Below, piece after piece: positions 1 through 64,000 of a stretch of DNA of 64,000 nt (its first letter is position 1; each line of letters starts with the position of its first letter). A program made the position numbers and the translations under genes. The notes beneath the pieces are model-generated. The model was not told the DNA's origin. It worked only from the letters and a program-made list of their open reading frames with translations, and did no database searches. The stretch covers positions 1,494,018 to 1,558,017 of the forward strand of contig NZ_JACVPI010000001.1 of assembly GCF_018881965.1 (NCBI RefSeq), in the 5' to 3' direction. Source of the DNA: Polynucleobacter sp. JS-Polo-80-F4. GTDB taxonomy: Bacteria > Pseudomonadota > Gammaproteobacteria > Burkholderiales > Burkholderiaceae.

Positions 1-1
1 T

Positions 2-1009
2 AAAAAGGTCCGTGGTGTTGCAGATGAGGGCGTTCTTAAAGAGCTTGGTCAGCCTACCTTAAATATCCAGATTGATCGTGACCGTGCTGCACGTTATGGT
101 ATTAATGTTAATGACATCCAGACTGTGGTTGCCAATGCTATTGGCGGCGCTGCAGTAACAAACTTACTTGAAGATGAAAAGACCTTTGGTATTGCCATTC
201 GCCTTAACGAGGGTAGTCGTAATGATGTGGCGGATATCGGCAATCTATTAGTCGACGCCCCAAGCGATACTAAGATTCCATTGTCTATGGTGGCGACAGT
301 GAAGCTTACTGATGGACCATTTTTTATCTATCGTGAAGCAGGTAAGCGTTATATCGCTATTAAATTTAGCGTTCGTAATCGTGATTTAGGAAGCGCCGTG
401 GAGGATGCTCAGTATCTGGTGGAGAAGAATATTACTTTGCCGCCAAATTACTCCATCAGTTGGGATGGCCAGTTTAATCAAATGAAGCAGGCACATAAAA
501 AGCTGATGGTCATTGTTCCTTTGGCTCTAACTGGCATCTTCCTATTACTTGTTAGTGCATTTGGTAATTTCCGTGATGCCTTCATTGTGATGATTAACGT
601 ACCGTTTGCTGCCATTGGAGGTGTGATTGCATTGCATCTCGCAGGTGAGACTTTGAGTATTTCTGCTTTCTTTGGATTCTTGTCTCTCTTTGGTATAGCA
701 ATTCAGGATGGGGTGATTCTGATTTCCTTCATCAATAAAACTACCGCCAAAGAACATGGTGAAATGAAGGATGTGATGGTTGACGGTGCCGCTCTTCGGG
801 TGCGACCTGTATTAATGACCGCAATCCTTGCGGGCTTAGGTCTTTTACCAGCCGCCCTGTCTCACTCAATAGGTTCTGAGGCGCAAAGACCTTTAGCGCT
901 TGTCATTGTTGGCGGCATGGTCTCCACAATTATTTTGACATTGCTTGTATTGCCAGTGATTTATAGCTGGTTTAGAGGTCGCGCTCTAAATGCAATGCAA
1001 AATATCTAA
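2..1009 (+). CDS. Heavy-metal RND efflux permease (CzcA/CusA-like), 3' part
   Basis: Partial: the reading frame is open from the left window edge, so only about the last 335 residues are visible of a family usually around 1,030 residues long. This is the inner-membrane, proton-driven pump subunit of a tripartite metal or cation exporter. Visible are the end of the second periplasmic (porter/docking) region, with a segment around [16 protein letters not shown] near the edge that is typical of CzcA-type pumps, then the last membrane helices, including a TM10-like stretch with [11 protein letters not shown]. It ends with a usual C-terminal helix and short tail. HME-type RND proteins replace the AcrB TM10 lysine, which fits the absence of a SAKN-like motif here. 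The partner membrane-fusion and outer-membrane genes would lie to the left. The next gene, surE, starts 20 bp downstream, so it may be cotranscribed. Metal specificity cannot be read from this part. Confidence 0.85.
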
Positions 1010-1029
1010 AATTCAGAAAGCCAATTTTT

Positions 1030-1824
1030 ATGAGCAATCGTCAACCTCACATCTTGGTTTCCAATGATGATGGCTATTTAGCTCCTGGCTTATTGGCTTT
1101 AGTAGAAGCGGTGCGTCCTTTGGGTCGTATTACTGTGATTGCTCCCGAGCAGAACCACAGTGGCGCATCCAACTCATTAACGCTTTCTAGGCCCCTCTCG
1201 ATTCATCGCGTAGCTGGTGGTGAGCGTGATGGCTTTTTCTTCATCAATGGCACACCCACAGATTGTGTGCACGTTGCCATGACGGGTTTTTTGGATGAGA
1301 AGCCTGATCTTGTGATCTCCGGAATTAATCAAGGTGAGAATATGGGTGAAGATACGCTCTACTCTGGCACTGTTGCTGCTGCGGTGGAGGGTGTCATGTT
1401 TGGCGTGCCCGGTATTGCTTTCTCACAAATTGATCGTGGCTGGAATCGCATTGAAGATGCCGCTAAAGCTGCGCATGATGTTGTGGCTCAAATGCTGGTT
1501 TCTGCTTTAAGCAAAAATCATGCTGATGGGGTAGCAACACTACTCAATGTCAATATTCCCAATCGTCCCTATGCTGACTTATATCGTTGGCGGGTTACTC
1601 GCTTAGGTAATCGGCATCATTCACAGCCGGTAGTAGTGCAAGATAGCCCTCGCGGCGAGAAGATCTATTGGATTGGTGCTGCAGGTGATGTCAAAGAAGG
1701 TTCTGAAGGTACAGACTTTCATGCGATTGCGCAGGGGTGTATTTCTATTACTCCAATGCAGCTGGATTTAACACACCATGCACGCTTAGCTGCAATGCGT
1801 GCCAATGGTTGGGATCGCGGTTGA
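1030..1824 (+). CDS. surE: 5'/3'-nucleotidase SurE
   Basis: Cytoplasmic metal-dependent phosphatase that removes phosphate from nucleoside 5'- or 3'-monophosphates. The 264-residue length is normal. The N-terminal [10 protein letters not shown] motif holds the metal-binding aspartates D13 and D14. The serine/asparagine metal loop NHSGASNS follows near residues 40-50. The [17 protein letters not shown] stretch near residue 100 is the most conserved SurE block. It starts 20 bp after the RND gene and its TGA overlaps the TTG start of pcm, so the two are probably translationally coupled. The surE-pcm-nlpD order is the classical stationary-phase cluster. In many proteobacteria it is followed by rpoS, which is missing here. 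Confidence 0.96.
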
Positions 1825-2477
1825 AGGCACCCACCGAACGCTTTGCTGCCTATCGGCAGGCCCTGGCTGCAAAAGTGCATGCTGGTGGCGTAAAGCACGG
1901 TAAAACTCTAGAGGCTATTGCCACAGTTCCTAGGCATGCATTTATGGACGCAGGTTTGCATCCACAAGCCTATGAAGACACTGCACTCCCCATTGGGCAT
2001 GAGCAAACTATTTCTAAGCCATCCGTAGTGGCGCGCATGATTGAATTACTTCATAAGCCAAAACATAAACTCGGTAAGGTTTTGGAGATAGGTACTGGCT
2101 GTGGTTACCAAGCTGCCGTCTTGAGTTTATTGGCAGATGAGGTTTACTCCATCGAGCGTATTCGTCCGTTGCATGACATGGCTAGAGCGAAGTTGCGCCC
2201 ATTTCGAATTAATAATCTACGCCTAATCTATGGTGATGGTATTTTGGGCTTACCTCAGGCAGCCCCATTTGATGGAATTATCTTGGCAGCGGCAGGTTTA
2301 GGTATTCCGGATGCTTTGTTAGATCAGTTATCGATTGGAGGGCGTTTGGTTGCGCCAGTCGCTAAAAATGAGAAAGAGCAGCAACTGGTGATGGTTGAGC
2401 GAATGAGCTCCCAGCGCTATCAAAGAACCGTGCTGGACGAGGTCTTTTTTGTCCCCTTACAATCAGGGGTAGTATGA
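1821..2477 (+). CDS. pcm: Protein-L-isoaspartate O-methyltransferase
   Basis: SAM-dependent methyltransferase that methylates L-isoaspartyl residues in aged proteins to start their repair. 218 residues with the chosen start. The TTG at 1821 overlaps the surE stop as TTGA and gives an N-terminus [13 protein letters not shown], a normal length for the family. Opening the frame further upstream (to 1737) adds a non-homologous leader antisense in sense to surE coding and is not believed. The substrate-binding [12 protein letters not shown] block is at about residues 56-67. SAM motif [15 protein letters not shown], is at 87-100, and the acidic ERIRPL segment follows. The family motif DGIILAAA lies near residue 150. 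It sits between surE and nlpD as in many Gram-negative bacteria. Confidence 0.94.
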
Positions 2478-2514
2478 GAATGATGGTGAATTCACTAATT
2501 CAGAACCCAATTTG

Positions 2515-3300
2515 ATGTCACACACTTTATCTAAAAGCTTCTTCATTGTATTTATCTCGGCATCTTTGATGTTGCTGGTGGGGTGCTCGACACCACGCTC
2601 TAAGCCTGCAAGCGTCACTGATCGAAGCGGTGGTTCAGTTGAGCCAACGCCCGCTGGTTACTATCGGGTTAAAAAGGGCGATACCCTGGCCCGCATTGCT
2701 TTGGATAACGGACAAGCGCCACGCGATGTAGTTCAGTGGAATAAGGCAGCCAATCCGAGCTTCAATCCTAATGTCATCGAGGTTGGTGACTTGATCTTAA
2801 TCAAGGCTCCCGCTGGTTCTAAGTCGGCGCAAGTGATTGAGAAAAAATCAGCTACTGATAAATTAGTTACACCAGTACAAACACAGGTGCCAGCAACCCC
2901 ATCTACTCCTGAGATTGCAAAAACAGAAGTCGTTGCAGAGCCGGGCATTCGTTTATCTTGGCCCGCTAAAGGTAAGGTCACTGGCGAATTCAGTGAAACC
3001 AATAAAGGTATCGATATTGCGGGTAAGGTTGGAGAGTCCGTTATAGCGGCATCTGATGGCAAAGTAGTTTATGCGGGCAATAGTTTGCGTGGTTATGGCA
3101 ATCTGGTGATTGTTAAGCATGACAATACCTACCTCACTGCTTATGCCCACAACAGCAAGCTCTTGGTAAAAGAGGGTGATGCCGTGCGTAAGGGTCAAAA
3201 AATTGCTGAGATGGGTGATACAGACGCCGCCTCACCTAGATTACATTTTGAGTTGCGCGTTAACGGTAAACCAGTTAATCCAACGCCATATCTGCAGTGA
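2515..3300 (+). CDS. nlpD: NlpD-like murein hydrolase activator lipoprotein (LysM + degenerate M23)
   Basis: Outer-membrane lipoprotein predicted to activate the cell-separation amidase AmiC. 261 residues. The lipobox LVGC puts the lipidated cysteine at C24. A LysM peptidoglycan-binding domain is at about residues 49-95 (YYRVKKGDTLARIA...), then a proline/threonine linker, then an M23 (LytM) fold at about 147-258. The zinc site is degenerate: the usual HxxxD is NKGIDIAG and the usual HxH is LHFELR. Both match E. coli NlpD, a regulator without peptidase activity. ATG 2515 is preferred; TTG 2512 just before it would add one residue. The next gene is not rpoS, unlike the usual nlpD-rpoS pair whose main promoter lies inside nlpD. 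Confidence 0.92.
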   Translation: MSHTLSKSFFIVFISASLMLLVGCSTPRSKPASVTDRSGGSVEPTPAGYYRVKKGDTLARIALDNGQAPRDVVQWNKAANPSFNPNVIEVGDLILIKAPAGSKSAQVIEKKSATDKLVTPVQTQVPATPSTPEIAKTEVVAEPGIRLSWPAKGKVTGEFSETNKGIDIAGKVGESVIAASDGKVVYAGNSLRGYGNLVIVKHDNTYLTAYAHNSKLLVKEGDAVRKGQKIAEMGDTDAASPRLHFELRVNGKPVNPTPYLQ

Positions 3301-3317
3301 TGCTGTAGTAAGTACGC

Positions 3318-4139
3318 ATGGCCACTGTACTCGTATTCGACATTGAAACTATTCCAGATGTAGCGGGTTTGCGTCGCCTGGAAGACTATCCAGATTCCAT
3401 GAGTGACTCCGAAGTAGCTGCAAAAGCTATGGCAGATCGAGCCGCTAAAACCGGTAGTGAATTTCTGCCCCTATTTCTACAAAAGATTGTTGCCATTTCT
3501 TGTGTCATTCGCAGAACAACCAAAGAGGGCTTGCCCCAAATTAAAGTTGGCACCCTAGGAACTCCACAAGATGACGAGAAGGTCTTAATACAAGCCTTCT
3601 TTGATCTGGTTGAAAAATATACCCCCCAACTGGTTTCTTGGAATGGAAGCGGCTTTGATTTGCCAGTTTTGCACTATCGCGCTTTGGCTAATCATGTGCA
3701 AGCGCCGCGTTATTGGGAGATGGGTGAGAGTCAAGACTCTGATAGCCGTGAATTTAAGTGGAACAACTACATCAGCCGTTATCACATGCGCCATCTCGAT
3801 ATGATGGACCTGCTAGCCAAATTTAATGGCCGAGCTAATGCACCATTGGATGGTTTAGCCAAGCTCTGTGGTTTCCCAGGCAAGATGGGTATGGATGGTA
3901 GCCAAGTATGGCCTGCTTATCAAGATGGCAAGATCAATGACATCCGTCGCTACTGCGAAACCGATGTGGTTAATACATATTTAATGTATTGCCGCTTTCA
4001 GTTGCTGCGTGGCGGCTTTTCTCTTGAGGAATATCAAGAGGAAATTGATTTTGTAAAAGCCTATCTCGAAACAGAATCCAAAGAACCCAATGGTGGTCAA
4101 TGGCAAGAGTACCTTCAGGGTTTTGCAGCGGATGCGTAG
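3318..4139 (+). CDS. Predicted 3'-5' exonuclease of the PolB-like family
   Basis: DnaQ-fold (DEDDy) exonuclease domain protein of 273 residues, probably cytoplasmic and acting on DNA or RNA ends; the physiological substrate is not known. The ExoI motif VFDIETIP gives D7 and E9. The central motif VSWNGSGFDLPVLHYRA is ExoII-like. The RRYCETDVVNTYLMY stretch near residue 215 carries the ExoIII aspartate followed four residues later by tyrosine. It is 17 bp downstream of nlpD and its end overlaps the rlmD start by 8 bp, so it is probably cotranscribed with rlmD. This family commonly neighbours rlmD (rumA) in betaproteobacteria. No polymerase domain is attached. Confidence 0.88.
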   Translation: MATVLVFDIETIPDVAGLRRLEDYPDSMSDSEVAAKAMADRAAKTGSEFLPLFLQKIVAISCVIRRTTKEGLPQIKVGTLGTPQDDEKVLIQAFFDLVEKYTPQLVSWNGSGFDLPVLHYRALANHVQAPRYWEMGESQDSDSREFKWNNYISRYHMRHLDMMDLLAKFNGRANAPLDGLAKLCGFPGKMGMDGSQVWPAYQDGKINDIRRYCETDVVNTYLMYCRFQLLRGGFSLEEYQEEIDFVKAYLETESKEPNGGQWQEYLQGFAADA

Positions 4140-5559
4140 AGGGGATAAGCCGGTCAACATTGAAGTTGCCGAGCCAATTAAAGTTGAAGCACTAGATTTA
4201 GATGCCCAGGGAATTGCTCGTCTAGCCCCTAATGAGGAAGAGGCCGCTCAAGGTCAAAGCGGTAAGGTCATCTTTATCAAAGGCGCATTGCCAACCGAGT
4301 TGGTGACTTACACCATCACCAGCGATAAAGCCCGTTTTAGCAAAGCTAAAGTACGTAGCATTCTTAAGCCCGCAGTATTTAGAGCGGAGCCGAAATGCAA
4401 AGCCTTTGGCGTTTGTGGTGGCTGCACGATGCAGCACTTAGATATTCGTGCTCAAGTGGCTATGAAGCAGCGTGTACTCGAAGATGACCTGCAACATATC
4501 GCGAAAGTAAAGCCGCAAGAAATTCTGCGCCCAATGGGAGGGCCCACTTGGGAGTACCGTCACCGCGCGCGCTTAAGTGCTGTAAATCGCTCCATTAAAA
4601 AAGGCACGGTACTCATCGGCTTTCATGAAGGCAAGAGTGGTTATGTGGCTGATATGCTGGCATGCGAGATCTTGCCCAAGCATGTATCGGATTTATTGCC
4701 AGAGATGCGTAAATTGGTAATGGGTTTATCCATTGTCGATCGCATGCCTCAGATTGAGATTGCGGTTGGTGAACCAGAAGACCCTAACTCTGATGACCCC
4801 AAGAAAAATAAGCCGGTTACCGCTTTAGTATTCCGGAATCTCAAGCCACTAACAGCAGAAGACGAACAGCTCTTGCGGGCATTTGCTGATGAGCATCAGG
4901 TTTGGATATGGCTGCAGCCCAAGGGCATAGAGACCGTAGCGCCGTTTTATCCAGAGACTGGCAAGCTCTGCTACCGCTTACCAGAATTTGAGATTGAGAT
5001 GCCATTTAAGCCTGCGGATTTCACACAGGTAAATCACATGATGAATCGCGCGTTAGTGAGTAGGGCGATTCGCTTGCTAGAAGTGAAGTCAACGGATCGT
5101 GTGCTCGATTTATTTTGTGGCATTGGTAATTTCACACTACCCCTCGCGAGAAAAGCAAAACAAGTTTTAGGGATTGAAGGCTTAGAGAGTTTGACGACTC
5201 GAGCAAAAGCCAATGCAGAACATAATGGCTTGGTTGATAAAGCTAGCTTCATGCAAAGTGATTTATTTCTAGTCACAACAGAAACCATTGCGTCGTGGGG
5301 TAAAGCAGAGCGTTGGCTAATGGATCCACCGCGTGAAGGTGCGATGGAGATTTGCAAGGCACTTGCAGAATTGCATTTGCAGCAAAGTGATTTACTGCCG
5401 CAACGCATTGTGTACGTCTCTTGTAATCCCAAAACCTTAGCGAGAGATGTCGAGATCTTGTGCCACCAGGCGGGATATACCTTAAGCAGTGCAGGCATTA
5501 TTAATATGTTTCCTCACACTTCCCATGTGGAGTCTATGGCGGTATTTGACCGTCAGTAA
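4132..5559 (+). CDS. rlmD: 23S rRNA (uracil(1939)-C(5))-methyltransferase RlmD
   Basis: SAM-dependent RNA m5U methyltransferase that modifies U1939 of 23S rRNA. 475 residues from ATG 4132, which overlaps the upstream exonuclease gene by 8 bp; a TTG 42 bp further up gives an unlikely leader. An N-terminal TRAM RNA-binding domain occupies about residues 10-75. The iron-sulfur cysteines are C89, C95, C98 (CKAFGVCGGC) and C178 (LACEIL). The SAM motif is VLDLFCGIGNFTLPLA near residue 325, the catalytic segment is LMDPPREG, and the nucleophile is C431 in VSCNPKTLARD. A hydrophilic insert near residues 215-230 (PNSDDPKKNKP) looks like a loop extension. Confidence 0.96.
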   Translation: MRRGDKPVNIEVAEPIKVEALDLDAQGIARLAPNEEEAAQGQSGKVIFIKGALPTELVTYTITSDKARFSKAKVRSILKPAVFRAEPKCKAFGVCGGCTMQHLDIRAQVAMKQRVLEDDLQHIAKVKPQEILRPMGGPTWEYRHRARLSAVNRSIKKGTVLIGFHEGKSGYVADMLACEILPKHVSDLLPEMRKLVMGLSIVDRMPQIEIAVGEPEDPNSDDPKKNKPVTALVFRNLKPLTAEDEQLLRAFADEHQVWIWLQPKGIETVAPFYPETGKLCYRLPEFEIEMPFKPADFTQVNHMMNRALVSRAIRLLEVKSTDRVLDLFCGIGNFTLPLARKAKQVLGIEGLESLTTRAKANAEHNGLVDKASFMQSDLFLVTTETIASWGKAERWLMDPPREGAMEICKALAELHLQQSDLLPQRIVYVSCNPKTLARDVEILCHQAGYTLSSAGIINMFPHTSHVESMAVFDRQ

Positions 5560-5590
5560 TGCTGCAAATCCCTGATTTAGAATCGTTTTC

Positions 5591-5596
5591 TATAAT
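5591..5596 (+). promoter_or_regulatory. Candidate -10 box for the leader and small ORF at 5733
   Basis: A perfect TATAAT, 32 bp after the rlmD stop. I do not see a convincing -35 hexamer at 16-18 bp. If used, transcription would start near 5603 and leave a leader of about 130 nt. That leader contains a hairpin with arms GTAGG and CCTAC around 5681-5705, ahead of the small ORF. Confidence 0.45.
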
Positions 5597-5732
5597 TTCT
5601 GCCCAAAATAAGTGCATTAAGCATATTTAGAGTGCATGAGGTCGGAGTGCTTGTCTTACAGAAGAGTAGATTGAACTTGTAGGTAGAAGTTTCTTGAATG
5701 CCTACATATTCATTAACTACTAGGAGTGGATC

Positions 5733-5813
5733 ATGAAAGCCTCAGATAGTTTTGCCCTCTTATTGATTTTGATGGCACTGTCTTATGCTGTGAGTATGTT
5801 TGTAGCGACCTAA
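5733..5813 (+). CDS. Probable 26-residue single-pass membrane protein
   Basis: I do not recognise this protein. ATG 5733 follows a strong Shine-Dalgarno sequence (TAGGAGTGG, with AGGAG at 5722-5726 and 6 nt spacing) and opens a frame of 26 codons ending in TAA. The first six residues, MKASDS, are polar. The remaining about 20 residues are almost all hydrophobic, as in a small bitopic membrane protein, with a single tyrosine near the centre. It lies in a 343-bp gap that otherwise has no gene, between rlmD and the convergent yccA-like gene, with a TATAAT box upstream. Support comes from the ribosome binding site, the composition and the position. Expression and conservation are untested. Confidence 0.5.
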   Translation: MKASDSFALLLILMALSYAVSMFVAT

Positions 5814-5830
5814 TTATTTAGCTATAAGCA

Positions 5831-5859
5831 GAAAAGAAAAAGGCGCCCGCAGGCGCCTT
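5831..5859 (-). terminator. Intrinsic terminator of the yccA-like gene
   Basis: Read on the minus strand: an 8-bp GC-rich stem AAGGCGCC / GGCGCCTT with a 4-nt loop, followed by TTTTTCTTTTC. It lies 43 bp beyond the stop codon of the minus-strand Bax-inhibitor-family gene. On the plus strand there is no T tract after the stem, so it should act mainly in the minus direction. Confidence 0.8.
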
Positions 5860-5902
5860 ATGAGAACAACACACTAAAGATCTTAGTGTGTATTAATCCC
5901 TC

Positions 5903-6604
5903 TTAATCTCGATTACCACCAACAATGCCCAACAGAGCAAGTAAGTTGGTAAATACGTTATATACATCCAAATAGATAGCTAAAGTAGCCATGATGTAAT
6001 TGGTTTCACCACCATTGATGACGCGTTGTACGTCAACCAAAATGAATGCTGAGAAGATGGCGATAGCCAAGACCATTACAGTCAACATCAAAGCAGGCAG
6101 CTGTAACCAGATGTTTGCCAGGGAAGCCACGATCAACAGCAGAACGCCAACCATCAACCATTTACCCATGCCGGCAAAATCACTTTTACTTACAGTAGCA
6201 ATCGTTGCCATAGCGGCGAAGATTGCAGCTGTTCCGCCGAAGGACAGCATGATGAGGGTGGCACCGTTGCTATAGCTATTTAATGTGTAGCCAATTAAGC
6301 GAGACATCATGATGCCCATGAAGAAGGTAAAGCCCAGGAGTAAAAGTACGCCTACACCGGTATCTTTATTCTTTTCAATTGCCCAGAAGAAGCCAAACGC
6401 AACCGCCATAAATACGATAAAGCCAATAAATGGGCTACCGGAGAACAGGTCTAGCCCCATTGCAACCCCGAGCCAAGCACCGATCACAGTTGGAACCATG
6501 GAGAGCGCTAAAAGGGCGTAAGTATTGCGGAGTACGCGGTTGCGTACCTGGACGGTGCTAATTGAGCCGGTTTGGCCAAAGCCGTAAGAGTTCAGATCAC
6601 TCAT
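5903..6604 (-). CDS. Bax inhibitor-1/YccA family membrane protein
   Basis: 233-residue inner-membrane protein with about seven transmembrane helices. E. coli YccA of this family binds and modulates the FtsH protease; other members behave as pH-sensitive calcium leak channels. The start at 6604 gives MSDLNSYGFGQ and has a GGAGTCAAT ribosome binding site; the frame stays open to 6781 but that extension runs through the promoter region. The C-terminal NVFTNLLALLGIVGG is the typical family ending, with the preceding conserved acidic helix (DVQRVI, LDVYNVF). The window also encodes hflK and hflC, the other known FtsH modulators, but in a separate operon. It is transcribed divergently from ndk. Confidence 0.92.
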   Translation of the reverse strand: MSDLNSYGFGQTGSISTVQVRNRVLRNTYALLALSMVPTVIGAWLGVAMGLDLFSGSPFIGFIVFMAVAFGFFWAIEKNKDTGVGVLLLLGFTFFMGIMMSRLIGYTLNSYSNGATLIMLSFGGTAAIFAAMATIATVSKSDFAGMGKWLMVGVLLLIVASLANIWLQLPALMLTVMVLAIAIFSAFILVDVQRVINGGETNYIMATLAIYLDVYNVFTNLLALLGIVGGNRD

Positions 6605-6661
6605 ATTGACTCCTTCTTTTTCATTGTTATTACAAGAGCCCACAAAGGGCTGTTGAGAGTA

Positions 6662-6688
6662 AGTATAGACAAAATGCCCTAATTTCAA
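6662..6688 (-). promoter_or_regulatory. Candidate sigma-70 promoter of the yccA-like gene
   Basis: On the minus strand, TTGAAA (6683-6688) is followed after 15 bp by TATACT (6662-6667). The spacing is short, so this is tentative. Transcription would start about 50 bp upstream of the coding start at 6604. Confidence 0.35.
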
Positions 6689-6783
6689 GTCTCCATAGAA
6701 AAGACCTACAAATTGAAGGCTTATGCCCTGTAAATTCAAGGGCTTAGCCCTACGGACATAGGGGTAAATACGGTCAAGCAATG

Positions 6784-6789
6784 TATAAT
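6784..6789 (+). promoter_or_regulatory. Candidate -10 box of the ndk promoter
   Basis: A perfect TATAAT 76 bp upstream of the ndk start. No good -35 hexamer is visible at 16-18 bp, so the call rests on the -10 and on its position in the 260-bp divergent gap between the yccA-like gene and ndk. Confidence 0.45.
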
Positions 6790-6864
6790 TCGGGGGTCGC
6801 TGGAGTGGGGTGCTTTATTGACCTTTCCTGGCAAATACCTTTGAAATCACTATTGGAGTCTTGC

Positions 6865-7290
6865 ATGGCAATTGAACGCACCCTTTCTATTATCAAACCT
6901 GATGCTGTCGCTAAAAACGTCATCGGCAAAATCTATGACCGTTTTGAGTCTGCTGGTTTGAAGATCATTGCTTCCAGAATGGCGCATTTGTCACAGAATG
7001 AAGCCGAGCAGTTCTATGGCGTTCATAAAGATCGTCCTTTCTTCAAAGACTTGGTGAGCTTCATGATCTCTGGTCCTGTAATGATTCAAGTGTTGCAAGG
7101 CGAAGGCGCTATTGCTAAGAATCGTGACTTGATGGGCGCTACCGATCCTAAGAAGGCAGAAAAAGGCACAATCCGTGCTGACTTCGCTGACAGCATCGAT
7201 GCAAACGCAGTTCACGGTTCTGACGCTCCTGAAACAGCTGCTGTGGAAGTTGCTTTCTTCTTCCCTGGCATGAATGTTTTCAATCGTTAA
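6865..7290 (+). CDS. ndk: Nucleoside-diphosphate kinase
   Basis: Cytoplasmic enzyme that moves the gamma phosphate from ATP to nucleoside diphosphates, balancing NTP and dNTP pools. 141 residues, the standard length. ATG 6865 follows TTGGAG and gives [15 protein letters not shown]; a longer frame from 6781 runs through the promoter and is not used. The phosphorylated histidine is H117 in [12 protein letters not shown]. The nucleotide-binding KPDA motif (K11) and the GTIRADF segment are intact. It heads a co-directional series: rlmN begins 46 bp downstream. The ndk-rlmN-ispG-hisS order is conserved in gamma- and betaproteobacteria. Confidence 0.97.
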
Positions 7291-7336
7291 TCCACGATTG
7301 CTAACGAATAACCTATTTAATATATAAGTAGGCGCA

Positions 7337-8545
7337 TTGACCTCCCCGCGCGTAAATCTCTTAGATTTTGACGCTGACCAAATGGCAGCGTATGTCGCGG
7401 GGTTGAATGAAAAGCCCTTCAGGGCGAAGCAACTCATGCAGTGGATACACCAACGCGGTGTAGGCAACATTAATGACATGAGTGATTTAGCTAAAAGCTT
7501 TAGAGCAACTTTGCTAGATAAAGCAGAAGTACTTTCTCTCCCCGTTATCAAAGATGAGCACGCCGCAGACGGTACCCGCAAGTGGTTGCTGGACGTAGGT
7601 GCTGGTAATGCGGTCGAGTCCGTTTTTATTCCTGAGGATGATAGAGGCACTCTGTGCATCTCTTCTCAGGCAGGCTGCGCAGTCAATTGTCGTTTTTGCT
7701 CAACTGGGCATCAAGGCTTCTCACGCAACCTGACTTCTGGTGAAATCATCGGACAACTTTGGTTTGCCGAACATCTTTTGCGCAATGACCCTCTGGCTAT
7801 TCGCAGGATAGAAAAGTTTCCAACTCCAGGTTGGGAGCACACCGGTCGCGTCATCTCCAATGTGGTGATGATGGGTATGGGCGAACCGTTGCTGAACTAC
7901 GACAACGTTGTTTCTGCATTGCGTTTGATGCTCGACGATAGGGCGTATGGTTTATCACGTCGTCGCGTAACGGTATCAACATCGGGCGTTGTACCGATGA
8001 TTGATCGCCTTGCGCAAGATTGTCCAGTGGCACTAGCAGTATCTTTGCATGCACCGAATGATGCATTGCGTGATCAATTGGTACCACTCAATCAAAAATA
8101 TCCTTTACGTGAATTACTAGATGCTTGTGAGCGTTACTTACCGTTTGCACCAAGAGATTTCTTAACCTTTGAATATTGCATGCTCGATGGCGTCAATGAT
8201 TCTGATATTCAGGCTAAAGAGTTGGTTCGCTTGCTGAGAAATATTAAGTGCAAGATCAACCTCATTCCATTTAATCCATTTCCAGAATCTGGTCTAAAGC
8301 GTTCCTCAGCTCAGCGCGTAAATGCTTTCGCTGGCATCCTGTTAGATGCAGGTATGGTTGCCACAGTTCGTAAGACTCGCGGGGATGATATCGCTGCCGC
8401 CTGTGGTCAATTGGCGGGAGATGTAGTGGATCGCACTAGGGTTCGTGAGCGTGATGTCCATAGTGCTGAGATCGAAATCGAAGAAGTGGAATCCGATGAG
8501 CGGTCAAATGAGCACCCCATTGAGTGGCTCAAAAAATTAAACTAA
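7337..8545 (+). CDS. rlmN: Dual-specificity 23S rRNA A2503 / tRNA A37 methyltransferase RlmN
   Basis: Radical-SAM enzyme that makes 2-methyladenosine at A2503 of 23S rRNA and at A37 of some tRNAs. 402 residues from a TTG start at 7337; no in-frame ATG precedes the conserved N-terminus. The radical-SAM cluster CxxxCxxC is C114, C118 and C121 ([11 protein letters not shown]). [12 protein letters not shown] follows, and the second catalytic cysteine lies near residue 350 in the [10 protein letters not shown] segment. The final about 30 residues are an acidic tail ([11 protein letters not shown]) longer than in E. coli. ispG starts 22 bp downstream, so pilF and rodZ, which lie between these genes in E. 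coli, are absent here. Confidence 0.96.
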
Positions 8546-8567
8546 AGATTAGATCCCGATTATTTCA

Positions 8568-9836
8568 ATGAGCTCTAATAATTTATTACCACCTCTACCG
8601 TTAGGACCATCCCCTAAGCGAGCAACTCGCCAGGCAACTGTTGCATGGAAGACCAACATCATTACTGTTGGTGGTGATGCACCAGTTCGTGTGCAGTCAA
8701 TGACCAATACCGATACGGCCGATGCTATTGGCACTGCAATTCAAGTAAAAGAATTAGCCCGTGCAGGTTCGGAGATGGTGCGTATTACTGTCAATACACC
8801 AGAGGCAGCCGCTGCCGTTCCTTATATTCGCGAACAGCTAGATAAGATGGACGTGTTGGTGCCCTTGATCGGCGACTTCCATTACAACGGTCACACCTTA
8901 TTGAATGATTTTCCAGATTGCGCAAAAGCGCTCTCTAAGTATCGTATCAACCCAGGTAATGTTGGTAAGGGCGCCAAGCGCGACCCCCAATTTGCGCAAA
9001 TGATTGAAGCTGCCTGCAGATATGACAAGCCCATTCGTATTGGTGTGAACTGGGGAAGCTTAGACCAAGAGCTCTTAGCGTCCATCATGGATAGCAATGC
9101 GGCCTTAGCAGTTCCAAAAACTGCGCAAGAGGTAATGATTGAAGCCTTAATTCAGTCAGCGTTGCAGTCCGCAGAAAAAGCAGTTGAGTTGGGAATGAAT
9201 CCCGATCAAATTTTGCTTTCATGCAAGGTTAGTAATGTTCAAGATTTAGTGGCTGTGTATCGTGATCTCTCACGTCGCTCAGACTACCCATTGCATTTAG
9301 GTTTAACCGAAGCAGGCATGGGTAGCAAGGGAATTGTTTCCTCTACAGCAGCGATGGGTATCTTGTTGCAAGAAGGTATTGGCGATACGATTCGTGTTTC
9401 ATTGACACCTGACCCAGGCGCTCCCCGTGAGAACGAAGTCATCGTCGCCCAAGAAATACTGCAAACCATGGGCTTACGCAATTTCACGCCAATGGTGATT
9501 GCTTGCCCTGGTTGTGGAAGAACCACCAGCACAACATTCCAGGAATTGGCAGCCAATATTCAATCGTATTTGCATCAACAAATGCCGGTTTGGAAGAAAA
9601 CCCATCCTGGCGTTGAGAATATGAATGTTGCCGTGATGGGGTGCATCGTCAATGGCCCAGGTGAGAGTAAGCATGCCAATATTGGTATTTCATTGCCAGG
9701 AACAGGTGAAACTCCAGCTGCACCGGTATTTGTAGATGGAGTTAAAGTAAAAACACTGCGTGGTGAGAAAATTGCCGAAGAGTTTCAGGTAATCGTTGAC
9801 GAGTACGTTAAGCAAAATTACGCCGCCAAGGGTTAA
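8568..9836 (+). CDS. ispG: 4-hydroxy-3-methylbut-2-en-1-yl diphosphate synthase
   Basis: Iron-sulfur enzyme of the MEP isoprenoid pathway; converts MEcPP to HMBPP with flavodoxin or ferredoxin as electron donor. 422 residues with an N-terminal TIM-barrel ([12 protein letters not shown] near residue 43) and a C-terminal ferrite-reductase-like domain. The cluster ligands are C313 and C316 (CPGCGRTT) and C359 ([10 protein letters not shown]), with the conserved acidic residue in GPGE. As in other proteobacteria there is an insert between the barrel strands. It starts 22 bp after rlmN and precedes hisS by 38 bp. Confidence 0.97.
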
Positions 9837-9874
9837 GTAAGTTTAAGAAAAGCAAAAGCAAAACAATAATAAAA

Positions 9875-11215
9875 ATGACCGATCAAAATAAAGACATCAA
9901 AGCACAAGCGGGGCAAGCTAAGGTCCAGAAGATCAATGGCGTTCGCGGGATGAATGATTTGCTACCTGCGGATGCAGCGCAGTGGGCACATCTTGAGCAT
10001 GTCCTGCGTGATCTAACGCGTGCTTATGGTTATGAATTTTTGAGAACGCCAATCGTTGAAGCAACTGCAGTATTTCAGCGTGGTATCGGCGAAGTCACCG
10101 ATATCGTTGAAAAAGAAATGTATTCCTTTGAAGATCGCCTCAATGGTGAGCAACTCACCTTGCGTCCCGAAGGTACTGCTGCGTTAGTGCGATCCGTCAT
10201 TGAAAACAATTTAATTTACGAAGGCCCTAAGCGCCTTTGGTACACCGGACCGATGTTCCGTCACGAGCGTCCACAGCGTGGTCGTTATCGTCAGTTTCAC
10301 CAGTTTGGTGTTGAGGCCTTAGGTTTTGCCGGTCCTGATATCGATGCGGAAATCATTCTCATGGGCCAACGCCTCTGGGACGAATTGGGTTTGAAGGGCG
10401 TACGCTTGGAGATTAACTCTCTAGGTCAAGCTCCTGAGCGCGCTCAACATCGCGCTGCATTGGTGACTTACTTTGAGCAAAACAAATCACAACTCGATGA
10501 AGATTCACAGCGACGCCTAATCTCAAACCCATTACGTATTCTGGATTCTAAAAACCCAGAAATGCAGGCATTGATCGAAGGTGCGCCAAAGCTATTGGAT
10601 TTCTTGGGTGAAGAGTCGCTCAAGCACTTCAATGCAGTACAGGCTTTAATCAAGGCAAATAACATCCCTTGCAAAATCAATCCTCGTTTAGTGCGTGGCT
10701 TGGATTATTACAACCTCACTGTATTTGAGTGGGTTACCGATGAATTAGGTGCTCAAGGCACGATTGCCGGCGGGGGACGTTATGACCCGTTAATTGAGCG
10801 CATGGGTGGCAAAGCAGCGCCTGCTTGTGGTTGGGCAATGGGCATGGAACGCGTGCTCGAGTTGATGAAGGTCTCTGGATCCTTGCCTGAAGCTCAGGCT
10901 CAATGCGATATCTTTGTTTTGCATCAAGGTGGCGAGACCTTAACTGCCGCCATGATTATTGCTGAGCGTCTCCGTAGTGCAGGTATTGATACCGTTCTTT
11001 TCTGTCCTCCAGATGGTCAATCAGCCAGCTTTAAGTCCCAAATGAAGAAGGCTGACAGCAGTGGGGCAGCCTTTGCAGTCATTATTGGCCCTGATGAATT
11101 GGCTGGGAATGAGGCAGCGCTCAAGGACTTACGTGGCACGGGGGAGCAGAAATCCGTTCCTTTGGACGATGTCTTGGGGGCAGTTATTGATGCCCTGGTT
11201 GGCGCCTCCGAATAG
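9875..11215 (+). CDS. hisS: Histidyl-tRNA synthetase
   Basis: Class II aminoacyl-tRNA synthetase charging tRNA-His. 446 residues including a short N-terminal extension before the catalytic core begins at [15 protein letters not shown]. Motif 2 is [16 protein letters not shown] near residue 130. The histidine-specific motif [15 protein letters not shown] lies near residue 275, and motif 3 [14 protein letters not shown] follows. The anticodon-binding domain forms the last about 95 residues. Its paralogue HisZ, which lacks synthetase function, is encoded further on in the same window at 18555. Confidence 0.97.
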
Positions 11216-11273
11216 AATTAAGCAATTACTTATAAATTACCTTTTAATTACCCATTAGTGAGTTTGGATTGAC

Positions 11274-11933
11274 ATGCCTTTAGATCTAGAAGAACAAGAA
11301 CAATTAGACCAATTCAAAGCGTTTTGGCAAAAGTACCGCAACATCATTACTGGGGTAGTAACAGCCGCCTTATTCGCTTACGCTGCTTACAGCGGATATC
11401 AGTGGTGGCGCAATAGTCAGTCACTTGAAGCTTCTAAGCTTTATGAAACGATGGTGGGTGCAATTGCAAAAGGCGATAAGGATCAGACTTTGCGCGCAAC
11501 TGACGATTTGCAAAAAGACTTTGGACGCACTCCTTATGCGGCAATGTCTAGTTTGATCGCTGCGCGTATTGCATCGGATGCAGGCGATAGCGCAAAGGCT
11601 TTAGATTATTTACGTTGGGCCTCTAAGAATGCATCAAATGATGGCTATCTTGCTTTGGCTAAATTGCGCTTAGTGACTCAATTGATTGAACTGGGCTCTG
11701 AAAAAGATTTTGCAGAAGCCGATCAAATTTTGAAAGAAAAGCCTATTGCTGGTTTTGAGTCTTTATGGCTTGAGCGTCGTGGTGATTGGTATTTGGCGCA
11801 AAAGAAAAATGAACAAGCTAAAGAAAGTTATCAAGAGGCTTGGAAAAAGTTAGACCAAGCCAAGGAATTTCCTGAAGAGGCGCGCCGTCTCTTAAAGGTT
11901 AAATTGGATGCCGTTGGAGGAGTTGCTCAGTGA
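11274..11933 (+). CDS. YfgM-like tetratricopeptide membrane protein
   Basis: 219 residues. A short cytoplasmic start (DLEEQEQLDQFKAFWQKY) is followed by one membrane helix at about residues 25-43 and a periplasmic part with TPR-like helices. In E. coli, YfgM is an inner-membrane ancillary factor of the SecYEG/PpiD chaperone network. The hisS-yfgM-bamB-der order is the same as in E. coli, which supports the assignment. Its TGA stop overlaps the beginning of bamB, so translation is probably coupled. Confidence 0.88.
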   Translation: MPLDLEEQEQLDQFKAFWQKYRNIITGVVTAALFAYAAYSGYQWWRNSQSLEASKLYETMVGAIAKGDKDQTLRATDDLQKDFGRTPYAAMSSLIAARIASDAGDSAKALDYLRWASKNASNDGYLALAKLRLVTQLIELGSEKDFAEADQILKEKPIAGFESLWLERRGDWYLAQKKNEQAKESYQEAWKKLDQAKEFPEEARRLLKVKLDAVGGVAQ

Positions 11934-11953
11934 TGACTAAAGTGATGACTAAA
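11930..11953 (+). repeat. 12-bp tandem duplication at the bamB start codon
   Basis: GTGATGACTAAA occurs twice back to back, the first copy overlapping the yfgM stop codon. Each copy contains a GTG and an ATG start in the bamB frame. The unit is 12 bp, so gain or loss of a copy keeps the frame and changes only the distance from the GGAGG at 11916-11920. Confidence 0.9.
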
Positions 11954-13102
11954 GAAATGAAGCGTTTGCCGATGCGCATAGGCACTGCCTTAGTGTTGGG
12001 TTCCGCGGTAATTGCTCTAGTTGCTTGCTCCGGTAGTTCAAAGGTCAGAAAGCCTGCTGAATTAGCGGCAGTTACCAATCAATTTGATCTTCGACCAGTA
12101 TGGTCAAACAGCATTGGATCATCGGAAACCTTTAACTTTCATCCGATCGTTGCTGGCGATGCGGTATATGTAGCCTCCCACCGTGGGAACTTGGCTAGGA
12201 TCGATTTAGTGTCAGGCAATAAAACGTGGGAAGTATCCGTGCCTGATCGCTTATCTGTTGGCCCTGGCTCGGATGGACGCACTACTGTTGCGGTGAGTAC
12301 TAAAGGCATGGTTTATGCCTATGACGATACTGGCAAGCCTATTTGGAATGTGAGTGTTGGCAGTGAAGTATTAAGTGAGCCCGTAGTTGCTGCTGGAGTA
12401 GTAGTTGTGCGTGCACTTGACAATCGTTTCATTGGATTGGATGCGCAAACTGGCGCACGTAAGTGGACTTATCAGCGTCAGCAGTCTGCTTTGTCATTGC
12501 GCGTGGGCTATGGCATGTTAGCTATTAATAACGAAGTGATTGTCACTGGTTTTGCAGGCGGTCGTTTTGGCATGATTGCAATTGCGAATGGCGGCTTAGT
12601 TTGGGAAACCCCGGTGTCCTTTCCTAAAGGCTTTTCTGAAATCGAGCGCTTGAACGATGTCACTGCTAAACCTAGTATGGAAGGCGATATTATCTGTGCA
12701 GTTTCTTATCAGGGCCGTGTTGGTTGCGGCCAAGCCCGTACTGGCAGCCTTCTCTGGTTTAAGGATTATTCAAGTTATACCGGTACCTCACAAAGTTCCG
12801 ATATGGTTTTCTCGGCAAACGACAAATCCTATGTCACTGCTTTTGCGACCAAAGACGGTACCCAAGTTTGGGAAAATACGCAGCTGACATTCCGTGATGT
12901 AGGTGAGTCACTTGCAGTTGGCAGAGTTTTGTTGATGGGTGACGCTCAAGGTTATATCCATGCATTTTCACAGGCGAATGGCGAGATGGTTGCGCGTATT
13001 CGTCACGACAGTAGTCCAATCTCGGCTGCCCCCATTGCGGTAGGTGGCCTCATCTTGGTTCAATCTCAAGGTGGAAAAATAGCGGCGTACAGTCCAAAAT
13101 GA
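11933..13102 (+). CDS. bamB: Outer membrane protein assembly lipoprotein BamB
   Basis: Beta-propeller lipoprotein of the BAM complex, which inserts beta-barrel proteins into the outer membrane. 389 residues from ATG 11933. Signal sequence with lipobox LVAC near residue 33, then PQQ-like propeller repeats, each with a GxxxW or LDxxTGxxxW theme (for example [31 protein letters not shown]). The start region is a perfect 12-bp tandem duplication (11930-11953), so ATG 11933 and ATG 11945 are both plausible, as is GTG 11930. GGAGG at 11916-11920 favours the first copy. der overlaps the stop as ATGA. Confidence 0.93.
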
Positions 13103-14463
13103 ATCCAGTTATCACTATCGTCGGCCGTCCTAATGTGGGGAAGTCGACCCTCTTTAATCGCTTAACGCGTTCTCGTGATGCATTGGTGGCCGACTTTTCT
13201 GGTTTAACCAGAGATCGCCACTATGGCAAGGGCCGCATCGGCGAGCGCGCATTTATCTGCGTAGATACCGGCGGTTTTGAGCCAGTAGCGAAGACCGGCA
13301 TCGTCGCCGAAATGGCAAAACAAACTAAGCAAGCAGTTGCCGAATCTGACATTGTGATTTTCTTGGTTGATGGTCGCTTAGGTATGGCGCCTCAGGATCG
13401 GGTGATTGCCGATTTCTTACGTAAGACTGGAAGACCAGTCATTCTGGCGGTAAATAAAACTGAGGGTATGCAGGCTGGCGTTGTCACTGCAGACTTTCAT
13501 GAGCTTGGTTTGGGTGAACCTTTCCCAATTTCATCTGCGCATGGCGATGGTGTGCGTGGTCTGATTGATGACGCATTAGATTCTCTAGGCATTGCAGAGC
13601 CAGATGAAGACGAATTAGCCAACGATCCTAATCGCCCAATGAAGATTGCGGTAGTGGGTCGTCCAAACGTTGGTAAATCTACATTGATCAATAAGTTGAT
13701 CGGTGAAGAGCGCGTGATTGCCTTTGACATGCCGGGCACTACACGTGATGCGATCGAAGTGCCCTTTGAGCGCAACGGCAAGCCCTATATCTTGGTTGAC
13801 ACTGCAGGCCTGCGTCGCCGCGGTAAAGTATTCGAAGCCATTGAGAAGTTCTCGGTGGTAAAAACATTGCAAGCAATTGCTGACTGTAATGTGGTGATTT
13901 TGATGCTGGATGCCCAGCAAGATATTTCCGAGCAAGATGCACACATTGCTGGATTTATCGTTGAGGCTGGGCGCGCATTAGTAGTTGCAGTGAATAAGTG
14001 GGATGGTCTAGATGCTTACGTTAAAGAGCGCGCTCGCTTAGAGATCGCACAAAAACTACGCTTTCTGGATTTTGCAAACGTTCATCCGATCTCCGCCAAA
14101 AAGGGTACAGGTCTTAAGGATCTCTTTAAGGATGTGGACTCTGCTTATGCCGCAGCGATGGCAAAGCTACCAACCCCACGTTTAACCCGAATCTTGCAAG
14201 AGGCTATCGAGCATCAGCAGCCAAAACGGGTTGGTATGGGCCGTCCAAAATTACGCTATGCCCACCAAGGGGGCATGAATCCCCCAATTGTGGTCATTCA
14301 TGGCACATCCTTGAGTGGGGTGACTGATAGCTACAAGCGATACTTGGAAGGTCGCTTTAGGGATGTCTTTAAATTGCGCGGTACGCCTTTACGGATTCAG
14401 ATGAATACCGCTAAAAACCCTTACGTTGATGACGATAAGGGTAAAAAGGGCAAAAAGCGCTAA
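13099..14463 (+). CDS. der: Ribosome assembly GTPase Der (EngA)
   Basis: Essential GTPase with two G domains in tandem, acting in 50S subunit maturation. 454 residues. The first P-loop is GRPNVGKST at about residues 8-16, with DTGGFEP and NKTE motifs. The second P-loop, [15 protein letters not shown], is near residue 182, with [10 protein letters not shown] and NKWDG. A KH-like domain follows (about 360-440), then a lysine-rich tail ([11 protein letters not shown]). The ATG overlaps the bamB TGA by 4 bp. It is the last gene of the ndk/rlmN to der series and is followed by a long inverted repeat. Confidence 0.97.
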
Positions 14464-14476
14464 TTTGGGCTAAGCT

Positions 14477-14539
14477 TTCAAGCTCATGCCGAATTGGGCT
14501 TGATTTTTTAGAAAATCAGCCCAATATAGAGAGCTTGAA
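14477..14539 (+). terminator. Nested inverted repeat between der and hfq, possible terminator or attenuator
   Basis: Outer arms TTCAAGCTC (14477-14485) and GAGCTTGAA (14531-14539) are perfect complements. Inside them ATTGGGC (14493-14499) pairs with GCCCAAT (14519-14525), and TGATTTT (14501-14507) pairs with AAAATCA (14512-14518), leaving one bulged T and a 4-nt loop. No T tract follows the outer arm, so classical rho-independent termination is not certain. It could also attenuate or protect the der mRNA end. Confidence 0.55.
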
Positions 14540-14666
14540 GAGTCGCTGGTTCCGGTAGTTTGCATTGAGCAGTATGTATTTAGTCATGTGCAGTGAAAAT
14601 GAATATTGAATAAAAAAAGCAAGACTCCCAAAAAAAGTAGTTATCAAAAGATAAATAAGGAGCAGT

Positions 14667-14918
14667 ATGAGTAATAGCAACCCCAACAAAATTCAATTGC
14701 TTCAGGATCCGTTCCTCAATGCTTTGCGCAAAGAGCATGTTCCTGTTTCGATCTATCTCGTAAATGGCATTAAGTTGCAAGGCAATATTGAATCTTTTGA
14801 TCAATATGTTGTGCTCTTGCGTAATACGGTGACGCAGATGGTTTACAAACATGCAATCTCGACGATCGTTCCTGCTCGTGCGATTGATTTTCGTTTAGAA
14901 GAAGCTAGCCCTGTATAA
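14667..14918 (+). CDS. hfq: RNA chaperone Hfq
   Basis: Ring-forming Sm-like RNA chaperone for sRNA-mRNA pairing. 83 residues, shorter than the E. coli protein because it lacks the long disordered C-terminal tail. The Sm1 region runs from [11 protein letters not shown] to about residue 50 with QDPFLN and VNGIKLQG. The Sm2 motif [12 protein letters not shown] is at about 55-66. The ribosome binding site is AAGGAG at 14657-14662. The hfq-hflX-hflK-hflC order is the standard proteobacterial one. The last eight bases overlap the proposed CTG start of hflX. Confidence 0.97.
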
Positions 14919-16152
14919 AACCGGAGTAGATGCGGCACGCGCTGTTCTGGTTGGTGTAGACACGGGACGCGAAGACTTTGCAGATAGCATGGCCGAGCTC
15001 AGCCTGTTGGCTGATAGCGCAGGCTCTATACCCGCAGCCACTGTTATTGCCCGCAAGGGAAGAACTGACCCCGCTTTGTTTATCGGCTCAGGCAAGGCGA
15101 ATGAACTCAAGCGAGTAATGGAAGAGCAGGGCGCAGAACTGGCCATCTTCAATCATCCACTCTCCCCAACTCAGCAACGCAATTTAGAGCGCCATATTGG
15201 TTTTCATGTGATGGACCGCACCGGTTTGATTTTGGATATCTTTAGCCAAAGAGCGCAAAGTCATATCGGTAAGACACAGGTTGAGCTGGCGCAAGTGCGC
15301 TATCGCATGTCTCGTTTGGTTAGAGCCTGGAGTCACTTAGAGAGACAACGTGGTGGTATTGGTGTGCGTGGCGGTCCTGGTGAAACTCAAATGGAGTTGG
15401 ATCGCCGTATGCTAGCCACCAAAGCCAAGCGCTTAGAAAATGAGTTAGAAAAACTCCAGCGCCAACAAAGAACTCAAAGACGAGCCCGCAATCGCAAAGA
15501 TGTTTTCTCGGTCTCTTTGGTTGGGTATACCAATGCCGGTAAATCGACCTTATTTAATGCCCTAACCAAAGCAGGGACTTATGCTGCTGATCAGCTGTTT
15601 GCCACCCTAGATACCACTTCTAGAAAAGTCCATCTGGACGGAGTTGGGTCGATTGTGGTCTCTGATACGGTGGGTTTTATCCGGGATTTGCCTCATCAGC
15701 TGGTGGAGGCCTTTAGGGCAACTTTGGACGAAACCATCCATGCGGACCTCATTTTGCATGTTATTGATGCCTGTAGCCCCGTCGCCAGGGAGCAAAAGGC
15801 TGAAGTTGAGGCTGTTTTGGAGGAAATTGGGGCTGATGACATCCCTCGTATCGAGATCATGAATAAGATCGACCAAATGCCCCAAACCTTCACCCGTGGG
15901 GCTGTTTTAGAGCGAGATGGGCAGGGCTTTCCAAGCCAGGTTTTCCTGTCAGCCAAGACGGGCTTAGGCCTTGATTTACTTCGCTCGGCCCTAGCCGAAT
16001 GCTCTCAAATGACTGATAGAATAAGGGTCGAGCACAACCGTGCCAAGAAGCAATTGGCCCCGGATGAGTTTTTAGAACCTTTACCTGAACGACCAGAAAC
16101 TTCTGAATTTAATCCGATTGCCAACCGAAGCTATTTATCTAATGACGCGTAA
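14911..16152 (+). CDS. hflX: Ribosome-associated GTPase HflX, probable CTG start
   Basis: GTPase that binds 50S subunits and splits stalled or hibernating ribosomes. 413 residues from CTG 14911, or 387 from the first canonical start, ATG 14989. I prefer the upstream start: the 26 codons before ATG 14989 encode [19 protein letters not shown]..., and AVLVGVD is the usual first beta strand of HflX. A stop codon at 14896 closes the frame and no ATG, GTG or TTG occurs between it and 14989. The N-terminal domain is followed by the [10 protein letters not shown] glycine-rich linker and coiled coil, then a G domain with P-loop GYTNAGKST near residue 205 and [10 protein letters not shown]. The proposed start overlaps the end of hfq, which would allow coupling. 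Confidence 0.9.
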
Positions 16153-17665
16153 ATTTCTAGACCTTTTTTCGGTGAATGATCCAGGTTGGGGCAATAGCCA
16201 CAATTCTGGTGGATCCAAGGATGCCAAAGATGGGCAGGCAGAAGGTCAAGCTCCAAAAGTAGATCCAGAAACTAACCAGCCAGTAGATGCAAAACCAACA
16301 AACCCTGTAACCAAGCCAGATGGCCCGCCGGATTTGGATGAGTTGTGGCGTGATTTCAATGACAGAATTGCTGGCATCTTTGGTGGTAAGAAGAAGCCTG
16401 GCGCAACAAGTAACCCCGCTAGCAAGCCAGCGAATAAACCCAGTAGTACTGATATTCCGCCGCCTTCACAGCGCGGCAATGGTGGCGGTAGTGGCGGCGG
16501 TGGCAATGGTGGTATCAGCGCACCTAACTTTAATTTCAGCAATCCATTTGGCTCTAAGGCGAGCTTTCTGATTGCTGGAGCGGTTGTCTTCTTTATGTGG
16601 GTTTGCAGTGGCTTCTTCATTATTCAAGAAGGTCAAGCTGGCGTCATCCTTACTTTTGGTAAGTACGATTACACCGCTAAGCCAGGTATTAACTGGCGTA
16701 TGCCTTGGCCGATTCAGTCTGAAGAGACTGTGAACCTATCAGGAGTTCGCTCTGTAGAAGTAGGGCGCCCTGTATTAATCAAGGCTACCAATCAAAAAGA
16801 TTCTTCAATGCTTACTGAAGATGAAAACATCATCGACGTACGCTTTGCTGTGCAATATCGCTTGAAGGATCCTACTGATTATTTATTCAATAACCGCGAT
16901 CCCGATGCGGCGGTAGTGCAAGCTGCCGAAACAGCAGTGCGTGAAATTGTTGCTCGTAGCAAGATGGATACCGTCTTATACGAAGGCCGTGAAAAAATTG
17001 GTATTGATTTAGCCAATTCAATACAAAAGATTTTGGACAGTTACAAAACGGGCATCTACGTAACTAGTGTGACCGTACAAAATGTTCAGCCCCCAGAACA
17101 GGTTCAGGCTGCGTTTGATGATGCTGTCAAAGCAGGGCAAGACCAAGAGCGTTTGAAGAGCGAAGGTCAGGCCTATGCCAACGATATTATTCCGCGCGCC
17201 AAAGGTACAGCAGCTCGCCTGATTCAAGAGGCGGAGGGTTATAAGGCCCGTGTAGTGGCTACCGCTGAGGGTGATGCCACACGCTTTAAGCAGATCTTGG
17301 TTGAATACTCTAAGGCGCCTCAAGTGACTCGTGATCGCATGTATATCGATAGCATGCGTGAGATGTACAACAACGTTACCAAGATCTTGGTTGATACCAC
17401 CAAGAGCAATAGCTTGTTATATCTCCCGCTCGATAAGATCGTTGCGCAAGTCAGTGCGGAAAGCGCTCAAGCGGCCAGTGCACAAACAAGTTCTTCAGGC
17501 GCAACCACTCCAACTGGTAGCGTTACGGTTGGTGGTGCAACAGGTACAAATACAAATCCTGCAAGCTCGTCTTCTGCCTCTACCTCTGCTCCTGTAGCGC
17601 CAGTAACGAATAGCGCTGCAGATAAACGCGATGGTCTCCGTAGTCGTGATCGGGAGTCCAGATAA
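16142..17665 (+). CDS. hflK: FtsH protease regulator HflK (SPFH protein)
   Basis: Membrane-anchored SPFH (prohibitin-like) protein that with HflC forms a periplasmic cage around FtsH. 507 residues, longer than E. coli HflK (419). ATG 16142 overlaps the end of hflX and gives [17 protein letters not shown]. The N-terminal about 130 residues are cytoplasmic, rich in proline, lysine and then glycine (a run of mostly G near residues 116-127). One membrane helix is at about 141-163, the SPFH domain at about 165-330, then a coiled coil. The final about 65 residues are a serine/threonine/alanine low-complexity tail. The TAA stop overlaps the hflC ATG by one base. Confidence 0.95.
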   Translation: MTRKFLDLFSVNDPGWGNSHNSGGSKDAKDGQAEGQAPKVDPETNQPVDAKPTNPVTKPDGPPDLDELWRDFNDRIAGIFGGKKKPGATSNPASKPANKPSSTDIPPPSQRGNGGGSGGGGNGGISAPNFNFSNPFGSKASFLIAGAVVFFMWVCSGFFIIQEGQAGVILTFGKYDYTAKPGINWRMPWPIQSEETVNLSGVRSVEVGRPVLIKATNQKDSSMLTEDENIIDVRFAVQYRLKDPTDYLFNNRDPDAAVVQAAETAVREIVARSKMDTVLYEGREKIGIDLANSIQKILDSYKTGIYVTSVTVQNVQPPEQVQAAFDDAVKAGQDQERLKSEGQAYANDIIPRAKGTAARLIQEAEGYKARVVATAEGDATRFKQILVEYSKAPQVTRDRMYIDSMREMYNNVTKILVDTTKSNSLLYLPLDKIVAQVSAESAQAASAQTSSSGATTPTGSVTVGGATGTNTNPASSSSASTSAPVAPVTNSAADKRDGLRSRDRESR

Positions 17666-18534
17666 TGAATGCTAATCGTTTAATTGCAGCTGGCATTGGC
17701 TTTATTGCGCTGATCTACGTTTTGTCTTCCAGCGTTTTTGTGGTGGATCAACGTAAGTTTGCTGTGGTGTTCTCATTCGGGCAGATTGTTCGCGTGATTG
17801 AGCAGCCGGGAATTCAGGTGAAGCTCCCAGCCCCATTTGAGAGTGTTCGCTTCTTTGACCGTCGTATTTTGACGATTGATAATCCGGAAGCAGAGCGCTT
17901 CATTACTGCTGAAAAGAAAAACTTATTAGTAGACTCTTATGTGAAATGGCGCATTGTCGATCCACGTAAGTTCTTTATTAGCTTTAAAGGTGATGAGCGT
18001 TTGGCGCAAGACCGCTTAACTCAGTTAGTTCGTTCAGCCCTGAATGAAGAGTTCACCAAGCGCACTGTTCGTGAGTTGATTTCTGATCAGCGCGAAGAAG
18101 TGATGCAGGGTATTCGCAAGAAAGTTGCTGATGATGCCTCTGACATCGGCGTTGAAATTGTTGATGTTCGCTTAAAGCGTGTTGACCTTTTAGCGGAGAT
18201 CAGCGACTCTGTTTATCGTCGCATGGAAGCAGAGCGTAAACGTGTAGCCAATGAGTTGCGTTCTATGGGCGCAGCAGAGTCTGACAAGATTCGCGCAAAT
18301 GCAGAACGTCAACGTGACACGATCTTGGCAGAAGCTTATCGTGATGCCCAAAAGATTAAAGGGGCAGGGGATGCTAAGGCCACTGCACTTTATGCAGAAG
18401 CATTCGGGCGCGATCCACAATTTGCTCAGTTCTATCAAAGCCTGGAAGCGTATAGAAGCTCCTTTAAGGATAAGAAGGACATCATGGTGGTTGAGCCGAA
18501 TGGCGAGTTCTTCAAGTTCCTGCACAAAAAATAA
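17665..18534 (+). CDS. hflC: FtsH protease regulator HflC (SPFH protein)
   Basis: Partner of HflK in the FtsH-modulating complex. 289 residues. A membrane helix at about residues 5-25 is followed by the SPFH domain (VVDQRKFAVVFSFGQIVRVIEQPG). The coiled-coil region is rich in arginine and glutamate (RRMEAERKRVANELRSMG), with the conserved RANAERQRDTILAEAYRDAQ block typical of HflC. ATG 17665 shares one base with the hflK stop (TAATG), a common arrangement for equimolar partners. hisZ begins 20 bp downstream. Confidence 0.96.
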   Translation: MNANRLIAAGIGFIALIYVLSSSVFVVDQRKFAVVFSFGQIVRVIEQPGIQVKLPAPFESVRFFDRRILTIDNPEAERFITAEKKNLLVDSYVKWRIVDPRKFFISFKGDERLAQDRLTQLVRSALNEEFTKRTVRELISDQREEVMQGIRKKVADDASDIGVEIVDVRLKRVDLLAEISDSVYRRMEAERKRVANELRSMGAAESDKIRANAERQRDTILAEAYRDAQKIKGAGDAKATALYAEAFGRDPQFAQFYQSLEAYRSSFKDKKDIMVVEPNGEFFKFLHKK

Positions 18535-18554
18535 GAAAGCAAATAGTTCACATC

Positions 18555-19718
18555 ATGAATCGCTGGTTACTTCCTGAAGATATTGCAGATGTTTTGCCTG
18601 CTGAGGCTCGCAAGGTTGAGTCTTTGCGTCGTGCCGTCTTGGACTTGTATCAGTCTTATGGGTATGAGTTGGTTGCCCCGCCGATTCTGGAGTTCTTGGA
18701 TTCTTTGTTGACTGGCACTGGCTCCGATCTCAATCTGCAAACATTCAAGCTGGTAGACCAGTTGTCTGGTCGCACATTAGGTTTACGTGCAGACATGACT
18801 CCGCAAGTGGCTCGCATCGATGCCCACCTATTAAATCGCGCTGGCGTTACCCGTCTTTGTTATGCCGGATCTGTGGCACACGCTCGCACCCCGGTTGGCA
18901 GCTCAGCGCGCGAAGAATTACAGCTTGGCGCCGAGATTTATGGGTGCGCAACCTGGGAAGCTGATCTTGAGGCAATTACCTTATTGCTAAAAACCCTTTC
19001 TATTGCTGGCATTAAGAAGGTGTATCTAGATTTGTCGCACGCTGGCATTCTGGCTGGAATCTTGGATGGTCAGAACTTAGATCAAGTAACTGTCGAAACT
19101 TTATATAGTCTCTTGCAAAGCAAGGATCGTCCTCGCCTGAGTCAATGGGCGACTTGCTTACCTCCAAAGGTTGCTCAAGCACTGATGGCATTGACTGAGC
19201 TCAATGGTCCTTGCTCTGAAGTATTGGCAAATGCTCAGAAAGTATTGCCTAAGCATGCAGCAATTGATCAGGCCTTGGCAGATCTTGGGCGTTTGGTTTC
19301 TGCTGTAGCGAAGTTATCTAGCACTTTAGAACTCAGTATTGATCTGGCTGATTTGCGTGGCTACCAGTATCACAGTGGTGTCATGTTTGCCGCTTATGTT
19401 GACCAGTTCCCACAACCAATCGCAAGAGGCGGACGCTATGACCATGTGGGCCAAGCCTTTGGTCGTCCACGTCCTGCAACGGGCTTTTCTTTAGATCTAT
19501 TAACTCTAGCGAATTTATCGCCATTGAGTATCCGCAAGTTGGCTATCTTGGCGCCTTGGATTGAAGATGCTGAATTAAGTACGGTCATCGCAACCCTGAG
19601 AAGTAAGGGCGAGGTGGTTATACAGATTCCAGCGGGCACGACAGTGGAAGCTGCTGAATATGAATGCGATCGAGAGTTGATCAAGCAGGGTAACTCTTGG
19701 GAAGTAAAGAAGAAGTAA
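18555..19718 (+). CDS. hisZ: ATP phosphoribosyltransferase regulatory subunit HisZ
   Basis: Catalytically silent histidyl-tRNA-synthetase paralogue that pairs with short-form HisG for the first step of histidine synthesis. 387 residues: it has the class II core (MNRWLLPEDIADVLPAEA, then LRADMTPQVARID and GGRYDHVGQAFG) but no anticodon-binding domain. Its presence predicts that the genome encodes the short HisG, which is outside this window. It lies between hflC and purA, as in other betaproteobacteria. Confidence 0.94.
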   Translation: MNRWLLPEDIADVLPAEARKVESLRRAVLDLYQSYGYELVAPPILEFLDSLLTGTGSDLNLQTFKLVDQLSGRTLGLRADMTPQVARIDAHLLNRAGVTRLCYAGSVAHARTPVGSSAREELQLGAEIYGCATWEADLEAITLLLKTLSIAGIKKVYLDLSHAGILAGILDGQNLDQVTVETLYSLLQSKDRPRLSQWATCLPPKVAQALMALTELNGPCSEVLANAQKVLPKHAAIDQALADLGRLVSAVAKLSSTLELSIDLADLRGYQYHSGVMFAAYVDQFPQPIARGGRYDHVGQAFGRPRPATGFSLDLLTLANLSPLSIRKLAILAPWIEDAELSTVIATLRSKGEVVIQIPAGTTVEAAEYECDRELIKQGNSWEVKKK

Positions 19719-19740
19719 ATTAAAAGTACAGCGGAAATAA

Positions 19741-21141
<1,401 letters not shown>

Positions 21142-21207
21142 TGGAAAATAATCGATTCAGTATTTAACTACCCAATTTATTAACTTTTTGTTTACGAAGA
21201 TATCAAC

Positions 21208-23424
21208 ATGACTGCGCGCACTACCTGCAATAGCCTCCAAGTGGCAACCCCTTTATATCGATTTATCGAAGACAAAGTACTTCCAGGCACCGGTATTAAG
21301 AGTGCCGATTTTTGGAAAGGCTTTGATGAGATTGTTAAGGACCTAACCCCTAAAAATGATGCATTGCTTGCTAAGCGTGATCGCATTCAATTGGATTTGG
21401 ATAAGTGGCACCAAGCTAATCCAGGCCCAATCACAGATATGCCTGCATATCGTAAGTTCTTAAAGGAAATTGATTACTTGGTTGATGTCCCAGGAAAAAT
21501 TACCGCTACAACTCAGAATGTAGATGATGAGTTGGCACTTCAAGCTGGCCCTCAATTAGTAGTTCCAGTATTGAATGCACGTTATGCGTTAAATGCTGCC
21601 AATGCACGCTGGGGTTCTTTGTACGATGCTCTCTACGGTACTGATGTCCTTTCTGAAGAGGATGGCGCTACCAAGGCAGGTGCCTACAACCCAATTCGTG
21701 GTGCAAAAGTAGTTGCTTATGCCCGTAATTTCTTAGATCAAGCGGCTCCATTGGCTAAAGGGTCACACCGTGATTCAGTAGCTTACTCAGTAGACGGCAA
21801 TAAGTTGTCCGTCAAGTTAAAAGATGGCACTTCTACTGGTTTAGCTGATGAGAAGCAGTTTGTGGGTTACCAAGGTGATGCAGCAGCTCCAAGCTCTATC
21901 TTGTTGCGCAATAACGGCGTGCACATTGATATTGAAATCAACAAGAGCAAAACGATCGGTGCAAGTGATCCTGCTGGCATCAATGACGTAGTTCTTGAGG
22001 CAGCACTTTCTACGATCTTGGATTTGGAAGATTCTATTGCTGCAGTAGATGGTGATGACAAGGTTCTTGCTTATGAAAACTGGCTAGGAATTCTGAAGGG
22101 TACATTGGTTGAGGAAGTGAAGAAGGGCGACAAGACAATTACGCGCGCTCTTAACCCAGATCGTAAGTACAAAGCTGGCATCGGCGCTGTTGATGCAAAA
22201 GACGGCATCGTTACGTTGCATGGCCGTTCACTCTTGTTCCTCCGTAACGTTGGTCATTTGATGACTAACCCAGCCATCATTACTGGTGAAGGCAAAGAGA
22301 TTTACGAAGGCATCTTAGATGCAGTAGTAACAGTATTGATTGCCTTGTATGACATCAATCGCCCAGCAAGCCAAGCGATTGGTAATACTCGCAAGGGTTC
22401 TGTATATATTGTGAAGCCAAAAATGCATAGCCCTGAAGAAGTGGCTTTTGCAGGTGAATTGTTTGGTCGCGTTGAGAAATTACTCGGCTTACCAGCTGAT
22501 ACCGTCAAGCTCGGCATCATGGATGAAGAGCGTCGTATGAGTGCCAACATCAAGGCAGCCATTGCTGCTGCAGGTGCACGTGTAGCCTTTATTAATACTG
22601 GCTTCTTGGATCGCACTGGCGATGAAATGCATACAGCAATGTATGCAGGTCCAATGATGCGCAAAGGCGATATGAAAACCAGCAAGTGGTTATCTGCTTA
22701 TGAGCGTCGTAACGTTTTTGCAGGTTTGGATTGTGGCTTACGTGGTCGCGCTCAAATCGGTAAAGGGATGTGGGCAATGCCGGACATGATGAAGGCTATG
22801 GTTGAGCAGAAGATTGTTCATCCTAAAGCAGGTGCAAATACTGCATGGGTGCCATCACCAACGGCAGCTACCTTGCACGCGCTTCACTACCATCAAGTAA
22901 ACGTAGCAGAGCTCCAAAAAGAAATGGAAAAGCTCGATACGCAGGCTGAAGCTGAAGCATTGATCAATGATTTACTGACTATTCCGGTAGTTGAAAAGGC
23001 CAACTGGTCTAAGGAAGAAATTCAGCAAGAGTTGGATAACAACTGCCAAGGTATCTTAGGATATGTAGTGCGTTGGATTGATCAAGGCGTTGGTTGTTCC
23101 AAGGTTCCTGATATTCATAACGTAGGTTTGATGGAAGACCGTGCGACTTTGCGTATCTCCAGCCAGCATATTGCTAACTGGTTGCTCAATGGCATTGTGA
23201 CTGCTGATCAAGTAAACGAAACTTTGCAACGTATGGCTAAAGTGGTTGATGGTCAAAATGCTGGCGATTCTTTGTATCAACCAATGATGCCTAACTACAA
23301 AGATTCATATGCCTATAAAGCGGCTAGCGATCTGATTTTCAAAGGACTTGAGCAGCCTAACGGTTACACCGAGCCTTTGTTGCATGCTTGGCGTTTAGAG
23401 GTCAAGAAGGCGCACGCTAAGTAA
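21208..23424 (+). CDS. glcB: Malate synthase G
   Basis: Condenses glyoxylate and acetyl-CoA to malate; used for growth on glycolate, glyoxylate or C2 compounds. The 738 residues match the monomeric G isoform (about 720-740) rather than the roughly 530-residue A form. Conserved blocks include [48 protein letters not shown] and the catalytic aspartate region [40 protein letters not shown] near residue 610. No glycolate oxidase or isocitrate lyase gene is adjacent. A strong terminator follows it. Confidence 0.96.
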
Positions 23425-23443
23425 TTTAGCCAACGCCCTAGAT

Positions 23444-23478
23444 AAAAATGGATTTGCCCACAAAGCAAATCCATTTTT
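23444..23478 (+). terminator. Intrinsic terminator after glcB
   Basis: A perfect 14-bp stem, arms AAAAATGGATTTGC (23444-23457) and GCAAATCCATTTTT (23465-23478), with a 7-nt loop and T-rich 3' end. The A-rich 5' arm makes it usable in both directions. It closes the hfq-to-glcB series and marks the left edge of the accessory region. Confidence 0.88.
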
Positions 23479-23507
23479 TATTGGTCGCAACTTATTAACT
23501 ATTGAGC

Positions 23508-24002
23508 ATGTTCGGATTTCTAAACCCTTTCTCCAAAGCGCATTCCCAGTTTCCATTTCAATTGAATGATGGCGGCAGGGAGAAGGCTGGATTTAAAGGT
23601 GGAGCGGGGGATTGTGTTGTGAGATCCATTGCCATTGCTGCAGATCTTCCCTACATGCAGGTGTATGAAGATTTAAGGCTTGCAAATGAGAACTACGCCC
23701 AACTCAAGAATGATCGCTTAGCAAAGAGGCTTAGCGCTAAAGGTTCATCCCCCAGAAATGGCAACCATCGCAATGTATTTCACGACTATATTTTGGGCCT
23801 TGGTTTTGAATGGGTGCCCACCATGAAAGTAGGAGCAGGCTGCCAAGTTCACCTACGACCAGAGGAGCTACCCAAGGCAATACTGATTGCCAAGGTTTCC
23901 AAACATCTCACTGCAATTATTGATGGGGTAATTCATGACACGCATGATCCATCTAGGGGTGGCAGTCGTTGTGTCTATGGCTACTACATTAAGAAGCGCT
24001 AG
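23508..24002 (+). CDS. Cysteine-peptidase-like hypothetical protein
   Basis: Small cytoplasmic protein of 164 residues (ATG 23508; a TTG at 23502 would add two). I recognise no named family with certainty. The pattern suggests a papain-like fold: GDCVVRSIAIAADLPY near residue 34 places a cysteine at the start of a helix, HLTAIIDG near residue 140 supplies a histidine after a strand, and HDTHDPS follows with an aspartate. Similar C...H...D patterns occur in phage and chromosomal hypothetical proteins. No ribosome binding site is clear. Its end overlaps the end of the opposite-strand channel-like gene by 14 bp. Confidence 0.6.
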   Translation: MFGFLNPFSKAHSQFPFQLNDGGREKAGFKGGAGDCVVRSIAIAADLPYMQVYEDLRLANENYAQLKNDRLAKRLSAKGSSPRNGNHRNVFHDYILGLGFEWVPTMKVGAGCQVHLRPEELPKAILIAKVSKHLTAIIDGVIHDTHDPSRGGSRCVYGYYIKKR

Positions 24003-24504
24003 GATCTTTCTGGTGATGCTTGATGTTCCAGGCTGCCTTAAAGGTGCCCGTCATTCCAATCATTGTGGAAGTAGTCCATGCGATTGAGAATAATCCCGAA
24101 AAAGAAATAAAGAAGGCAAGACTTTTCCAGCCAGTTGGCAGGATGTCTGAGACGAAGCCTACTGTGGTGTAGCAACTTCCAACGAAGAGCAGGGTTTGTA
24201 AACCATCATCAATTAATTTGAGTTGGGTGATATAAACGGTCCAGATGATAATTTCCGTAAGATGGATAAGGGCGATGATTAAAAAGGAGGAGTAGAAGTG
24301 ATAAAAAACGCGGTCGTATTGCTTCTTCTTCAGATTTTGATTGGTTAATCTCTCAAAGCGAATCATGACGTAATTAATCAGGCCGCCATGAAAGGCAATG
24401 ACCATAATGAGACCCAGCAACCCATAAAGCGCATCTCTTATGAGCGGCAGAAGTGGGATGCCAGCTATGGAGGACTGGATGATGACTTCAGTGGAGATAG
24501 GCAT
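23989..24504 (-). CDS. Ion-channel-like membrane protein (two-helix potassium-channel fold)
   Basis: 171 residues with about four hydrophobic segments: near residues 20-45, 70-92, a pore-helix-like segment at about 100-112, and 122-148. After the pore-like segment comes CYTTVGFVSDILP, which resembles the TTVGYGD selectivity filter of two-transmembrane potassium channels (Ion_trans_2) but has F-V in place of Y-G. The second half, WKSLAFFISFSGLFSIAWTTSTM, resembles the inner pore helix. No RCK/TrkA-N regulatory domain is attached. Ion selectivity is uncertain given the altered filter. It is divergent from the MFS gene (90 bp apart) and tail-to-tail overlapping with the gene at 23508. Confidence 0.6.
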   Translation of the reverse strand: MPISTEVIIQSSIAGIPLLPLIRDALYGLLGLIMVIAFHGGLINYVMIRFERLTNQNLKKKQYDRVFYHFYSSFLIIALIHLTEIIIWTVYITQLKLIDDGLQTLLFVGSCYTTVGFVSDILPTGWKSLAFFISFSGLFSIAWTTSTMIGMTGTFKAAWNIKHHQKDPSAS

Positions 24505-24594
24505 AAATTGGCTGGATCTTCAAAAGGATTAGATAGGCAAACATCTTCATCAGGGATGATAATGTCATATTGAATAGCCCATGTAAAGTAGCCC

Positions 24595-25827
24595 TTGATT
24601 AACACCACGCATGCCATCGAAACAAAGAAGAAAGAACGCTTCTTTTTGTTTTCATTGGCGGGTATTCAGTTCACCCATATCTTAGATTTCATGATCATGA
24701 TGCCTTTGGGGCCTGAGTTCATTCGGGTGCTCAATATTAATACGCATCAATTTGGTTTATTGCTATCTTCTTATACTTTTGCTGCTGCAATCGCAGGCGT
24801 ATTTGCTACCTATTACATTGATCGATTTGAACGGAGGCAATTGCTTCTTCGTTTATATGTTTGCTTCATTATTGCAACCATAGCCTGTGGGTTTGCCCAA
24901 AACTATCACATGCTATTTATTGCCCGTGCCTGCGCAGGTGCCTTCGGAGGCATCTTAGGATCATTAGTGCAGACGATTGTTGCTGATTCCATTCCTTTTG
25001 AACGTAGAGGGAAAGCGCTGGGTACAGTCATGGCTGCTTTCTCGGTTTCAACTGTTGCTGGCGTGCCTTTAAGTTTGTTTTTAGCAAACCACATTAGCTT
25101 TTTAGGTTGGCGTGCCCCTTTTATGTTTATTGGCCTCATCTCTATATTGATTTTGTTTATTGGATATCGCTATATCCCTAAAATTTCTGGACATTTGCAT
25201 CACGTCCAGGAGGGTAGTCGCTTTAGACAAATCTATGACATTCTGATTGCACACAAACATGCGCGCGCATTTGTGTTTATGGGGCTAATTATGATCACTG
25301 GATTCTCAGTGATTCCCTATATTGCCCTGTTTCTCACTTCTAATATCGGCGTTGCCAATTCCTACATTTCTTTAATTTATCTATGTGGTGGCATTGCCAC
25401 TCTAATGAGTTCAAGGTTAATAGGTCAAATGGCCGATAAATATGGCAAAGTGCGGGTATTTAGAATTCTGGCGATTGTCAGCTTAATACCTCTGATAGTG
25501 ACAACCAATCTTGTGCCGGTTCCCCTTTGGGTTGTCTTGATTAATTCGACATCATTTTTTATCTTAATTTCAGGGCGCATGATCCCAGCCATGGCGATTG
25601 TGAGTCAGCTTGTGGAGCCAAAGATCCGGGGAACCTTTATGAGTCTAGTAGGCTCAACTCAGATGCTAGCTTCTGGAATTGCATCCGTTGTTGCGGGCCT
25701 GATCGTTACCATTACGCCGGATGGAAAGATGGAGCATTACAACTTGGTCGGCTATGGCGCAGCCATTTGTGGATTGCTGACATTCTGGCTGGTAGGATAT
25801 ATTCATTCTGATACGAAAAAAGCATAA
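24595..25827 (+). CDS. MFS transporter (AraJ/drug-efflux-like)
   Basis: Inner-membrane secondary transporter of 410 residues with about 12 hydrophobic segments. The TTG at 24595 is the only usable start before the first helix: stop codons at 24571 and 24589 close the frame upstream. The loop between helices 2 and 3 is DRFERRQLLL. The second half repeats the theme with GQMADKYGKVRVFR, as in MFS proteins. The overall pattern resembles sugar-efflux or multidrug DHA-type exporters; the substrate is unknown. No strong ribosome binding site is visible. It is 9 bp upstream of a dienelactone hydrolase gene, so the two probably form an operon. Confidence 0.85.
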   Translation: MINTTHAIETKKKERFFLFSLAGIQFTHILDFMIMMPLGPEFIRVLNINTHQFGLLLSSYTFAAAIAGVFATYYIDRFERRQLLLRLYVCFIIATIACGFAQNYHMLFIARACAGAFGGILGSLVQTIVADSIPFERRGKALGTVMAAFSVSTVAGVPLSLFLANHISFLGWRAPFMFIGLISILILFIGYRYIPKISGHLHHVQEGSRFRQIYDILIAHKHARAFVFMGLIMITGFSVIPYIALFLTSNIGVANSYISLIYLCGGIATLMSSRLIGQMADKYGKVRVFRILAIVSLIPLIVTTNLVPVPLWVVLINSTSFFILISGRMIPAMAIVSQLVEPKIRGTFMSLVGSTQMLASGIASVVAGLIVTITPDGKMEHYNLVGYGAAICGLLTFWLVGYIHSDTKKA

Positions 25828-25836
25828 GGAGTTCCT

Positions 25837-26523
25837 ATGATTGAATTTAAAAGACCCGATGGGCAGTTATTAAATGGTTACTTGGCAGAGCCAAGCGATA
25901 AAGCAAACGCCCCTGGGGTGGTCGTTATTCAGGAGTGGTGGGGTCTCGATGAAGAAGTTAAAGCCGTTGCTGATCGGCTGGCTAAAGCGGGTTATCGCGC
26001 TCTAGTTCCAGATTTGTATCGCGGTAAGTTAGCCTTGGAGGCTAATGAGGCTGAGCATTTAATGGGTGATCTCAATTTTGGTGATGCCGCCGGACAAGAT
26101 ATTCGTGGTGCTGTTCAGTACTTAAAAGCTACTGGCAGCAAAAAGGTTGCTGTGACCGGCTTCTGCATGGGCGGTGCCTTAACTATTCTGGCGGCATGTA
26201 ATGTGCCAGAGTTAGATGGCTCTATTGTTTGGTACGGCAACCCACCGCTTGATTACGTTAATGCTGAAGCCATCACTAAGCCGATGCTCGGGCATTGGGC
26301 CTTGCATGATGAGTTTTTCCCGATCGCAGGCGTAGATCAGCTTGAGGAAAAATTAAAAGCAGCAGGCGTCAATTATGAATTTCATCGCTACGATACGAAG
26401 CATGCCTTTGCAAACCCCAAGTCCGATTCTCGTGACTTGCCGCCACTGAAGTACAACGATGAAGCGGCCAAGCTCGCCTGGGATCGAACCCTCAATTTCT
26501 TGCAAAAATATATTAACAGCTAG
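25837..26523 (+). CDS. Dienelactone hydrolase family protein
   Basis: Alpha/beta hydrolase of 228 residues. The nucleophile elbow is GFCMGGA, giving a catalytic cysteine near residue 111. The aspartate comes from HDEFFP near 161 and the histidine from YDTKHAFAN near 191, making the Cys-Asp-His triad of this family. Dienelactone hydrolases open lactones in chlorocatechol breakdown, but many members are general esterases, and no catechol pathway gene is nearby. An AAGGAG ribosome binding site lies 5 bp before the ATG. It directly follows the MFS gene. Confidence 0.9.
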   Translation: MIEFKRPDGQLLNGYLAEPSDKANAPGVVVIQEWWGLDEEVKAVADRLAKAGYRALVPDLYRGKLALEANEAEHLMGDLNFGDAAGQDIRGAVQYLKATGSKKVAVTGFCMGGALTILAACNVPELDGSIVWYGNPPLDYVNAEAITKPMLGHWALHDEFFPIAGVDQLEEKLKAAGVNYEFHRYDTKHAFANPKSDSRDLPPLKYNDEAAKLAWDRTLNFLQKYINS

Positions 26524-26565
26524 ATAAACCTTTTTGTCTGTAATTAACATAGCCATAACATCGCA

Positions 26566-27066
26566 ATGCACTTATTTTCTGAAAACCTTGCAGTAGAAAT
26601 TTCTAGTTATTACCGTAACTTAGCCTTGGGCCATGGCGTTGTTCCTAAGGTCTTTACCTTGGTCAATGCAGAGGGCGATCAATACCTTTTCTTTATTGAT
26701 GATCTTCCTATGGGCAGTGATGACGAGAAGAATCAGTTTCTTGCATACATAGTACAAGCACATGAGGCAGTTTGCTATGCCCGCGGCACTTTGGTTATTG
26801 TGGAAAAGAATCAGCAGTTTATTGAGTTTGCAGTGATTGACCGAGATGATACGGATGCGATTGTCTGCTCTGCAGAGCTGACGAGGGACATGGACGATAA
26901 GCCGATTAGCCTGAGTGAATTTGATAAGACCCTAGTAAAGAAGGGCTCTATCATTTTTGGCGGCCTCTTCGAGCCAGTGCAGTTATCTGAAGAGAAGGTC
27001 GAGGATTTTGAAAGCCTCTGGTTAGAAATGAAATCGAAAATCTTGCACCGCTCAATGGGGCTTTAA
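26566..27066 (+). CDS. Hypothetical protein
   Basis: I do not recognise this 166-residue protein. It has no signal peptide, membrane helix or clear motif. It looks like a mixed alpha/beta, acidic cytoplasmic protein: strands around KVFTLVNAEGDQYLFFID and GTLVIVEKNQQFIEFAVIDRDD, and a C-terminal helix rich in glutamate and lysine. Coding is supported by uninterrupted length and a codon pattern like its neighbours. It starts 42 bp after the dienelactone hydrolase gene and its last 15 bases overlap the end of the opposite-strand APC transporter gene. Confidence 0.65.
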   Translation: MHLFSENLAVEISSYYRNLALGHGVVPKVFTLVNAEGDQYLFFIDDLPMGSDDEKNQFLAYIVQAHEAVCYARGTLVIVEKNQQFIEFAVIDRDDTDAIVCSAELTRDMDDKPISLSEFDKTLVKKGSIIFGGLFEPVQLSEEKVEDFESLWLEMKSKILHRSMGL

Positions 27067-28374
27067 TTTCTTCCTGAGAAATTTACGGGAAGTTGCTTCA
27101 ATAGCAAAAGATCCAACTAAAGCAATCGCTAAAGCGATTGCGCTATTAGGTGCTGTTTCGACCACGTTCAAAAATAAAGTAGCAAACAAGCCCAGATTAA
27201 TGATGATTGCCGCCCAGAGTGGCCATAGCTTTGCGCCTGTTTGATTTCGCACACGAATATGTCCCCAAGTAATGGCAGCATAGACCAATAAAAAGGCAAG
27301 GCTAGCCATTTTTCCAACGACATCCAATGGAAATGCTAGTACTAAAGCAATCACCAAGATCGCTGATATGGTTAGCGCACGAAACTCAGTATTTAAGACC
27401 TCATCACCTAAGGCCTGTGAAACTGAGCTCTTGCGCGTCATATCGGCTGCAATATTCGATGCGGCAAAGATGGTGGCATTGAGTGCGGCCGCACAAGCTA
27501 GGAGTGCAGATGCACCAATCACAATAAAGCCTGTTTTGCCGGCTACGATTTGGGCTGCATCAGCCAATACATGACCGTTGTACACCGCCATTTGGGCGGG
27601 GGTAAATAGTAGGATGACTGCGCTACTAACAAGTACATAGGCAATCGTTACCAAAATCAGTGCCGAGAACATAGCGATTGGCAATTCTTTGTGGGGCGCA
27701 TGCATAGCATCAGAGGAATTAGTTACAACCCCAAAGCCCTGGTAATTGATATACAAAATACCGGTAGCAATAGCTATTCCATTAATGGACCAGCTCGACA
27801 TCTGGAACGCACCAACATCAGCCACATGAATGCCTCCAGCTGAAAACAGTAAAAGAGCAAGTGTCACAAATCCAATGGCTAGCGTTTCAGCTGTGCCAAC
27901 AATATCGGTGCCAAGTAAATTAATACCAGCACAAAAAATAACTATGCCGGCACCTACAAGCTTAATTTCAAGCGGAGATAAATTTCCACCCAGCAAAGTA
28001 TTGGCGTATTCGGAAAACCCAGCGGCATAGAGTGCTGCTGCAATCAGGTAGCCAATGTATTGAAATATATTAAGCCCACCAGAAATCACTCCAGGCCCAA
28101 AGCTCATTACCGTAAACGTAGCAGCACCTCCGCTGCTGGGAAATGTGGCGCCTAGTTTGGCGTATGAATAGACCGAGAATGAGGCGGCAATTGCGCCCAG
28201 TAAAAACGCCAAGGGGATGTGTGAGCCGGCATGAGCGCTTGCAGTGCCCAAAAGGGAAAATAACCCAGCACCCATCATTCCGCCAATGCCAAGGGCAGTA
28301 GCAGAAAACAGGCTAATGCCTTTGGCTTTCTTGCTCTCTTTTTTGAGTAGGGAGGGGTTTGATTGATTGGTCAA
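27052..28374 (-). CDS. APC-family amino acid permease
   Basis: Inner-membrane transporter of 440 residues with about 12 hydrophobic segments. The N-terminal block SATALGIGGMMGAGLFSLLG is the helix-1 signature of the amino acid-polyamine-organocation superfamily; GGAATFTVMSFGPGVISGGLNIFQYIGY follows, as in APC transporters. The substrate cannot be named. It is divergent from the exported amidohydrolase at 28515, about 140 bp apart, and might import a product of that enzyme; this is inference only. Confidence 0.88.
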   Translation of the reverse strand: MTNQSNPSLLKKESKKAKGISLFSATALGIGGMMGAGLFSLLGTASAHAGSHIPLAFLLGAIAASFSVYSYAKLGATFPSSGGAATFTVMSFGPGVISGGLNIFQYIGYLIAAALYAAGFSEYANTLLGGNLSPLEIKLVGAGIVIFCAGINLLGTDIVGTAETLAIGFVTLALLLFSAGGIHVADVGAFQMSSWSINGIAIATGILYINYQGFGVVTNSSDAMHAPHKELPIAMFSALILVTIAYVLVSSAVILLFTPAQMAVYNGHVLADAAQIVAGKTGFIVIGASALLACAAALNATIFAASNIAADMTRKSSVSQALGDEVLNTEFRALTISAILVIALVLAFPLDVVGKMASLAFLLVYAAITWGHIRVRNQTGAKLWPLWAAIIINLGLFATLFLNVVETAPNSAIALAIALVGSFAIEATSRKFLRKKLKPH

Positions 28375-28514
28375 GGTTGCGGAAAGCTTACTTATTAGTG
28401 AGTACCCTATATTAAAGCTATTTAGGCTCAGTGAGGGCCATTAGACATAATGGAGAATCATTCGGCGCTGTTAAAATTCAGAATGAGCTTACCCATAAAT
28501 TTCAAGGTCAAACC

Positions 28515-30215
28515 ATGCGCCATTTAAATCGAATTCTCTTAGCAACCTTATTCTTATCTGCTCAATCTGCTATTGCAGCTGGCAACGCTGATGTCATTTT
28601 TTACGGTGGCGATATTGTCACTATGAATAAAGCCCAACCTGTAGCAGAAGCTGTAGCCATTCAGGGTGGAAAGATTATTCAGGTCGGCTCTTTGTTAAAG
28701 ACAAAGTCTTTACAAGGTAAAGATACCAAGCTCATCAATCTAAATGGTCAAACTTTAATGCCTGGTTTCGTCGAGCCCCATGTGCATATCTTTGGTACGG
28801 CATTCTCAGAAGAACTTTGGCAAAACATGTCCAACTTCGAGATGCCACATGACACCTTAGACAGTTTGGTTGCAAAGCTGACAGCGTATAGTAAGAATGT
28901 TAAAGACGGAGAGTGGGTTACTGCATTCGGTGTAGACCCATCAAGGACTGATCCATTTATGGCTGAGTTGACGGCCGATATCTTGGACAAGGTATCTACA
29001 ACTAAGCCAATCTTTGTCATGAACCAAAGTATGCATATTGCTTATGTAAACCATAAGGCTTTAGAGATGGCGGGGGTTACTGACTCCACTCCAGATCCTA
29101 AGGGCGGAAAATTGCTAAAAGATAGCAAGGGGCGTTTAACGGGCATAGTTTATGAGGTGCCATCTTTCTATTTGTTCTTAAAAAAGATGCCTGTACCTAA
29201 CCAGGATTTAATTGAGCAAGCGGTTGCAAAAGTTGGTCAGAGAATGGTGCGCAAGGGCGTTACTACTTCAGCAGAAATTTCTCTCGGTGGTTACCTTGGC
29301 GTTGATAAGGAAAACGCTTTATTAAACGACATGACTCACGGCGGGAAGCTTCCTGTTCGCGTTAGGGGGTATATCTATTCAAATGCATATCCACTTACTA
29401 ACAATAGCTATAAGCCAGGTCAGGGTGATGATATCTATAAGCTGATTGGCGTCAAGATTGTGTCTGATGGATCCGATCAAGGTCTCACTGGTGCAATGAT
29501 TCAACCCTATGCATATCCTGCGGGGACTAAAAATACAGGCAACCTCAACTTTACTGAGCAAGAGCTCTATGATCTTGCTAAACCGAGATTTGATCAGGGT
29601 TGGCAAATCTCTGTGCATTCCAATGGCGATAGAGCAATTGAGCAAACTCTGAATGTTTTTCAGAAGCTAGTTACCAAGCCAAGTGACGCTAAGACTAGAT
29701 TAAGGATTGAACATTTCACTGTTCCCACTGAGGCGCAGATTACAAAAGCAGCAAAATTAGGCGTTGTTCCTGGCTTTACTGTTGGTCATACGGATTATTG
29801 GGGTGAGGCATTTCACGATCATTTACTTGGACCTGAGAGAGCTAATCGTATTGACCCAAGCGCTAGCTTGATTAAGAATGGCATGCATTTTGCGTACCAT
29901 AGCGACTCTCCAGTTTCTCCGATCCACCCATTGAAGTACGCTTCTGAGGGTGCCTCGAGGCTTTGGCAAGTAGCGCCGCAAAAGGTATTAAATGCCAATG
30001 AAAAGGTATCCGTTAATGATGCTTTAAAAGCGGTCACTATAGATGCTGCATATCAGGTGAAGATGGATGACAAGATTGGGTCTATTGAGGCTGGCAAGTA
30101 CGCTGACTTCGCCATCGTTGATCAAAATCCTATGAAAACAGATGCCTATAAGATCAGAGATATTCAAGTCAACGAAACCTGGGTAAATGGTCAGCAGGTA
30201 TATAAGAAAAACTAA
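28515..30215 (+). CDS. Exported YtcJ-like amidohydrolase
   Basis: Metal-dependent amidohydrolase (amidohydro_3 / YtcJ type) of 566 residues. ATG 28515 is chosen because it begins a normal signal peptide (MRHLNRILLATLFLSAQSAIAAG, cleaved near residue 23); the frame is open to 28431, but that would bury the signal. The small composite beta-sandwich opens with ADVIFYGGDIVTMNK. The first metal motif HxH is EPHVHIFG, with histidines at QISVHSNGDRAIEQ and RIEHFTVP, and an aspartate in AYHSDSPVSP. The periplasmic location is unusual for many YtcJ relatives, which are cytoplasmic. Substrate unknown; probably an amide or carbamate. It ends the accessory stretch. Confidence 0.88.
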   Translation: MRHLNRILLATLFLSAQSAIAAGNADVIFYGGDIVTMNKAQPVAEAVAIQGGKIIQVGSLLKTKSLQGKDTKLINLNGQTLMPGFVEPHVHIFGTAFSEELWQNMSNFEMPHDTLDSLVAKLTAYSKNVKDGEWVTAFGVDPSRTDPFMAELTADILDKVSTTKPIFVMNQSMHIAYVNHKALEMAGVTDSTPDPKGGKLLKDSKGRLTGIVYEVPSFYLFLKKMPVPNQDLIEQAVAKVGQRMVRKGVTTSAEISLGGYLGVDKENALLNDMTHGGKLPVRVRGYIYSNAYPLTNNSYKPGQGDDIYKLIGVKIVSDGSDQGLTGAMIQPYAYPAGTKNTGNLNFTEQELYDLAKPRFDQGWQISVHSNGDRAIEQTLNVFQKLVTKPSDAKTRLRIEHFTVPTEAQITKAAKLGVVPGFTVGHTDYWGEAFHDHLLGPERANRIDPSASLIKNGMHFAYHSDSPVSPIHPLKYASEGASRLWQVAPQKVLNANEKVSVNDALKAVTIDAAYQVKMDDKIGSIEAGKYADFAIVDQNPMKTDAYKIRDIQVNETWVNGQQVYKKN

Positions 30216-30246
30216 AGATCTTTTGCTGGTAGTTTCAGATCTTTAA

Positions 30247-30270
30247 GCCGCCTTCGGGCGGTTTTTCTTT
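30247..30270 (+). terminator. Intrinsic terminator after the amidohydrolase gene
   Basis: GCCGCC TTCG GGCGG hairpin with a TTCG tetraloop, followed by TTTTTCTTT. A second repeat, AAAGATC at about 30214 with GATCTTT at about 30238, encloses the region between the stop codon and this stem. Confidence 0.88.
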
Positions 30271-30338
30271 GGGGGCTGGAGCATCAGCCTATTGAAAATG
30301 AGAGCTACAGACCCCATATAGGTCTTTGTAGGTGTATT

Positions 30339-30425
30339 TGGTGCCCAGGAAGGGACTCGAACCCCCACAACCTTACGATCGCCAGCACCTGAAGCTGGTG
30401 CGTCTACCAATTTCGCCACCTGGGC
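30339..30425 (-). tRNA. tRNA-Leu(CAG)
   Basis: Read on the minus strand: acceptor stem GCCCAGG at the 5' end (30419-30425) pairs with CCTGGGC near the 3' end (30343-30349). The CCA end is encoded (30339-30341). The D-arm has the leucine-type GGCGAAATTGGTAGACGC. The anticodon stem CCAGC/GCTGG encloses TTCAGGT with anticodon CAG. A long variable arm follows, as in class II tRNAs, then the T arm with GGTTCGAGTCC. 87 nt including CCA. It is the only RNA gene with a recognisable family in the window. Confidence 0.95.
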
Positions 30426-30433
30426 ATGCCTCT

Positions 30434-30439
30434 ATTATA
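30434..30439 (-). promoter_or_regulatory. Candidate -10 box of the tRNA-Leu promoter
   Basis: On the minus strand a perfect TATAAT lies 8 bp upstream of the mature 5' end of the tRNA. The -35 is not obvious. The region downstream of the -10 is short, as expected for a monocistronic tRNA gene. Confidence 0.55.
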
Positions 30440-30580
30440 GGGGGATGGGCGTTTTTAGGCATTTTGAACCCCATTTTGGCTTTTTCCCTTCAGACTTGGT
30501 GGTTTGATACAGTAGCCTTATTCATAACAAAAATAGATATCACTAGATATATACAGGGCATGTATTGCCGAAGGAATTAA

Positions 30581-32971
30581 ATGCGTAAAGCAAAAGACTT
30601 GATGCCACGTGAGGCTGACCGCTTAGGGACAGTTCAAGGGCATCGAGATGGATTTGGATTTGTTATTCCCGATGACGGTGGTGAGGATATCTTTTTATCA
30701 GAAAGAGAAATGTCACGTGTCATGCATGGTGACAGGGTCAACGTCAGAGTATTGGGAACAGATCGACGTGGTCGTCCAGAGGGGCAAATTGTCGAGGTGG
30801 TTCTGCACGCCAATAAGGTAGTGATCGGGCGCCTATTAAATGAAAACGGTGTTTTGATTGTTGCGCCTGAAGATAAGCGCATTGGTCATGACATCTTAAT
30901 TCCGCCTAAAGGTCAAGGGCAAGCAAAGTTAGGCCAAGTAGTGAGTGTGGAGATTATTGATTACCCAGATAGCTATCGCCAAGCAGTTGGTCGAGTAGTT
31001 GAAGTCTTAGGTGAGATTGATGATCCTGGTATGGAAATAGAAATTGCTGTGCGCAAGTACGGCGTGCCACATGAGTTTTCTGCCGCTGCCATGAAAGAGG
31101 CGGCTGCATTGCCAGATACAGTGCAGCAGTCCGATCTGGAGGGTCGTGTTGACCTTCGTGACGTACCATTAGTTACTATTGATGGTGCTGATGCACGTGA
31201 CTTTGATGATGCGGTTTATTGTGAGCCCGTCATGTACGGCCAGACTAAGGCCTGGCGCTTGATAGTGGCAATTGCTGACGTATCTCACTATGTGAAGCCA
31301 GGTCAGCCATTGGATGACGAAGGTTTGTTGCGCGCGACTTCTGTGTATTTCCCAAGACGCGTTATTCCGATGCTTCCTGAAAAGATCTCCAATGGTCTTT
31401 GCTCACTTAATCCAGGCGTAGATCGTCTGTGTATGGTGTGCGACTCGGTTGTCGATAACAACGGTATTGTTTTGGCTTACCAGTTTTATCCAGCGGTAAT
31501 GCATTCAGCACAACGCTTTACTTACGATACTGTTTGGGAGATTCTCTCGAATAGCAAAGGTCCAGAAGCAACGCGTTTTGCACAGTTCCGTCCGTTGTTG
31601 GGTAACCTGTATTCACTTTATAAGATTCTGTTGGCTGCTCGTGAGAAGCGGGGCGCCATTGAGTTTGAAACAACCGAAACTCAAATCATTAGTAATGAGC
31701 TTGGTAAGATTTTGCGCATTGAGCCACGTCTTCGTAATGATGCCCATCGCTTAATTGAAGAGTGCATGCTCACGGCGAACGTTTGCGCTGCTGACTTTAT
31801 TGAGAAAAATAAGCACCTTAGCCTGTATCGTGTTCACGGTGAGCCGTCAGAAGAGAAGTTGGTGACTTTGCGCCAAGTACTGAGAACTTCAGGCTTGTCA
31901 TTGGGCGGTGGCGAGAAGCCAAAGCCACGTGATTACGCTAAGTTGATGCGTGAAATTAAAGAGCGACCTGATGCCAATATGTTGCAGTCGGTAGTATTGC
32001 GCTCTATGCAGCAGGCGATGTACCAGCCGGATAACGAAGGTCACTTTGGTTTAGCTTACCCAGCGTATTCTCATTTCACGAGCCCGATTCGCCGTTATCC
32101 AGATTTGCTGACGCATCGCGTGATTAAATCGATTCTCCAGAAAAAACCATACGTACCTGTATTGCCACCGAAGGTACCGCTCAATCTGACCTTGCCGCGT
32201 AAAGGCAAAGGTCGAGAGAATGCAGTCAATGCCAAGAAATCCCAAAGTGATGCCAAAGCAGGGGCAGCCAAAGGCACTAAGCCACCTAAGGGTGCTAATG
32301 CCGCATTGCCAATCTGGGGTCAGTTAGGTGTTCATTGCTCATCTAATGAGCGACGTGCTGATGAAGCATCTCGTGATGTAGAAGCCTGGTTGAAGTGTTA
32401 CTACATGCGTGATCATTTAGGTCAAGAATACGCTGGTACAGTCACAGGCGTTGCTAACTTTGGCTTATTTATTCAATTGGAGAATCTATTCGTTGAGGGC
32501 ATGGTGCACGTCACTGAGCTTGGCGGAGATTACTTCCAGTATGACGAAGCACGTCAAGAGTTGCGTGGAGAGCGCACCGGTATTCGCTATCGCTTAGGTG
32601 ATCGAGTGCATGTATTGGTCAGTCGTGTTGACTTAGATGCACGCAAGATTGAATTTAGCCTTGTTAAATCCGTTGGCGCAGAGCCTGGCGGCTCTTCCAA
32701 CCGTCGTCAGCTAATCTTAGCAACCGATACGGGCAGGCCTAATAAAAAGGCAGCTCCTCAAAGGGGTCGCTCTGATAATAGGGTTCCGCAAAAGCCCAGT
32801 GGTATCAATGTCAATGCAGCCAAATCCGCAGGAACTCTAGGGGCTAACCAATCAAAGAGTAAAGCCAGTAAAAATAGTAAGAACGGCAAGTCTGCCAACC
32901 CGGGTAGGTCTGTTGGCAAGCCGGCAGGTAGTAAGCCCCCAGTACGCAGCACTAAAGCACGCCGTAAATAA
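30581..32971 (+). CDS. rnr: Ribonuclease R
   Basis: Processive 3'-5' exoribonuclease of the RNB family that degrades structured RNA. 796 residues. Two cold-shock domains come first (GTVQGHRDGFGFVIPDDGGEDIFLSEREM...), then the RNB catalytic domain with DGADARDFDDAVYCE (metal aspartates, near residue 205-219). The S1 domain near residues 610-690 (GTVTGVANFGLFIQLENLFVEGMVHV) is followed by a lysine/serine/glycine-rich tail of about 100 residues. It lacks the full N-terminal HTH of E. coli RNase R. Near residues 522-580 the RNB domain holds a proline/lysine/alanine-rich insert. A GAAGGA ribosome binding site precedes ATG 30581. Confidence 0.95.
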   Translation: MRKAKDLMPREADRLGTVQGHRDGFGFVIPDDGGEDIFLSEREMSRVMHGDRVNVRVLGTDRRGRPEGQIVEVVLHANKVVIGRLLNENGVLIVAPEDKRIGHDILIPPKGQGQAKLGQVVSVEIIDYPDSYRQAVGRVVEVLGEIDDPGMEIEIAVRKYGVPHEFSAAAMKEAAALPDTVQQSDLEGRVDLRDVPLVTIDGADARDFDDAVYCEPVMYGQTKAWRLIVAIADVSHYVKPGQPLDDEGLLRATSVYFPRRVIPMLPEKISNGLCSLNPGVDRLCMVCDSVVDNNGIVLAYQFYPAVMHSAQRFTYDTVWEILSNSKGPEATRFAQFRPLLGNLYSLYKILLAAREKRGAIEFETTETQIISNELGKILRIEPRLRNDAHRLIEECMLTANVCAADFIEKNKHLSLYRVHGEPSEEKLVTLRQVLRTSGLSLGGGEKPKPRDYAKLMREIKERPDANMLQSVVLRSMQQAMYQPDNEGHFGLAYPAYSHFTSPIRRYPDLLTHRVIKSILQKKPYVPVLPPKVPLNLTLPRKGKGRENAVNAKKSQSDAKAGAAKGTKPPKGANAALPIWGQLGVHCSSNERRADEASRDVEAWLKCYYMRDHLGQEYAGTVTGVANFGLFIQLENLFVEGMVHVTELGGDYFQYDEARQELRGERTGIRYRLGDRVHVLVSRVDLDARKIEFSLVKSVGAEPGGSSNRRQLILATDTGRPNKKAAPQRGRSDNRVPQKPSGINVNAAKSAGTLGANQSKSKASKNSKNGKSANPGRSVGKPAGSKPPVRSTKARRK

Positions 32972-33029
32972 AGATTAATTAGAAAAATAACAAAAAAGTA
33001 AGTTCAAAAAATAAGATGAAGCAAACCAA

Positions 33030-33797
33030 ATGAAGCAAATACTAGTAGGTTTTCATGCAGTGCAAGCGCGTTTACGAGTAGATCCAGATAGCTTGAAGTC
33101 TGTGTACTTTGACTCTGGTCGTCGTGATAGACGTATGGGGGATTTCTTAAAACAAGCCGAAGAGATTTTAGGTGAGCGTTTACATGCCGCTGATGCTGAG
33201 CGTTTGCATAAGCTGACAGGCCATGATCGTCACCAAGGTGTTGTTGCCTTAGCTGAAAAAATGACCGTTGCACGCACTATTACTGAAGTGGTTGAAGATG
33301 CCGAGAGTGCTCAGAAGAAGCCATTGTTCCTAGTGTTAGATGGTATTACTGATCCCCATAACTTTGGTGCTTGTCTACGTGTAGCGGATGGTTCTGGCGT
33401 AGATGCCGTAGTGGTTCCTAAAGATCGCTCAGCATCTATTAATGCCACTGTTAGTAAAGTGTCTAGCGGTGCATCAGAGGTGATTCCAGTCATTACGGTT
33501 ACCAACCTCGTACGTAGTATGAAAGAGATGCAAGAAGCTGGTGTTTGGCTCATCGGTACCGATGACGAAGCCACCAAATCAATCTATGATCTCGACCTCA
33601 CAGGCCCGATTGCGATTGTGATGGGTGCTGAAGGCGAGGGTATGCGCCGCCTAACAAAAGAAACCTGTGATGAGCTCGTCCGGATCCCAATGCAAGGTGC
33701 TGTCTCAAGTTTGAATGTATCCGTTGCAAGTGGCGTATGCTTATATGAGGCATTAAGACAGCGCCTAGCTAAAGAGAAAGAAAAAGCTGCCAAGTAA
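33030..33797 (+). CDS. rlmB: 23S rRNA (guanosine(2251)-2'-O)-methyltransferase RlmB
   Basis: SpoU-family enzyme with a trefoil-knot SAM site that methylates the ribose of G2251. 255 residues. An N-terminal L30e-like RNA-binding part (about 1-80) is followed by the SpoU domain with LDGITDPHNFGACLRVADGSGVD near residue 110. The knot motifs are IVMGAEGEGMRRLTKETCDELVRIPM and LNVSVASGVCLYEALRQ. rnr precedes it by 58 bp. This rnr-rlmB pairing is the standard proteobacterial arrangement. Confidence 0.96.
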   Translation: MKQILVGFHAVQARLRVDPDSLKSVYFDSGRRDRRMGDFLKQAEEILGERLHAADAERLHKLTGHDRHQGVVALAEKMTVARTITEVVEDAESAQKKPLFLVLDGITDPHNFGACLRVADGSGVDAVVVPKDRSASINATVSKVSSGASEVIPVITVTNLVRSMKEMQEAGVWLIGTDDEATKSIYDLDLTGPIAIVMGAEGEGMRRLTKETCDELVRIPMQGAVSSLNVSVASGVCLYEALRQRLAKEKEKAAK

Positions 33798-33812
33798 AAC
33801 AAGGAGCTTCAT

Positions 33813-33998
33813 ATGAAATGCAATATCGGACACACTGATCGCGTTTTACGAATGACTGTCGGGATCACGCTGATGGGTCTTGCTGGCTTTGGTATTACAG
33901 GCCCTTGGGCTTGGATCGGCATCATTCCATTATTAACAGGAATGATCGGCAATTGCCCAGCTTATTCAATACTGGGTATTAATACTGCCAAGAAGTAG
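33813..33998 (+). CDS. DUF2892 small inner-membrane protein
   Basis: 61 residues with two predicted membrane helices: residues 17-34 (TVGITLMGLAGFGITG region) and 36-55. The N-terminal MKCNIGHTDRVLRMTVG and the GNCPAYSILGI near the C-terminus, with one cysteine in each, are the typical DUF2892 pattern also found as the membrane tail of YgaP-type rhodaneses. Function unknown. It is 15 bp downstream of rlmB with an AAGGAG ribosome binding site, so it is in that operon. It ends convergently 23 bp before the tal stop. Confidence 0.85.
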   Translation: MKCNIGHTDRVLRMTVGITLMGLAGFGITGPWAWIGIIPLLTGMIGNCPAYSILGINTAKK

Positions 33999-34008
33999 TT
34001 GAAAGGAA

Positions 34009-34038
34009 TGCTACTGCTTAATCACTGAGCCAGTAGCA
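34009..34038. terminator. Inverted repeat between DUF2892 and tal, spanning the tal stop codon
   Basis: Perfect 8-bp arms TGCTACTG (34009-34016) and CAGTAGCA (34031-34038) with a 14-nt loop. In the minus direction it is followed by TTCCTTT, a weak T tract, and its 5' arm lies inside the tal coding end. It may terminate both convergent transcripts. Confidence 0.5.
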
Positions 34039-34999
34039 CTTCCAATTTCTCTGTATCCACGCAGAAGTTCCGAATCCCTTCAGCCAATTTCTCTGTTGCC
34101 ATAGCATCATTGTTCAATTGCAGGCGGAAACTAGATTCATCTAGTTTTAGCGGCGTAATACCTTCAGCCTGTAAAGCTGTTTGCGCATTAGCAGTATTCA
34201 GTTTTTTCTCAACAGCCGCATTGCTGCTTTGAAGTTCAGCCAATAGCTCTGGACTGATGGTCAAAAGGTCACAACCAGCGAGCTCTAGGATCTGGCTGGT
34301 ATTGCGAAAGCTGGCCCCCATGATTTCAGTAGAGATGCCAAAGTACTTGTAGTAGTGAAAAATTCTCTTTACTGAGGTCACGCCAGGATCATTTGCTCCA
34401 CCATTAGCACTATCACTCCAGTTAGCGCCTAACTTGGCTTTATTCCAATCGGTAATTCGACCCACAAATGGCGAAATGAGTTTTGCGCTAGCTGCGCCAC
34501 ATGCTGCTGCCTGAATTAAAGAGAAGAGCAGAGTCATATTGCAATGAATCCCTTGCGCCTCTAATTCTTTTGCGGCAGCAATACCTTCCCATGTGCCTGC
34601 CAGCTTAATCAAAATGCGCTTGCGATCAATACCATGAGATTCATATAAAGCAATTAAATGCTTGGCCTTAGTTACGGTACCTTTGGTATCGAAAGATAGT
34701 CTGGCATCTACCTCGGTAGAAACACGTCCCGGAACAATCTTCAGAATCTCTAAGCCAAAGGCAACCAAGATGTAATCTACCAATTCAGTGGGACTCATAC
34801 CTGGGTGAGCTGCTTTAACTGAGTTCACCAAATCCTGGTAATTGCTTTGCTGGGCAGCCTTTAGGATCAAGGAGGGGTTGGTAGTCGCATCTTGCGGCTG
34901 AAACGCCTGCATACGCTCAAAATCGCCCGTATCGGCCACAACCGTGGTGAGTTTCTTCAGTTGTTCCAGTTGGCTTAGTGACGAAGGGGTGCTATTCAT
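34022..34999 (-). CDS. tal: Transaldolase
   Basis: Pentose phosphate pathway enzyme moving a dihydroxyacetone unit between sugar phosphates. 325 residues, class I (TalB-like) length. The Schiff-base lysine is K132 in [12 protein letters not shown]. The N-terminal DATTNPSLI motif, near residue 38, and the [15 protein letters not shown] segment near 220 are characteristic. It is divergent from rpiA, 93 bp apart, so two non-oxidative pentose phosphate genes share a control region. Confidence 0.96.
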
Positions 35000-35092
35000 G
35001 GGCTTGCTCGCTGCTCTAGGGTAGTTTTCTGATAGATATCATATGATAGATGGATTAATTACTCAGTTCCAGTAAAGGCATTTGATAGCTAT

Positions 35093-35803
35093 ATGAATCA
35101 AGATCAATTAAAGCAAATGGTGGGCGAAGCAGCTAGAGACGAAGTACTTAAGCTGCCTGCCGGGCAGGTTTTGGGTATTGGCACAGGCTCGACTGCAAAC
35201 TGCTTTATTGATGCGCTTGCTCCGTTTAAAGATCATTTTGTGGGCACGGTATCAAGCTCTAATGCGACTACCGAACGATTACTGAAGCATGGATTTAAAG
35301 TGCTAGACCCAAACGATGTGCAAGGACTTCCTGCATACGTAGACGGCGCTGATGAAATTGATCCTTTGGGCCATATGATTAAGGGCGGCGGCGGGGCGCT
35401 TACACGAGAAAAAATTATCGCCTCCATGGCTAAGCAATTTATATGTATCTGTGATTCATCCAAGCAAGTGCCGGTGCTGGGCAACTTTGCATTGCCAGTA
35501 GAGATCATTCCACTCTCACAGGGCGTAGTTAGTCGTGAGTTAGAAAAATTAGGTGGCAAGGTCAGTCTGCGTTTAGCAAAGAGTACAAGAGCTGATCTCA
35601 ATCAAACGCCAAGCGAGCCCTTTGTAACCGATAACGGTGGCTGGATCTTGGATGTAGCGGGTTTGAAGATTGCTGATCCCTTAAAGATGGAAGTGCAAAT
35701 CAATCAAATCGCTGGAGTGATTACCGTCGGTCTGTTCGCAAAAGAGAAAGCCAATATTTTGTTGGTTAGCAATTCTGCAGGCGTTGAGAGAATTGCACTT
35801 TAG
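35093..35803 (+). CDS. rpiA: Ribose-5-phosphate isomerase A
   Basis: Interconverts ribose 5-phosphate and ribulose 5-phosphate. 236 residues. GIGTGSTANCFID near residue 27 is the phosphate loop. VDGADEIDPLG near residue 83 holds the catalytic-site aspartates, followed by KGGGGALTREKI. The ending segment VGLFAKEKANILLV is typical. It is divergent from tal and followed by a hairpin that also terminates the opposing small RNA candidate. Confidence 0.96.
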   Translation: MNQDQLKQMVGEAARDEVLKLPAGQVLGIGTGSTANCFIDALAPFKDHFVGTVSSSNATTERLLKHGFKVLDPNDVQGLPAYVDGADEIDPLGHMIKGGGGALTREKIIASMAKQFICICDSSKQVPVLGNFALPVEIIPLSQGVVSRELEKLGGKVSLRLAKSTRADLNQTPSEPFVTDNGGWILDVAGLKIADPLKMEVQINQIAGVITVGLFAKEKANILLVSNSAGVERIAL

Positions 35804-35805
35804 AT

Positions 35806-35966
35806 ATTAAAAAACCCGACGGGGTATGCCCATCGGGTTTGTCTGCCATGGTATGCATGGCGCAGGCTCTCGGAAGGTATTTAGTTCCTTAGCCTATAAG
35901 TACATAGATGTACTTATTTGAAGTGGCTTTCGCCAATGTAGCGAAGCACTATAACTGCCTCACCAC
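35806..35966 (-). ncRNA. Candidate small RNA with five consecutive hairpins
   Basis: About 160 nt on the minus strand between yggX and rpiA. It has its own promoter (35973-36000) and a strong terminator (35812-35840 with six Ts). From 5' to 3' I see these stems: imperfect GTG-CTTCGC / GCGAA-AG-CCAC (35923-35949); perfect ATAAGTACAT / ATGTACTTAT (35896-35917); GGCT-AAGG / CCTT-AGCC with internal unpaired bases (35865-35894); GCCATG / CATGGC with a 5-nt loop (35845-35861); and the terminator. No ORF with a ribosome binding site is seen inside. It matches none of 6S, tmRNA, SRP RNA or a riboswitch I know. With Hfq encoded in the same window, a trans-acting sRNA is a reasonable idea but unproven. 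Confidence 0.55.
35812..35840 (-). terminator. Intrinsic terminator of the small RNA, possibly shared with rpiA
   Basis: Arms AAACCCGA (35812-35819) and TCGGGTTT (35833-35840), with additional GGG/CCC pairing inside. On the minus strand the stem is followed by a run of Ts (GGGTTTTTTAATA). On the plus strand only TTTG follows, so rpiA termination would be weaker. Confidence 0.8.
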
Positions 35967-35972
35967 AACTTC

Positions 35973-36000
35973 ATCCTACGCTTATCTTTGGCGGTGTCAA
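35973..36000 (-). promoter_or_regulatory. Sigma-70-like promoter of the small RNA candidate
   Basis: On the minus strand a perfect -35 TTGACA (35995-36000) is followed after 16 bp by TAGGAT (35973-35978), which matches four of six -10 positions including the first two and last two bases. Transcription would start about 35964-35967. It lies 39 bp beyond the yggX stop codon. Confidence 0.6.
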
Positions 36001-36038
36001 CACCCCAAATCAATAATTAATTAAAAGCTAATGAATAT

Positions 36039-36311
36039 TTATTCTGCTGGAGGCACATAACCTTGCGCCATGTCAGCTCCACCCTCAAAGAAGTACTTTT
36101 CTACCTGCTTTAAGAGGTACTGACGTGCGCGGGGGTCTGCCATATTGAGGCGGTTTTCATTAATCAACATCGTTTGGTGTTTTAACCAAGCCGCCCAAGC
36201 CTCTTTAGAAACCTGATTCCAAACCTTTTTACCTAGCTCGCCCGGAAGCGGGGCAAAATCCATTCCCTCAGCTTCTTTATTGAGTTTGATACATTGAACC
36301 ATGCGTGCCAT
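36039..36311 (-). CDS. Fe(2+)-trafficking protein YggX family
   Basis: Small cytoplasmic protein of 90 residues linked in enterobacteria to protection of iron-sulfur clusters against oxidation. The N-terminal [27 protein letters not shown] contains the conserved cysteine C7. [28 protein letters not shown] and [17 protein letters not shown] are the family hallmarks. It is 41 bp downstream of argA and probably cotranscribed with it. Confidence 0.94.
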
Positions 36312-36352
36312 CTGTAATACCTTTCTAGTAATTCTTAAGTTGCTTGGATTGC

Positions 36353-37717
36353 TTATAGATCTTTAGTTAAAACCATGGACTTGCGATCCCAGTTATAAAT
36401 TTGCTTTCTTTCTTCTGGCAGATCATCTACTGATGCTCGTTTAAAGCCACGCTTTAAGAACCAATGCTCGGTTCTAGTAGTAAGCACAAATAATTTTTTA
36501 ATGCCTTCTTGTTTAGCGCGCATTTCAACACGCTTCAATAGACGCTCACCATCGCCAGATCCTTGAACATCTGGATCCACAGCAAGACAGGCTAATTCAC
36601 CAACGCCATTTGGAAATGGGAAGAGGGCAGCACAACCAAAGAGAACACGGTCATGCTCAATGACTGAAAAGCGCTGAATATCACGCTCAATCACGTCTTG
36701 ACCACGCGCTGCCAAGATACCTTCATCCTCTAGTGGCATAGTCAATTGCAAGATGCCACCAACGTCATCTTGATTGGCTTCCCGTAGGTTCTCAATATCG
36801 GATGAGGCAAGCATCATGCCAATACCATCATGGGTAAAGAGCTCTTCTAGGAGTGCGCCATCTTGATTACATGGCAGGAAGTGAACGCGGCTCACGCCCG
36901 CACGTATAGCTCTACCAGAGATATTCAGTAGGCTCTTCATACCCTGATCCATATCTTTGTTCTGCGACACATATTCATGCAGTTGCGGCATGGAGAGTTC
37001 GGTAATGAAATCACCCTCAGTATCTTTTAAACCTGCATACGGACTTAAGAAGATCAGCTTATCTGCTTTTAGAGCTGCAGCAGTAGATGCAGCTACATCT
37101 TCGTATGCCAGATTAAATGCTTGACCTGTTGGTGAGAAGCCTAAAGGCGACAACAACACAATCTTGTTGCTATCTAAAGACTGCCTAATGGAGCTAGAGT
37201 CAACCTTACGTACTAATCCAGTATGAATGTAATCGGTACCCTCTACAACACCTACAGGCATTGCGGTAATAAAGTTGCCAGAGATCACAGAAATGCGTGA
37301 GCCAGCCATTGGTGTATTTGGTAAGCCACGGCTAAATGCCGCCTCAATATCGAGACGCAATTCACCAGCAGCTTCTTTAACGCACTCTAGCGCAGCTGCA
37401 TCGGTAATCCGATAGCTGTGTAGGGCGCTCTTACCAAACTTGCTTTTGATATTCCGGAGCATCAGTTGCTCTTCAATCTGTGGGCGGATACCATGAACCA
37501 GAACAATACGCATACCCATCGCATGGAGCATGGCGATATCTTCAATTAGGTTCTCAAGACCGATTTCTTGGACTAGTTCACCTGCAAACGCAATCACAAA
37601 GGTCTTCTCGCGGAAGCTATGAATGTAGGGCGCAACATCGCGCAACCACCCTACGAAAGGGAAGTTGGAGGTCGTTTCTGCGGCCATTAAGGCCTGGTTC
37701 GGTGCATTTGTTGGCAT
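36353..37717 (-). CDS. argA: N-acetylglutamate synthase (ArgA)
   Basis: First enzyme of arginine biosynthesis, acetylating glutamate with acetyl-CoA. 454 residues, the classical two-domain form. The N-terminal amino-acid-kinase-like domain (about 20-300; [26 protein letters not shown]) binds arginine for feedback control. The C-terminal GNAT domain (about 305-450) contains [24 protein letters not shown], the acetyl-CoA loop, and [17 protein letters not shown]. It is divergent from hrpA and followed by the yggX-like gene. Confidence 0.94.
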
Positions 37718-37770
37718 AGTGAGAAAATTATAGGGTGCAAGAGCCTATAAACCAACAAAAACCCAAAGCA

Positions 37771-40700
37771 ATGTCACAGCCTGTGCCTGCTTCCAACACC
37801 CCACGTAGGCTGGAAATTCGGTTTCCGGAGGAATTACCGGTCTCAGGTCAGCGTCAGTTGATCAAGGATGCCTTGCAGAGCCACCAGGTGGTGATTGTGT
37901 GTGGAGAGACGGGATCAGGTAAGACTACCCAGCTGCCGAAGATCTGCCTGGATCTGGGGCGAGGCACGATTAATGGTGGCAAGCTGATCGGTCACACGCA
38001 GCCTCGCCGGATTGCAGCAACTGCCACCGCCAAGAGAATTGCCCAGGAGTTGGGCTCACCCATTGGTCAAGATGTGGGTTACCAAGTTCGCTTTGCTGAC
38101 AAGACTAGCCATACCGCTTCTATCAAGCTAATGACAGACGGCATTCTTCTGGCAGAAACTCAGCGCGATCCTCAGTTACGTGCCTATGACACGCTCATCA
38201 TTGATGAAGCGCACGAACGAAGTCTCAATATTGATTTCTTATTGGGGTATCTCAGACAACTACTTCCCAAGCGACCAGACCTCAAGCTGATCATCACGTC
38301 AGCAACGATTGATGCCCAGCGATTTGCTGAGCACTTTGCGATCAACGGCAAGATTGCCCCGGTAATCGAGGTGAGTGGCAGATTGTTTCCGGTAGAACAG
38401 CGTTACTCACCGCTAGAGCCAGACGCAAAGCCCGATGGTAAAAAAGAATCCAAAACTGCAAAAGAAATTCCAGATGCGGTCACCGAAGAGATTGCGAGTC
38501 TATGGCGTGAAGGCGCTGGTGGTGCCGGTGATGTATTGGTTTTTTTGCCGGGGGAGCGAGAGATACGTGATTGCGCTGAAGCGTTACGCAAGGACCATGT
38601 CCTGCAGCAACGTTTTCATCCGGAGATCCTCAGTTTATTTGCACGTCAATCAGTAGCTGAGCAGGAGAGAGTATTTAGCCCAGGCAATGGGCGACGTATT
38701 ATTTTGACAACCAACGTTGCAGAGACATCGTTAACCGTTCCCAACATTCGATACGTCATTGATAGTGGCTTAGCGAGAGTTAAACGCTACTCCTATCGTA
38801 ATAAGGTAGAGCAGCTTCAGATTGAGCCTATCTCCCAAGCGGCTGCCAATCAAAGGGCTGGGCGTTGCGGCCGTGTATCGGACGGTATCTGCGTGCGCTT
38901 GTATAGCGAGCAAGATTATCAAGGTCGCCCCAAATTTACTGATCCAGAAATCCTCCGCAGTTCATTAGCTGCCGTGTTATTGCGCATGAGTTCCTTGCGT
39001 TTGCCTAAGATCCAGCATTTCCCCTTCATTGATAAGCCCTTGGGTAGAGCGATTGCGGATGGTGTGCAACTACTTGACGAGTTAGGCGCTATTGAATTTG
39101 ATGAATCGGAGCCAGCGGGTTCTAAGGATATTGGCAAGGACATCAACAACAGCTTCAAACTCACTGCGACTGGCAAGCAACTAGCAGACTTACCCCTGGA
39201 TCCACGCATAGGCAGAATGTTGCTAGCAGCTAAAGAGCAGAATGCTTTAAAAGAAGTCACCATCATTGCTTCCGCTTTGGCCACACAAGATCCGCGTGAT
39301 CGACCTATGGATCAAGCTGCTGCAGCTGATCAAGCGCATCTGCAGTTTGCGGACGAGCGCTCTGAGTTCCTCAGCTTTGTAAAGCTCTGGAATTGGTATC
39401 AAGATGCTTTAAAGCATAAGAGCAGCAATCGTCAGCTCGAAAATCTATGTAAGAGTAAATTTCTGTCACCGCGTCGTTTGCGAGAATGGCGTGATGTGCA
39501 TGGCCAATTACATACCATGCTCGGCGAAAAGGGTTGGAAAGAAAATGGCATAGCCGCAACCTATGAAGAAGTTCACCTCTCTTTATTAACGGGCCTACTC
39601 GGATATGTAGCCAAAAAAGAAGAGGATGAAAAATCCCAAGATCGCAATAGCAAAACAGGTGGTTACGTTGGGGCGCGCGGCATTCGTCCATTCATCTGGC
39701 CGGGCTCTACTATCGGCAAAAAAGCAGGCGCTTGGATTTTGGCGGGCGAATTACAAGAAACCAACCGCATGTATGCTAGAACGATCGCTAAGATCGAGCC
39801 GCAATGGGTTGAGCGCGTCGCCGCACACCGCTTGATCAAGTCTTTAAGTGACCCGTTTTGGGATAACCGCCAAGGTGAGGTTATGGCATTTGAGCGAGGC
39901 ACTTTGTATGGCTTGCCGATCTATCATGGTCGCAGGGTTCGCTATGAACCACATAATCCCGATGAAACAAGGGAACTATTTATTCGCCAAGCTTTGGTTC
40001 AGGAGGAAATGTTTGGGCGCATGGATACACCTGTGCTTCAACGCGAAACAGAAACCGATGCTAAAAAGAAATACCCTAATGTATTTGGATTCTTTTGGCA
40101 TAACCGCCGCCTAATTAAAGAAATCGAAGCCTTAGAGCATCGCTCACGTCGACCGGATGTATTGGTAGACGATGATTTGCTTTTTGCTTTTTATGAGTCT
40201 CGCCTTCCCAAGGAAGTGCGTAGTCGAGAAAGTCTCAAGGCATGGCTAGCGAAAGATAAAGCCAAGGACAAAGATCTGGATGGCCAACTTCGCTTAGAAA
40301 AAGCAGATTTGATGCGCCATGAGGCGGCTGGCATTACCGTAGATCGCTACCCAAAAACCATGTTGGTCGGTGGTGCGCAGCTGAGTCTGACCTATCACTT
40401 CGAACCCGGTAGTCCGAAAGATGGAGTAACTCTAGTTGTTCCTTTGACTCAACTGAATCAAGTGGACGGACGCCGTTGCGAATGGCTCGTTCCTGGAATG
40501 TGCGAGGAGAAGGTGCTCTTACTTCTCAAATCATTGCCACAAAAACTCAGACGTCATTGTGTGCCATTGCCAGATTATGCAAAATCCTTCCTCGAGCGCA
40601 GGCTAGATGAAAAGCAGTTTGGCATTGGTGACTTTTTGGATAGCCTGATTGGTGATATTCGTAAGGAGCGTGGCCTTGAAATTAAACGCACGGATTTCAG

Positions 40701-41802
40701 ACCTGAGGCCTTACCTTTGCATTCATCGATGAACTTCCGTTTGATTGATGAGCATGGGCGTCAGCTTGAGGTAGAGCGCAACTTAGCTCGCTTACGTTCC
40801 GAGTATGGGCAGACGGCCCGAAATGCCTTCCAAGCAATTGCTCAGGAGACTGCGCATATCGAGTTGGGTTTAGAGCCACCGGTAGGTGAATCAAAGCCCA
40901 ACGCTAGTCATTCTGAAGCGACTCGAAAGGTTGAGCAGGGCGGTTACCGCGCTTGGGAGTTTGGTGAGCTACCAGAAACTTTAGAAATCCAAAAGGGCAA
41001 TAAAACCTTATTTGGATATCCTGCTTTAGTGGATCGCGTTGACTATTGCGATCTTGAGGTATTTGATGATTTAGAAGAAGCCCGTAAACAGCATGCCTTA
41101 GGATTACGTCGCTTATTTGCCTTGAGCAATAAAGATACGCTCAAAGCATTACAAAAACAGCTGCCAGGTATCCGCGAATTAGGTTTGCTATTTATCAATG
41201 TGGGCTCAGTAGAGGGATTGATAGAGCAGATTCTTAATATCGCTCTTGAGCGTGCATTTATGGGTGAGCCACTGCCAGTCAATGCTGAGCAATTTGCAGA
41301 GCGTTTACATGCAGGAAAGCCGAGATTGGCACTGATCGCCCAAGAAATCTCTCGCCATGCCTTAAATGCATTACAAGCCCATGCGGATCTGCAGAAAAAA
41401 GTAGTTAGTGCAAAAGCCGCTTCACCGGCCGCCTATACCGATATTCAGACACAGATGCAGGGTCTGATATTTCCGAAGTTCGTTGCTGAAATACCATACG
41501 CCCAATTGGTTCATGTGCCTCGCTACTTAAAAGCGATTGCAATGCGGATCGATAAATTACGCTCCAACCCCAGCCGTGATGCTCAATGTCAAAAGGATTG
41601 GGAGTCGGTGGCGCGTCCATGGCAAAAGCTGGTCCAGGGCAATAAAGGGTCGGCCTCCTACGCGATGGCTGAAGATCCAGCTTTAGTGGATTTCCGTTGG
41701 CAGTTGGAAGAGTTGCGGGTTGCTTTATATGCCCAGGAGCTTAAAACGACCACCCCTATGTCCTTAAAGCGCCTTGAAAAGGTTTTGGCAAGCTTGCGCT
41801 AA
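37771..41802 (+). CDS. hrpA: ATP-dependent RNA helicase HrpA
   Basis: DEAH-box helicase; in E. coli it acts in mRNA processing and rescues collided ribosomes. 1,343 residues from ATG 37771 (GTG 37735 would add twelve), close to the E. coli length. Motif I is GETGSGKTTQLPK at about residues 46-58. Motif II DEAH is near 145 and motif III SATIDAQRF near 177. Motif VI, QRAGRCGRV, lies near 367. Helicase-associated (HA2) and OB-fold domains follow, then the long DUF3418 C-terminal region. A charged insert near residue 220-235 (DGKKESKTAKE) interrupts the helicase core. Confidence 0.95.
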   Translation: MSQPVPASNTPRRLEIRFPEELPVSGQRQLIKDALQSHQVVIVCGETGSGKTTQLPKICLDLGRGTINGGKLIGHTQPRRIAATATAKRIAQELGSPIGQDVGYQVRFADKTSHTASIKLMTDGILLAETQRDPQLRAYDTLIIDEAHERSLNIDFLLGYLRQLLPKRPDLKLIITSATIDAQRFAEHFAINGKIAPVIEVSGRLFPVEQRYSPLEPDAKPDGKKESKTAKEIPDAVTEEIASLWREGAGGAGDVLVFLPGEREIRDCAEALRKDHVLQQRFHPEILSLFARQSVAEQERVFSPGNGRRIILTTNVAETSLTVPNIRYVIDSGLARVKRYSYRNKVEQLQIEPISQAAANQRAGRCGRVSDGICVRLYSEQDYQGRPKFTDPEILRSSLAAVLLRMSSLRLPKIQHFPFIDKPLGRAIADGVQLLDELGAIEFDESEPAGSKDIGKDINNSFKLTATGKQLADLPLDPRIGRMLLAAKEQNALKEVTIIASALATQDPRDRPMDQAAAADQAHLQFADERSEFLSFVKLWNWYQDALKHKSSNRQLENLCKSKFLSPRRLREWRDVHGQLHTMLGEKGWKENGIAATYEEVHLSLLTGLLGYVAKKEEDEKSQDRNSKTGGYVGARGIRPFIWPGSTIGKKAGAWILAGELQETNRMYARTIAKIEPQWVERVAAHRLIKSLSDPFWDNRQGEVMAFERGTLYGLPIYHGRRVRYEPHNPDETRELFIRQALVQEEMFGRMDTPVLQRETETDAKKKYPNVFGFFWHNRRLIKEIEALEHRSRRPDVLVDDDLLFAFYESRLPKEVRSRESLKAWLAKDKAKDKDLDGQLRLEKADLMRHEAAGITVDRYPKTMLVGGAQLSLTYHFEPGSPKDGVTLVVPLTQLNQVDGRRCEWLVPGMCEEKVLLLLKSLPQKLRRHCVPLPDYAKSFLERRLDEKQFGIGDFLDSLIGDIRKERGLEIKRTDFRPEALPLHSSMNFRLIDEHGRQLEVERNLARLRSEYGQTARNAFQAIAQETAHIELGLEPPVGESKPNASHSEATRKVEQGGYRAWEFGELPETLEIQKGNKTLFGYPALVDRVDYCDLEVFDDLEEARKQHALGLRRLFALSNKDTLKALQKQLPGIRELGLLFINVGSVEGLIEQILNIALERAFMGEPLPVNAEQFAERLHAGKPRLALIAQEISRHALNALQAHADLQKKVVSAKAASPAAYTDIQTQMQGLIFPKFVAEIPYAQLVHVPRYLKAIAMRIDKLRSNPSRDAQCQKDWESVARPWQKLVQGNKGSASYAMAEDPALVDFRWQLEELRVALYAQELKTTTPMSLKRLEKVLASLR

Positions 41803-41872
41803 GTCAAATCCACAGCCATATCAATTAGATTTGGAGGACTATTAAGTCTCCTCAATTGCTTACAATGGAGGT

Positions 41873-42910
41873 ATGCACAAATTTATCAAGATTAGAGGTT
41901 TTCGCATTCTTGCGACCTCCGCTTTAATGGGTCTGCTGTTAGCCAATCAATATTCTTTGGCTCAGCCTAGCAATGCCGCTGCGTCTGCAACCTCTACCAA
42001 TCAACCGAAGCTGGCTGTCATTCTGAATTCTGGATCTGCATCTGTAAGCCTCATTGATATGAATACTCGTGAGGTGATTAAAACAGTTCCCGTTGGCAAG
42101 GAACCTCATCACTTGATGATTACGCCTGATCAAAAAACACTCTTAATTGCCAATGCAGCGGGCAATGATGTTGTTTTGATGAATCCAACGACTGGCGAGT
42201 TGACTGGCAAGATCCCCAACATTATTGATCCCTACCAAATTGGTTACTCACCAAACCATAAATGGTTTGTAGCAAATGGTAATCGCCTAGATCGCGTAGA
42301 TATCTATGCTGCTGATGGCGCTAATCTCAAATTGGCTAAGACGGTGAAGCTAGCCAAGACGCCAAGTCATATTGCTTTCACATCTGACAGCAAAACTGCA
42401 TTCATCACTTTGCAGGATTCCAATGAGCTTGCCGCAATTGATCTAGAAACCCAAAACGTATTGTGGACCATGCCTACAGGAAAAGTTCCTGCTGGTTTGT
42501 GGATGACGCCTGGAGATCAATATCTCTTGGTTGGTATTACCGGCGACGATTATGTTCAGGTGATCGATTGGAAAACGCGTAAGGAAGTAAAGCGTATCCC
42601 TACAGGTAAGGGCGCCCATAATTTCCGCCCTTTGGGTGATAAAAAGCATGTATTCGTGAGTAACCGTATTGCTTCCACGATTAGCTTGCTGAATATGCAA
42701 ACCCTCGAGAAGGTTGGCGATGTCACCGGACTGCCGGCGGGCCCTGATGATATGGAAATCACACCTGACGGTAAAACCTTGTGGGTGACTTTCCGCTTTT
42801 CCAAGAAGGTAGGGGTGATTGATATTCCAACGATGAAGTTGGTAACAGTCATTCCCGTAGGTAAATCTCCTCATGGCGTGTTCTTTACCCCGAGGGCTGG
42901 GTGGGAATAA
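41873..42910 (+). CDS. Periplasmic YVTN/YncE-like beta-propeller protein
   Basis: 345 residues. An N-terminal signal peptide (hydrophobic ILATSALMGLLLANQYSLA, cleavage near residue 31) is followed by about seven propeller blades. The repeats carry the YVTN style: VSLIDMNTREVIKTVPVGKEPHHLMITPD, VIDWKTRKEVKRIPTGKGAHNFRPLG, VGVIDIPTMKLVTVIPVGKSPHG. Such proteins act as binding scaffolds; no catalytic function can be assigned. GGAGG lies just before ATG 41873. Its stop lies 8 bp before ATG 42919 of the deacetylase gene, so the two are probably one operon. Confidence 0.85.
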   Translation: MHKFIKIRGFRILATSALMGLLLANQYSLAQPSNAAASATSTNQPKLAVILNSGSASVSLIDMNTREVIKTVPVGKEPHHLMITPDQKTLLIANAAGNDVVLMNPTTGELTGKIPNIIDPYQIGYSPNHKWFVANGNRLDRVDIYAADGANLKLAKTVKLAKTPSHIAFTSDSKTAFITLQDSNELAAIDLETQNVLWTMPTGKVPAGLWMTPGDQYLLVGITGDDYVQVIDWKTRKEVKRIPTGKGAHNFRPLGDKKHVFVSNRIASTISLLNMQTLEKVGDVTGLPAGPDDMEITPDGKTLWVTFRFSKKVGVIDIPTMKLVTVIPVGKSPHGVFFTPRAGWE

Positions 42911-42918
42911 GCATCACT

Positions 42919-43719
42919 ATGAAGCTCATCAGTCCCAACGCATTTATTCGTATCGCATTCATCCGTACCGCAGCCGTGCTATTGCTCGGCTGTTTTTCAT
43001 TAGGCGCTATTGCTCAAGCAGAATGCAGCAAGAAGATTTACCTCACCTTTGATACTGGCAATATGTCGGTAGCAGAAAAAGTTGCAGAGATTCTGAAACG
43101 CCAAAATGTGAAGGCAACTTTTTTTCTGGCCAATGAGAAAACCTTTCGTGGTGATTTTTCTTTAGATGATTCTTGGAAAGCGTATTGGCAGGAACGCGTT
43201 AAAGAAGGTCATCACTTTGGCAGCCACACCTATGACCATACTTATTTTATAAAAGATGGCCCTAAGGGTGAGGTCTTTGAGAGACCTCAGTTTGGTCCTA
43301 AAGCAGGCATGTCCATTTTGTATAACGAAGCAGCGATGTGTAAGGAGATCCGTCGGGTGGATCAGCGCTTTCAAGAACTCACCGACCATCCCATTCAAAA
43401 GATTTGGCGCGCTCCCGGCGGTAAAACTTCGCCTACTTTGATTCGGATGGGCGATATGTGTGGCTATCAGCACATTGGCTGGGCTCCTGCTGGCTTCCTG
43501 GGGGATGAATTGAATTCGGATAAGCACCCCAATACCAGTCTTCTAGATAAAGCGTCGAGAGACCTAAAGGATGGCGACATCACCATGGCCCACCTAGGGA
43601 TTTGGTCAAGAAAAGACCCTTGGGCGCCAGCTGTTTTGGAGCAGCTGATTGTGAATCTCAAGGGGCGGGGGTTTTGCTTTGGGCTGTTGCCCAAAAATTC
43701 TGTAAATCCATCAAAATAA
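42919..43719 (+). CDS. Polysaccharide deacetylase family protein, exported
   Basis: NodB-fold deacetylase of 266 residues. ATG 42919 gives a signal peptide (AAVLLLGCFSLGAIAQAE, cleavage near residue 35); a GTG at 42901 would add six residues. Motif 1 is LTFDTGN (D45, T46): the second position, normally a metal-binding aspartate, is threonine. Motif 2 is SHTYDH, motif 3 is RAPGGKTSP, and motif 5 is TMAHLGIW. PdaA-type enzymes also vary at this position (TFDNG), so activity is not excluded. Substrate unknown; a cell-wall or surface polysaccharide is likely. It follows the beta-propeller gene by 8 bp and precedes the desaturase gene by 3 bp. Confidence 0.82.
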   Translation: MKLISPNAFIRIAFIRTAAVLLLGCFSLGAIAQAECSKKIYLTFDTGNMSVAEKVAEILKRQNVKATFFLANEKTFRGDFSLDDSWKAYWQERVKEGHHFGSHTYDHTYFIKDGPKGEVFERPQFGPKAGMSILYNEAAMCKEIRRVDQRFQELTDHPIQKIWRAPGGKTSPTLIRMGDMCGYQHIGWAPAGFLGDELNSDKHPNTSLLDKASRDLKDGDITMAHLGIWSRKDPWAPAVLEQLIVNLKGRGFCFGLLPKNSVNPSK

Positions 43720-43722
43720 GGC

Positions 43723-44694
43723 ATGGACTTCGGCATCTTTACCTCATTCATGACTAACGCCTATGCAGGCGTTCAAGAATTCATTTTTTCCAATGTAGTA
43801 GGTCCAATTCTGTATCAATTGGATTTAATGGCTTGGGCTGAGGATGTATTTGATGGCATTGATTGGTTTTTGTTTGGCTGCATTCAAATTTTCTTAATCA
43901 TTGTTGTATTGAGAACATGGGAGCGATTGGCTCCAGCAGAATCGCAAGAGCGCTTTGCAAAAACGAGTAGAGCAGACGTTTTCTATACCCTGTTTCATCG
44001 ATTAGGGATTTTTCATGGAATCATCTTTATTGCCCTGTCTGGATTCTTCTTTGAGATTGATTCGATCTTGCATGACTTTCGGTTTGACCGATTAAACGTA
44101 GAGTCTTGGTGGCCTGGAGTGAGTTCAATCCCAGTCGTTAGCTTCTTGATTTACTTGGTGCTATTGGACTTTGTTGACTATCTATACCATCGTGCCTCGC
44201 ATACGTTTAACTGGTGGTGGCAGCTGCACTCTTTGCATCACAGTCAAACTGTCATGACCGCTTGGTCTGATAATCGCAATCACATCATCGATGACATCAT
44301 GCGTGCCACCTTCATGGCCTTCTTTGCGTTGTTATTTGGCGTGTCTCCTGGCCAATTCATTATGCTGATAGCGCTCAGTCAATTTATTCAAAGTTGGCAG
44401 CATGCCAATATTAAGGTCCACCTAGGGTCTGCTAAATATTTACTGATTTCTCCGATGTTTCATCGCATGCACCATGCAGTCGGTTACGGTCATGAGGCCA
44501 AGGGCAAACCTGGAGTTTTAGGCGGCTGTAATTTTGGTATTTTGTTTCCGTGGTGGGATATGGTTTTTAGAACCGCCATCTTTCCTAAAGAGGTCTATCC
44601 TACGGGAGTAAGGAATTTAACAGTTTCACAAAATATCCTCACTCAGCAATGGCAGGGATTGGTGCGTGCCGTTAAAGAATTCAAGCCTAAGTAG
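43723..44694 (+). CDS. Sterol desaturase / fatty acid hydroxylase family protein
   Basis: Integral membrane di-iron protein of 323 residues. The histidine clusters typical of the superfamily are present: DYLYHRASH (HxxxH) near residue 150, QLHSLHHSQ near 165, and MFHRMHHAVGYGHE near 245. Hydrophobic segments lie near residues 50-66, 95-115, 130-150 and 195-215. Bacterial members hydroxylate or desaturate lipids, sometimes hopanoids, carotenoids or ornithine lipids; the substrate cannot be told. Only 3 bp separate it from the deacetylase gene. Confidence 0.87.
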   Translation: MDFGIFTSFMTNAYAGVQEFIFSNVVGPILYQLDLMAWAEDVFDGIDWFLFGCIQIFLIIVVLRTWERLAPAESQERFAKTSRADVFYTLFHRLGIFHGIIFIALSGFFFEIDSILHDFRFDRLNVESWWPGVSSIPVVSFLIYLVLLDFVDYLYHRASHTFNWWWQLHSLHHSQTVMTAWSDNRNHIIDDIMRATFMAFFALLFGVSPGQFIMLIALSQFIQSWQHANIKVHLGSAKYLLISPMFHRMHHAVGYGHEAKGKPGVLGGCNFGILFPWWDMVFRTAIFPKEVYPTGVRNLTVSQNILTQQWQGLVRAVKEFKPK

Positions 44695-44723
44695 ACAGCA
44701 AGTCTGCAGGCAATAGGAGTTGT

Positions 44724-45593
44724 ATGGTCGGATTACCGCAAGTATTTAAATCATTTGGAATGGCCTTGGTTGGGACCATGCATCCACGAATGTTGTGGCT
44801 GAGCTTAAGACCATTTTTAATCGTCTCGGTTTTATGGGGTTGCCTCATTTGGCTTACTTGGACGCCAGCGCTTGAGGCCTTGAGCGTTTTTCTGACGACT
44901 TCTATCTTTACCAGCTGGATACAGGAGGGTCTCATTTGGGCGGGCTTTGAAAATGCCAGAGCATGGATTGCGCCACTATTTTTTGTGATGTTGATTATTC
45001 CTTTGATCACAATCAGTTTGCTGGTGTTCGTTGCTTTTTCAACAGTGCCTTCGATTGTGAAGATTGCTGCTAGGCAGTCGCAGTTTCATGATCTGGAATG
45101 TAAGCGAGGCGGCGGCTTCTTTGGCAGCTTGGTTTACACCTTGTGGTCTGCACTGATTTGTTTGGCTTTAGTCATGTTGACCTTACCCGTCTGGTGGGTT
45201 CCACCATTAGTAGCTGTATTACCTCCGCTCCTCTGGGGTTGGTTAACTATGCGTCTCATGTCCTATGATGTTCTTGCTAAACATGCCAGCACTGAAGAAC
45301 GCGATCTCCTGCTTGAAAAATATCGCTGGCCTTTACTCTGCATGGGGATTGCTTCGGGAATGTTGGGCGCAGTACCTACCTTCTTTTGGGCAACCTCTGC
45401 TTTAGCCTTAGTTTTATTTCCGATTGTGAGTTTTATCGCGCTCTGGATTTATTCTTTGATTTTCGTGTTTGCAGCCCTATGGTTTAGTTATTTTTTGTTA
45501 GATGCTCTCAAGCAGTTGAGGGAAGAAGAATTAGATCAAGCGCTCACAGTGCAATCACGTGTTGTTGATATGGAACTTCCTTACCATGGTTGA
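44724..45593 (+). CDS. EI24 / CysZ-like membrane protein
   Basis: 289 residues with about six hydrophobic segments. The start VGLPQVFKSFGMALVGTMHPRML and the arrangement of long helices fit the EI24 domain (PF07264), which includes the sulfate-uptake-associated protein CysZ. The link to sulfate is not shown here; no cysteine-synthesis gene is adjacent. It begins 29 bp after the desaturase gene and its end overlaps the start of the next gene by 8 bp, so these genes form one operon. Confidence 0.8.
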   Translation: MVGLPQVFKSFGMALVGTMHPRMLWLSLRPFLIVSVLWGCLIWLTWTPALEALSVFLTTSIFTSWIQEGLIWAGFENARAWIAPLFFVMLIIPLITISLLVFVAFSTVPSIVKIAARQSQFHDLECKRGGGFFGSLVYTLWSALICLALVMLTLPVWWVPPLVAVLPPLLWGWLTMRLMSYDVLAKHASTEERDLLLEKYRWPLLCMGIASGMLGAVPTFFWATSALALVLFPIVSFIALWIYSLIFVFAALWFSYFLLDALKQLREEELDQALTVQSRVVDMELPYHG

Positions 45594-46449
45594 TGCAATT
45601 AAAAAAGTTGAAATAGACAAGCCAGTAGACATGCCGACTGCGGCTAGGCGCTTTGGTTTAATTGTGATTGGTGATGAGATCTTGTCAGGGCGCCGCCAAG
45701 ACAAGCACATGAGTAAGCTGATTGAGCTTCTCAATGAACGCGGGCTCAGTCTGTCTTGGGCTAAATATGTTGCCGATGATCCTGCGCAAATTACCGCTAC
45801 CTTAAAAGAAAGTTTTGCGAGTGGGGATGTTGTGTTTAGTACCGGTGGTATTGGTGCAACCCCAGACGATCACACGCGTCAATGTGCAGCGCTTGCACTG
45901 GGCACTAAAACGCAATTGCATCCAACGGCTCAAGAATTGATTGCGGGACGCATTCAGTCGATGGCAGAGGGTGACCCCATTAAGGCGGATTTAAATACTC
46001 CCGAGAATCAACATCGCTTCAAGATGGGGGAGTTTCCGATTGGCAGTGAAATTATTCCCAATCCTTACAACCAAATACCTGGCTTTCGAATTCAAGAGCA
46101 TCACTTTGTGCCTGGCTTCCCTGTAATGGCTGCGCCGATGATGGCATGGTGCCTAGATACTTATTACAAAGACCTATTTCATCAAGAGAACTGGGCTGAG
46201 CAGAGTTTTATCGTGCCAAAGGGTATTGAGTCGACTTTGACGCCCTTAATGGAGCGTATAGAAGCCAATTTTCCTGGCGTGAAGGTCTTTAGTCTCCCGT
46301 CAGTAGGTGATGCCGCAAGGGGTGGTGTGTACGCTCAGCGTCATATTGAATTGGGTATTAAAGGGAATGCCAACCTTCTAGAAAGCGCTTGGATTGCCCT
46401 CAGAGCGGGCACCCAAGAGTTGGGCTATGAAATCCACGACATAAGCTAA
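45586..46449 (+). CDS. Molybdopterin-binding domain protein (CinA N-terminal/MoaB-like)
   Basis: 287 residues from ATG 45586 (an upstream TTG frame is inside the EI24 gene). The MoCF-biosynthesis fold starts at FGLIVIGDEILSGRRQDKH near residue 22. DDPAQITATLKESFASGDVVFSTGGIGATPDDHT near residue 60 is the molybdopterin-binding core. The C-terminal nicotinamide-nucleotide amidase domain of full CinA is missing, so it is not a pyridine-nucleotide cycle enzyme. Its role is unclear; similar stand-alone proteins are common in Burkholderiales. It is the last gene before the glnA regulatory region. Confidence 0.83.
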   Translation: MVDAIKKVEIDKPVDMPTAARRFGLIVIGDEILSGRRQDKHMSKLIELLNERGLSLSWAKYVADDPAQITATLKESFASGDVVFSTGGIGATPDDHTRQCAALALGTKTQLHPTAQELIAGRIQSMAEGDPIKADLNTPENQHRFKMGEFPIGSEIIPNPYNQIPGFRIQEHHFVPGFPVMAAPMMAWCLDTYYKDLFHQENWAEQSFIVPKGIESTLTPLMERIEANFPGVKVFSLPSVGDAARGGVYAQRHIELGIKGNANLLESAWIALRAGTQELGYEIHDIS

Positions 46450-46480
46450 CCCTATTTGCACTAAAAAGGTGCAAATAGGG
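46450..46480 (+). terminator. 12-bp perfect hairpin overlapping an NtrC-type site
   Basis: Arms CCCTATTTGCAC (46450-46461) and GTGCAAATAGGG (46469-46480) with a 7-nt loop, then TTATTT. It starts one base after the upstream stop codon and can terminate that operon, but its centre is also the first NtrC-like palindrome. Either or both roles are possible. Confidence 0.6.
46457..46473 (+). promoter_or_regulatory. NtrC-type binding site 1 upstream of glnA
   Basis: TGCACTAAAAAGGTGCA is a close match to the enhancer consensus TGCACC-N4-TGGTGCA (GCAC-N7-GTGC). It is centred at 46465, about 190 bp before the glnA start. Confidence 0.7.
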
Positions 46481-46508
46481 TTATTTGAGCTTATACGAGG
46501 GGTATTTG

Positions 46509-46525
46509 GGCACTTAAACAGTGCA
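46509..46525 (+). promoter_or_regulatory. NtrC-type binding site 2 upstream of glnA
   Basis: GCAC-N7-GTGC again (GGCACTTAAACAGTGCA), centred at 46517. The centre-to-centre distance to site 1 is 52 bp, about five helical turns, so both sites would face the same side of the DNA. Confidence 0.65.
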
Positions 46526-46574
46526 ATAATGAGCGTTCCCATTTGTTTGCTTCAGTAAATTACATACATCCATT

Positions 46575-46590
46575 AGGCATGTTTGATGCC
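46575..46590 (+). promoter_or_regulatory. Candidate sigma-54-like element or inverted repeat before glnA
   Basis: AGGCATGTTTGATGCC has GG and GC separated by 10 bp, the -24/-12 spacing of sigma-54 promoters. It would start transcription near 46601, 54 bp before glnA, placing the NtrC-type sites at about -84 and -136. However, it is also a simple inverted repeat (GGCAT / ATGCC), and the adjacent ntrC product lacks residues needed for sigma-54 activation. Confidence 0.35.
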
Positions 46591-46654
46591 TGGAATAAAC
46601 AAGGGTGTATGCCTTAAGTTTTGATTCCGAATTTAGTTAATAGAGGAGATTTGC

Positions 46655-48070
46655 ATGACGAAGACCGTCGCTGATGTGATGAAGTTAGTTAAAGAGAAAG
46701 AATGTACTTTCGTTGATTTCCGCTTTGTGGATACAAAGGGTAAAGAACAGCACACGACAGTTCCTATCTCTGCTTTTGACGAAGACAAATTTGAGAGCGG
46801 TCATGCATTTGACGGTTCTTCTATTGCTGGTTGGAAGGGTATTGAAGCTTCTGACATGTTGCTTAGACCAGATCCAACAGCTGCCTACATCGATCCATTC
46901 TATGAAGAGCCAACTTTGGTTCTGACATGTGACGTTATCGAGCCAGCTGATGGCAAAGGTTACGATCGCGATCCACGTTCTATCGCTAAGCGCGCTGAAG
47001 CCTATTTGAAGAGCACTGGCTTAGGTGATGCTGCTTACTTTGGTCCAGAGCCAGAGTTCTTTATTTTTGATGGCGTTCGTTGGGGCGCTGACATGCAGGG
47101 TTGTTTCGTGAAGATTGATTCTGAAGAGGCTCCATGGTCTTCAGGCGCAGAAATCGAAGGCGGCAACACTGGCCACCGTCCAGGTAAAAAAGGCGGTTAC
47201 TTCCCAGTTGCTCCAGTAGATACATTCCAGGATATGCGTTCTGAAATGTGTTTGATTCTTGAGTCATTAGGTATTCCAGTTGAAGTGCATCACCATGAAG
47301 TTGCTGGTCAAGGCCAAAACGAATTGGGTACTAAGTTCAGCACATTGGTACAACGCGCTGACTGGACTATCTGGCAGAAGTACGTTGTTCAAAACGTAGC
47401 TCATGCATACGGCAAGACAGCTACATTTATGCCTAAGCCTGTAGTTGGCGATAACGGTTCTGGTATGCACGTTCACCAATCTATTTGGAAAAACGGTGAG
47501 AACTTGTTTGCTGGTAACGGCTATGCAGGTTTGTCAGAGTTTGCATTGTTCTACATCGGCGGCATCATCAAGCACGCTAAAGCATTGAATGCGATTACTA
47601 ACCCAGGCACAAACTCATACAAGCGTTTGGTTCCAGGTTTTGAGGCTCCGGTGAAGTTGGCTTACTCAGCACGTAACCGTTCTGCTTCTATTCGTATTCC
47701 ACACGTTCCAAATCCTAAGGGTCGTCGTATTGAAACTCGTTTCCCAGATCCATTGGCTAACCCATACCTCTGCTTCTCAGCATTGATGATGGCTGGTTTG
47801 GATGGTGTTCAGAACAAGATTCATCCAGGCGAAGCTGCTGACAAGAACTTGTATGACTTGCCACCAGAAGAAGATGCAAAGATCCCAACCGTTTGCGCAA
47901 GCTTGGAAGAGGCGTTGGATGCATTGAAGAAAGATCACGAGTTCTTGACTCGCGGTGGTGTATTCACTGAGTCCATGATTGATGCATATATCAATTTGAA
48001 GATGGAAGATGTCACACGTTTCCGTATGACTACTCATCCTATCGAATTTGATATGTACTACTCCCTGTAA
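46655..48070 (+). CDS. glnA: Glutamine synthetase type I
   Basis: Dodecameric enzyme making glutamine from glutamate, ammonia and ATP. 471 residues, the GSI-beta length. [14 protein letters not shown] near residue 50, the metal and ammonia site region [10 protein letters not shown] near 130, and [16 protein letters not shown] near 262 are all present. The adenylylation tyrosine is Y400 in NLYDLPPEE, so control by GlnE is expected. A GAGGAG ribosome binding site is at 46642-46647. It heads the glnA-ntrB-ntrC cluster and has NtrC-type sites upstream. Confidence 0.98.
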
Positions 48071-48084
48071 GCGAAGGAGAGAAC

Positions 48085-49218
48085 TTGAGCGCAGGTCTGT
48101 TGCGCAATTCGTTCAAGGGAGCAGCTTCGGCTGCTCCTTTTTTTCCGACATTGCTTGATCAGATGCCCAATGCCATCGTGGTATTTGAGGCCGAGAACCA
48201 ACAATTGGTGTACGTGAACCCAGCTGCTGAGTCAGCGCTGGATCTCTCGCGTAAATCGCTTGAGGGTCAGGCTGTGCACAATTTGTTTGGCGATAACGTT
48301 GCATTAAATGACATGATTTCTGAGGTGAAGTTAGGGCATGTCCTCGCGCAACGCCAAGAAATGATGTTGCATTCACTGCCAGGAAGCATTCATCAAGATT
48401 CCATTCCTGCGCACGTAGTGGTAGCAGCCCTAGAAGATCCCAACCTCATCATGATGGAGTGGTTTCCTATTGATCAACAGTTGCGAAGTGAGCGCGATGA
48501 ACGCGTGACGCAGCAAGTTGAGGCAAACAAGCAATTGATGCGCAATTTAGCGCATGAGATTAAAAATCCATTGGGCGGTATTCGTGGGGCAGCTCAGTTG
48601 CTCGAGTTTGAATTGCCTGATAAGGGTCTACGTGAATATACCCAAGTCATTATTAAGGAATCTGATCGCCTCCAGACTTTAGTGGATCGCCTCTTGGCGC
48701 CACATCGTAAGGCACATGTGATGGAGTCCTTCAATGTGCATGAAGCCTTAGAGCGTGTGCGCAGTCTAGTCTTGGCCGAGTTTCCAAAAGGTCTGCGAAT
48801 TATTCGTAACTACGACACGAGTCTTCCAGATGTGTTGGGGGATCGTGAGCAGTTGATTCAAGCAACCTTAAATATTGTTCATAACGCAGCACAAGCGCTT
48901 AGCGAAGAAATTAATAGCGGTGTTGCGCAAATTGAGTTGAAAACCCGCGTCGCGCGCTCAGTCACCATTGCAAAGCATCGCTATAAGTTGGCAATGGATC
49001 TGCATGTGATTGATAACGGCCCCGGCATTCCAGAAGAAATTATTGAGCGCATCTTCTTCCCGTTAGTTTCCGGCAGAGAAGGCGGCAGTGGGCTTGGTCT
49101 AACCTTAGCGCAAACCTTTGTTCAGCAGCACCAGGGCTTTATTGCTTGCAATAGTCGACCTGGACGTACCGATTTTCATATTCAAATTCCATACCGTAGG
49201 CAGGAGAAAGCATCATGA
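48085..49218 (+). CDS. glnL: Nitrogen regulation sensor kinase NtrB (GlnL)
   Basis: Cytoplasmic histidine kinase that responds to nitrogen status through PII and phosphorylates NtrC. 377 residues from TTG 48085, which has an AAGGAGAG ribosome binding site. An N-terminal PAS domain is at about 25-130 (QMPNAIVVFEAENQQLVYVNPAAE). The dimerisation box NLAHEIKNPLGG carries the phosphorylated H157. The catalytic domain shows the N box (NIVHNAAQAL), G1 (VIDNGPGIP) and G2 (GGSGLGLTLAQTFV). It is 14 bp after glnA and overlaps ntrC by 4 bp. PII (glnB) is not in the window. Confidence 0.95.
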   Translation: MSAGLLRNSFKGAASAAPFFPTLLDQMPNAIVVFEAENQQLVYVNPAAESALDLSRKSLEGQAVHNLFGDNVALNDMISEVKLGHVLAQRQEMMLHSLPGSIHQDSIPAHVVVAALEDPNLIMMEWFPIDQQLRSERDERVTQQVEANKQLMRNLAHEIKNPLGGIRGAAQLLEFELPDKGLREYTQVIIKESDRLQTLVDRLLAPHRKAHVMESFNVHEALERVRSLVLAEFPKGLRIIRNYDTSLPDVLGDREQLIQATLNIVHNAAQALSEEINSGVAQIELKTRVARSVTIAKHRYKLAMDLHVIDNGPGIPEEIIERIFFPLVSGREGGSGLGLTLAQTFVQQHQGFIACNSRPGRTDFHIQIPYRRQEKAS

Positions 49219-50666
49219 AACCAATTTGGATCGTCGACGATGATCAATCCATTCGTTGGGTCTTAGAAAAAGCATTGGCGCGTGAGAATATTCCGCATAG
49301 GAGCTTCTCAAACCCAAATGACGTACTGAATGCTTTGGAAAAAGAATCTCCACAGGTTTTGATTTCCGATATTCGCATGCCACGTGGCAATGGATTGGAT
49401 CTGTTACAGCATGTGAAGGCGAGCCACCCGAATTTGCCAGTCATCATCATGACGGCCTACTCCGATTTAGATTCTGCGGTCTCTTCCTTCCAGGGCGGCG
49501 CCTTTGAGTACCTCACAAAACCTTTTGATGTAGAAAAAGCGATTGAGTTGATTCGTCGTGCGGTAGAGCAGGGCATTCGCAATGACTCTGGAGCAAAAGA
49601 TCTCAGCGCTTGGAGGCAAGATGCCACCGAGATTATTGGTCAAGCACCAGCAATGCAGGAAATCTTCCGCGCCATTGGTCGCCTGGCTCAATCTAACGCC
49701 ACAGTACTTATTACTGGCGAGTCTGGTACCGGCAAAGAGATGGTTGCGCATGCGCTGCACAAGCACAGTCCGTGCGCAAAGGGCCCATTTGTTTCTCTAA
49801 GCACTTCCGCTGTACCAAAGGACTTATTAGAGTCTGAATTATTTGGCCATGAGCGTGGCGCTTTCCCGGGAGCCCAAACCTTACGTCGTGGTCGCTTTGA
49901 GCAAGCTGATGGTGGTACTCTATTTCTAGGTGAGGTAGGCGATCTACCATTTGATCTGCAAACCCGTTTACTTCGCGTTTTGACTGATGGGCATTTTTAT
50001 CGCATCGGCGGTCAAGATCCGATCAAGGCAAACGTTCGCATTATTGCCTCAACACATCAAAATCTGGATGCCAGAGTGGCAGCTGGATTCTTCCGCGAAG
50101 ATTTATTGCATCGCTTGAATGTCATTCGTTTGCGTATGCCTTCATTGCGTGAGCGTAGTGAGGATATTCCGATGTTGGCAAGACATTTCATGTTGAGCTG
50201 CGCTAAATCATTGGGTGTTGAGCCTAAAAAATTGTCGGATGAAGTTTTAAAAGAAATGAGCGCAATGCCATTTTCAGGAAACGTTCGTCAATTAGAGAAC
50301 TTATGTCACTGGTTAACGGTGATGACGTCTGCAAATGTGATTGGCGTAAGTGATCTTCCAGCTGACATCGTTGCAGAAGCAAGCGAGCAACCTATCGTTA
50401 TTCATGGTGAGTCTTCTCCAAGCAATCCCGTTGCTACTAAGGTGGCTGTAGGTGATTGGGAGGGTGGACTAGGGCGTCTTGCTGTCAAGATGTTGCAGGA
50501 TGGCGATAAAGAGGTTTTTGATGCTTTGACTGCACGCTTTGAAAAAGCAGTGCTACAAGCGGCGCTTGAGGTGACAAGGGGTAGAAGGGTGGAGGCTGCA
50601 CAACGCCTTGGCATTGGGCGTAATACGATCACCCGTAAGCTGCAAGAGTTAGGTATTGATGACTGA
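49215..50666 (+). CDS. glnG: Nitrogen regulation response regulator NtrC (GlnG), atypical AAA+ domain
   Basis: Three-domain regulator of 483 residues. The receiver domain has the phospho-acceptor D52 (LISDIRMPRG) and K in LTKPFD. The AAA+ domain starts near residue 140 with Walker A GESGTGKE intact. Two key positions are changed: the sigma-54-contacting loop, GAFTGA in typical NtrC, is GAFPGA at 215-220 (P218), and Walker B, normally FLDE, is FLGE (G239). Other landmarks such as HRLNVIRLRMPSLRERSEDIP remain. The C-terminal Fis-type HTH (RRVEAAQRLGIGRNTITRKLQELG) is normal, so DNA binding is expected. This suggests an activator that does not use sigma-54 and may not hydrolyse ATP. It overlaps ntrB and xth. 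Confidence 0.93.
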   Translation: MKPIWIVDDDQSIRWVLEKALARENIPHRSFSNPNDVLNALEKESPQVLISDIRMPRGNGLDLLQHVKASHPNLPVIIMTAYSDLDSAVSSFQGGAFEYLTKPFDVEKAIELIRRAVEQGIRNDSGAKDLSAWRQDATEIIGQAPAMQEIFRAIGRLAQSNATVLITGESGTGKEMVAHALHKHSPCAKGPFVSLSTSAVPKDLLESELFGHERGAFPGAQTLRRGRFEQADGGTLFLGEVGDLPFDLQTRLLRVLTDGHFYRIGGQDPIKANVRIIASTHQNLDARVAAGFFREDLLHRLNVIRLRMPSLRERSEDIPMLARHFMLSCAKSLGVEPKKLSDEVLKEMSAMPFSGNVRQLENLCHWLTVMTSANVIGVSDLPADIVAEASEQPIVIHGESSPSNPVATKVAVGDWEGGLGRLAVKMLQDGDKEVFDALTARFEKAVLQAALEVTRGRRVEAAQRLGIGRNTITRKLQELGIDD

Positions 50667-51507
50667 TTTTGTTCGAATAGCGGCGTGGAACGTGAACTCT
50701 TTAAAAGTTCGCCTTCCACAAGTCTTGCGTTGGCTGCAAGATCAGGAAAAAAAGAAACAGCCAATTGATGCGCTTTGTTTGCAAGAGTTAAAGCTCACGG
50801 ATGATAAGTATCCCCATAAGGAACTCGAGGATGCTGGTTATTTAAGTTTGGCTGCTGGGCAAAAGACTTATAACGGTGTTGCGATCATATTGCGCAAAGC
50901 AGCGCTAGCACCAATTTCTTCTGATATCGAGACGGCGTTTCTCAAGCCCATCAGAAATATTCCAAACTACCTAGATGAGCAGCAGCGTATTCTTGCTGCG
51001 ACAGTGTGTTTTGCCGGTACGCAACCAATGCGACTGGTGTCGGCCTATTTTCCCAATGGGCAATCGCCTGACAGCGATAAGTTCCAATATAAACTGGGCT
51101 GGTTGAGCGCATTACAAGCTTGGCTAACAGATGAGCTTCAACAGAACCAGCGATTGGCGCTCTTGGGGGATTTCAATATTGCTCCAGCGGATGAGGATGT
51201 CCATGACCCTAAAGCGTGGGAAGGGCAGAATTTGGTTTCTCCACCAGAGCGTGATGCGTTTCAAGAGCTCATTAAGCTTGGGTTTACGGATTCTTTCAGA
51301 ATGTTTGAACAGGCACCCAAAACCTTTAGTTGGTGGGACTACCGCATGATGGGTTTTAGAAGGAACGCCGGAATGCGTATTGACCATATCTTGCTGAGTG
51401 AGACTCTCAAAGAGCAATGCTCCGCCAGCATGGTGGATAAGGAGCCTAGAACCTGGGAGCAGCCATCTGACCATGCTCCAGTGATTGCCCAGATCAAAAA
51501 GTCTTAA
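50659..51507 (+). CDS. xth: Exodeoxyribonuclease III
   Basis: AP endonuclease and 3'-phosphodiesterase of base-excision repair. 282 residues from ATG 50659 (MTDFVRIAAWNVNSLKVRL), overlapping the ntrC stop by 8 bp. ALCLQELKLTD near residue 38 supplies the metal-binding glutamate. GDFNIAPADEDVHDP near 160 gives the aspartate/asparagine pair, and the ending WEQPSDHAPVIAQ gives the catalytic aspartate-histidine. Placement after ntrC is probably only operonic. Confidence 0.95.
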   Translation: MTDFVRIAAWNVNSLKVRLPQVLRWLQDQEKKKQPIDALCLQELKLTDDKYPHKELEDAGYLSLAAGQKTYNGVAIILRKAALAPISSDIETAFLKPIRNIPNYLDEQQRILAATVCFAGTQPMRLVSAYFPNGQSPDSDKFQYKLGWLSALQAWLTDELQQNQRLALLGDFNIAPADEDVHDPKAWEGQNLVSPPERDAFQELIKLGFTDSFRMFEQAPKTFSWWDYRMMGFRRNAGMRIDHILLSETLKEQCSASMVDKEPRTWEQPSDHAPVIAQIKKS

Positions 51508-51552
51508 TACGGCAGCTCCAGCCTTGCATTGGCCCGGCATTCTGAATCTTGC

Positions 51553-51569
51553 TTTATCCTTATGATAAA
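51553..51569. promoter_or_regulatory. Palindrome upstream of the RND efflux operon
   Basis: TTTATC-CTTAT-GATAAA, perfect 6-bp arms around a 5-nt centre, 57 bp before the first efflux gene. It could be an operator, but no regulator gene is adjacent, and short AT-rich palindromes occur by chance. Confidence 0.25.
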
Positions 51570-51625
51570 TATCAATAATTTCTTGCCCTTAGGCCAAGTA
51601 ATCCGTTTGAAAATAAAGCCCTTGA

Positions 51626-53305
51626 ATGCTATTCACTAGAAACACGATTACACATGCATTAATCATTTCCGGCACTTTGATGCTTGCCGGTTGCATGATG
51701 GTTGGTCCTGATTATGCAAGACCTCCGGTTAAAGCTGCGAATGAATATAAATCAACCACTCAAACTGAATTTACAGAATCTTTGGGTGAAAACTCAAACA
51801 AGATTCTAGATCCCGTAGAGTGGTGGCAGAGCTTTAATGACCCAACGCTCGATATCCTATTAAAGCAAGCAACAGCTCAAAACCTGACGCTGCAGCAAAC
51901 TGCCTTGCGGATATATCAATTGCAGGCCCAACTTGGAGTGAGCGATGCTACGTTATTGCCATCCGCCAATCTAACCGCCTCTTATTCGAATAGCCGCAAT
52001 AGCGCAATTCAAGAGGCGATTAATGATTCTAATAATCTAGTCTCTAAAAATGCCTTAATTCAAATGAGTTGGGAGCTAGACTTTTGGGGAAAGAATCGCC
52101 GCGGCATTCAAAGTTCTTTGACTTCTTATTTATCTGGGGTTGCTGCCTACTATTCGGCTGATGTTTCTTTAACTGCAGACGTCGCTAATACCTATATCAA
52201 TATTCGCAACTATGAAGAGCTAATTGAGGTTGCCAAAACCAATCTGGCTTTGCAAAAGGAAAGTTTACGTATTGCAGGCGCCCGTTTTAAATATGGCGCC
52301 ACTTCGATGTTAGACCTGAGTCAAGCACAAGCCCAGTATGAACAGACAAAGGCCCAGATTCCAGCATTGATCGCGAATTTAAAGAAGAATCAGCATGCCA
52401 TGAGTATTTTGCTTGGCGAGCCTCCTGAGTACTATGAAAAGACTTACGGAAACACCAAAGGAACTCTCAAGCCTCCAACTGCCCTGGGGGTCGGTATGCC
52501 AAGGGACTTGTTGCGTCGTCGCCCTGATGTACTTCAGGCTGAGTTCGATGCTGCTTCTAAATCTGCCTTAATTGGCGTAAGTAAGGCGCAACTATACCCA
52601 TCATTTACCTTAACTGGCATCTTTGGTTATGCCACCTCAAATTACGGAACTTTGTCCTCTGCGAATTTATTTAGTTGGGGTAATAACTCTACTGGGGTAA
52701 ATGCTGGAATTTCCTTACCGCTGTTTTATCGGGGGGCGATCGTGGATCAGGTCCGAGTACAGGATGCTATCTTTCAGCAGAGCCTTTTGGCCTATCAAAA
52801 CCAAGTATTGAATGCACAGAAAGAGGTTGAAGATTCGCTCATTACTATCTCGACCACTAAAAGTTCAAAAGAAGATTTAGCCCGCGGCGTGATCGCAGCG
52901 CAAAGTGCTGCAGATTTAGCTCTTGAGCGTTACAAGGCGGGGCAGAATGATTACACCACGGTGATCACGGCACAGCAGAATCTATTGAATATCCAAAACT
53001 CTTTAGTCCAAACTTCATCTAATGAGCTCATCGGCTATGTGGGCGCTTTTAAAGCGCTTGGCGGCGGCTGGACTGCAGACATGGCTCCTCCTAAATTACC
53101 AGACCAGATGATTGCTGATATGACCGATCGAACCGATTGGGGTTCTGTCTTGACAAGAGCAGGTGACCCATTAACAGTTAAGGTTGGAAAATTTTTGGTA
53201 GATGCTCCGGATCCCTCAAAGCCTGCACAAACTGCAGTGCCAGCAAAATCGAACACACCCTCAAACACACCTATTACGCCGAATCAGGGAAGTACTGCGC
53301 CATGA
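51626..53305 (+). CDS. NodT-family outer membrane efflux lipoprotein
   Basis: Outer-membrane channel (TolC-like) of a tripartite efflux pump, 559 residues. A signal peptide with lipobox LAGC (near residue 23) is followed by VGPDYARPPV, the NodT-family start. It has two outer membrane factor repeats: WELDFWGKNRRGIQSSLTSYLSG near residue 150 and GISLPLFYRGAIVDQ near 365. DLLRRRPDVLQAEFDAASKSALIGVSKAQLYPSFTLTGIFGY is also typical. The C-terminus has an extra about 60 residues rich in proline and threonine. The final ATGA overlaps the membrane-fusion gene. Confidence 0.92.
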   Translation: MLFTRNTITHALIISGTLMLAGCMMVGPDYARPPVKAANEYKSTTQTEFTESLGENSNKILDPVEWWQSFNDPTLDILLKQATAQNLTLQQTALRIYQLQAQLGVSDATLLPSANLTASYSNSRNSAIQEAINDSNNLVSKNALIQMSWELDFWGKNRRGIQSSLTSYLSGVAAYYSADVSLTADVANTYINIRNYEELIEVAKTNLALQKESLRIAGARFKYGATSMLDLSQAQAQYEQTKAQIPALIANLKKNQHAMSILLGEPPEYYEKTYGNTKGTLKPPTALGVGMPRDLLRRRPDVLQAEFDAASKSALIGVSKAQLYPSFTLTGIFGYATSNYGTLSSANLFSWGNNSTGVNAGISLPLFYRGAIVDQVRVQDAIFQQSLLAYQNQVLNAQKEVEDSLITISTTKSSKEDLARGVIAAQSAADLALERYKAGQNDYTTVITAQQNLLNIQNSLVQTSSNELIGYVGAFKALGGGWTADMAPPKLPDQMIADMTDRTDWGSVLTRAGDPLTVKVGKFLVDAPDPSKPAQTAVPAKSNTPSNTPITPNQGSTAP

Positions 53306-54555
53306 AAGAACTATTAATAAAAGCCAAACTTTTGCTGATGCCCTTATGGGAGAAGCTTGTAATTCTATGGGGTTCGCTCTTAGGAAAGTGGAATACGTTC
53401 CTTGGAAAATTGAGTACGGTTGAAATTCCTATTCTCAAAAAGAAACTTTCACCTCGGACGATTGGCGTATCTTTCTGTGTTCTGATCGCCTTGATTGTGA
53501 TTATTTGTTTGAAGTCCTGTGGCAAAGAAGTGAAGCAGATGCCAATTCCAGTGACCACTGCGCAACCGCTTTCTCAAGAGATTCGTAGCTTTGCAACTTT
53601 TGATGGTTTGGTAGACCCATACCTCACCGTAAACCTGGATGCACGGGTTAAGGGTTATCTCACTAAGATTGGTTTCGCTGACGGAGCGATGGTCAAGAAG
53701 GGCGATCTTCTATTTGTCATTGAGCAAGACCAATATATACAAGAGGTGAAATTAAAGCAGGCAATTTATACCGAAGCGAAGCTTGAGTATGGCCGACAGA
53801 AATCTTTGCTGAAAGAAAATGCAACCTCTCAGGCTGCCGTTGATAAAGCCTTATCCCAATTTCAGCAATCGGAAGCTAATTTAACCCTCGCAAAGATTAA
53901 TTTGGGTTATACCGAAATCAGGGCACCATTTGATGGGCTTATGGGAAGACACTTATTGGATGTCGGCACCTATTTAGATAGCACTACCAAAGGCGTTCAA
54001 CTCTCCACCATTCAGCAGATCTCACCAATTTATGTCTACTTCTCTATTAATGAGAGGGATTACTTAAAGTTTCAAAAGGGTCAAGATGCAAATGCAGAAC
54101 GCAAGTCTGAAGTCAATACTTTGCCTATCTATGCAGGTCTGCAGGGTGAAGTTGGATATCCTTTTGAGGGCGTTTTGGATTACGCTGCCAATTTAATTTC
54201 AACCGATACTGGATCCTTGCAATTACGCGCAATCTTTAAAAACGAGAAGTATGAGTTGATCCCTGGATTGTATGCACGTGTCATGGCCCAGTATGGCCCC
54301 CCAAGACAAGCCTTGTTGTTACCCAAGACTGCTGTAATGACAGATCAAGTAGGTGACTATGTCTTTGTTTTAGATGAGGCAATGCGCGCTCAACGCCAAG
54401 ACATTACTTTGGGCCAGCGCTTCGAAAAGAATGTTGAGATTACTAAAGGTCTAACGAATACTAGTAAGGTAGTTATTAATGGATTTATCAATCTCAGTAT
54501 TAATCAGGTTGCTAAACCAACAGAGGTCACGCTTGAGGCAATGCCAGCCCGATAA
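53302..54555 (+). CDS. RND efflux membrane fusion protein
   Basis: Periplasmic adaptor of the pump, 417 residues. The body is standard: barrel-sandwich (lipoyl) halves around VKGYLTKIGFADGAMVKKGDLLFVI and YTEIRAPFDGLMGRHLLDVGTYL, an alpha-hairpin between them, and beta-barrel and membrane-proximal domains ending with SKVVINGFINL. The N-terminus is unusual: about 50 cytoplasmic residues rich in tryptophan, leucine and lysine precede the membrane helix at about 54-70, which is not a lipoprotein signal. It overlaps the upstream gene by 4 bp. Confidence 0.92.
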   Translation: MKELLIKAKLLLMPLWEKLVILWGSLLGKWNTFLGKLSTVEIPILKKKLSPRTIGVSFCVLIALIVIICLKSCGKEVKQMPIPVTTAQPLSQEIRSFATFDGLVDPYLTVNLDARVKGYLTKIGFADGAMVKKGDLLFVIEQDQYIQEVKLKQAIYTEAKLEYGRQKSLLKENATSQAAVDKALSQFQQSEANLTLAKINLGYTEIRAPFDGLMGRHLLDVGTYLDSTTKGVQLSTIQQISPIYVYFSINERDYLKFQKGQDANAERKSEVNTLPIYAGLQGEVGYPFEGVLDYAANLISTDTGSLQLRAIFKNEKYELIPGLYARVMAQYGPPRQALLLPKTAVMTDQVGDYVFVLDEAMRAQRQDITLGQRFEKNVEITKGLTNTSKVVINGFINLSINQVAKPTEVTLEAMPAR

Positions 54556-54557
54556 CT

Positions 54558-57500
54558 ATGCTCTCTAAATTTTTTATTGAACGGCCGGTACTGGCCAATG
54601 TGATTGCTCTAGTCATGTTGTTGATTGGAGCTGTATCCATTAATGGCCTGCCGATTGCTCAGTATCCGAATATTGTTCCGCCTACGATTCAGGTAACCGC
54701 AAGATATCCAGGCGCAAGTGCTACGCTTGTTCAGCAATTGGTTGCTAGCAATATTGAAACTCAGGTCAATGGTGTGGATGGGATGCTCTATATGGAGTCT
54801 GCATCCACCAATGACGGAAACTACACGCTAACCGTTACCTTTAAGGTTGGAACAGACCCAAATTTAGCCCAGGTTAACGTACAAAATCGGGTGGCTATTG
54901 CGCTCCCCTCATTGCCTCAGGCAGTGCAAAAGCAGGGTGTTACTACGAAGACACAATCGACTGCCATTTTGCAGTTCGTTACCCTGACTTCATCCAATCC
55001 AAACCATGACGGCTTATTTTTAAGTAACTTGGCAAACCTCAAGCTGCAACAGCGCTTAGCCCGTATACCAGGTGTGGCTGCTGCTAACGTCTTTGGCGTC
55101 GGTAACTACAGTATGCGAGTTTGGCTTGATCCAGCCCAGCTCAAGATGCGCAATCTCACTCCAAGTGATGTTATTGCGGTCATTAATCGGCAAAACGTGC
55201 TGCTCACAGCCGGTCAAATTGGCGCCCCACCAACACCATTGGGCCAAGATTTTCAGCTGACACTCAATGTCACTAGCGCTATGACAACCCCTGAGCAGTT
55301 TGGCAGAATTGTTGTCAAGGCAGGCAATAAGGCGGAAATAACTTACTTAAGAGATATCGCCAGAATTGAAATGGGTAGTCAGAACTACAGTCAATTCTTC
55401 AAGATTGATGAACAGCCTGCAGGTGGTATTGCTATCTATCAAATGCCTGGCGCTAATGCCATTGCAACTGCACAAGCAGTTCAAGATGAAATGAAGAGTA
55501 TCGCCAAGACACTTCCAAAAGAAGTTTCTTGGGCCATTCCATTTGATACCACGATGTTTGTGAAGGCCTCAATTCATGAGGTTTATAAAACGCTCTACGA
55601 GGCAGGCATCCTAGTTTTGCTAGTGATCATGATCTTCTTGCAGAACTGGCGTGCTACGCTGGTTCCTGCCACAACCGTGCCTGTCACGATTATTGGCGCA
55701 TTTGCTTGTATGGCCGCTCTTGGCTTCTCAATCAACTTGCTTACCTTGTTTGCGATCGTGTTGTGTATCGGTATTGTGGTGGATGATGCGATTGTGGTCG
55801 TTGAGGCAGTATCTAAGAAGGTGGAAGAGGGCGAAGATCCTAAGCAAGGTGCGATTGATGCCATGACTGCTTTGATGGGTCCGATCATCGGTATTACCTT
55901 GGTATTAATGGCGGTGTTTATCCCCGCTTCATTTATTGCGGGTATTACCGGGCAAATGTATCGACAGTTTGCCTTGGTGATTGCAGCCACAGCTTTAATT
56001 AGCGGTATTAATGCGATCACTCTGAAGCCAACCCAGTCAGCCCAGTATTTAAAACCAATTGACCCTAATGCGGTTAAAAATAAGCTCTATCAAAAATTTG
56101 ATTTGTATTTCAATCGCTTGGCAACTTGGTATGGGCACAAGATTGAAGGCTTGATGAAGAATCGAGCTAAGGCCTCAATGGTGGGTATTGGAATTATTGT
56201 TGCCTCTCTCATTGGTTTGATGTTTGTCCCAACAGGCTTTATTCCAAACGAAGACCAAGGCTATTTAGTCGTATCAACTACCTTGCCTGACGCAGCCTCT
56301 TTGCAGCGTACTGAAGAGGGCATGAAAAAAGCGGTTGAAGTGATTAAGAAGGTTCCTGGTGTTGATACAGTTGTGGTGATCGGCGGCATTAATTTACTGA
56401 ACAACAGTAGCTCCCAGTCTAATGCTGGTGGCCTGTATGTCATTATGAAGAAGTGGGATGAGCGAGGCAAGGGTGAGGGCCTGCGTGATATCTATAACAA
56501 TATGAATCAAGGGCTCAAGCAGGTTCAAGAACTTAAGTCGTTTGTGCTTCTGCCACCAGCTATTCCTGGTTTGGGTCTATCGGGTGGCTTTGAGTTGAGA
56601 TTAATGCTGACGGATGGCAGTAATAACTTTGCAAAGTTAGATGCCGCTACTAAGGCTTTTATTGCTGAAGCACAAAAACATCCAGAGATCATGATGATCT
56701 TTACGCCATTCCAAAATAATGTGCCGCAGCTACAGCTGAGTTTTAATATAGGTAGAGCCGAAACTTTTGGTGTCGATATTGGCGATGCTTATGATGTATT
56801 GCAATCCTATCTAGGATCTTCCTACGTAAATCAATTCTTTAAATACGGCCAAACCTACCAAGTGTATGTGCAGGCCGATGGCAAATATCGTAATGCTATA
56901 GAGCAGATAAATCGTCTCTATGTCAAAAATAAGAGTGGCAACATGGTGCCACTGGGATCCTTTATTGATGTTAAAGACACTACTGGGCCTGCCTTTGCGT
57001 CACAGTTCCAGCTTTATCCGTCTGCTGCGGTCCTTGGAGCGGCCAATGATGGCTATAGCTCTGGACAGGCGATGAAGGCCCTGGAACAAGTAGCTAAAAC
57101 TTTGCCAGATGGCGTCACCTACCAATGGGCCGGCATGTCCTATCAAGAAAATTTGGTAGGTAATACCGTCATCCTCATCTTTGCACTTTCGATCTTGTTG
57201 GTTTACTTGGTGCTTGCAGCCCAATATGAGACTTGGATAGCGCCGCTAGCTGTTTTAACGGCAGTTCCGCTTTCTTTATCGGGAACGGTCTTGGCTTTAC
57301 TGCTTACTGGACTGCCAAATAATATTTACGTTCAGATTGGCCTAGTGCTAATGATTGCTCTTTCTTGTAAAAACTCGATTTTGATTGTTGAAGTCGCCAT
57401 TGAGTGCAGACATAAGGGTATGAGTTTCGTAGATGCAGCTCTAGAGGCATCTAGAGAGCGCTTTAGACCAATCGTTATGACATCGATTGCATTTATTTTG

Positions 57501-57686
57501 GGTGTTATGCCCTTGCTAACATCTACTGGTGCTGGTGCAGCTGCACGTATATCTCTGGGTATTACGGTGTTTAGCGGCATGATCGCTTCAACCTGCCTTG
57601 CGGTCGCATTGGTCCCCATCTTCTATGTGGAGATTGAAACCTTCTTTGAAAACCGTGCCAATAAGAAAGCCAATAAGAGTGTTTAA
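54558..57686 (+). CDS. RND multidrug efflux permease (HAE1 family)
   Basis: Proton-driven inner-membrane pump of 1,042 residues with about 12 membrane helices. The N-terminus FFIERPVLANVIALVMLLIG is the HAE1 signature. The proton-relay aspartates are D409 and D410 (GIVVDDAIVVVEAV), and K938 is present in TM10 (LSCKNSILIVEV), as in AcrB. The docking and porter domains are full length. It belongs with the OMF and MFP genes just upstream; together they are a complete pump. The hydrophobic or amphiphilic substrate range is not predictable. Unlike the partial gene at the left edge, this is HAE1, not HME type. Confidence 0.95.
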   Translation: MLSKFFIERPVLANVIALVMLLIGAVSINGLPIAQYPNIVPPTIQVTARYPGASATLVQQLVASNIETQVNGVDGMLYMESASTNDGNYTLTVTFKVGTDPNLAQVNVQNRVAIALPSLPQAVQKQGVTTKTQSTAILQFVTLTSSNPNHDGLFLSNLANLKLQQRLARIPGVAAANVFGVGNYSMRVWLDPAQLKMRNLTPSDVIAVINRQNVLLTAGQIGAPPTPLGQDFQLTLNVTSAMTTPEQFGRIVVKAGNKAEITYLRDIARIEMGSQNYSQFFKIDEQPAGGIAIYQMPGANAIATAQAVQDEMKSIAKTLPKEVSWAIPFDTTMFVKASIHEVYKTLYEAGILVLLVIMIFLQNWRATLVPATTVPVTIIGAFACMAALGFSINLLTLFAIVLCIGIVVDDAIVVVEAVSKKVEEGEDPKQGAIDAMTALMGPIIGITLVLMAVFIPASFIAGITGQMYRQFALVIAATALISGINAITLKPTQSAQYLKPIDPNAVKNKLYQKFDLYFNRLATWYGHKIEGLMKNRAKASMVGIGIIVASLIGLMFVPTGFIPNEDQGYLVVSTTLPDAASLQRTEEGMKKAVEVIKKVPGVDTVVVIGGINLLNNSSSQSNAGGLYVIMKKWDERGKGEGLRDIYNNMNQGLKQVQELKSFVLLPPAIPGLGLSGGFELRLMLTDGSNNFAKLDAATKAFIAEAQKHPEIMMIFTPFQNNVPQLQLSFNIGRAETFGVDIGDAYDVLQSYLGSSYVNQFFKYGQTYQVYVQADGKYRNAIEQINRLYVKNKSGNMVPLGSFIDVKDTTGPAFASQFQLYPSAAVLGAANDGYSSGQAMKALEQVAKTLPDGVTYQWAGMSYQENLVGNTVILIFALSILLVYLVLAAQYETWIAPLAVLTAVPLSLSGTVLALLLTGLPNNIYVQIGLVLMIALSCKNSILIVEVAIECRHKGMSFVDAALEASRERFRPIVMTSIAFILGVMPLLTSTGAGAAARISLGITVFSGMIASTCLAVALVPIFYVEIETFFENRANKKANKSV

Positions 57687-57727
57687 TGGCAGATCAATTC
57701 CCATTTAAGTAAAAATGCGTTTCAAGA

Positions 57728-57752
57728 AAAAGCCACTCAAAAAGTGGCTTTT
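57728..57752. terminator. Intrinsic terminator after the RND operon
   Basis: Stem AAAAGCCACT (57728-57737) / AGTGGCTTTT (57743-57752) with a 5-nt loop and TTCTTT after it. The reverse direction also has TTTTTCTT, so it may serve the convergent DUF4239 gene as well. Confidence 0.88.
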
Positions 57753-57811
57753 TCTTTGTCATCAACTCTTAAGTTACTGCCATTATGAAAACCGCACCGA
57801 GTATCAATATC

Positions 57812-58603
57812 TTAATTAGTCTTCAGACTATCAAACATGCGCAAAGATTCTTGGAGTTTAAGGGGCTCCACTGGATTCCAGCCGCGGTAGGGTGACACAC
57901 CGATAAATAGAAAGATGACTGCCGTCACAATACACAATGAGGCGATCGATAAAGACACTTTCATTGCCTTAATGCTTCCCAGGTGGACTATGCCGACCGA
58001 CAACAGCAGCAAGAATGAGAAGACTGGTATCGATGGCCATTTTTTTAAGCTATCGTTGTCATATGCCAGTGATTGCCTAATTTGTCTGTCATGGCGCATG
58101 GTTCCGATGGCTGACAGTAGCTGATTCTCGACGCTGCTTCGTTGATTGGGTTGATAGGCGATATCACTAATAATTTTATTTAAAGCCATAAATTCAGGGG
58201 TCGCAATTTCCCGTTTACTAACATCTCTACTCTCCATAGCAGGCCATTCTTTTTCAATGACTGCAGATAAATAATTTTTAAGTCCTGAGTGGATCTCTAT
58301 TTGATCTTTCTTAGGGAGGATAGTTGCCGTACTAATAATAGTTTCGATCGCATTTGATTCAGTGATTAAGTTTGAAATGGCTGACTGATGATGATCAAAT
58401 GAATAGCCCGCTAAAGTCGAAATCGCAAGGCCAAAGATAAAGGAAGTGATTGATAGAAATGATGGCACAACCGCATCTGAATCATGAAGCCATCGAGCTA
58501 TTGGCGAGTCATTGAGCGCCCAGTAAATCGCATAAGCAACACCAGCAGTTATGAGTGTTACTGCGACAATCAATATTAGTAATTCAGTAGTGAAGAGGCT
58601 CAT
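57812..58603 (-). CDS. DUF4239 membrane protein
   Basis: 263 residues with about four hydrophobic segments: near residues 8-28, 45-66, 194-212 and 220-240. The pattern of two N-terminal helices, a central hydrophilic helical region, and two C-terminal helices fits DUF4239 (a bestrophin-like domain). SFLSITSFIFGLAISTLAGYSFDHHQSAISNLITESNAI is the best-conserved-looking part. Function unknown. It is convergent with the RND operon and upstream of it in the minus direction is the M3 peptidase gene. Confidence 0.72.
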   Translation of the reverse strand: MSLFTTELLILIVAVTLITAGVAYAIYWALNDSPIARWLHDSDAVVPSFLSITSFIFGLAISTLAGYSFDHHQSAISNLITESNAIETIISTATILPKKDQIEIHSGLKNYLSAVIEKEWPAMESRDVSKREIATPEFMALNKIISDIAYQPNQRSSVENQLLSAIGTMRHDRQIRQSLAYDNDSLKKWPSIPVFSFLLLLSVGIVHLGSIKAMKVSLSIASLCIVTAVIFLFIGVSPYRGWNPVEPLKLQESLRMFDSLKTN

Positions 58604-58653
58604 TGAGTATGTATAGATCAGTTATTTAAGGGTTGAAACCATTCATCTTGTGG

Positions 58654-60780
58654 TTAGGTGAGCCCGCCATGACGTAGCAAAGCATCAATACTGGGCTCTC
58701 TGCCTCTAAAGGCTTTAAAGGATTCAGCAGCAGGGCGGCTGCCACCAACCTCTAAAATCTCTTCGCGATAACGAGTGCCTGTTTTTTCATCCAAGACGCT
58801 ACCAGTGATTTTTGCCGCCTCTTCAAAGGCAGAGTAGACATCGGCAGATAGCACTTCGGCCCACTTATAACTGTAGTAACCAGCTGCATATCCACCAGCA
58901 AAGATATGGCTAAAAGTATTAATCCAGCGTGAGATCTTAGGTTGCGGAATAACGTTGAACTGATCAGCGATTGATCTAGATAGTTCCAGCACCGCTTGGC
59001 CTTGGGCATTCTTTGCATCAAAGCTCGCGTGCAGACGCCAATCCGTTAATGACATCACAATCTGACGCAGAGTCATATAGCCATTCTGGAAGTTCTTGGC
59101 TGCCAGGATCTTGTCAAACAATTCTCGAGGGAGTGGTTTGCCTGTCTCAGCATGCGCTGTCATCTTTTCTAAAACCTCCCATTCCCAGCAGAAGTTTTCC
59201 ATAAACTGACTTGGTAACTCTACGGCATCCCACTCAACACCATTGATGCCGGATACACCTAAGGCACTAACTTGAGTCAAGAGGTGATGCAAACCATGAC
59301 CACTCTCATGGAAGAGGGTAATCACATCATCATGAGTAATGGTGGGCTGGCGTAAAACACCGTCTACTTTAACTGGCGGTGCAAAGTTGCATACTAAGTA
59401 CGCTACAGGGACCTGAATCTCGCCATTAGGCAGTACTCTACGACCACGGGCATCATCCATCCAGGCCCCACCACGCTTACCTGGACGTGCGTACGGGTCT
59501 AGGTAAAAATAAGCGACGATATTACCCCTGGCATTTTTCACTGAGAAGGATTGCACATCTGCATGCCATGTAGGCAAGTCAGCAGCTTCAATCTTCACGC
59601 CAAATAATGTCTGAATGACTTGGAAGAGTCCATCCAATACTTTAGGTAGTGGAAAATATTGCTTGAGCTCATTCTCAGAAAAAGAATAACGCTCTTGCTT
59701 CAATCTTTCTGACGCAAAGGCAACATCCCATGGTTCCAATCCATCGGTAATGGAGAGTTCAGTCTTGGCAAACTCAGAGAGCTCTTGCCAATCTTTTAAT
59801 GCAAAGGGTTTTGCCTTCTGCGCAAAGTTAGTCAAGAAAGAATCTACTTCTTCAACGCTACTAGCCATCTTCGGCGCCAAACTTAGGGCTGCATAATTTT
59901 TGAAGCCAAGCATGCGTGCTTCTTCATCACGTAGTCTTAACTGCTCCAACATATTGTGAGTATTGTCCCAATCCAATTTGCCCTTGGCAAACTGGGGAGC
60001 CAGCTCTGAAGCCCGAGTTACATAGGCTTCATACAGGAGGCGACGTAGCGCGCGGTTCTCCGAGTACTGCATGACGGGGTAGTAGGAGGGGAAGTGCAGC
60101 GTAAAAGCCCAGCCCTGCAGATTCTTCTGCTGGGCAGTGTCGGCGGCAGCGGCAATCGCATCCTCAGGCAGGCCTATTAATTCAGATTTATCGGCGATCA
60201 GATGAACAAAACCATCAGTAGCATCTAATACATGATCCGAAAAGGCTTTGCCTAATGTTGCTTGCTCATCCTGAATTTGGGAAAAGCGAGGCTTATCAGC
60301 ATCACTAAGCTCTGCGCCACCCAAACGAAAATCTCGCAGGGAGTTTTCAATTACCTTCTTCTGCGCTGAACTCAGCTTTGAAAAGTCAGGGGCCTTGCTC
60401 AATTCTTTAAACTTTTTGTAGAGCTCTAAATTTTGTCCAAGGCTTGAGAAGAAGGCTGTGACCTTAGGCAACATCTCACCATAGGCAGCACGCAACCCTG
60501 GTGTATCCGCAACACTATTGAGGTGAGAGATCACGCCCCAAGATCTGCCTAAAGATTCTGTAGCATCTTCCAGGGGTTCGGCTAAGTCATCCCAGGTAGA
60601 TGGAGTGCTTGGATTAACAGCTAGATCAACCGCATCTTGCGCATGCTTGAGGAGGTATTCAATAGCAGGCGCAATATGCTCAGGCTTGACTTCTGAATAC
60701 GCGGCAATACCACGCCCAAAAGTGGTTAGGGGGTTGTTTTGTAGTTCGGCGGGGAGGCTATTTGTGAGGGATGTAGTCAT
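58654..60780 (-). CDS. prlC: Oligopeptidase A (M3 metallopeptidase)
   Basis: Cytoplasmic zinc peptidase degrading short peptides, including cleaved signal peptides. 708 residues, as in E. coli PrlC (680). The zinc motif HESGH (HExxH), near residue 490, is followed about 25 residues later by the third ligand region GVEWDAVELPSQFMENF. The start is at 60780, giving MTTSLTNSLPAELQNNPL. folD lies 67 bp upstream in the same direction. Confidence 0.94.
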   Translation of the reverse strand: MTTSLTNSLPAELQNNPLTTFGRGIAAYSEVKPEHIAPAIEYLLKHAQDAVDLAVNPSTPSTWDDLAEPLEDATESLGRSWGVISHLNSVADTPGLRAAYGEMLPKVTAFFSSLGQNLELYKKFKELSKAPDFSKLSSAQKKVIENSLRDFRLGGAELSDADKPRFSQIQDEQATLGKAFSDHVLDATDGFVHLIADKSELIGLPEDAIAAAADTAQQKNLQGWAFTLHFPSYYPVMQYSENRALRRLLYEAYVTRASELAPQFAKGKLDWDNTHNMLEQLRLRDEEARMLGFKNYAALSLAPKMASSVEEVDSFLTNFAQKAKPFALKDWQELSEFAKTELSITDGLEPWDVAFASERLKQERYSFSENELKQYFPLPKVLDGLFQVIQTLFGVKIEAADLPTWHADVQSFSVKNARGNIVAYFYLDPYARPGKRGGAWMDDARGRRVLPNGEIQVPVAYLVCNFAPPVKVDGVLRQPTITHDDVITLFHESGHGLHHLLTQVSALGVSGINGVEWDAVELPSQFMENFCWEWEVLEKMTAHAETGKPLPRELFDKILAAKNFQNGYMTLRQIVMSLTDWRLHASFDAKNAQGQAVLELSRSIADQFNVIPQPKISRWINTFSHIFAGGYAAGYYSYKWAEVLSADVYSAFEEAAKITGSVLDEKTGTRYREEILEVGGSRPAAESFKAFRGREPSIDALLRHGGLT

Positions 60781-60847
60781 CCCTCTAGCTTAATGGACTG
60801 GGAGCAATTTTGCCAAAAGTCCCAGTAAATCCTTAGCGCCAAGTCGG

Positions 60848-61702
60848 TTAGTGCTTGGCGGCCTTTTCAGCAGCTTCCAGGGTGTTCATGAGCAGCATAG
60901 TGATGGTCATTGGACCAACACCGCCAGGAACAGGGGTAATCCAGCCAGCTACATATTTGGCCGCATCAAAATCGACGTCGCCACACAATTTGCCATCCGG
61001 CAGGCGGTTGATACCAACGTCAATGACAACGGCACCATTCTTCACCATATCACCGGAAATCATTTTAGGTTTGCCTGTTGCGACCACCAAAATATCGGCG
61101 TCTTTTGTATGGTGGGCTAAGTCACGTGTCTTGCTGTTGCAAATAGTGACAGTTGCACCAGCTTGCAGCAGCAGCATTGCCATAGGCTTGCCTACGATAT
61201 TAGAGGCGCCAACAATTACCGCACGAGCGCCACGAATGGGGTATTCAATACTTTCCAGAATCTTCATGCATCCATAGGGAGTACAGGGTTTGAACTCTGG
61301 TTGGCCAACCATCAAGGCGCCAGCATTGGCAACGTGAAAGCCATCCACATCTTTTTCCGGGGCAATCGCCTCAAGAACACGCTCAGATGCAATATGTTCT
61401 GGTAAAGGGAGTTGTACCAAGATCCCGTGTATCGCAGGATCCGCGTTGAGGGTGGCAATACGAGCGAGTAATTCTTCTTCACCTAATTCAGCAGAGTAGC
61501 GCTCTAAAACAGAATGAAAGCCAACATCTTCACAGGCTTTTACTTTGTTACGCACATATACCGCGCTGGCAGGATTATCGCCAACCACAATCACTGCTAA
61601 ACCAGGTCTTGTGCCTTTGGCGGTAACAATAGCGCCGCGTGCAGCAATCTCTGTGCGTAGTTTTTTAGAAAGGGCGTTTCCGTCTAATAATTGAGCTGGC
61701 AT
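60848..61702 (-). CDS. folD: Methylenetetrahydrofolate dehydrogenase / cyclohydrolase FolD
   Basis: Bifunctional one-carbon enzyme converting 5,10-methylene-THF to 10-formyl-THF using NADP. 284 residues. The catalytic lysine is in [13 protein letters not shown] near residue 54. [12 protein letters not shown] near 95 and [12 protein letters not shown] near 137 are conserved. The Rossmann motif [17 protein letters not shown] is near 164, and the ending [22 protein letters not shown] is typical. It is 15 bp downstream of the response regulator gene. Confidence 0.96.
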
Positions 61703-61717
61703 TGAGAACCCCAGTAA

Positions 61718-62365
61718 TTAATTAGGCTGAGGATCAGATAAAGCCAAGCGGAGCAGGTCTGCAACCGTATTGACGTTGAGCTTTTCCATGATGTTGGCAC
61801 GGTGTGCCTCAACAGTCTTAATAGAAATGCCAAGATCATCAGCAATTTGTTTATTTAAGCGACCAGCAACAATGCGCTCTAGAACTTGACGCTCACGTCC
61901 AGTCAACTTGCTGAGCAAGCTCTGGGTAATCTTGCGCTGACTAGCTTGTGAATAATCAATTCGTGCTTTAGCAAGCATACGGTCTACCAAACCACACAGA
62001 TCATTTTCTTTGAAAGGTTTTTCAATGAAATCTACTGCACCACGTTTCATGGTGGAGACTGCCATGGAGACATCACCATGACCAGTAATGAAAGCAACTG
62101 GCATTGGTAAGTTTTCGCTCGTGAGGCGCTCTTGTAATTCGAGGCCAGACATACCAGGCATGCGCACATCCAAAATGGCGCAAGAGATAGTGGACTTATC
62201 AGTGCTTTGCAAAGACTGCAAGAAGCGTTCTGCGCTTGCATGGCAGCGGACAACGTAACCATTGCTTTCTAAGAGCCAAGTAAGCGAGTCTCTGACTGCT
62301 TCATCATCATCAACTACATAGACCACTTCAGCTTGGTTTGGTTTTGCAGCAGTGCTTAAGTTCAT
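61718..62365 (-). CDS. FixJ/TodT-family response regulator
   Basis: Two-domain regulator of 215 residues. The receiver domain has D66 as phospho-acceptor (AILDVRMPG) and K in FIEKPFKEND. The C-terminal LuxR-type HTH begins LTGRERQVLERIVAGRLNKQIADDLGISIKTVEAHRANIMEKL. The order and the FixJ pattern suggest a FixL/FixJ-like sensor pair with the kinase upstream. The signal and regulon are unknown; no nitrogen-fixation gene is present. It follows the kinase gene by 24 bp. Confidence 0.93.
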   Translation of the reverse strand: MNLSTAAKPNQAEVVYVVDDDEAVRDSLTWLLESNGYVVRCHASAERFLQSLQSTDKSTISCAILDVRMPGMSGLELQERLTSENLPMPVAFITGHGDVSMAVSTMKRGAVDFIEKPFKENDLCGLVDRMLAKARIDYSQASQRKITQSLLSKLTGRERQVLERIVAGRLNKQIADDLGISIKTVEAHRANIMEKLNVNTVADLLRLALSDPQPN

Positions 62366-62389
62366 ATCAGTTCTCGTGAGGTAAATCCG

Positions 62390-64000
62390 TTAAACATTGG
62401 CCTTGGGTTGCGTCGATTCCAGGGGTAGAAGTATTGTAAAGGTGCAGCCCGCCAGCTTAGTCTGTTCTGAGTCTTGGACGTTGGTAGCCCATAGCCTGCC
62501 ATGGTGGGATTCAATAATAGAGCGGCAAATATTGAGTCCCATGCCCATTCCATCCGATTTTGTGCTGAAAAACGGCTCAAACATGCGTTCCAGTACGTTT
62601 TCAGAGATGCCGCCCCCGGTATCGGAGACTTGGATTCGGAGCATGGCCGGGAAAATGCTGGTGTCTAAATCTGCACTAATCCGCACTGGCGGAGCCGACC
62701 AACGGGAGGAGAGGGGGTATGCCTCACGAACGCTATCTAGTGCATTTTTGAGTAGATTGACTACAACCTGCAGGATCAGGACTGGGTCGAGATTGACTAC
62801 CGGTAGATTTTCAGTAATTTCAGAGGCAATGGTTAAGCGATGGCGATGAGCTTCAATTTCCACCAAGCCAACGGCATCATTAATGATTTCGGCAATATTG
62901 GATTCTTTACGTTGAGGCTCGCTACGTTTTACAAAACCGCGAATACGTTGAATGATGGTGCCCGCTCGATGCGCCTGTTCAGAAGCCTTCTCGAGAGCGG
63001 GCAAGATTTCTTTATTCAATGCAGGCTCTAAGTTGCCCTCTAAACGTTTCGCAACACCCATGCAGTAGTTGGAAATGGCTGAAAGAGGTTGGTTTAATTC
63101 GTGAGCTAAAGAGGATGCCATTTCACCCATCGTAGTGAGACGGCTAGTGAACTGCATACGCTCCTGTTGTTGTAATGCCAAATCATCTGCTTCTTTGCGA
63201 GCGGTAATGTCGGTGGCAATTAATAATTGCGCAAGATGTCCGTCAACCCATGGGATAAAGCGACGTCTCACTTCAAACCATTGATTGCTATCGTCGTTGA
63301 GCTGAACTTCTTCCGATTCGGAATCTTGGTATAAGAATGATGTTGGAATTCCAGGTGGAGAGTCCTCTAGATCCTCGGCAATATCTCGCATCGTTGTGTT
63401 AGTTGAATCACTGCCGGCTAGCTGGTAATGACCTTTGGAGTCATCCCCAAAGCGCTCTCGATAAAAACGATTGGCAAATAGTAGGGCGTTAGTCTCCAAT
63501 GAGACTACGGACACAGCTGCATCTAGACTTTCTAAAACAGTGGTGAAGCGTTCTTGAGAGGCAGCCAATTCTTCACGAATCTTTTTAGGCTCCGAAATAT
63601 CAATCAGAGAGGTCACCCAACCAGTCTGCTTGTCCTTTTCATTAATCAGGGGAGCAATAAAAGTACGCGTCTGAATTAAGGTGCCGTCTCGCTTTAAGAT
63701 CGCACCCTCAATGCCAACCCTCATCATGAGATTAATCTCTGATTTCATCGCCCGATTCATCTTCTCGACGAGCTCATCTCTTCTGCTATCAGGCCAAAAT
63801 GGAAATGGCGGAGTAAGTCCTATTAGCTCTTCCGCGGTCCAGCCCGTCATTTCACAAAATGCTCGATTCACATAAGTGATGCGCTTTTGCATATCGTGCG
63901 CACGAATACCCACTGGAGTGGAGTTCTCCATGGCATTACGAAATCTTGTTTCTGCACGAAGACTCGCTTCGGCCTCTTGACGCACTTGCATCTGTTTGAG
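62390..64000 (-). CDS. PAS-domain sensor histidine kinase, 5' truncated by the window
   Basis: The frame continues through the right edge, so at least 536 residues of a longer kinase are visible. Two PAS domains are seen: one at about the first 130 residues shown (STPVGIRAHDMQKRITYVNRAFCEMTGWT) with a PAC-like end, and one after the ITPVL-like coil (FTTVLESLDAAVSVVSLETNALLFANRFYRERFG). Next come the dimerisation box SLAHELNQPLSAISNY and HATPase motifs (NLLKNALDSV, VSDTGGGI, GMGMGLNICRSIIESHHG). The LAHELNQPLSAI box is typical of FixL/DctB-type kinases. A membrane or further sensor part may lie beyond the edge. Confidence 0.92.
   Translation of the reverse strand, partial: LKQMQVRQEAEASLRAETRFRNAMENSTPVGIRAHDMQKRITYVNRAFCEMTGWTAEELIGLTPPFPFWPDSRRDELVEKMNRAMKSEINLMMRVGIEGAILKRDGTLIQTRTFIAPLINEKDKQTGWVTSLIDISEPKKIREELAASQERFTTVLESLDAAVSVVSLETNALLFANRFYRERFGDDSKGHYQLAGSDSTNTTMRDIAEDLEDSPPGIPTSFLYQDSESEEVQLNDDSNQWFEVRRRFIPWVDGHLAQLLIATDITARKEADDLALQQQERMQFTSRLTTMGEMASSLAHELNQPLSAISNYCMGVAKRLEGNLEPALNKEILPALEKASEQAHRAGTIIQRIRGFVKRSEPQRKESNIAEIINDAVGLVEIEAHRHRLTIASEITENLPVVNLDPVLILQVVVNLLKNALDSVREAYPLSSRWSAPPVRISADLDTSIFPAMLRIQVSDTGGGISENVLERMFEPFFSTKSDGMGMGLNICRSIIESHHGRLWATNVQDSEQTKLAGCTFTILLPLESTQPKANV

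Follow-up and report, generated by a model that had tools for sequence, protein, structure and literature searches.

Results

The yggX–rpiA locus

In Polynucleobacter sp. JS-Polo-80-F4, a member of an abundant freshwater group with small genomes, the interval between yggX and rpiA carries a promoter, a chain of hairpins and an intrinsic terminator, all on the minus strand (Table 1). The interval was analysed within a stretch of 64,000 nucleotides, which we call the window. We take the yggX family to be the same as PRK05408. The last hairpin of the unit ends about 5 nt from the stop codon of rpiA, which is read from the opposite strand.

Table 1. Features of the yggX–rpiA interval and the Hfq gene, in window coordinates
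Feature	Position	Strand	Description	Basis
-35 box	35995..36000	minus	TTGACA	promoter scan and conservation across loci
-10 box	35973..35978	minus	TAGGAT	promoter scan and conservation across loci
Predicted transcript	35808..35966	minus	about 160 nt	start predicted from the usual spacing after a -10 box, end predicted from the terminator
Hairpin 1	35938..35966	minus	tip with conserved CAG-N5-GUG	8/10 pairs changed on both sides
Hairpin 2	35924..35935	minus	GNRA-type tetraloop in most copies	3/4 pairs changed on both sides
Hairpin 3	35897..35916	minus	tetraloop UCUN or UUCN, A-U closing pair	7/8 pairs changed on both sides
Hairpin 4	35864..35895	minus	outer 4-bp stem and inner GGAA/UUCC stem (helices 4 and 5), A-rich loop	8/9 pairs changed on both sides
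Hairpin 5	35845..35861	minus	GCCAUG...CAUGGC	5/6 pairs changed on both sides
Hairpin 6	35808..35840	minus	intrinsic terminator with U tract	6/11 pairs changed on both sides
yggX	36039..36311	minus	PF04362, Fe(2+) trafficking; upstream gene on the strand of the RNA	
rpiA	35093..35803	plus	PF06026; convergent downstream gene	
Hfq gene	14673..14915	plus	PF17209	

An earlier note on this DNA had described a minus-strand unit of about 160 nt with the promoter TTGACA-16-TAGGAT, five hairpins and a terminator. All of these elements were located: the two boxes of the window copy are separated by a spacer of 16, and the promoter is retained at each of the 126 loci compared below. The perfect 10-bp inverted repeat that the note placed at 35896-35917 is present, and hairpin 3 is its RNA form. 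The Hfq gene, said to lie elsewhere in the window, was found as well. Folding of positions 35805-35968 yielded six hairpins and -69.5 kcal/mol (z -7.8), a value equalled by none of 200 shuffled sequences.

Single-sequence scanning for promoter-like sites recovered two, against 1.0 (sd 1.1) in shuffles, and for terminator-like sites likewise two, against 0.9 (sd 0.9); both counts are at chance level. The promoter is convincing because it is conserved in 126 of 126 loci, and not from the single-sequence scan. The pattern TTGAC-N17/18-TAGGATGRA occurs once in the genome that contains the window, at the yggX–rpiA site. Between yggX and the window RNA, no terminator of the scanned kind was found on the RNA strand, so that read-through from yggX may also occur.

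The longest closed frame starting with ATG, GTG or TTG within the window RNA encodes 15 aa. No reading frame is shared across the 126 loci, whose longest frames encode between 6 and 42 aa, in agreement with the earlier judgement that the unit contains no convincing ORF. Some copies do have short frames with Shine-Dalgarno-like stretches, as a short mRNA for a small protein would, but the start and the length of the frame vary from copy to copy and the sequence changes follow base pairing. Of all the readings considered here, we give this one the least credence.

Comparison with described RNAs

A covariance-model search of the interval against Rfam 15, one of the checks that had been proposed, returned no family at the gathering level. 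With permissive settings, the best sub-threshold matches were mir-1277 (19.5 bits, cut-off 81) and anti-hemB (19.1 bits, cut-off 49.5). The latter (Burkholderia RNA 7, RF02837) resembles the 3' part of the window RNA in having a hairpin followed by a terminator, but the match is far under the cut-off and has no counterpart to hairpins 1 to 3. We also considered a divergent 6S RNA at the interval and rejected it: the true 6S RNA of the genome is encoded at another place (58.1 bits), and the interval does not pass the RF00013 cut-off. The two RNAs are alike in being structured and of similar length, and differ in fold, the window RNA being a chain of hairpins.

The structure itself, however, has been published. 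In PMC8632094 (2021), the HRC-28-1 motif is described from 33 examples, mostly from Polynucleobacter, with a PRK05408 gene upstream and rpiA downstream in the opposite direction. It comprises six stems, the last of which is an intrinsic terminator; the authors considered it not to be a riboswitch, gave its function as unknown, and suggested that it perhaps belongs to the 3' UTR of the gene upstream. The window RNA likewise comes from Polynucleobacter, follows a yggX gene of PF04362, faces a convergent rpiA of PF06026 and has six stems ending in a terminator. Because neighbours, orientation and architecture agree, we take it to be HRC-28-1, a match made on these features. Consequently, the earlier claim of a new small RNA holds in one part: there is good support for a small RNA gene that has a promoter and a terminator of its own, but the structure was already on record. 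In the open-licence literature we found no later paper bearing the HRC-28-1 name and no paper whose title announces a characterised small RNA in Polynucleobacter. A term search of the main text of a transcriptome paper on Polynucleobacter asymbioticus (PMC6629928) gave no hit for small RNA, non-coding, ncRNA or rpiA.

Distribution

Using blastn with the interval, we obtained matches in 25 of 61 genomes. All 25 belong to the genus of the window, which contributed 37 genomes to the set, its own included; the other 24 genomes gave none. A covariance model built from 24 sequences (R1) matched 103 of 151 genus genomes at E up to 1, among them G070 at E 0.988 and G161 with the terminator only. A wider model (R2) matched 127 of 186 genus genomes at E up to 0.001. 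These matches include the terminator remnant of G161 and a copy cut by a contig end in G022; the locus set analysed below leaves out both and consists of 126 loci from 125 genomes. Additional weak matches of 24 to 30 bits appeared at this stage in three genomes (G013, G091 and G141).

Nearly every genome with the RNA has a single strong copy. In the metagenome-assembled genome G472 there are two copies, clearly different from one another and at separate places (L135 and L136); they may be paralogues or come from two organisms in one bin. In G161, only the terminator is left between rpiA and yggX (L080); its core is that of the RNA copies, and the RNA appears to have been lost in this one species.

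A third model (R3) comprised the promoter and hairpins 1 to 5 without the terminator. R2 had left 60 genus genomes without an intact copy, G161 and 59 with no match; 34 of these 60 were searched with R3, as were six further genomes from the same family. We detected two strong divergent copies of 68 bits, in G001 and G090, and three further weak matches of 17 to 19 bits. Both divergent copies lie at yet other sites and have kept TTGAC...TAGGATG and a terminator-like hairpin; by eye, their stems are new and the loops of hairpins 3 and 4 are of the same kind. In the six family genomes from outside the genus, R3 gave no match.

The search beyond the genus covered sets of 300 and 399 genomes of the order, each with a few genus members. 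In the larger set, 53 genomes matched at E up to 0.1: six of the genus and 47 with weak matches (about 16 to 37 bits, best per genome). Five of these 47 were inspected by alignment and proved to be largely terminator-based. The best non-genus match (37.1 bits, G432) lies at the end of what by eye is a GAPDH-like frame, and R3, which lacks the terminator, finds nothing in G432, one of the six family genomes searched with it. No member outside the genus was confirmed among the 300 and 399 genomes of the order, with five of the 47 weak matches inspected, and judging from these searches the RNA is likely absent there. A pattern scan of a collection of genome contigs returned 62 stretches, and the titles of 58 name Polynucleobacter, Burkholderiaceae or beta-proteobacteria. 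The four outliers (Prevotella, Parcubacteria, Oscillospiraceae and Microthrix) were discarded for their poor fit to R2: the best reached 11.2 bits, and three had nothing at E up to 0.5.

Conservation of structure, promoter and loops

In the first alignment of 24 sequences, 19 of 48 base pairs are changed on both sides and 97.3% of the cells are paired; none of 500 shuffles reached either value. A larger alignment of 93 distinct rows leans towards the structure because it was fitted to the model. Here 96.9% of the cells are paired, again beyond all 500 shuffles, and compensatory changes, which the earlier note had named as a check on the stems, occur in 37 of the 48 pairs, a count that, like its counterpart in the first alignment, is inflated by the relatedness of the sequences. 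When the partners are slid by 1 to 3 columns, pairing in the larger alignment falls to 32-42%. Folding of single sequences, which is independent of the model-fitted alignment, gave exactly six hairpins in 122 of the 126 copies, five in two and four in two. With the last 34 nt removed, z remains below -2 in 125 of the 126 cores (mean -5.0, 30 shuffles each). One copy (L083) has lost hairpin 2.

The -35 box reads TTGAC followed by A, G or T at all 126 loci, with a spacer of 17 in 106 and of 16 in 20. The -10 box is TAGGAT at 114 loci, TAGCAT at six, TAAGAT at four, and TAGAAT and TAGAGT at one each. Under a stricter TANNAT rule the promoter is present in 125 of the 126 loci, while among 20000 random positions in the same loci, examined under that rule as a control, 28 had TANNAT and none had both boxes. 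At every locus the -10 box ends three bases ahead of the modelled start of the RNA. For the first 24 sequences this distance is built in, because the box set their RNA start; in the other 102 loci the start comes from the model, and only there is the fixed distance independent evidence. At one locus (L139, G121), a second TAGGATGAAG stretch shortly upstream of the -35 box resembles a duplicated piece of promoter.

Mean identity among 24 loci of the yggX type is 0.75 in the RNA and 0.70 in the promoter, against 0.28 and 0.31 in the flanking DNA. Across 95 aligned rows, the A-U pair closing the loop of hairpin 3 is invariant (95/95), the tetraloop itself being UCUN in 87 and UUCN in eight; in hairpin 1, CAG is found in 90 rows and GUG in 93. 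A cruder scan of hairpin 3 assigned other loops to 10 of 128 copies, which are presumably mis-assignments. The persistence of the loops of hairpins 1, 3 and 4 on varying stems suggests that these loops make contacts.

The terminator (35812-35840) of the copies between yggX and rpiA is far more constant than terminators require, and relocated copies have other sequences in its place; perhaps the constant terminator also serves rpiA on the other strand.

Genomic place

Between yggX, upstream on the same strand, and convergent rpiA lie 114 of the 126 loci; the other 12 are found elsewhere. Eight of these belong to a PIN / SRPBCC neighbourhood: in six, the RNA is flanked by a PIN-domain gene of its own strand and an SRPBCC-type gene that runs towards it; one has the SRPBCC gene alone in the stretch examined, and one a PIN gene with an SRPBCC fragment. 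In L137 (G078), an SRPBCC-type gene fragment beside the RNA, at about 1364-1510 in RNA orientation, has stops inside the match and seems to be decaying. The remaining four loci are single cases: beside a LysR gene and azlD, by a ChrR-type cupin gene, by a TctC gene, and after a gene for a radical-SAM/HemN_C protein that is presumably hemW. At the LysR, cupin and TctC loci, where shorter unrecognised frames are also present, the nearest upstream gene recognised by Pfam lies on the other strand, and the RNA cannot be a 3' UTR of that gene. The stretch behind rpiA was examined in 11 genomes with a relocated copy: in 10, yggX comes next and too close for the RNA to fit between the two genes; in the eleventh (G145), yggX was not found behind rpiA. 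In more distant members of the genus that lack the RNA, what separates yggX from rpiA is a plain terminator or a short gap.

These arrangements bear on the 2021 proposal that HRC-28-1 is a structured 3'-UTR element of its upstream gene. The prevailing position downstream of yggX on the same strand (114/126) fits that proposal, and so does the gap in the window, free on the RNA strand of terminators of the scanned kind. It is at odds, however, with a promoter present at 126 of 126 loci, with the 12 copies situated elsewhere, and with the plain terminator or short gap of genus members without the RNA. A 3' UTR of yggX would always lie 3' of a co-oriented gene, which is not what we observed at the LysR, cupin and TctC loci. 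We consider this reading very unlikely.

Another possibility ties the unit to rpiA, as a cis-acting antisense or terminator element for this convergent gene. The terminator ends close to the rpiA stop codon, it forms a hairpin on the other strand too, and opposite-strand echoes of the terminator recurred in our searches. Yet the unit lies wholly outside the reading frame of rpiA, and no rpiA adjoins it at 12 of the 126 loci, which makes such a role more doubtful still.

Discussion

Sequence comparison shows that promoter, five hairpins and terminator have stayed together at several sites in the genus that are unrelated to one another, and the status of this unit as an independent gene is strongly supported at the sequence level. 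Compared with HRC-28-1 as published from 33 examples, the set described here comprises 126 loci, all with a promoter of their own and 12 of them away from yggX–rpiA, together with two divergent copies. The small RNA reading was right in kind, and "new" was half right: the motif is a published one that now looks like an independent gene untied to its neighbours. The point added here is that the RNA looks like an independent gene, equipped with start and stop signals, and occupies different places in different related bacteria.

The explanation that we consider best overall, and probable, is a small RNA that has an independent gene and acts in trans, with loops as contact sites. A sigma-70-type promoter of its own would drive transcription, and the product would be a stable RNA of about 160 nt whose 5' end lies at the foot of hairpin 1. 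Action in trans is suggested because the neighbours change while the RNA stays unchanged. Contact would be made by the loops of hairpins 1, 3 and 4, for which the stems would act as scaffolds.

As to what these loops may contact, our first choice, held tentatively, is that the RNA pairs with mRNAs through them with the help of Hfq. Trans-encoded small RNAs that depend on Hfq have their own promoter, a terminator with a U tract and no conserved ORF. The window RNA shares these features, with Hfq encoded in the same genome, but differs from this class by the near absence of an unpaired seed stretch: base pairing takes up nearly all of the RNA, and little of it stays single-stranded to act as a classical seed.

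The main rival, which we regard as possible though on balance unlikely, is a protein-binding or protein-titrating RNA in which the three conserved loops are recognised by a protein and not by mRNAs. The nearly full pairing into six neat hairpins, the persistence of the loops where the stems have been replaced and the mostly GNRA-type loop of hairpin 2 would all suit such an RNA. However, by eye the three conserved loops are unlike each other, so that there is no repeated motif pointing to the titration of one protein, and the genome gave no ProQ/FinO match at E up to 0.001. Less probable again is an undescribed kind of genus-specific, loop-displaying RNA that moves as a cassette of promoter, six hairpins and terminator, with stems that are freely replaced around three persisting loops, and whose partner would be a protein or core cellular RNA rather than a set of mRNAs.

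A fixed RNA target was also considered. Hairpin 4 of several relatives (e.g. L026) has up to 12 nt complementary to the 5' end of 16S rRNA. The 12-nt match occurs in one copy, and 64 of 128 copies have only 6 nt; the matches exceed those in mononucleotide shuffles, but the copies are related. The match is not conserved across the family, and we rejected 16S pairing because a fixed target should keep the pairing sequence fixed.

If the gene is independent, the published motif would have to be re-filed from 3'-UTR element to small RNA gene, and deletion and pull-down experiments on it would be simple. Copies that lie elsewhere separate the function of the RNA from that of its usual neighbours.
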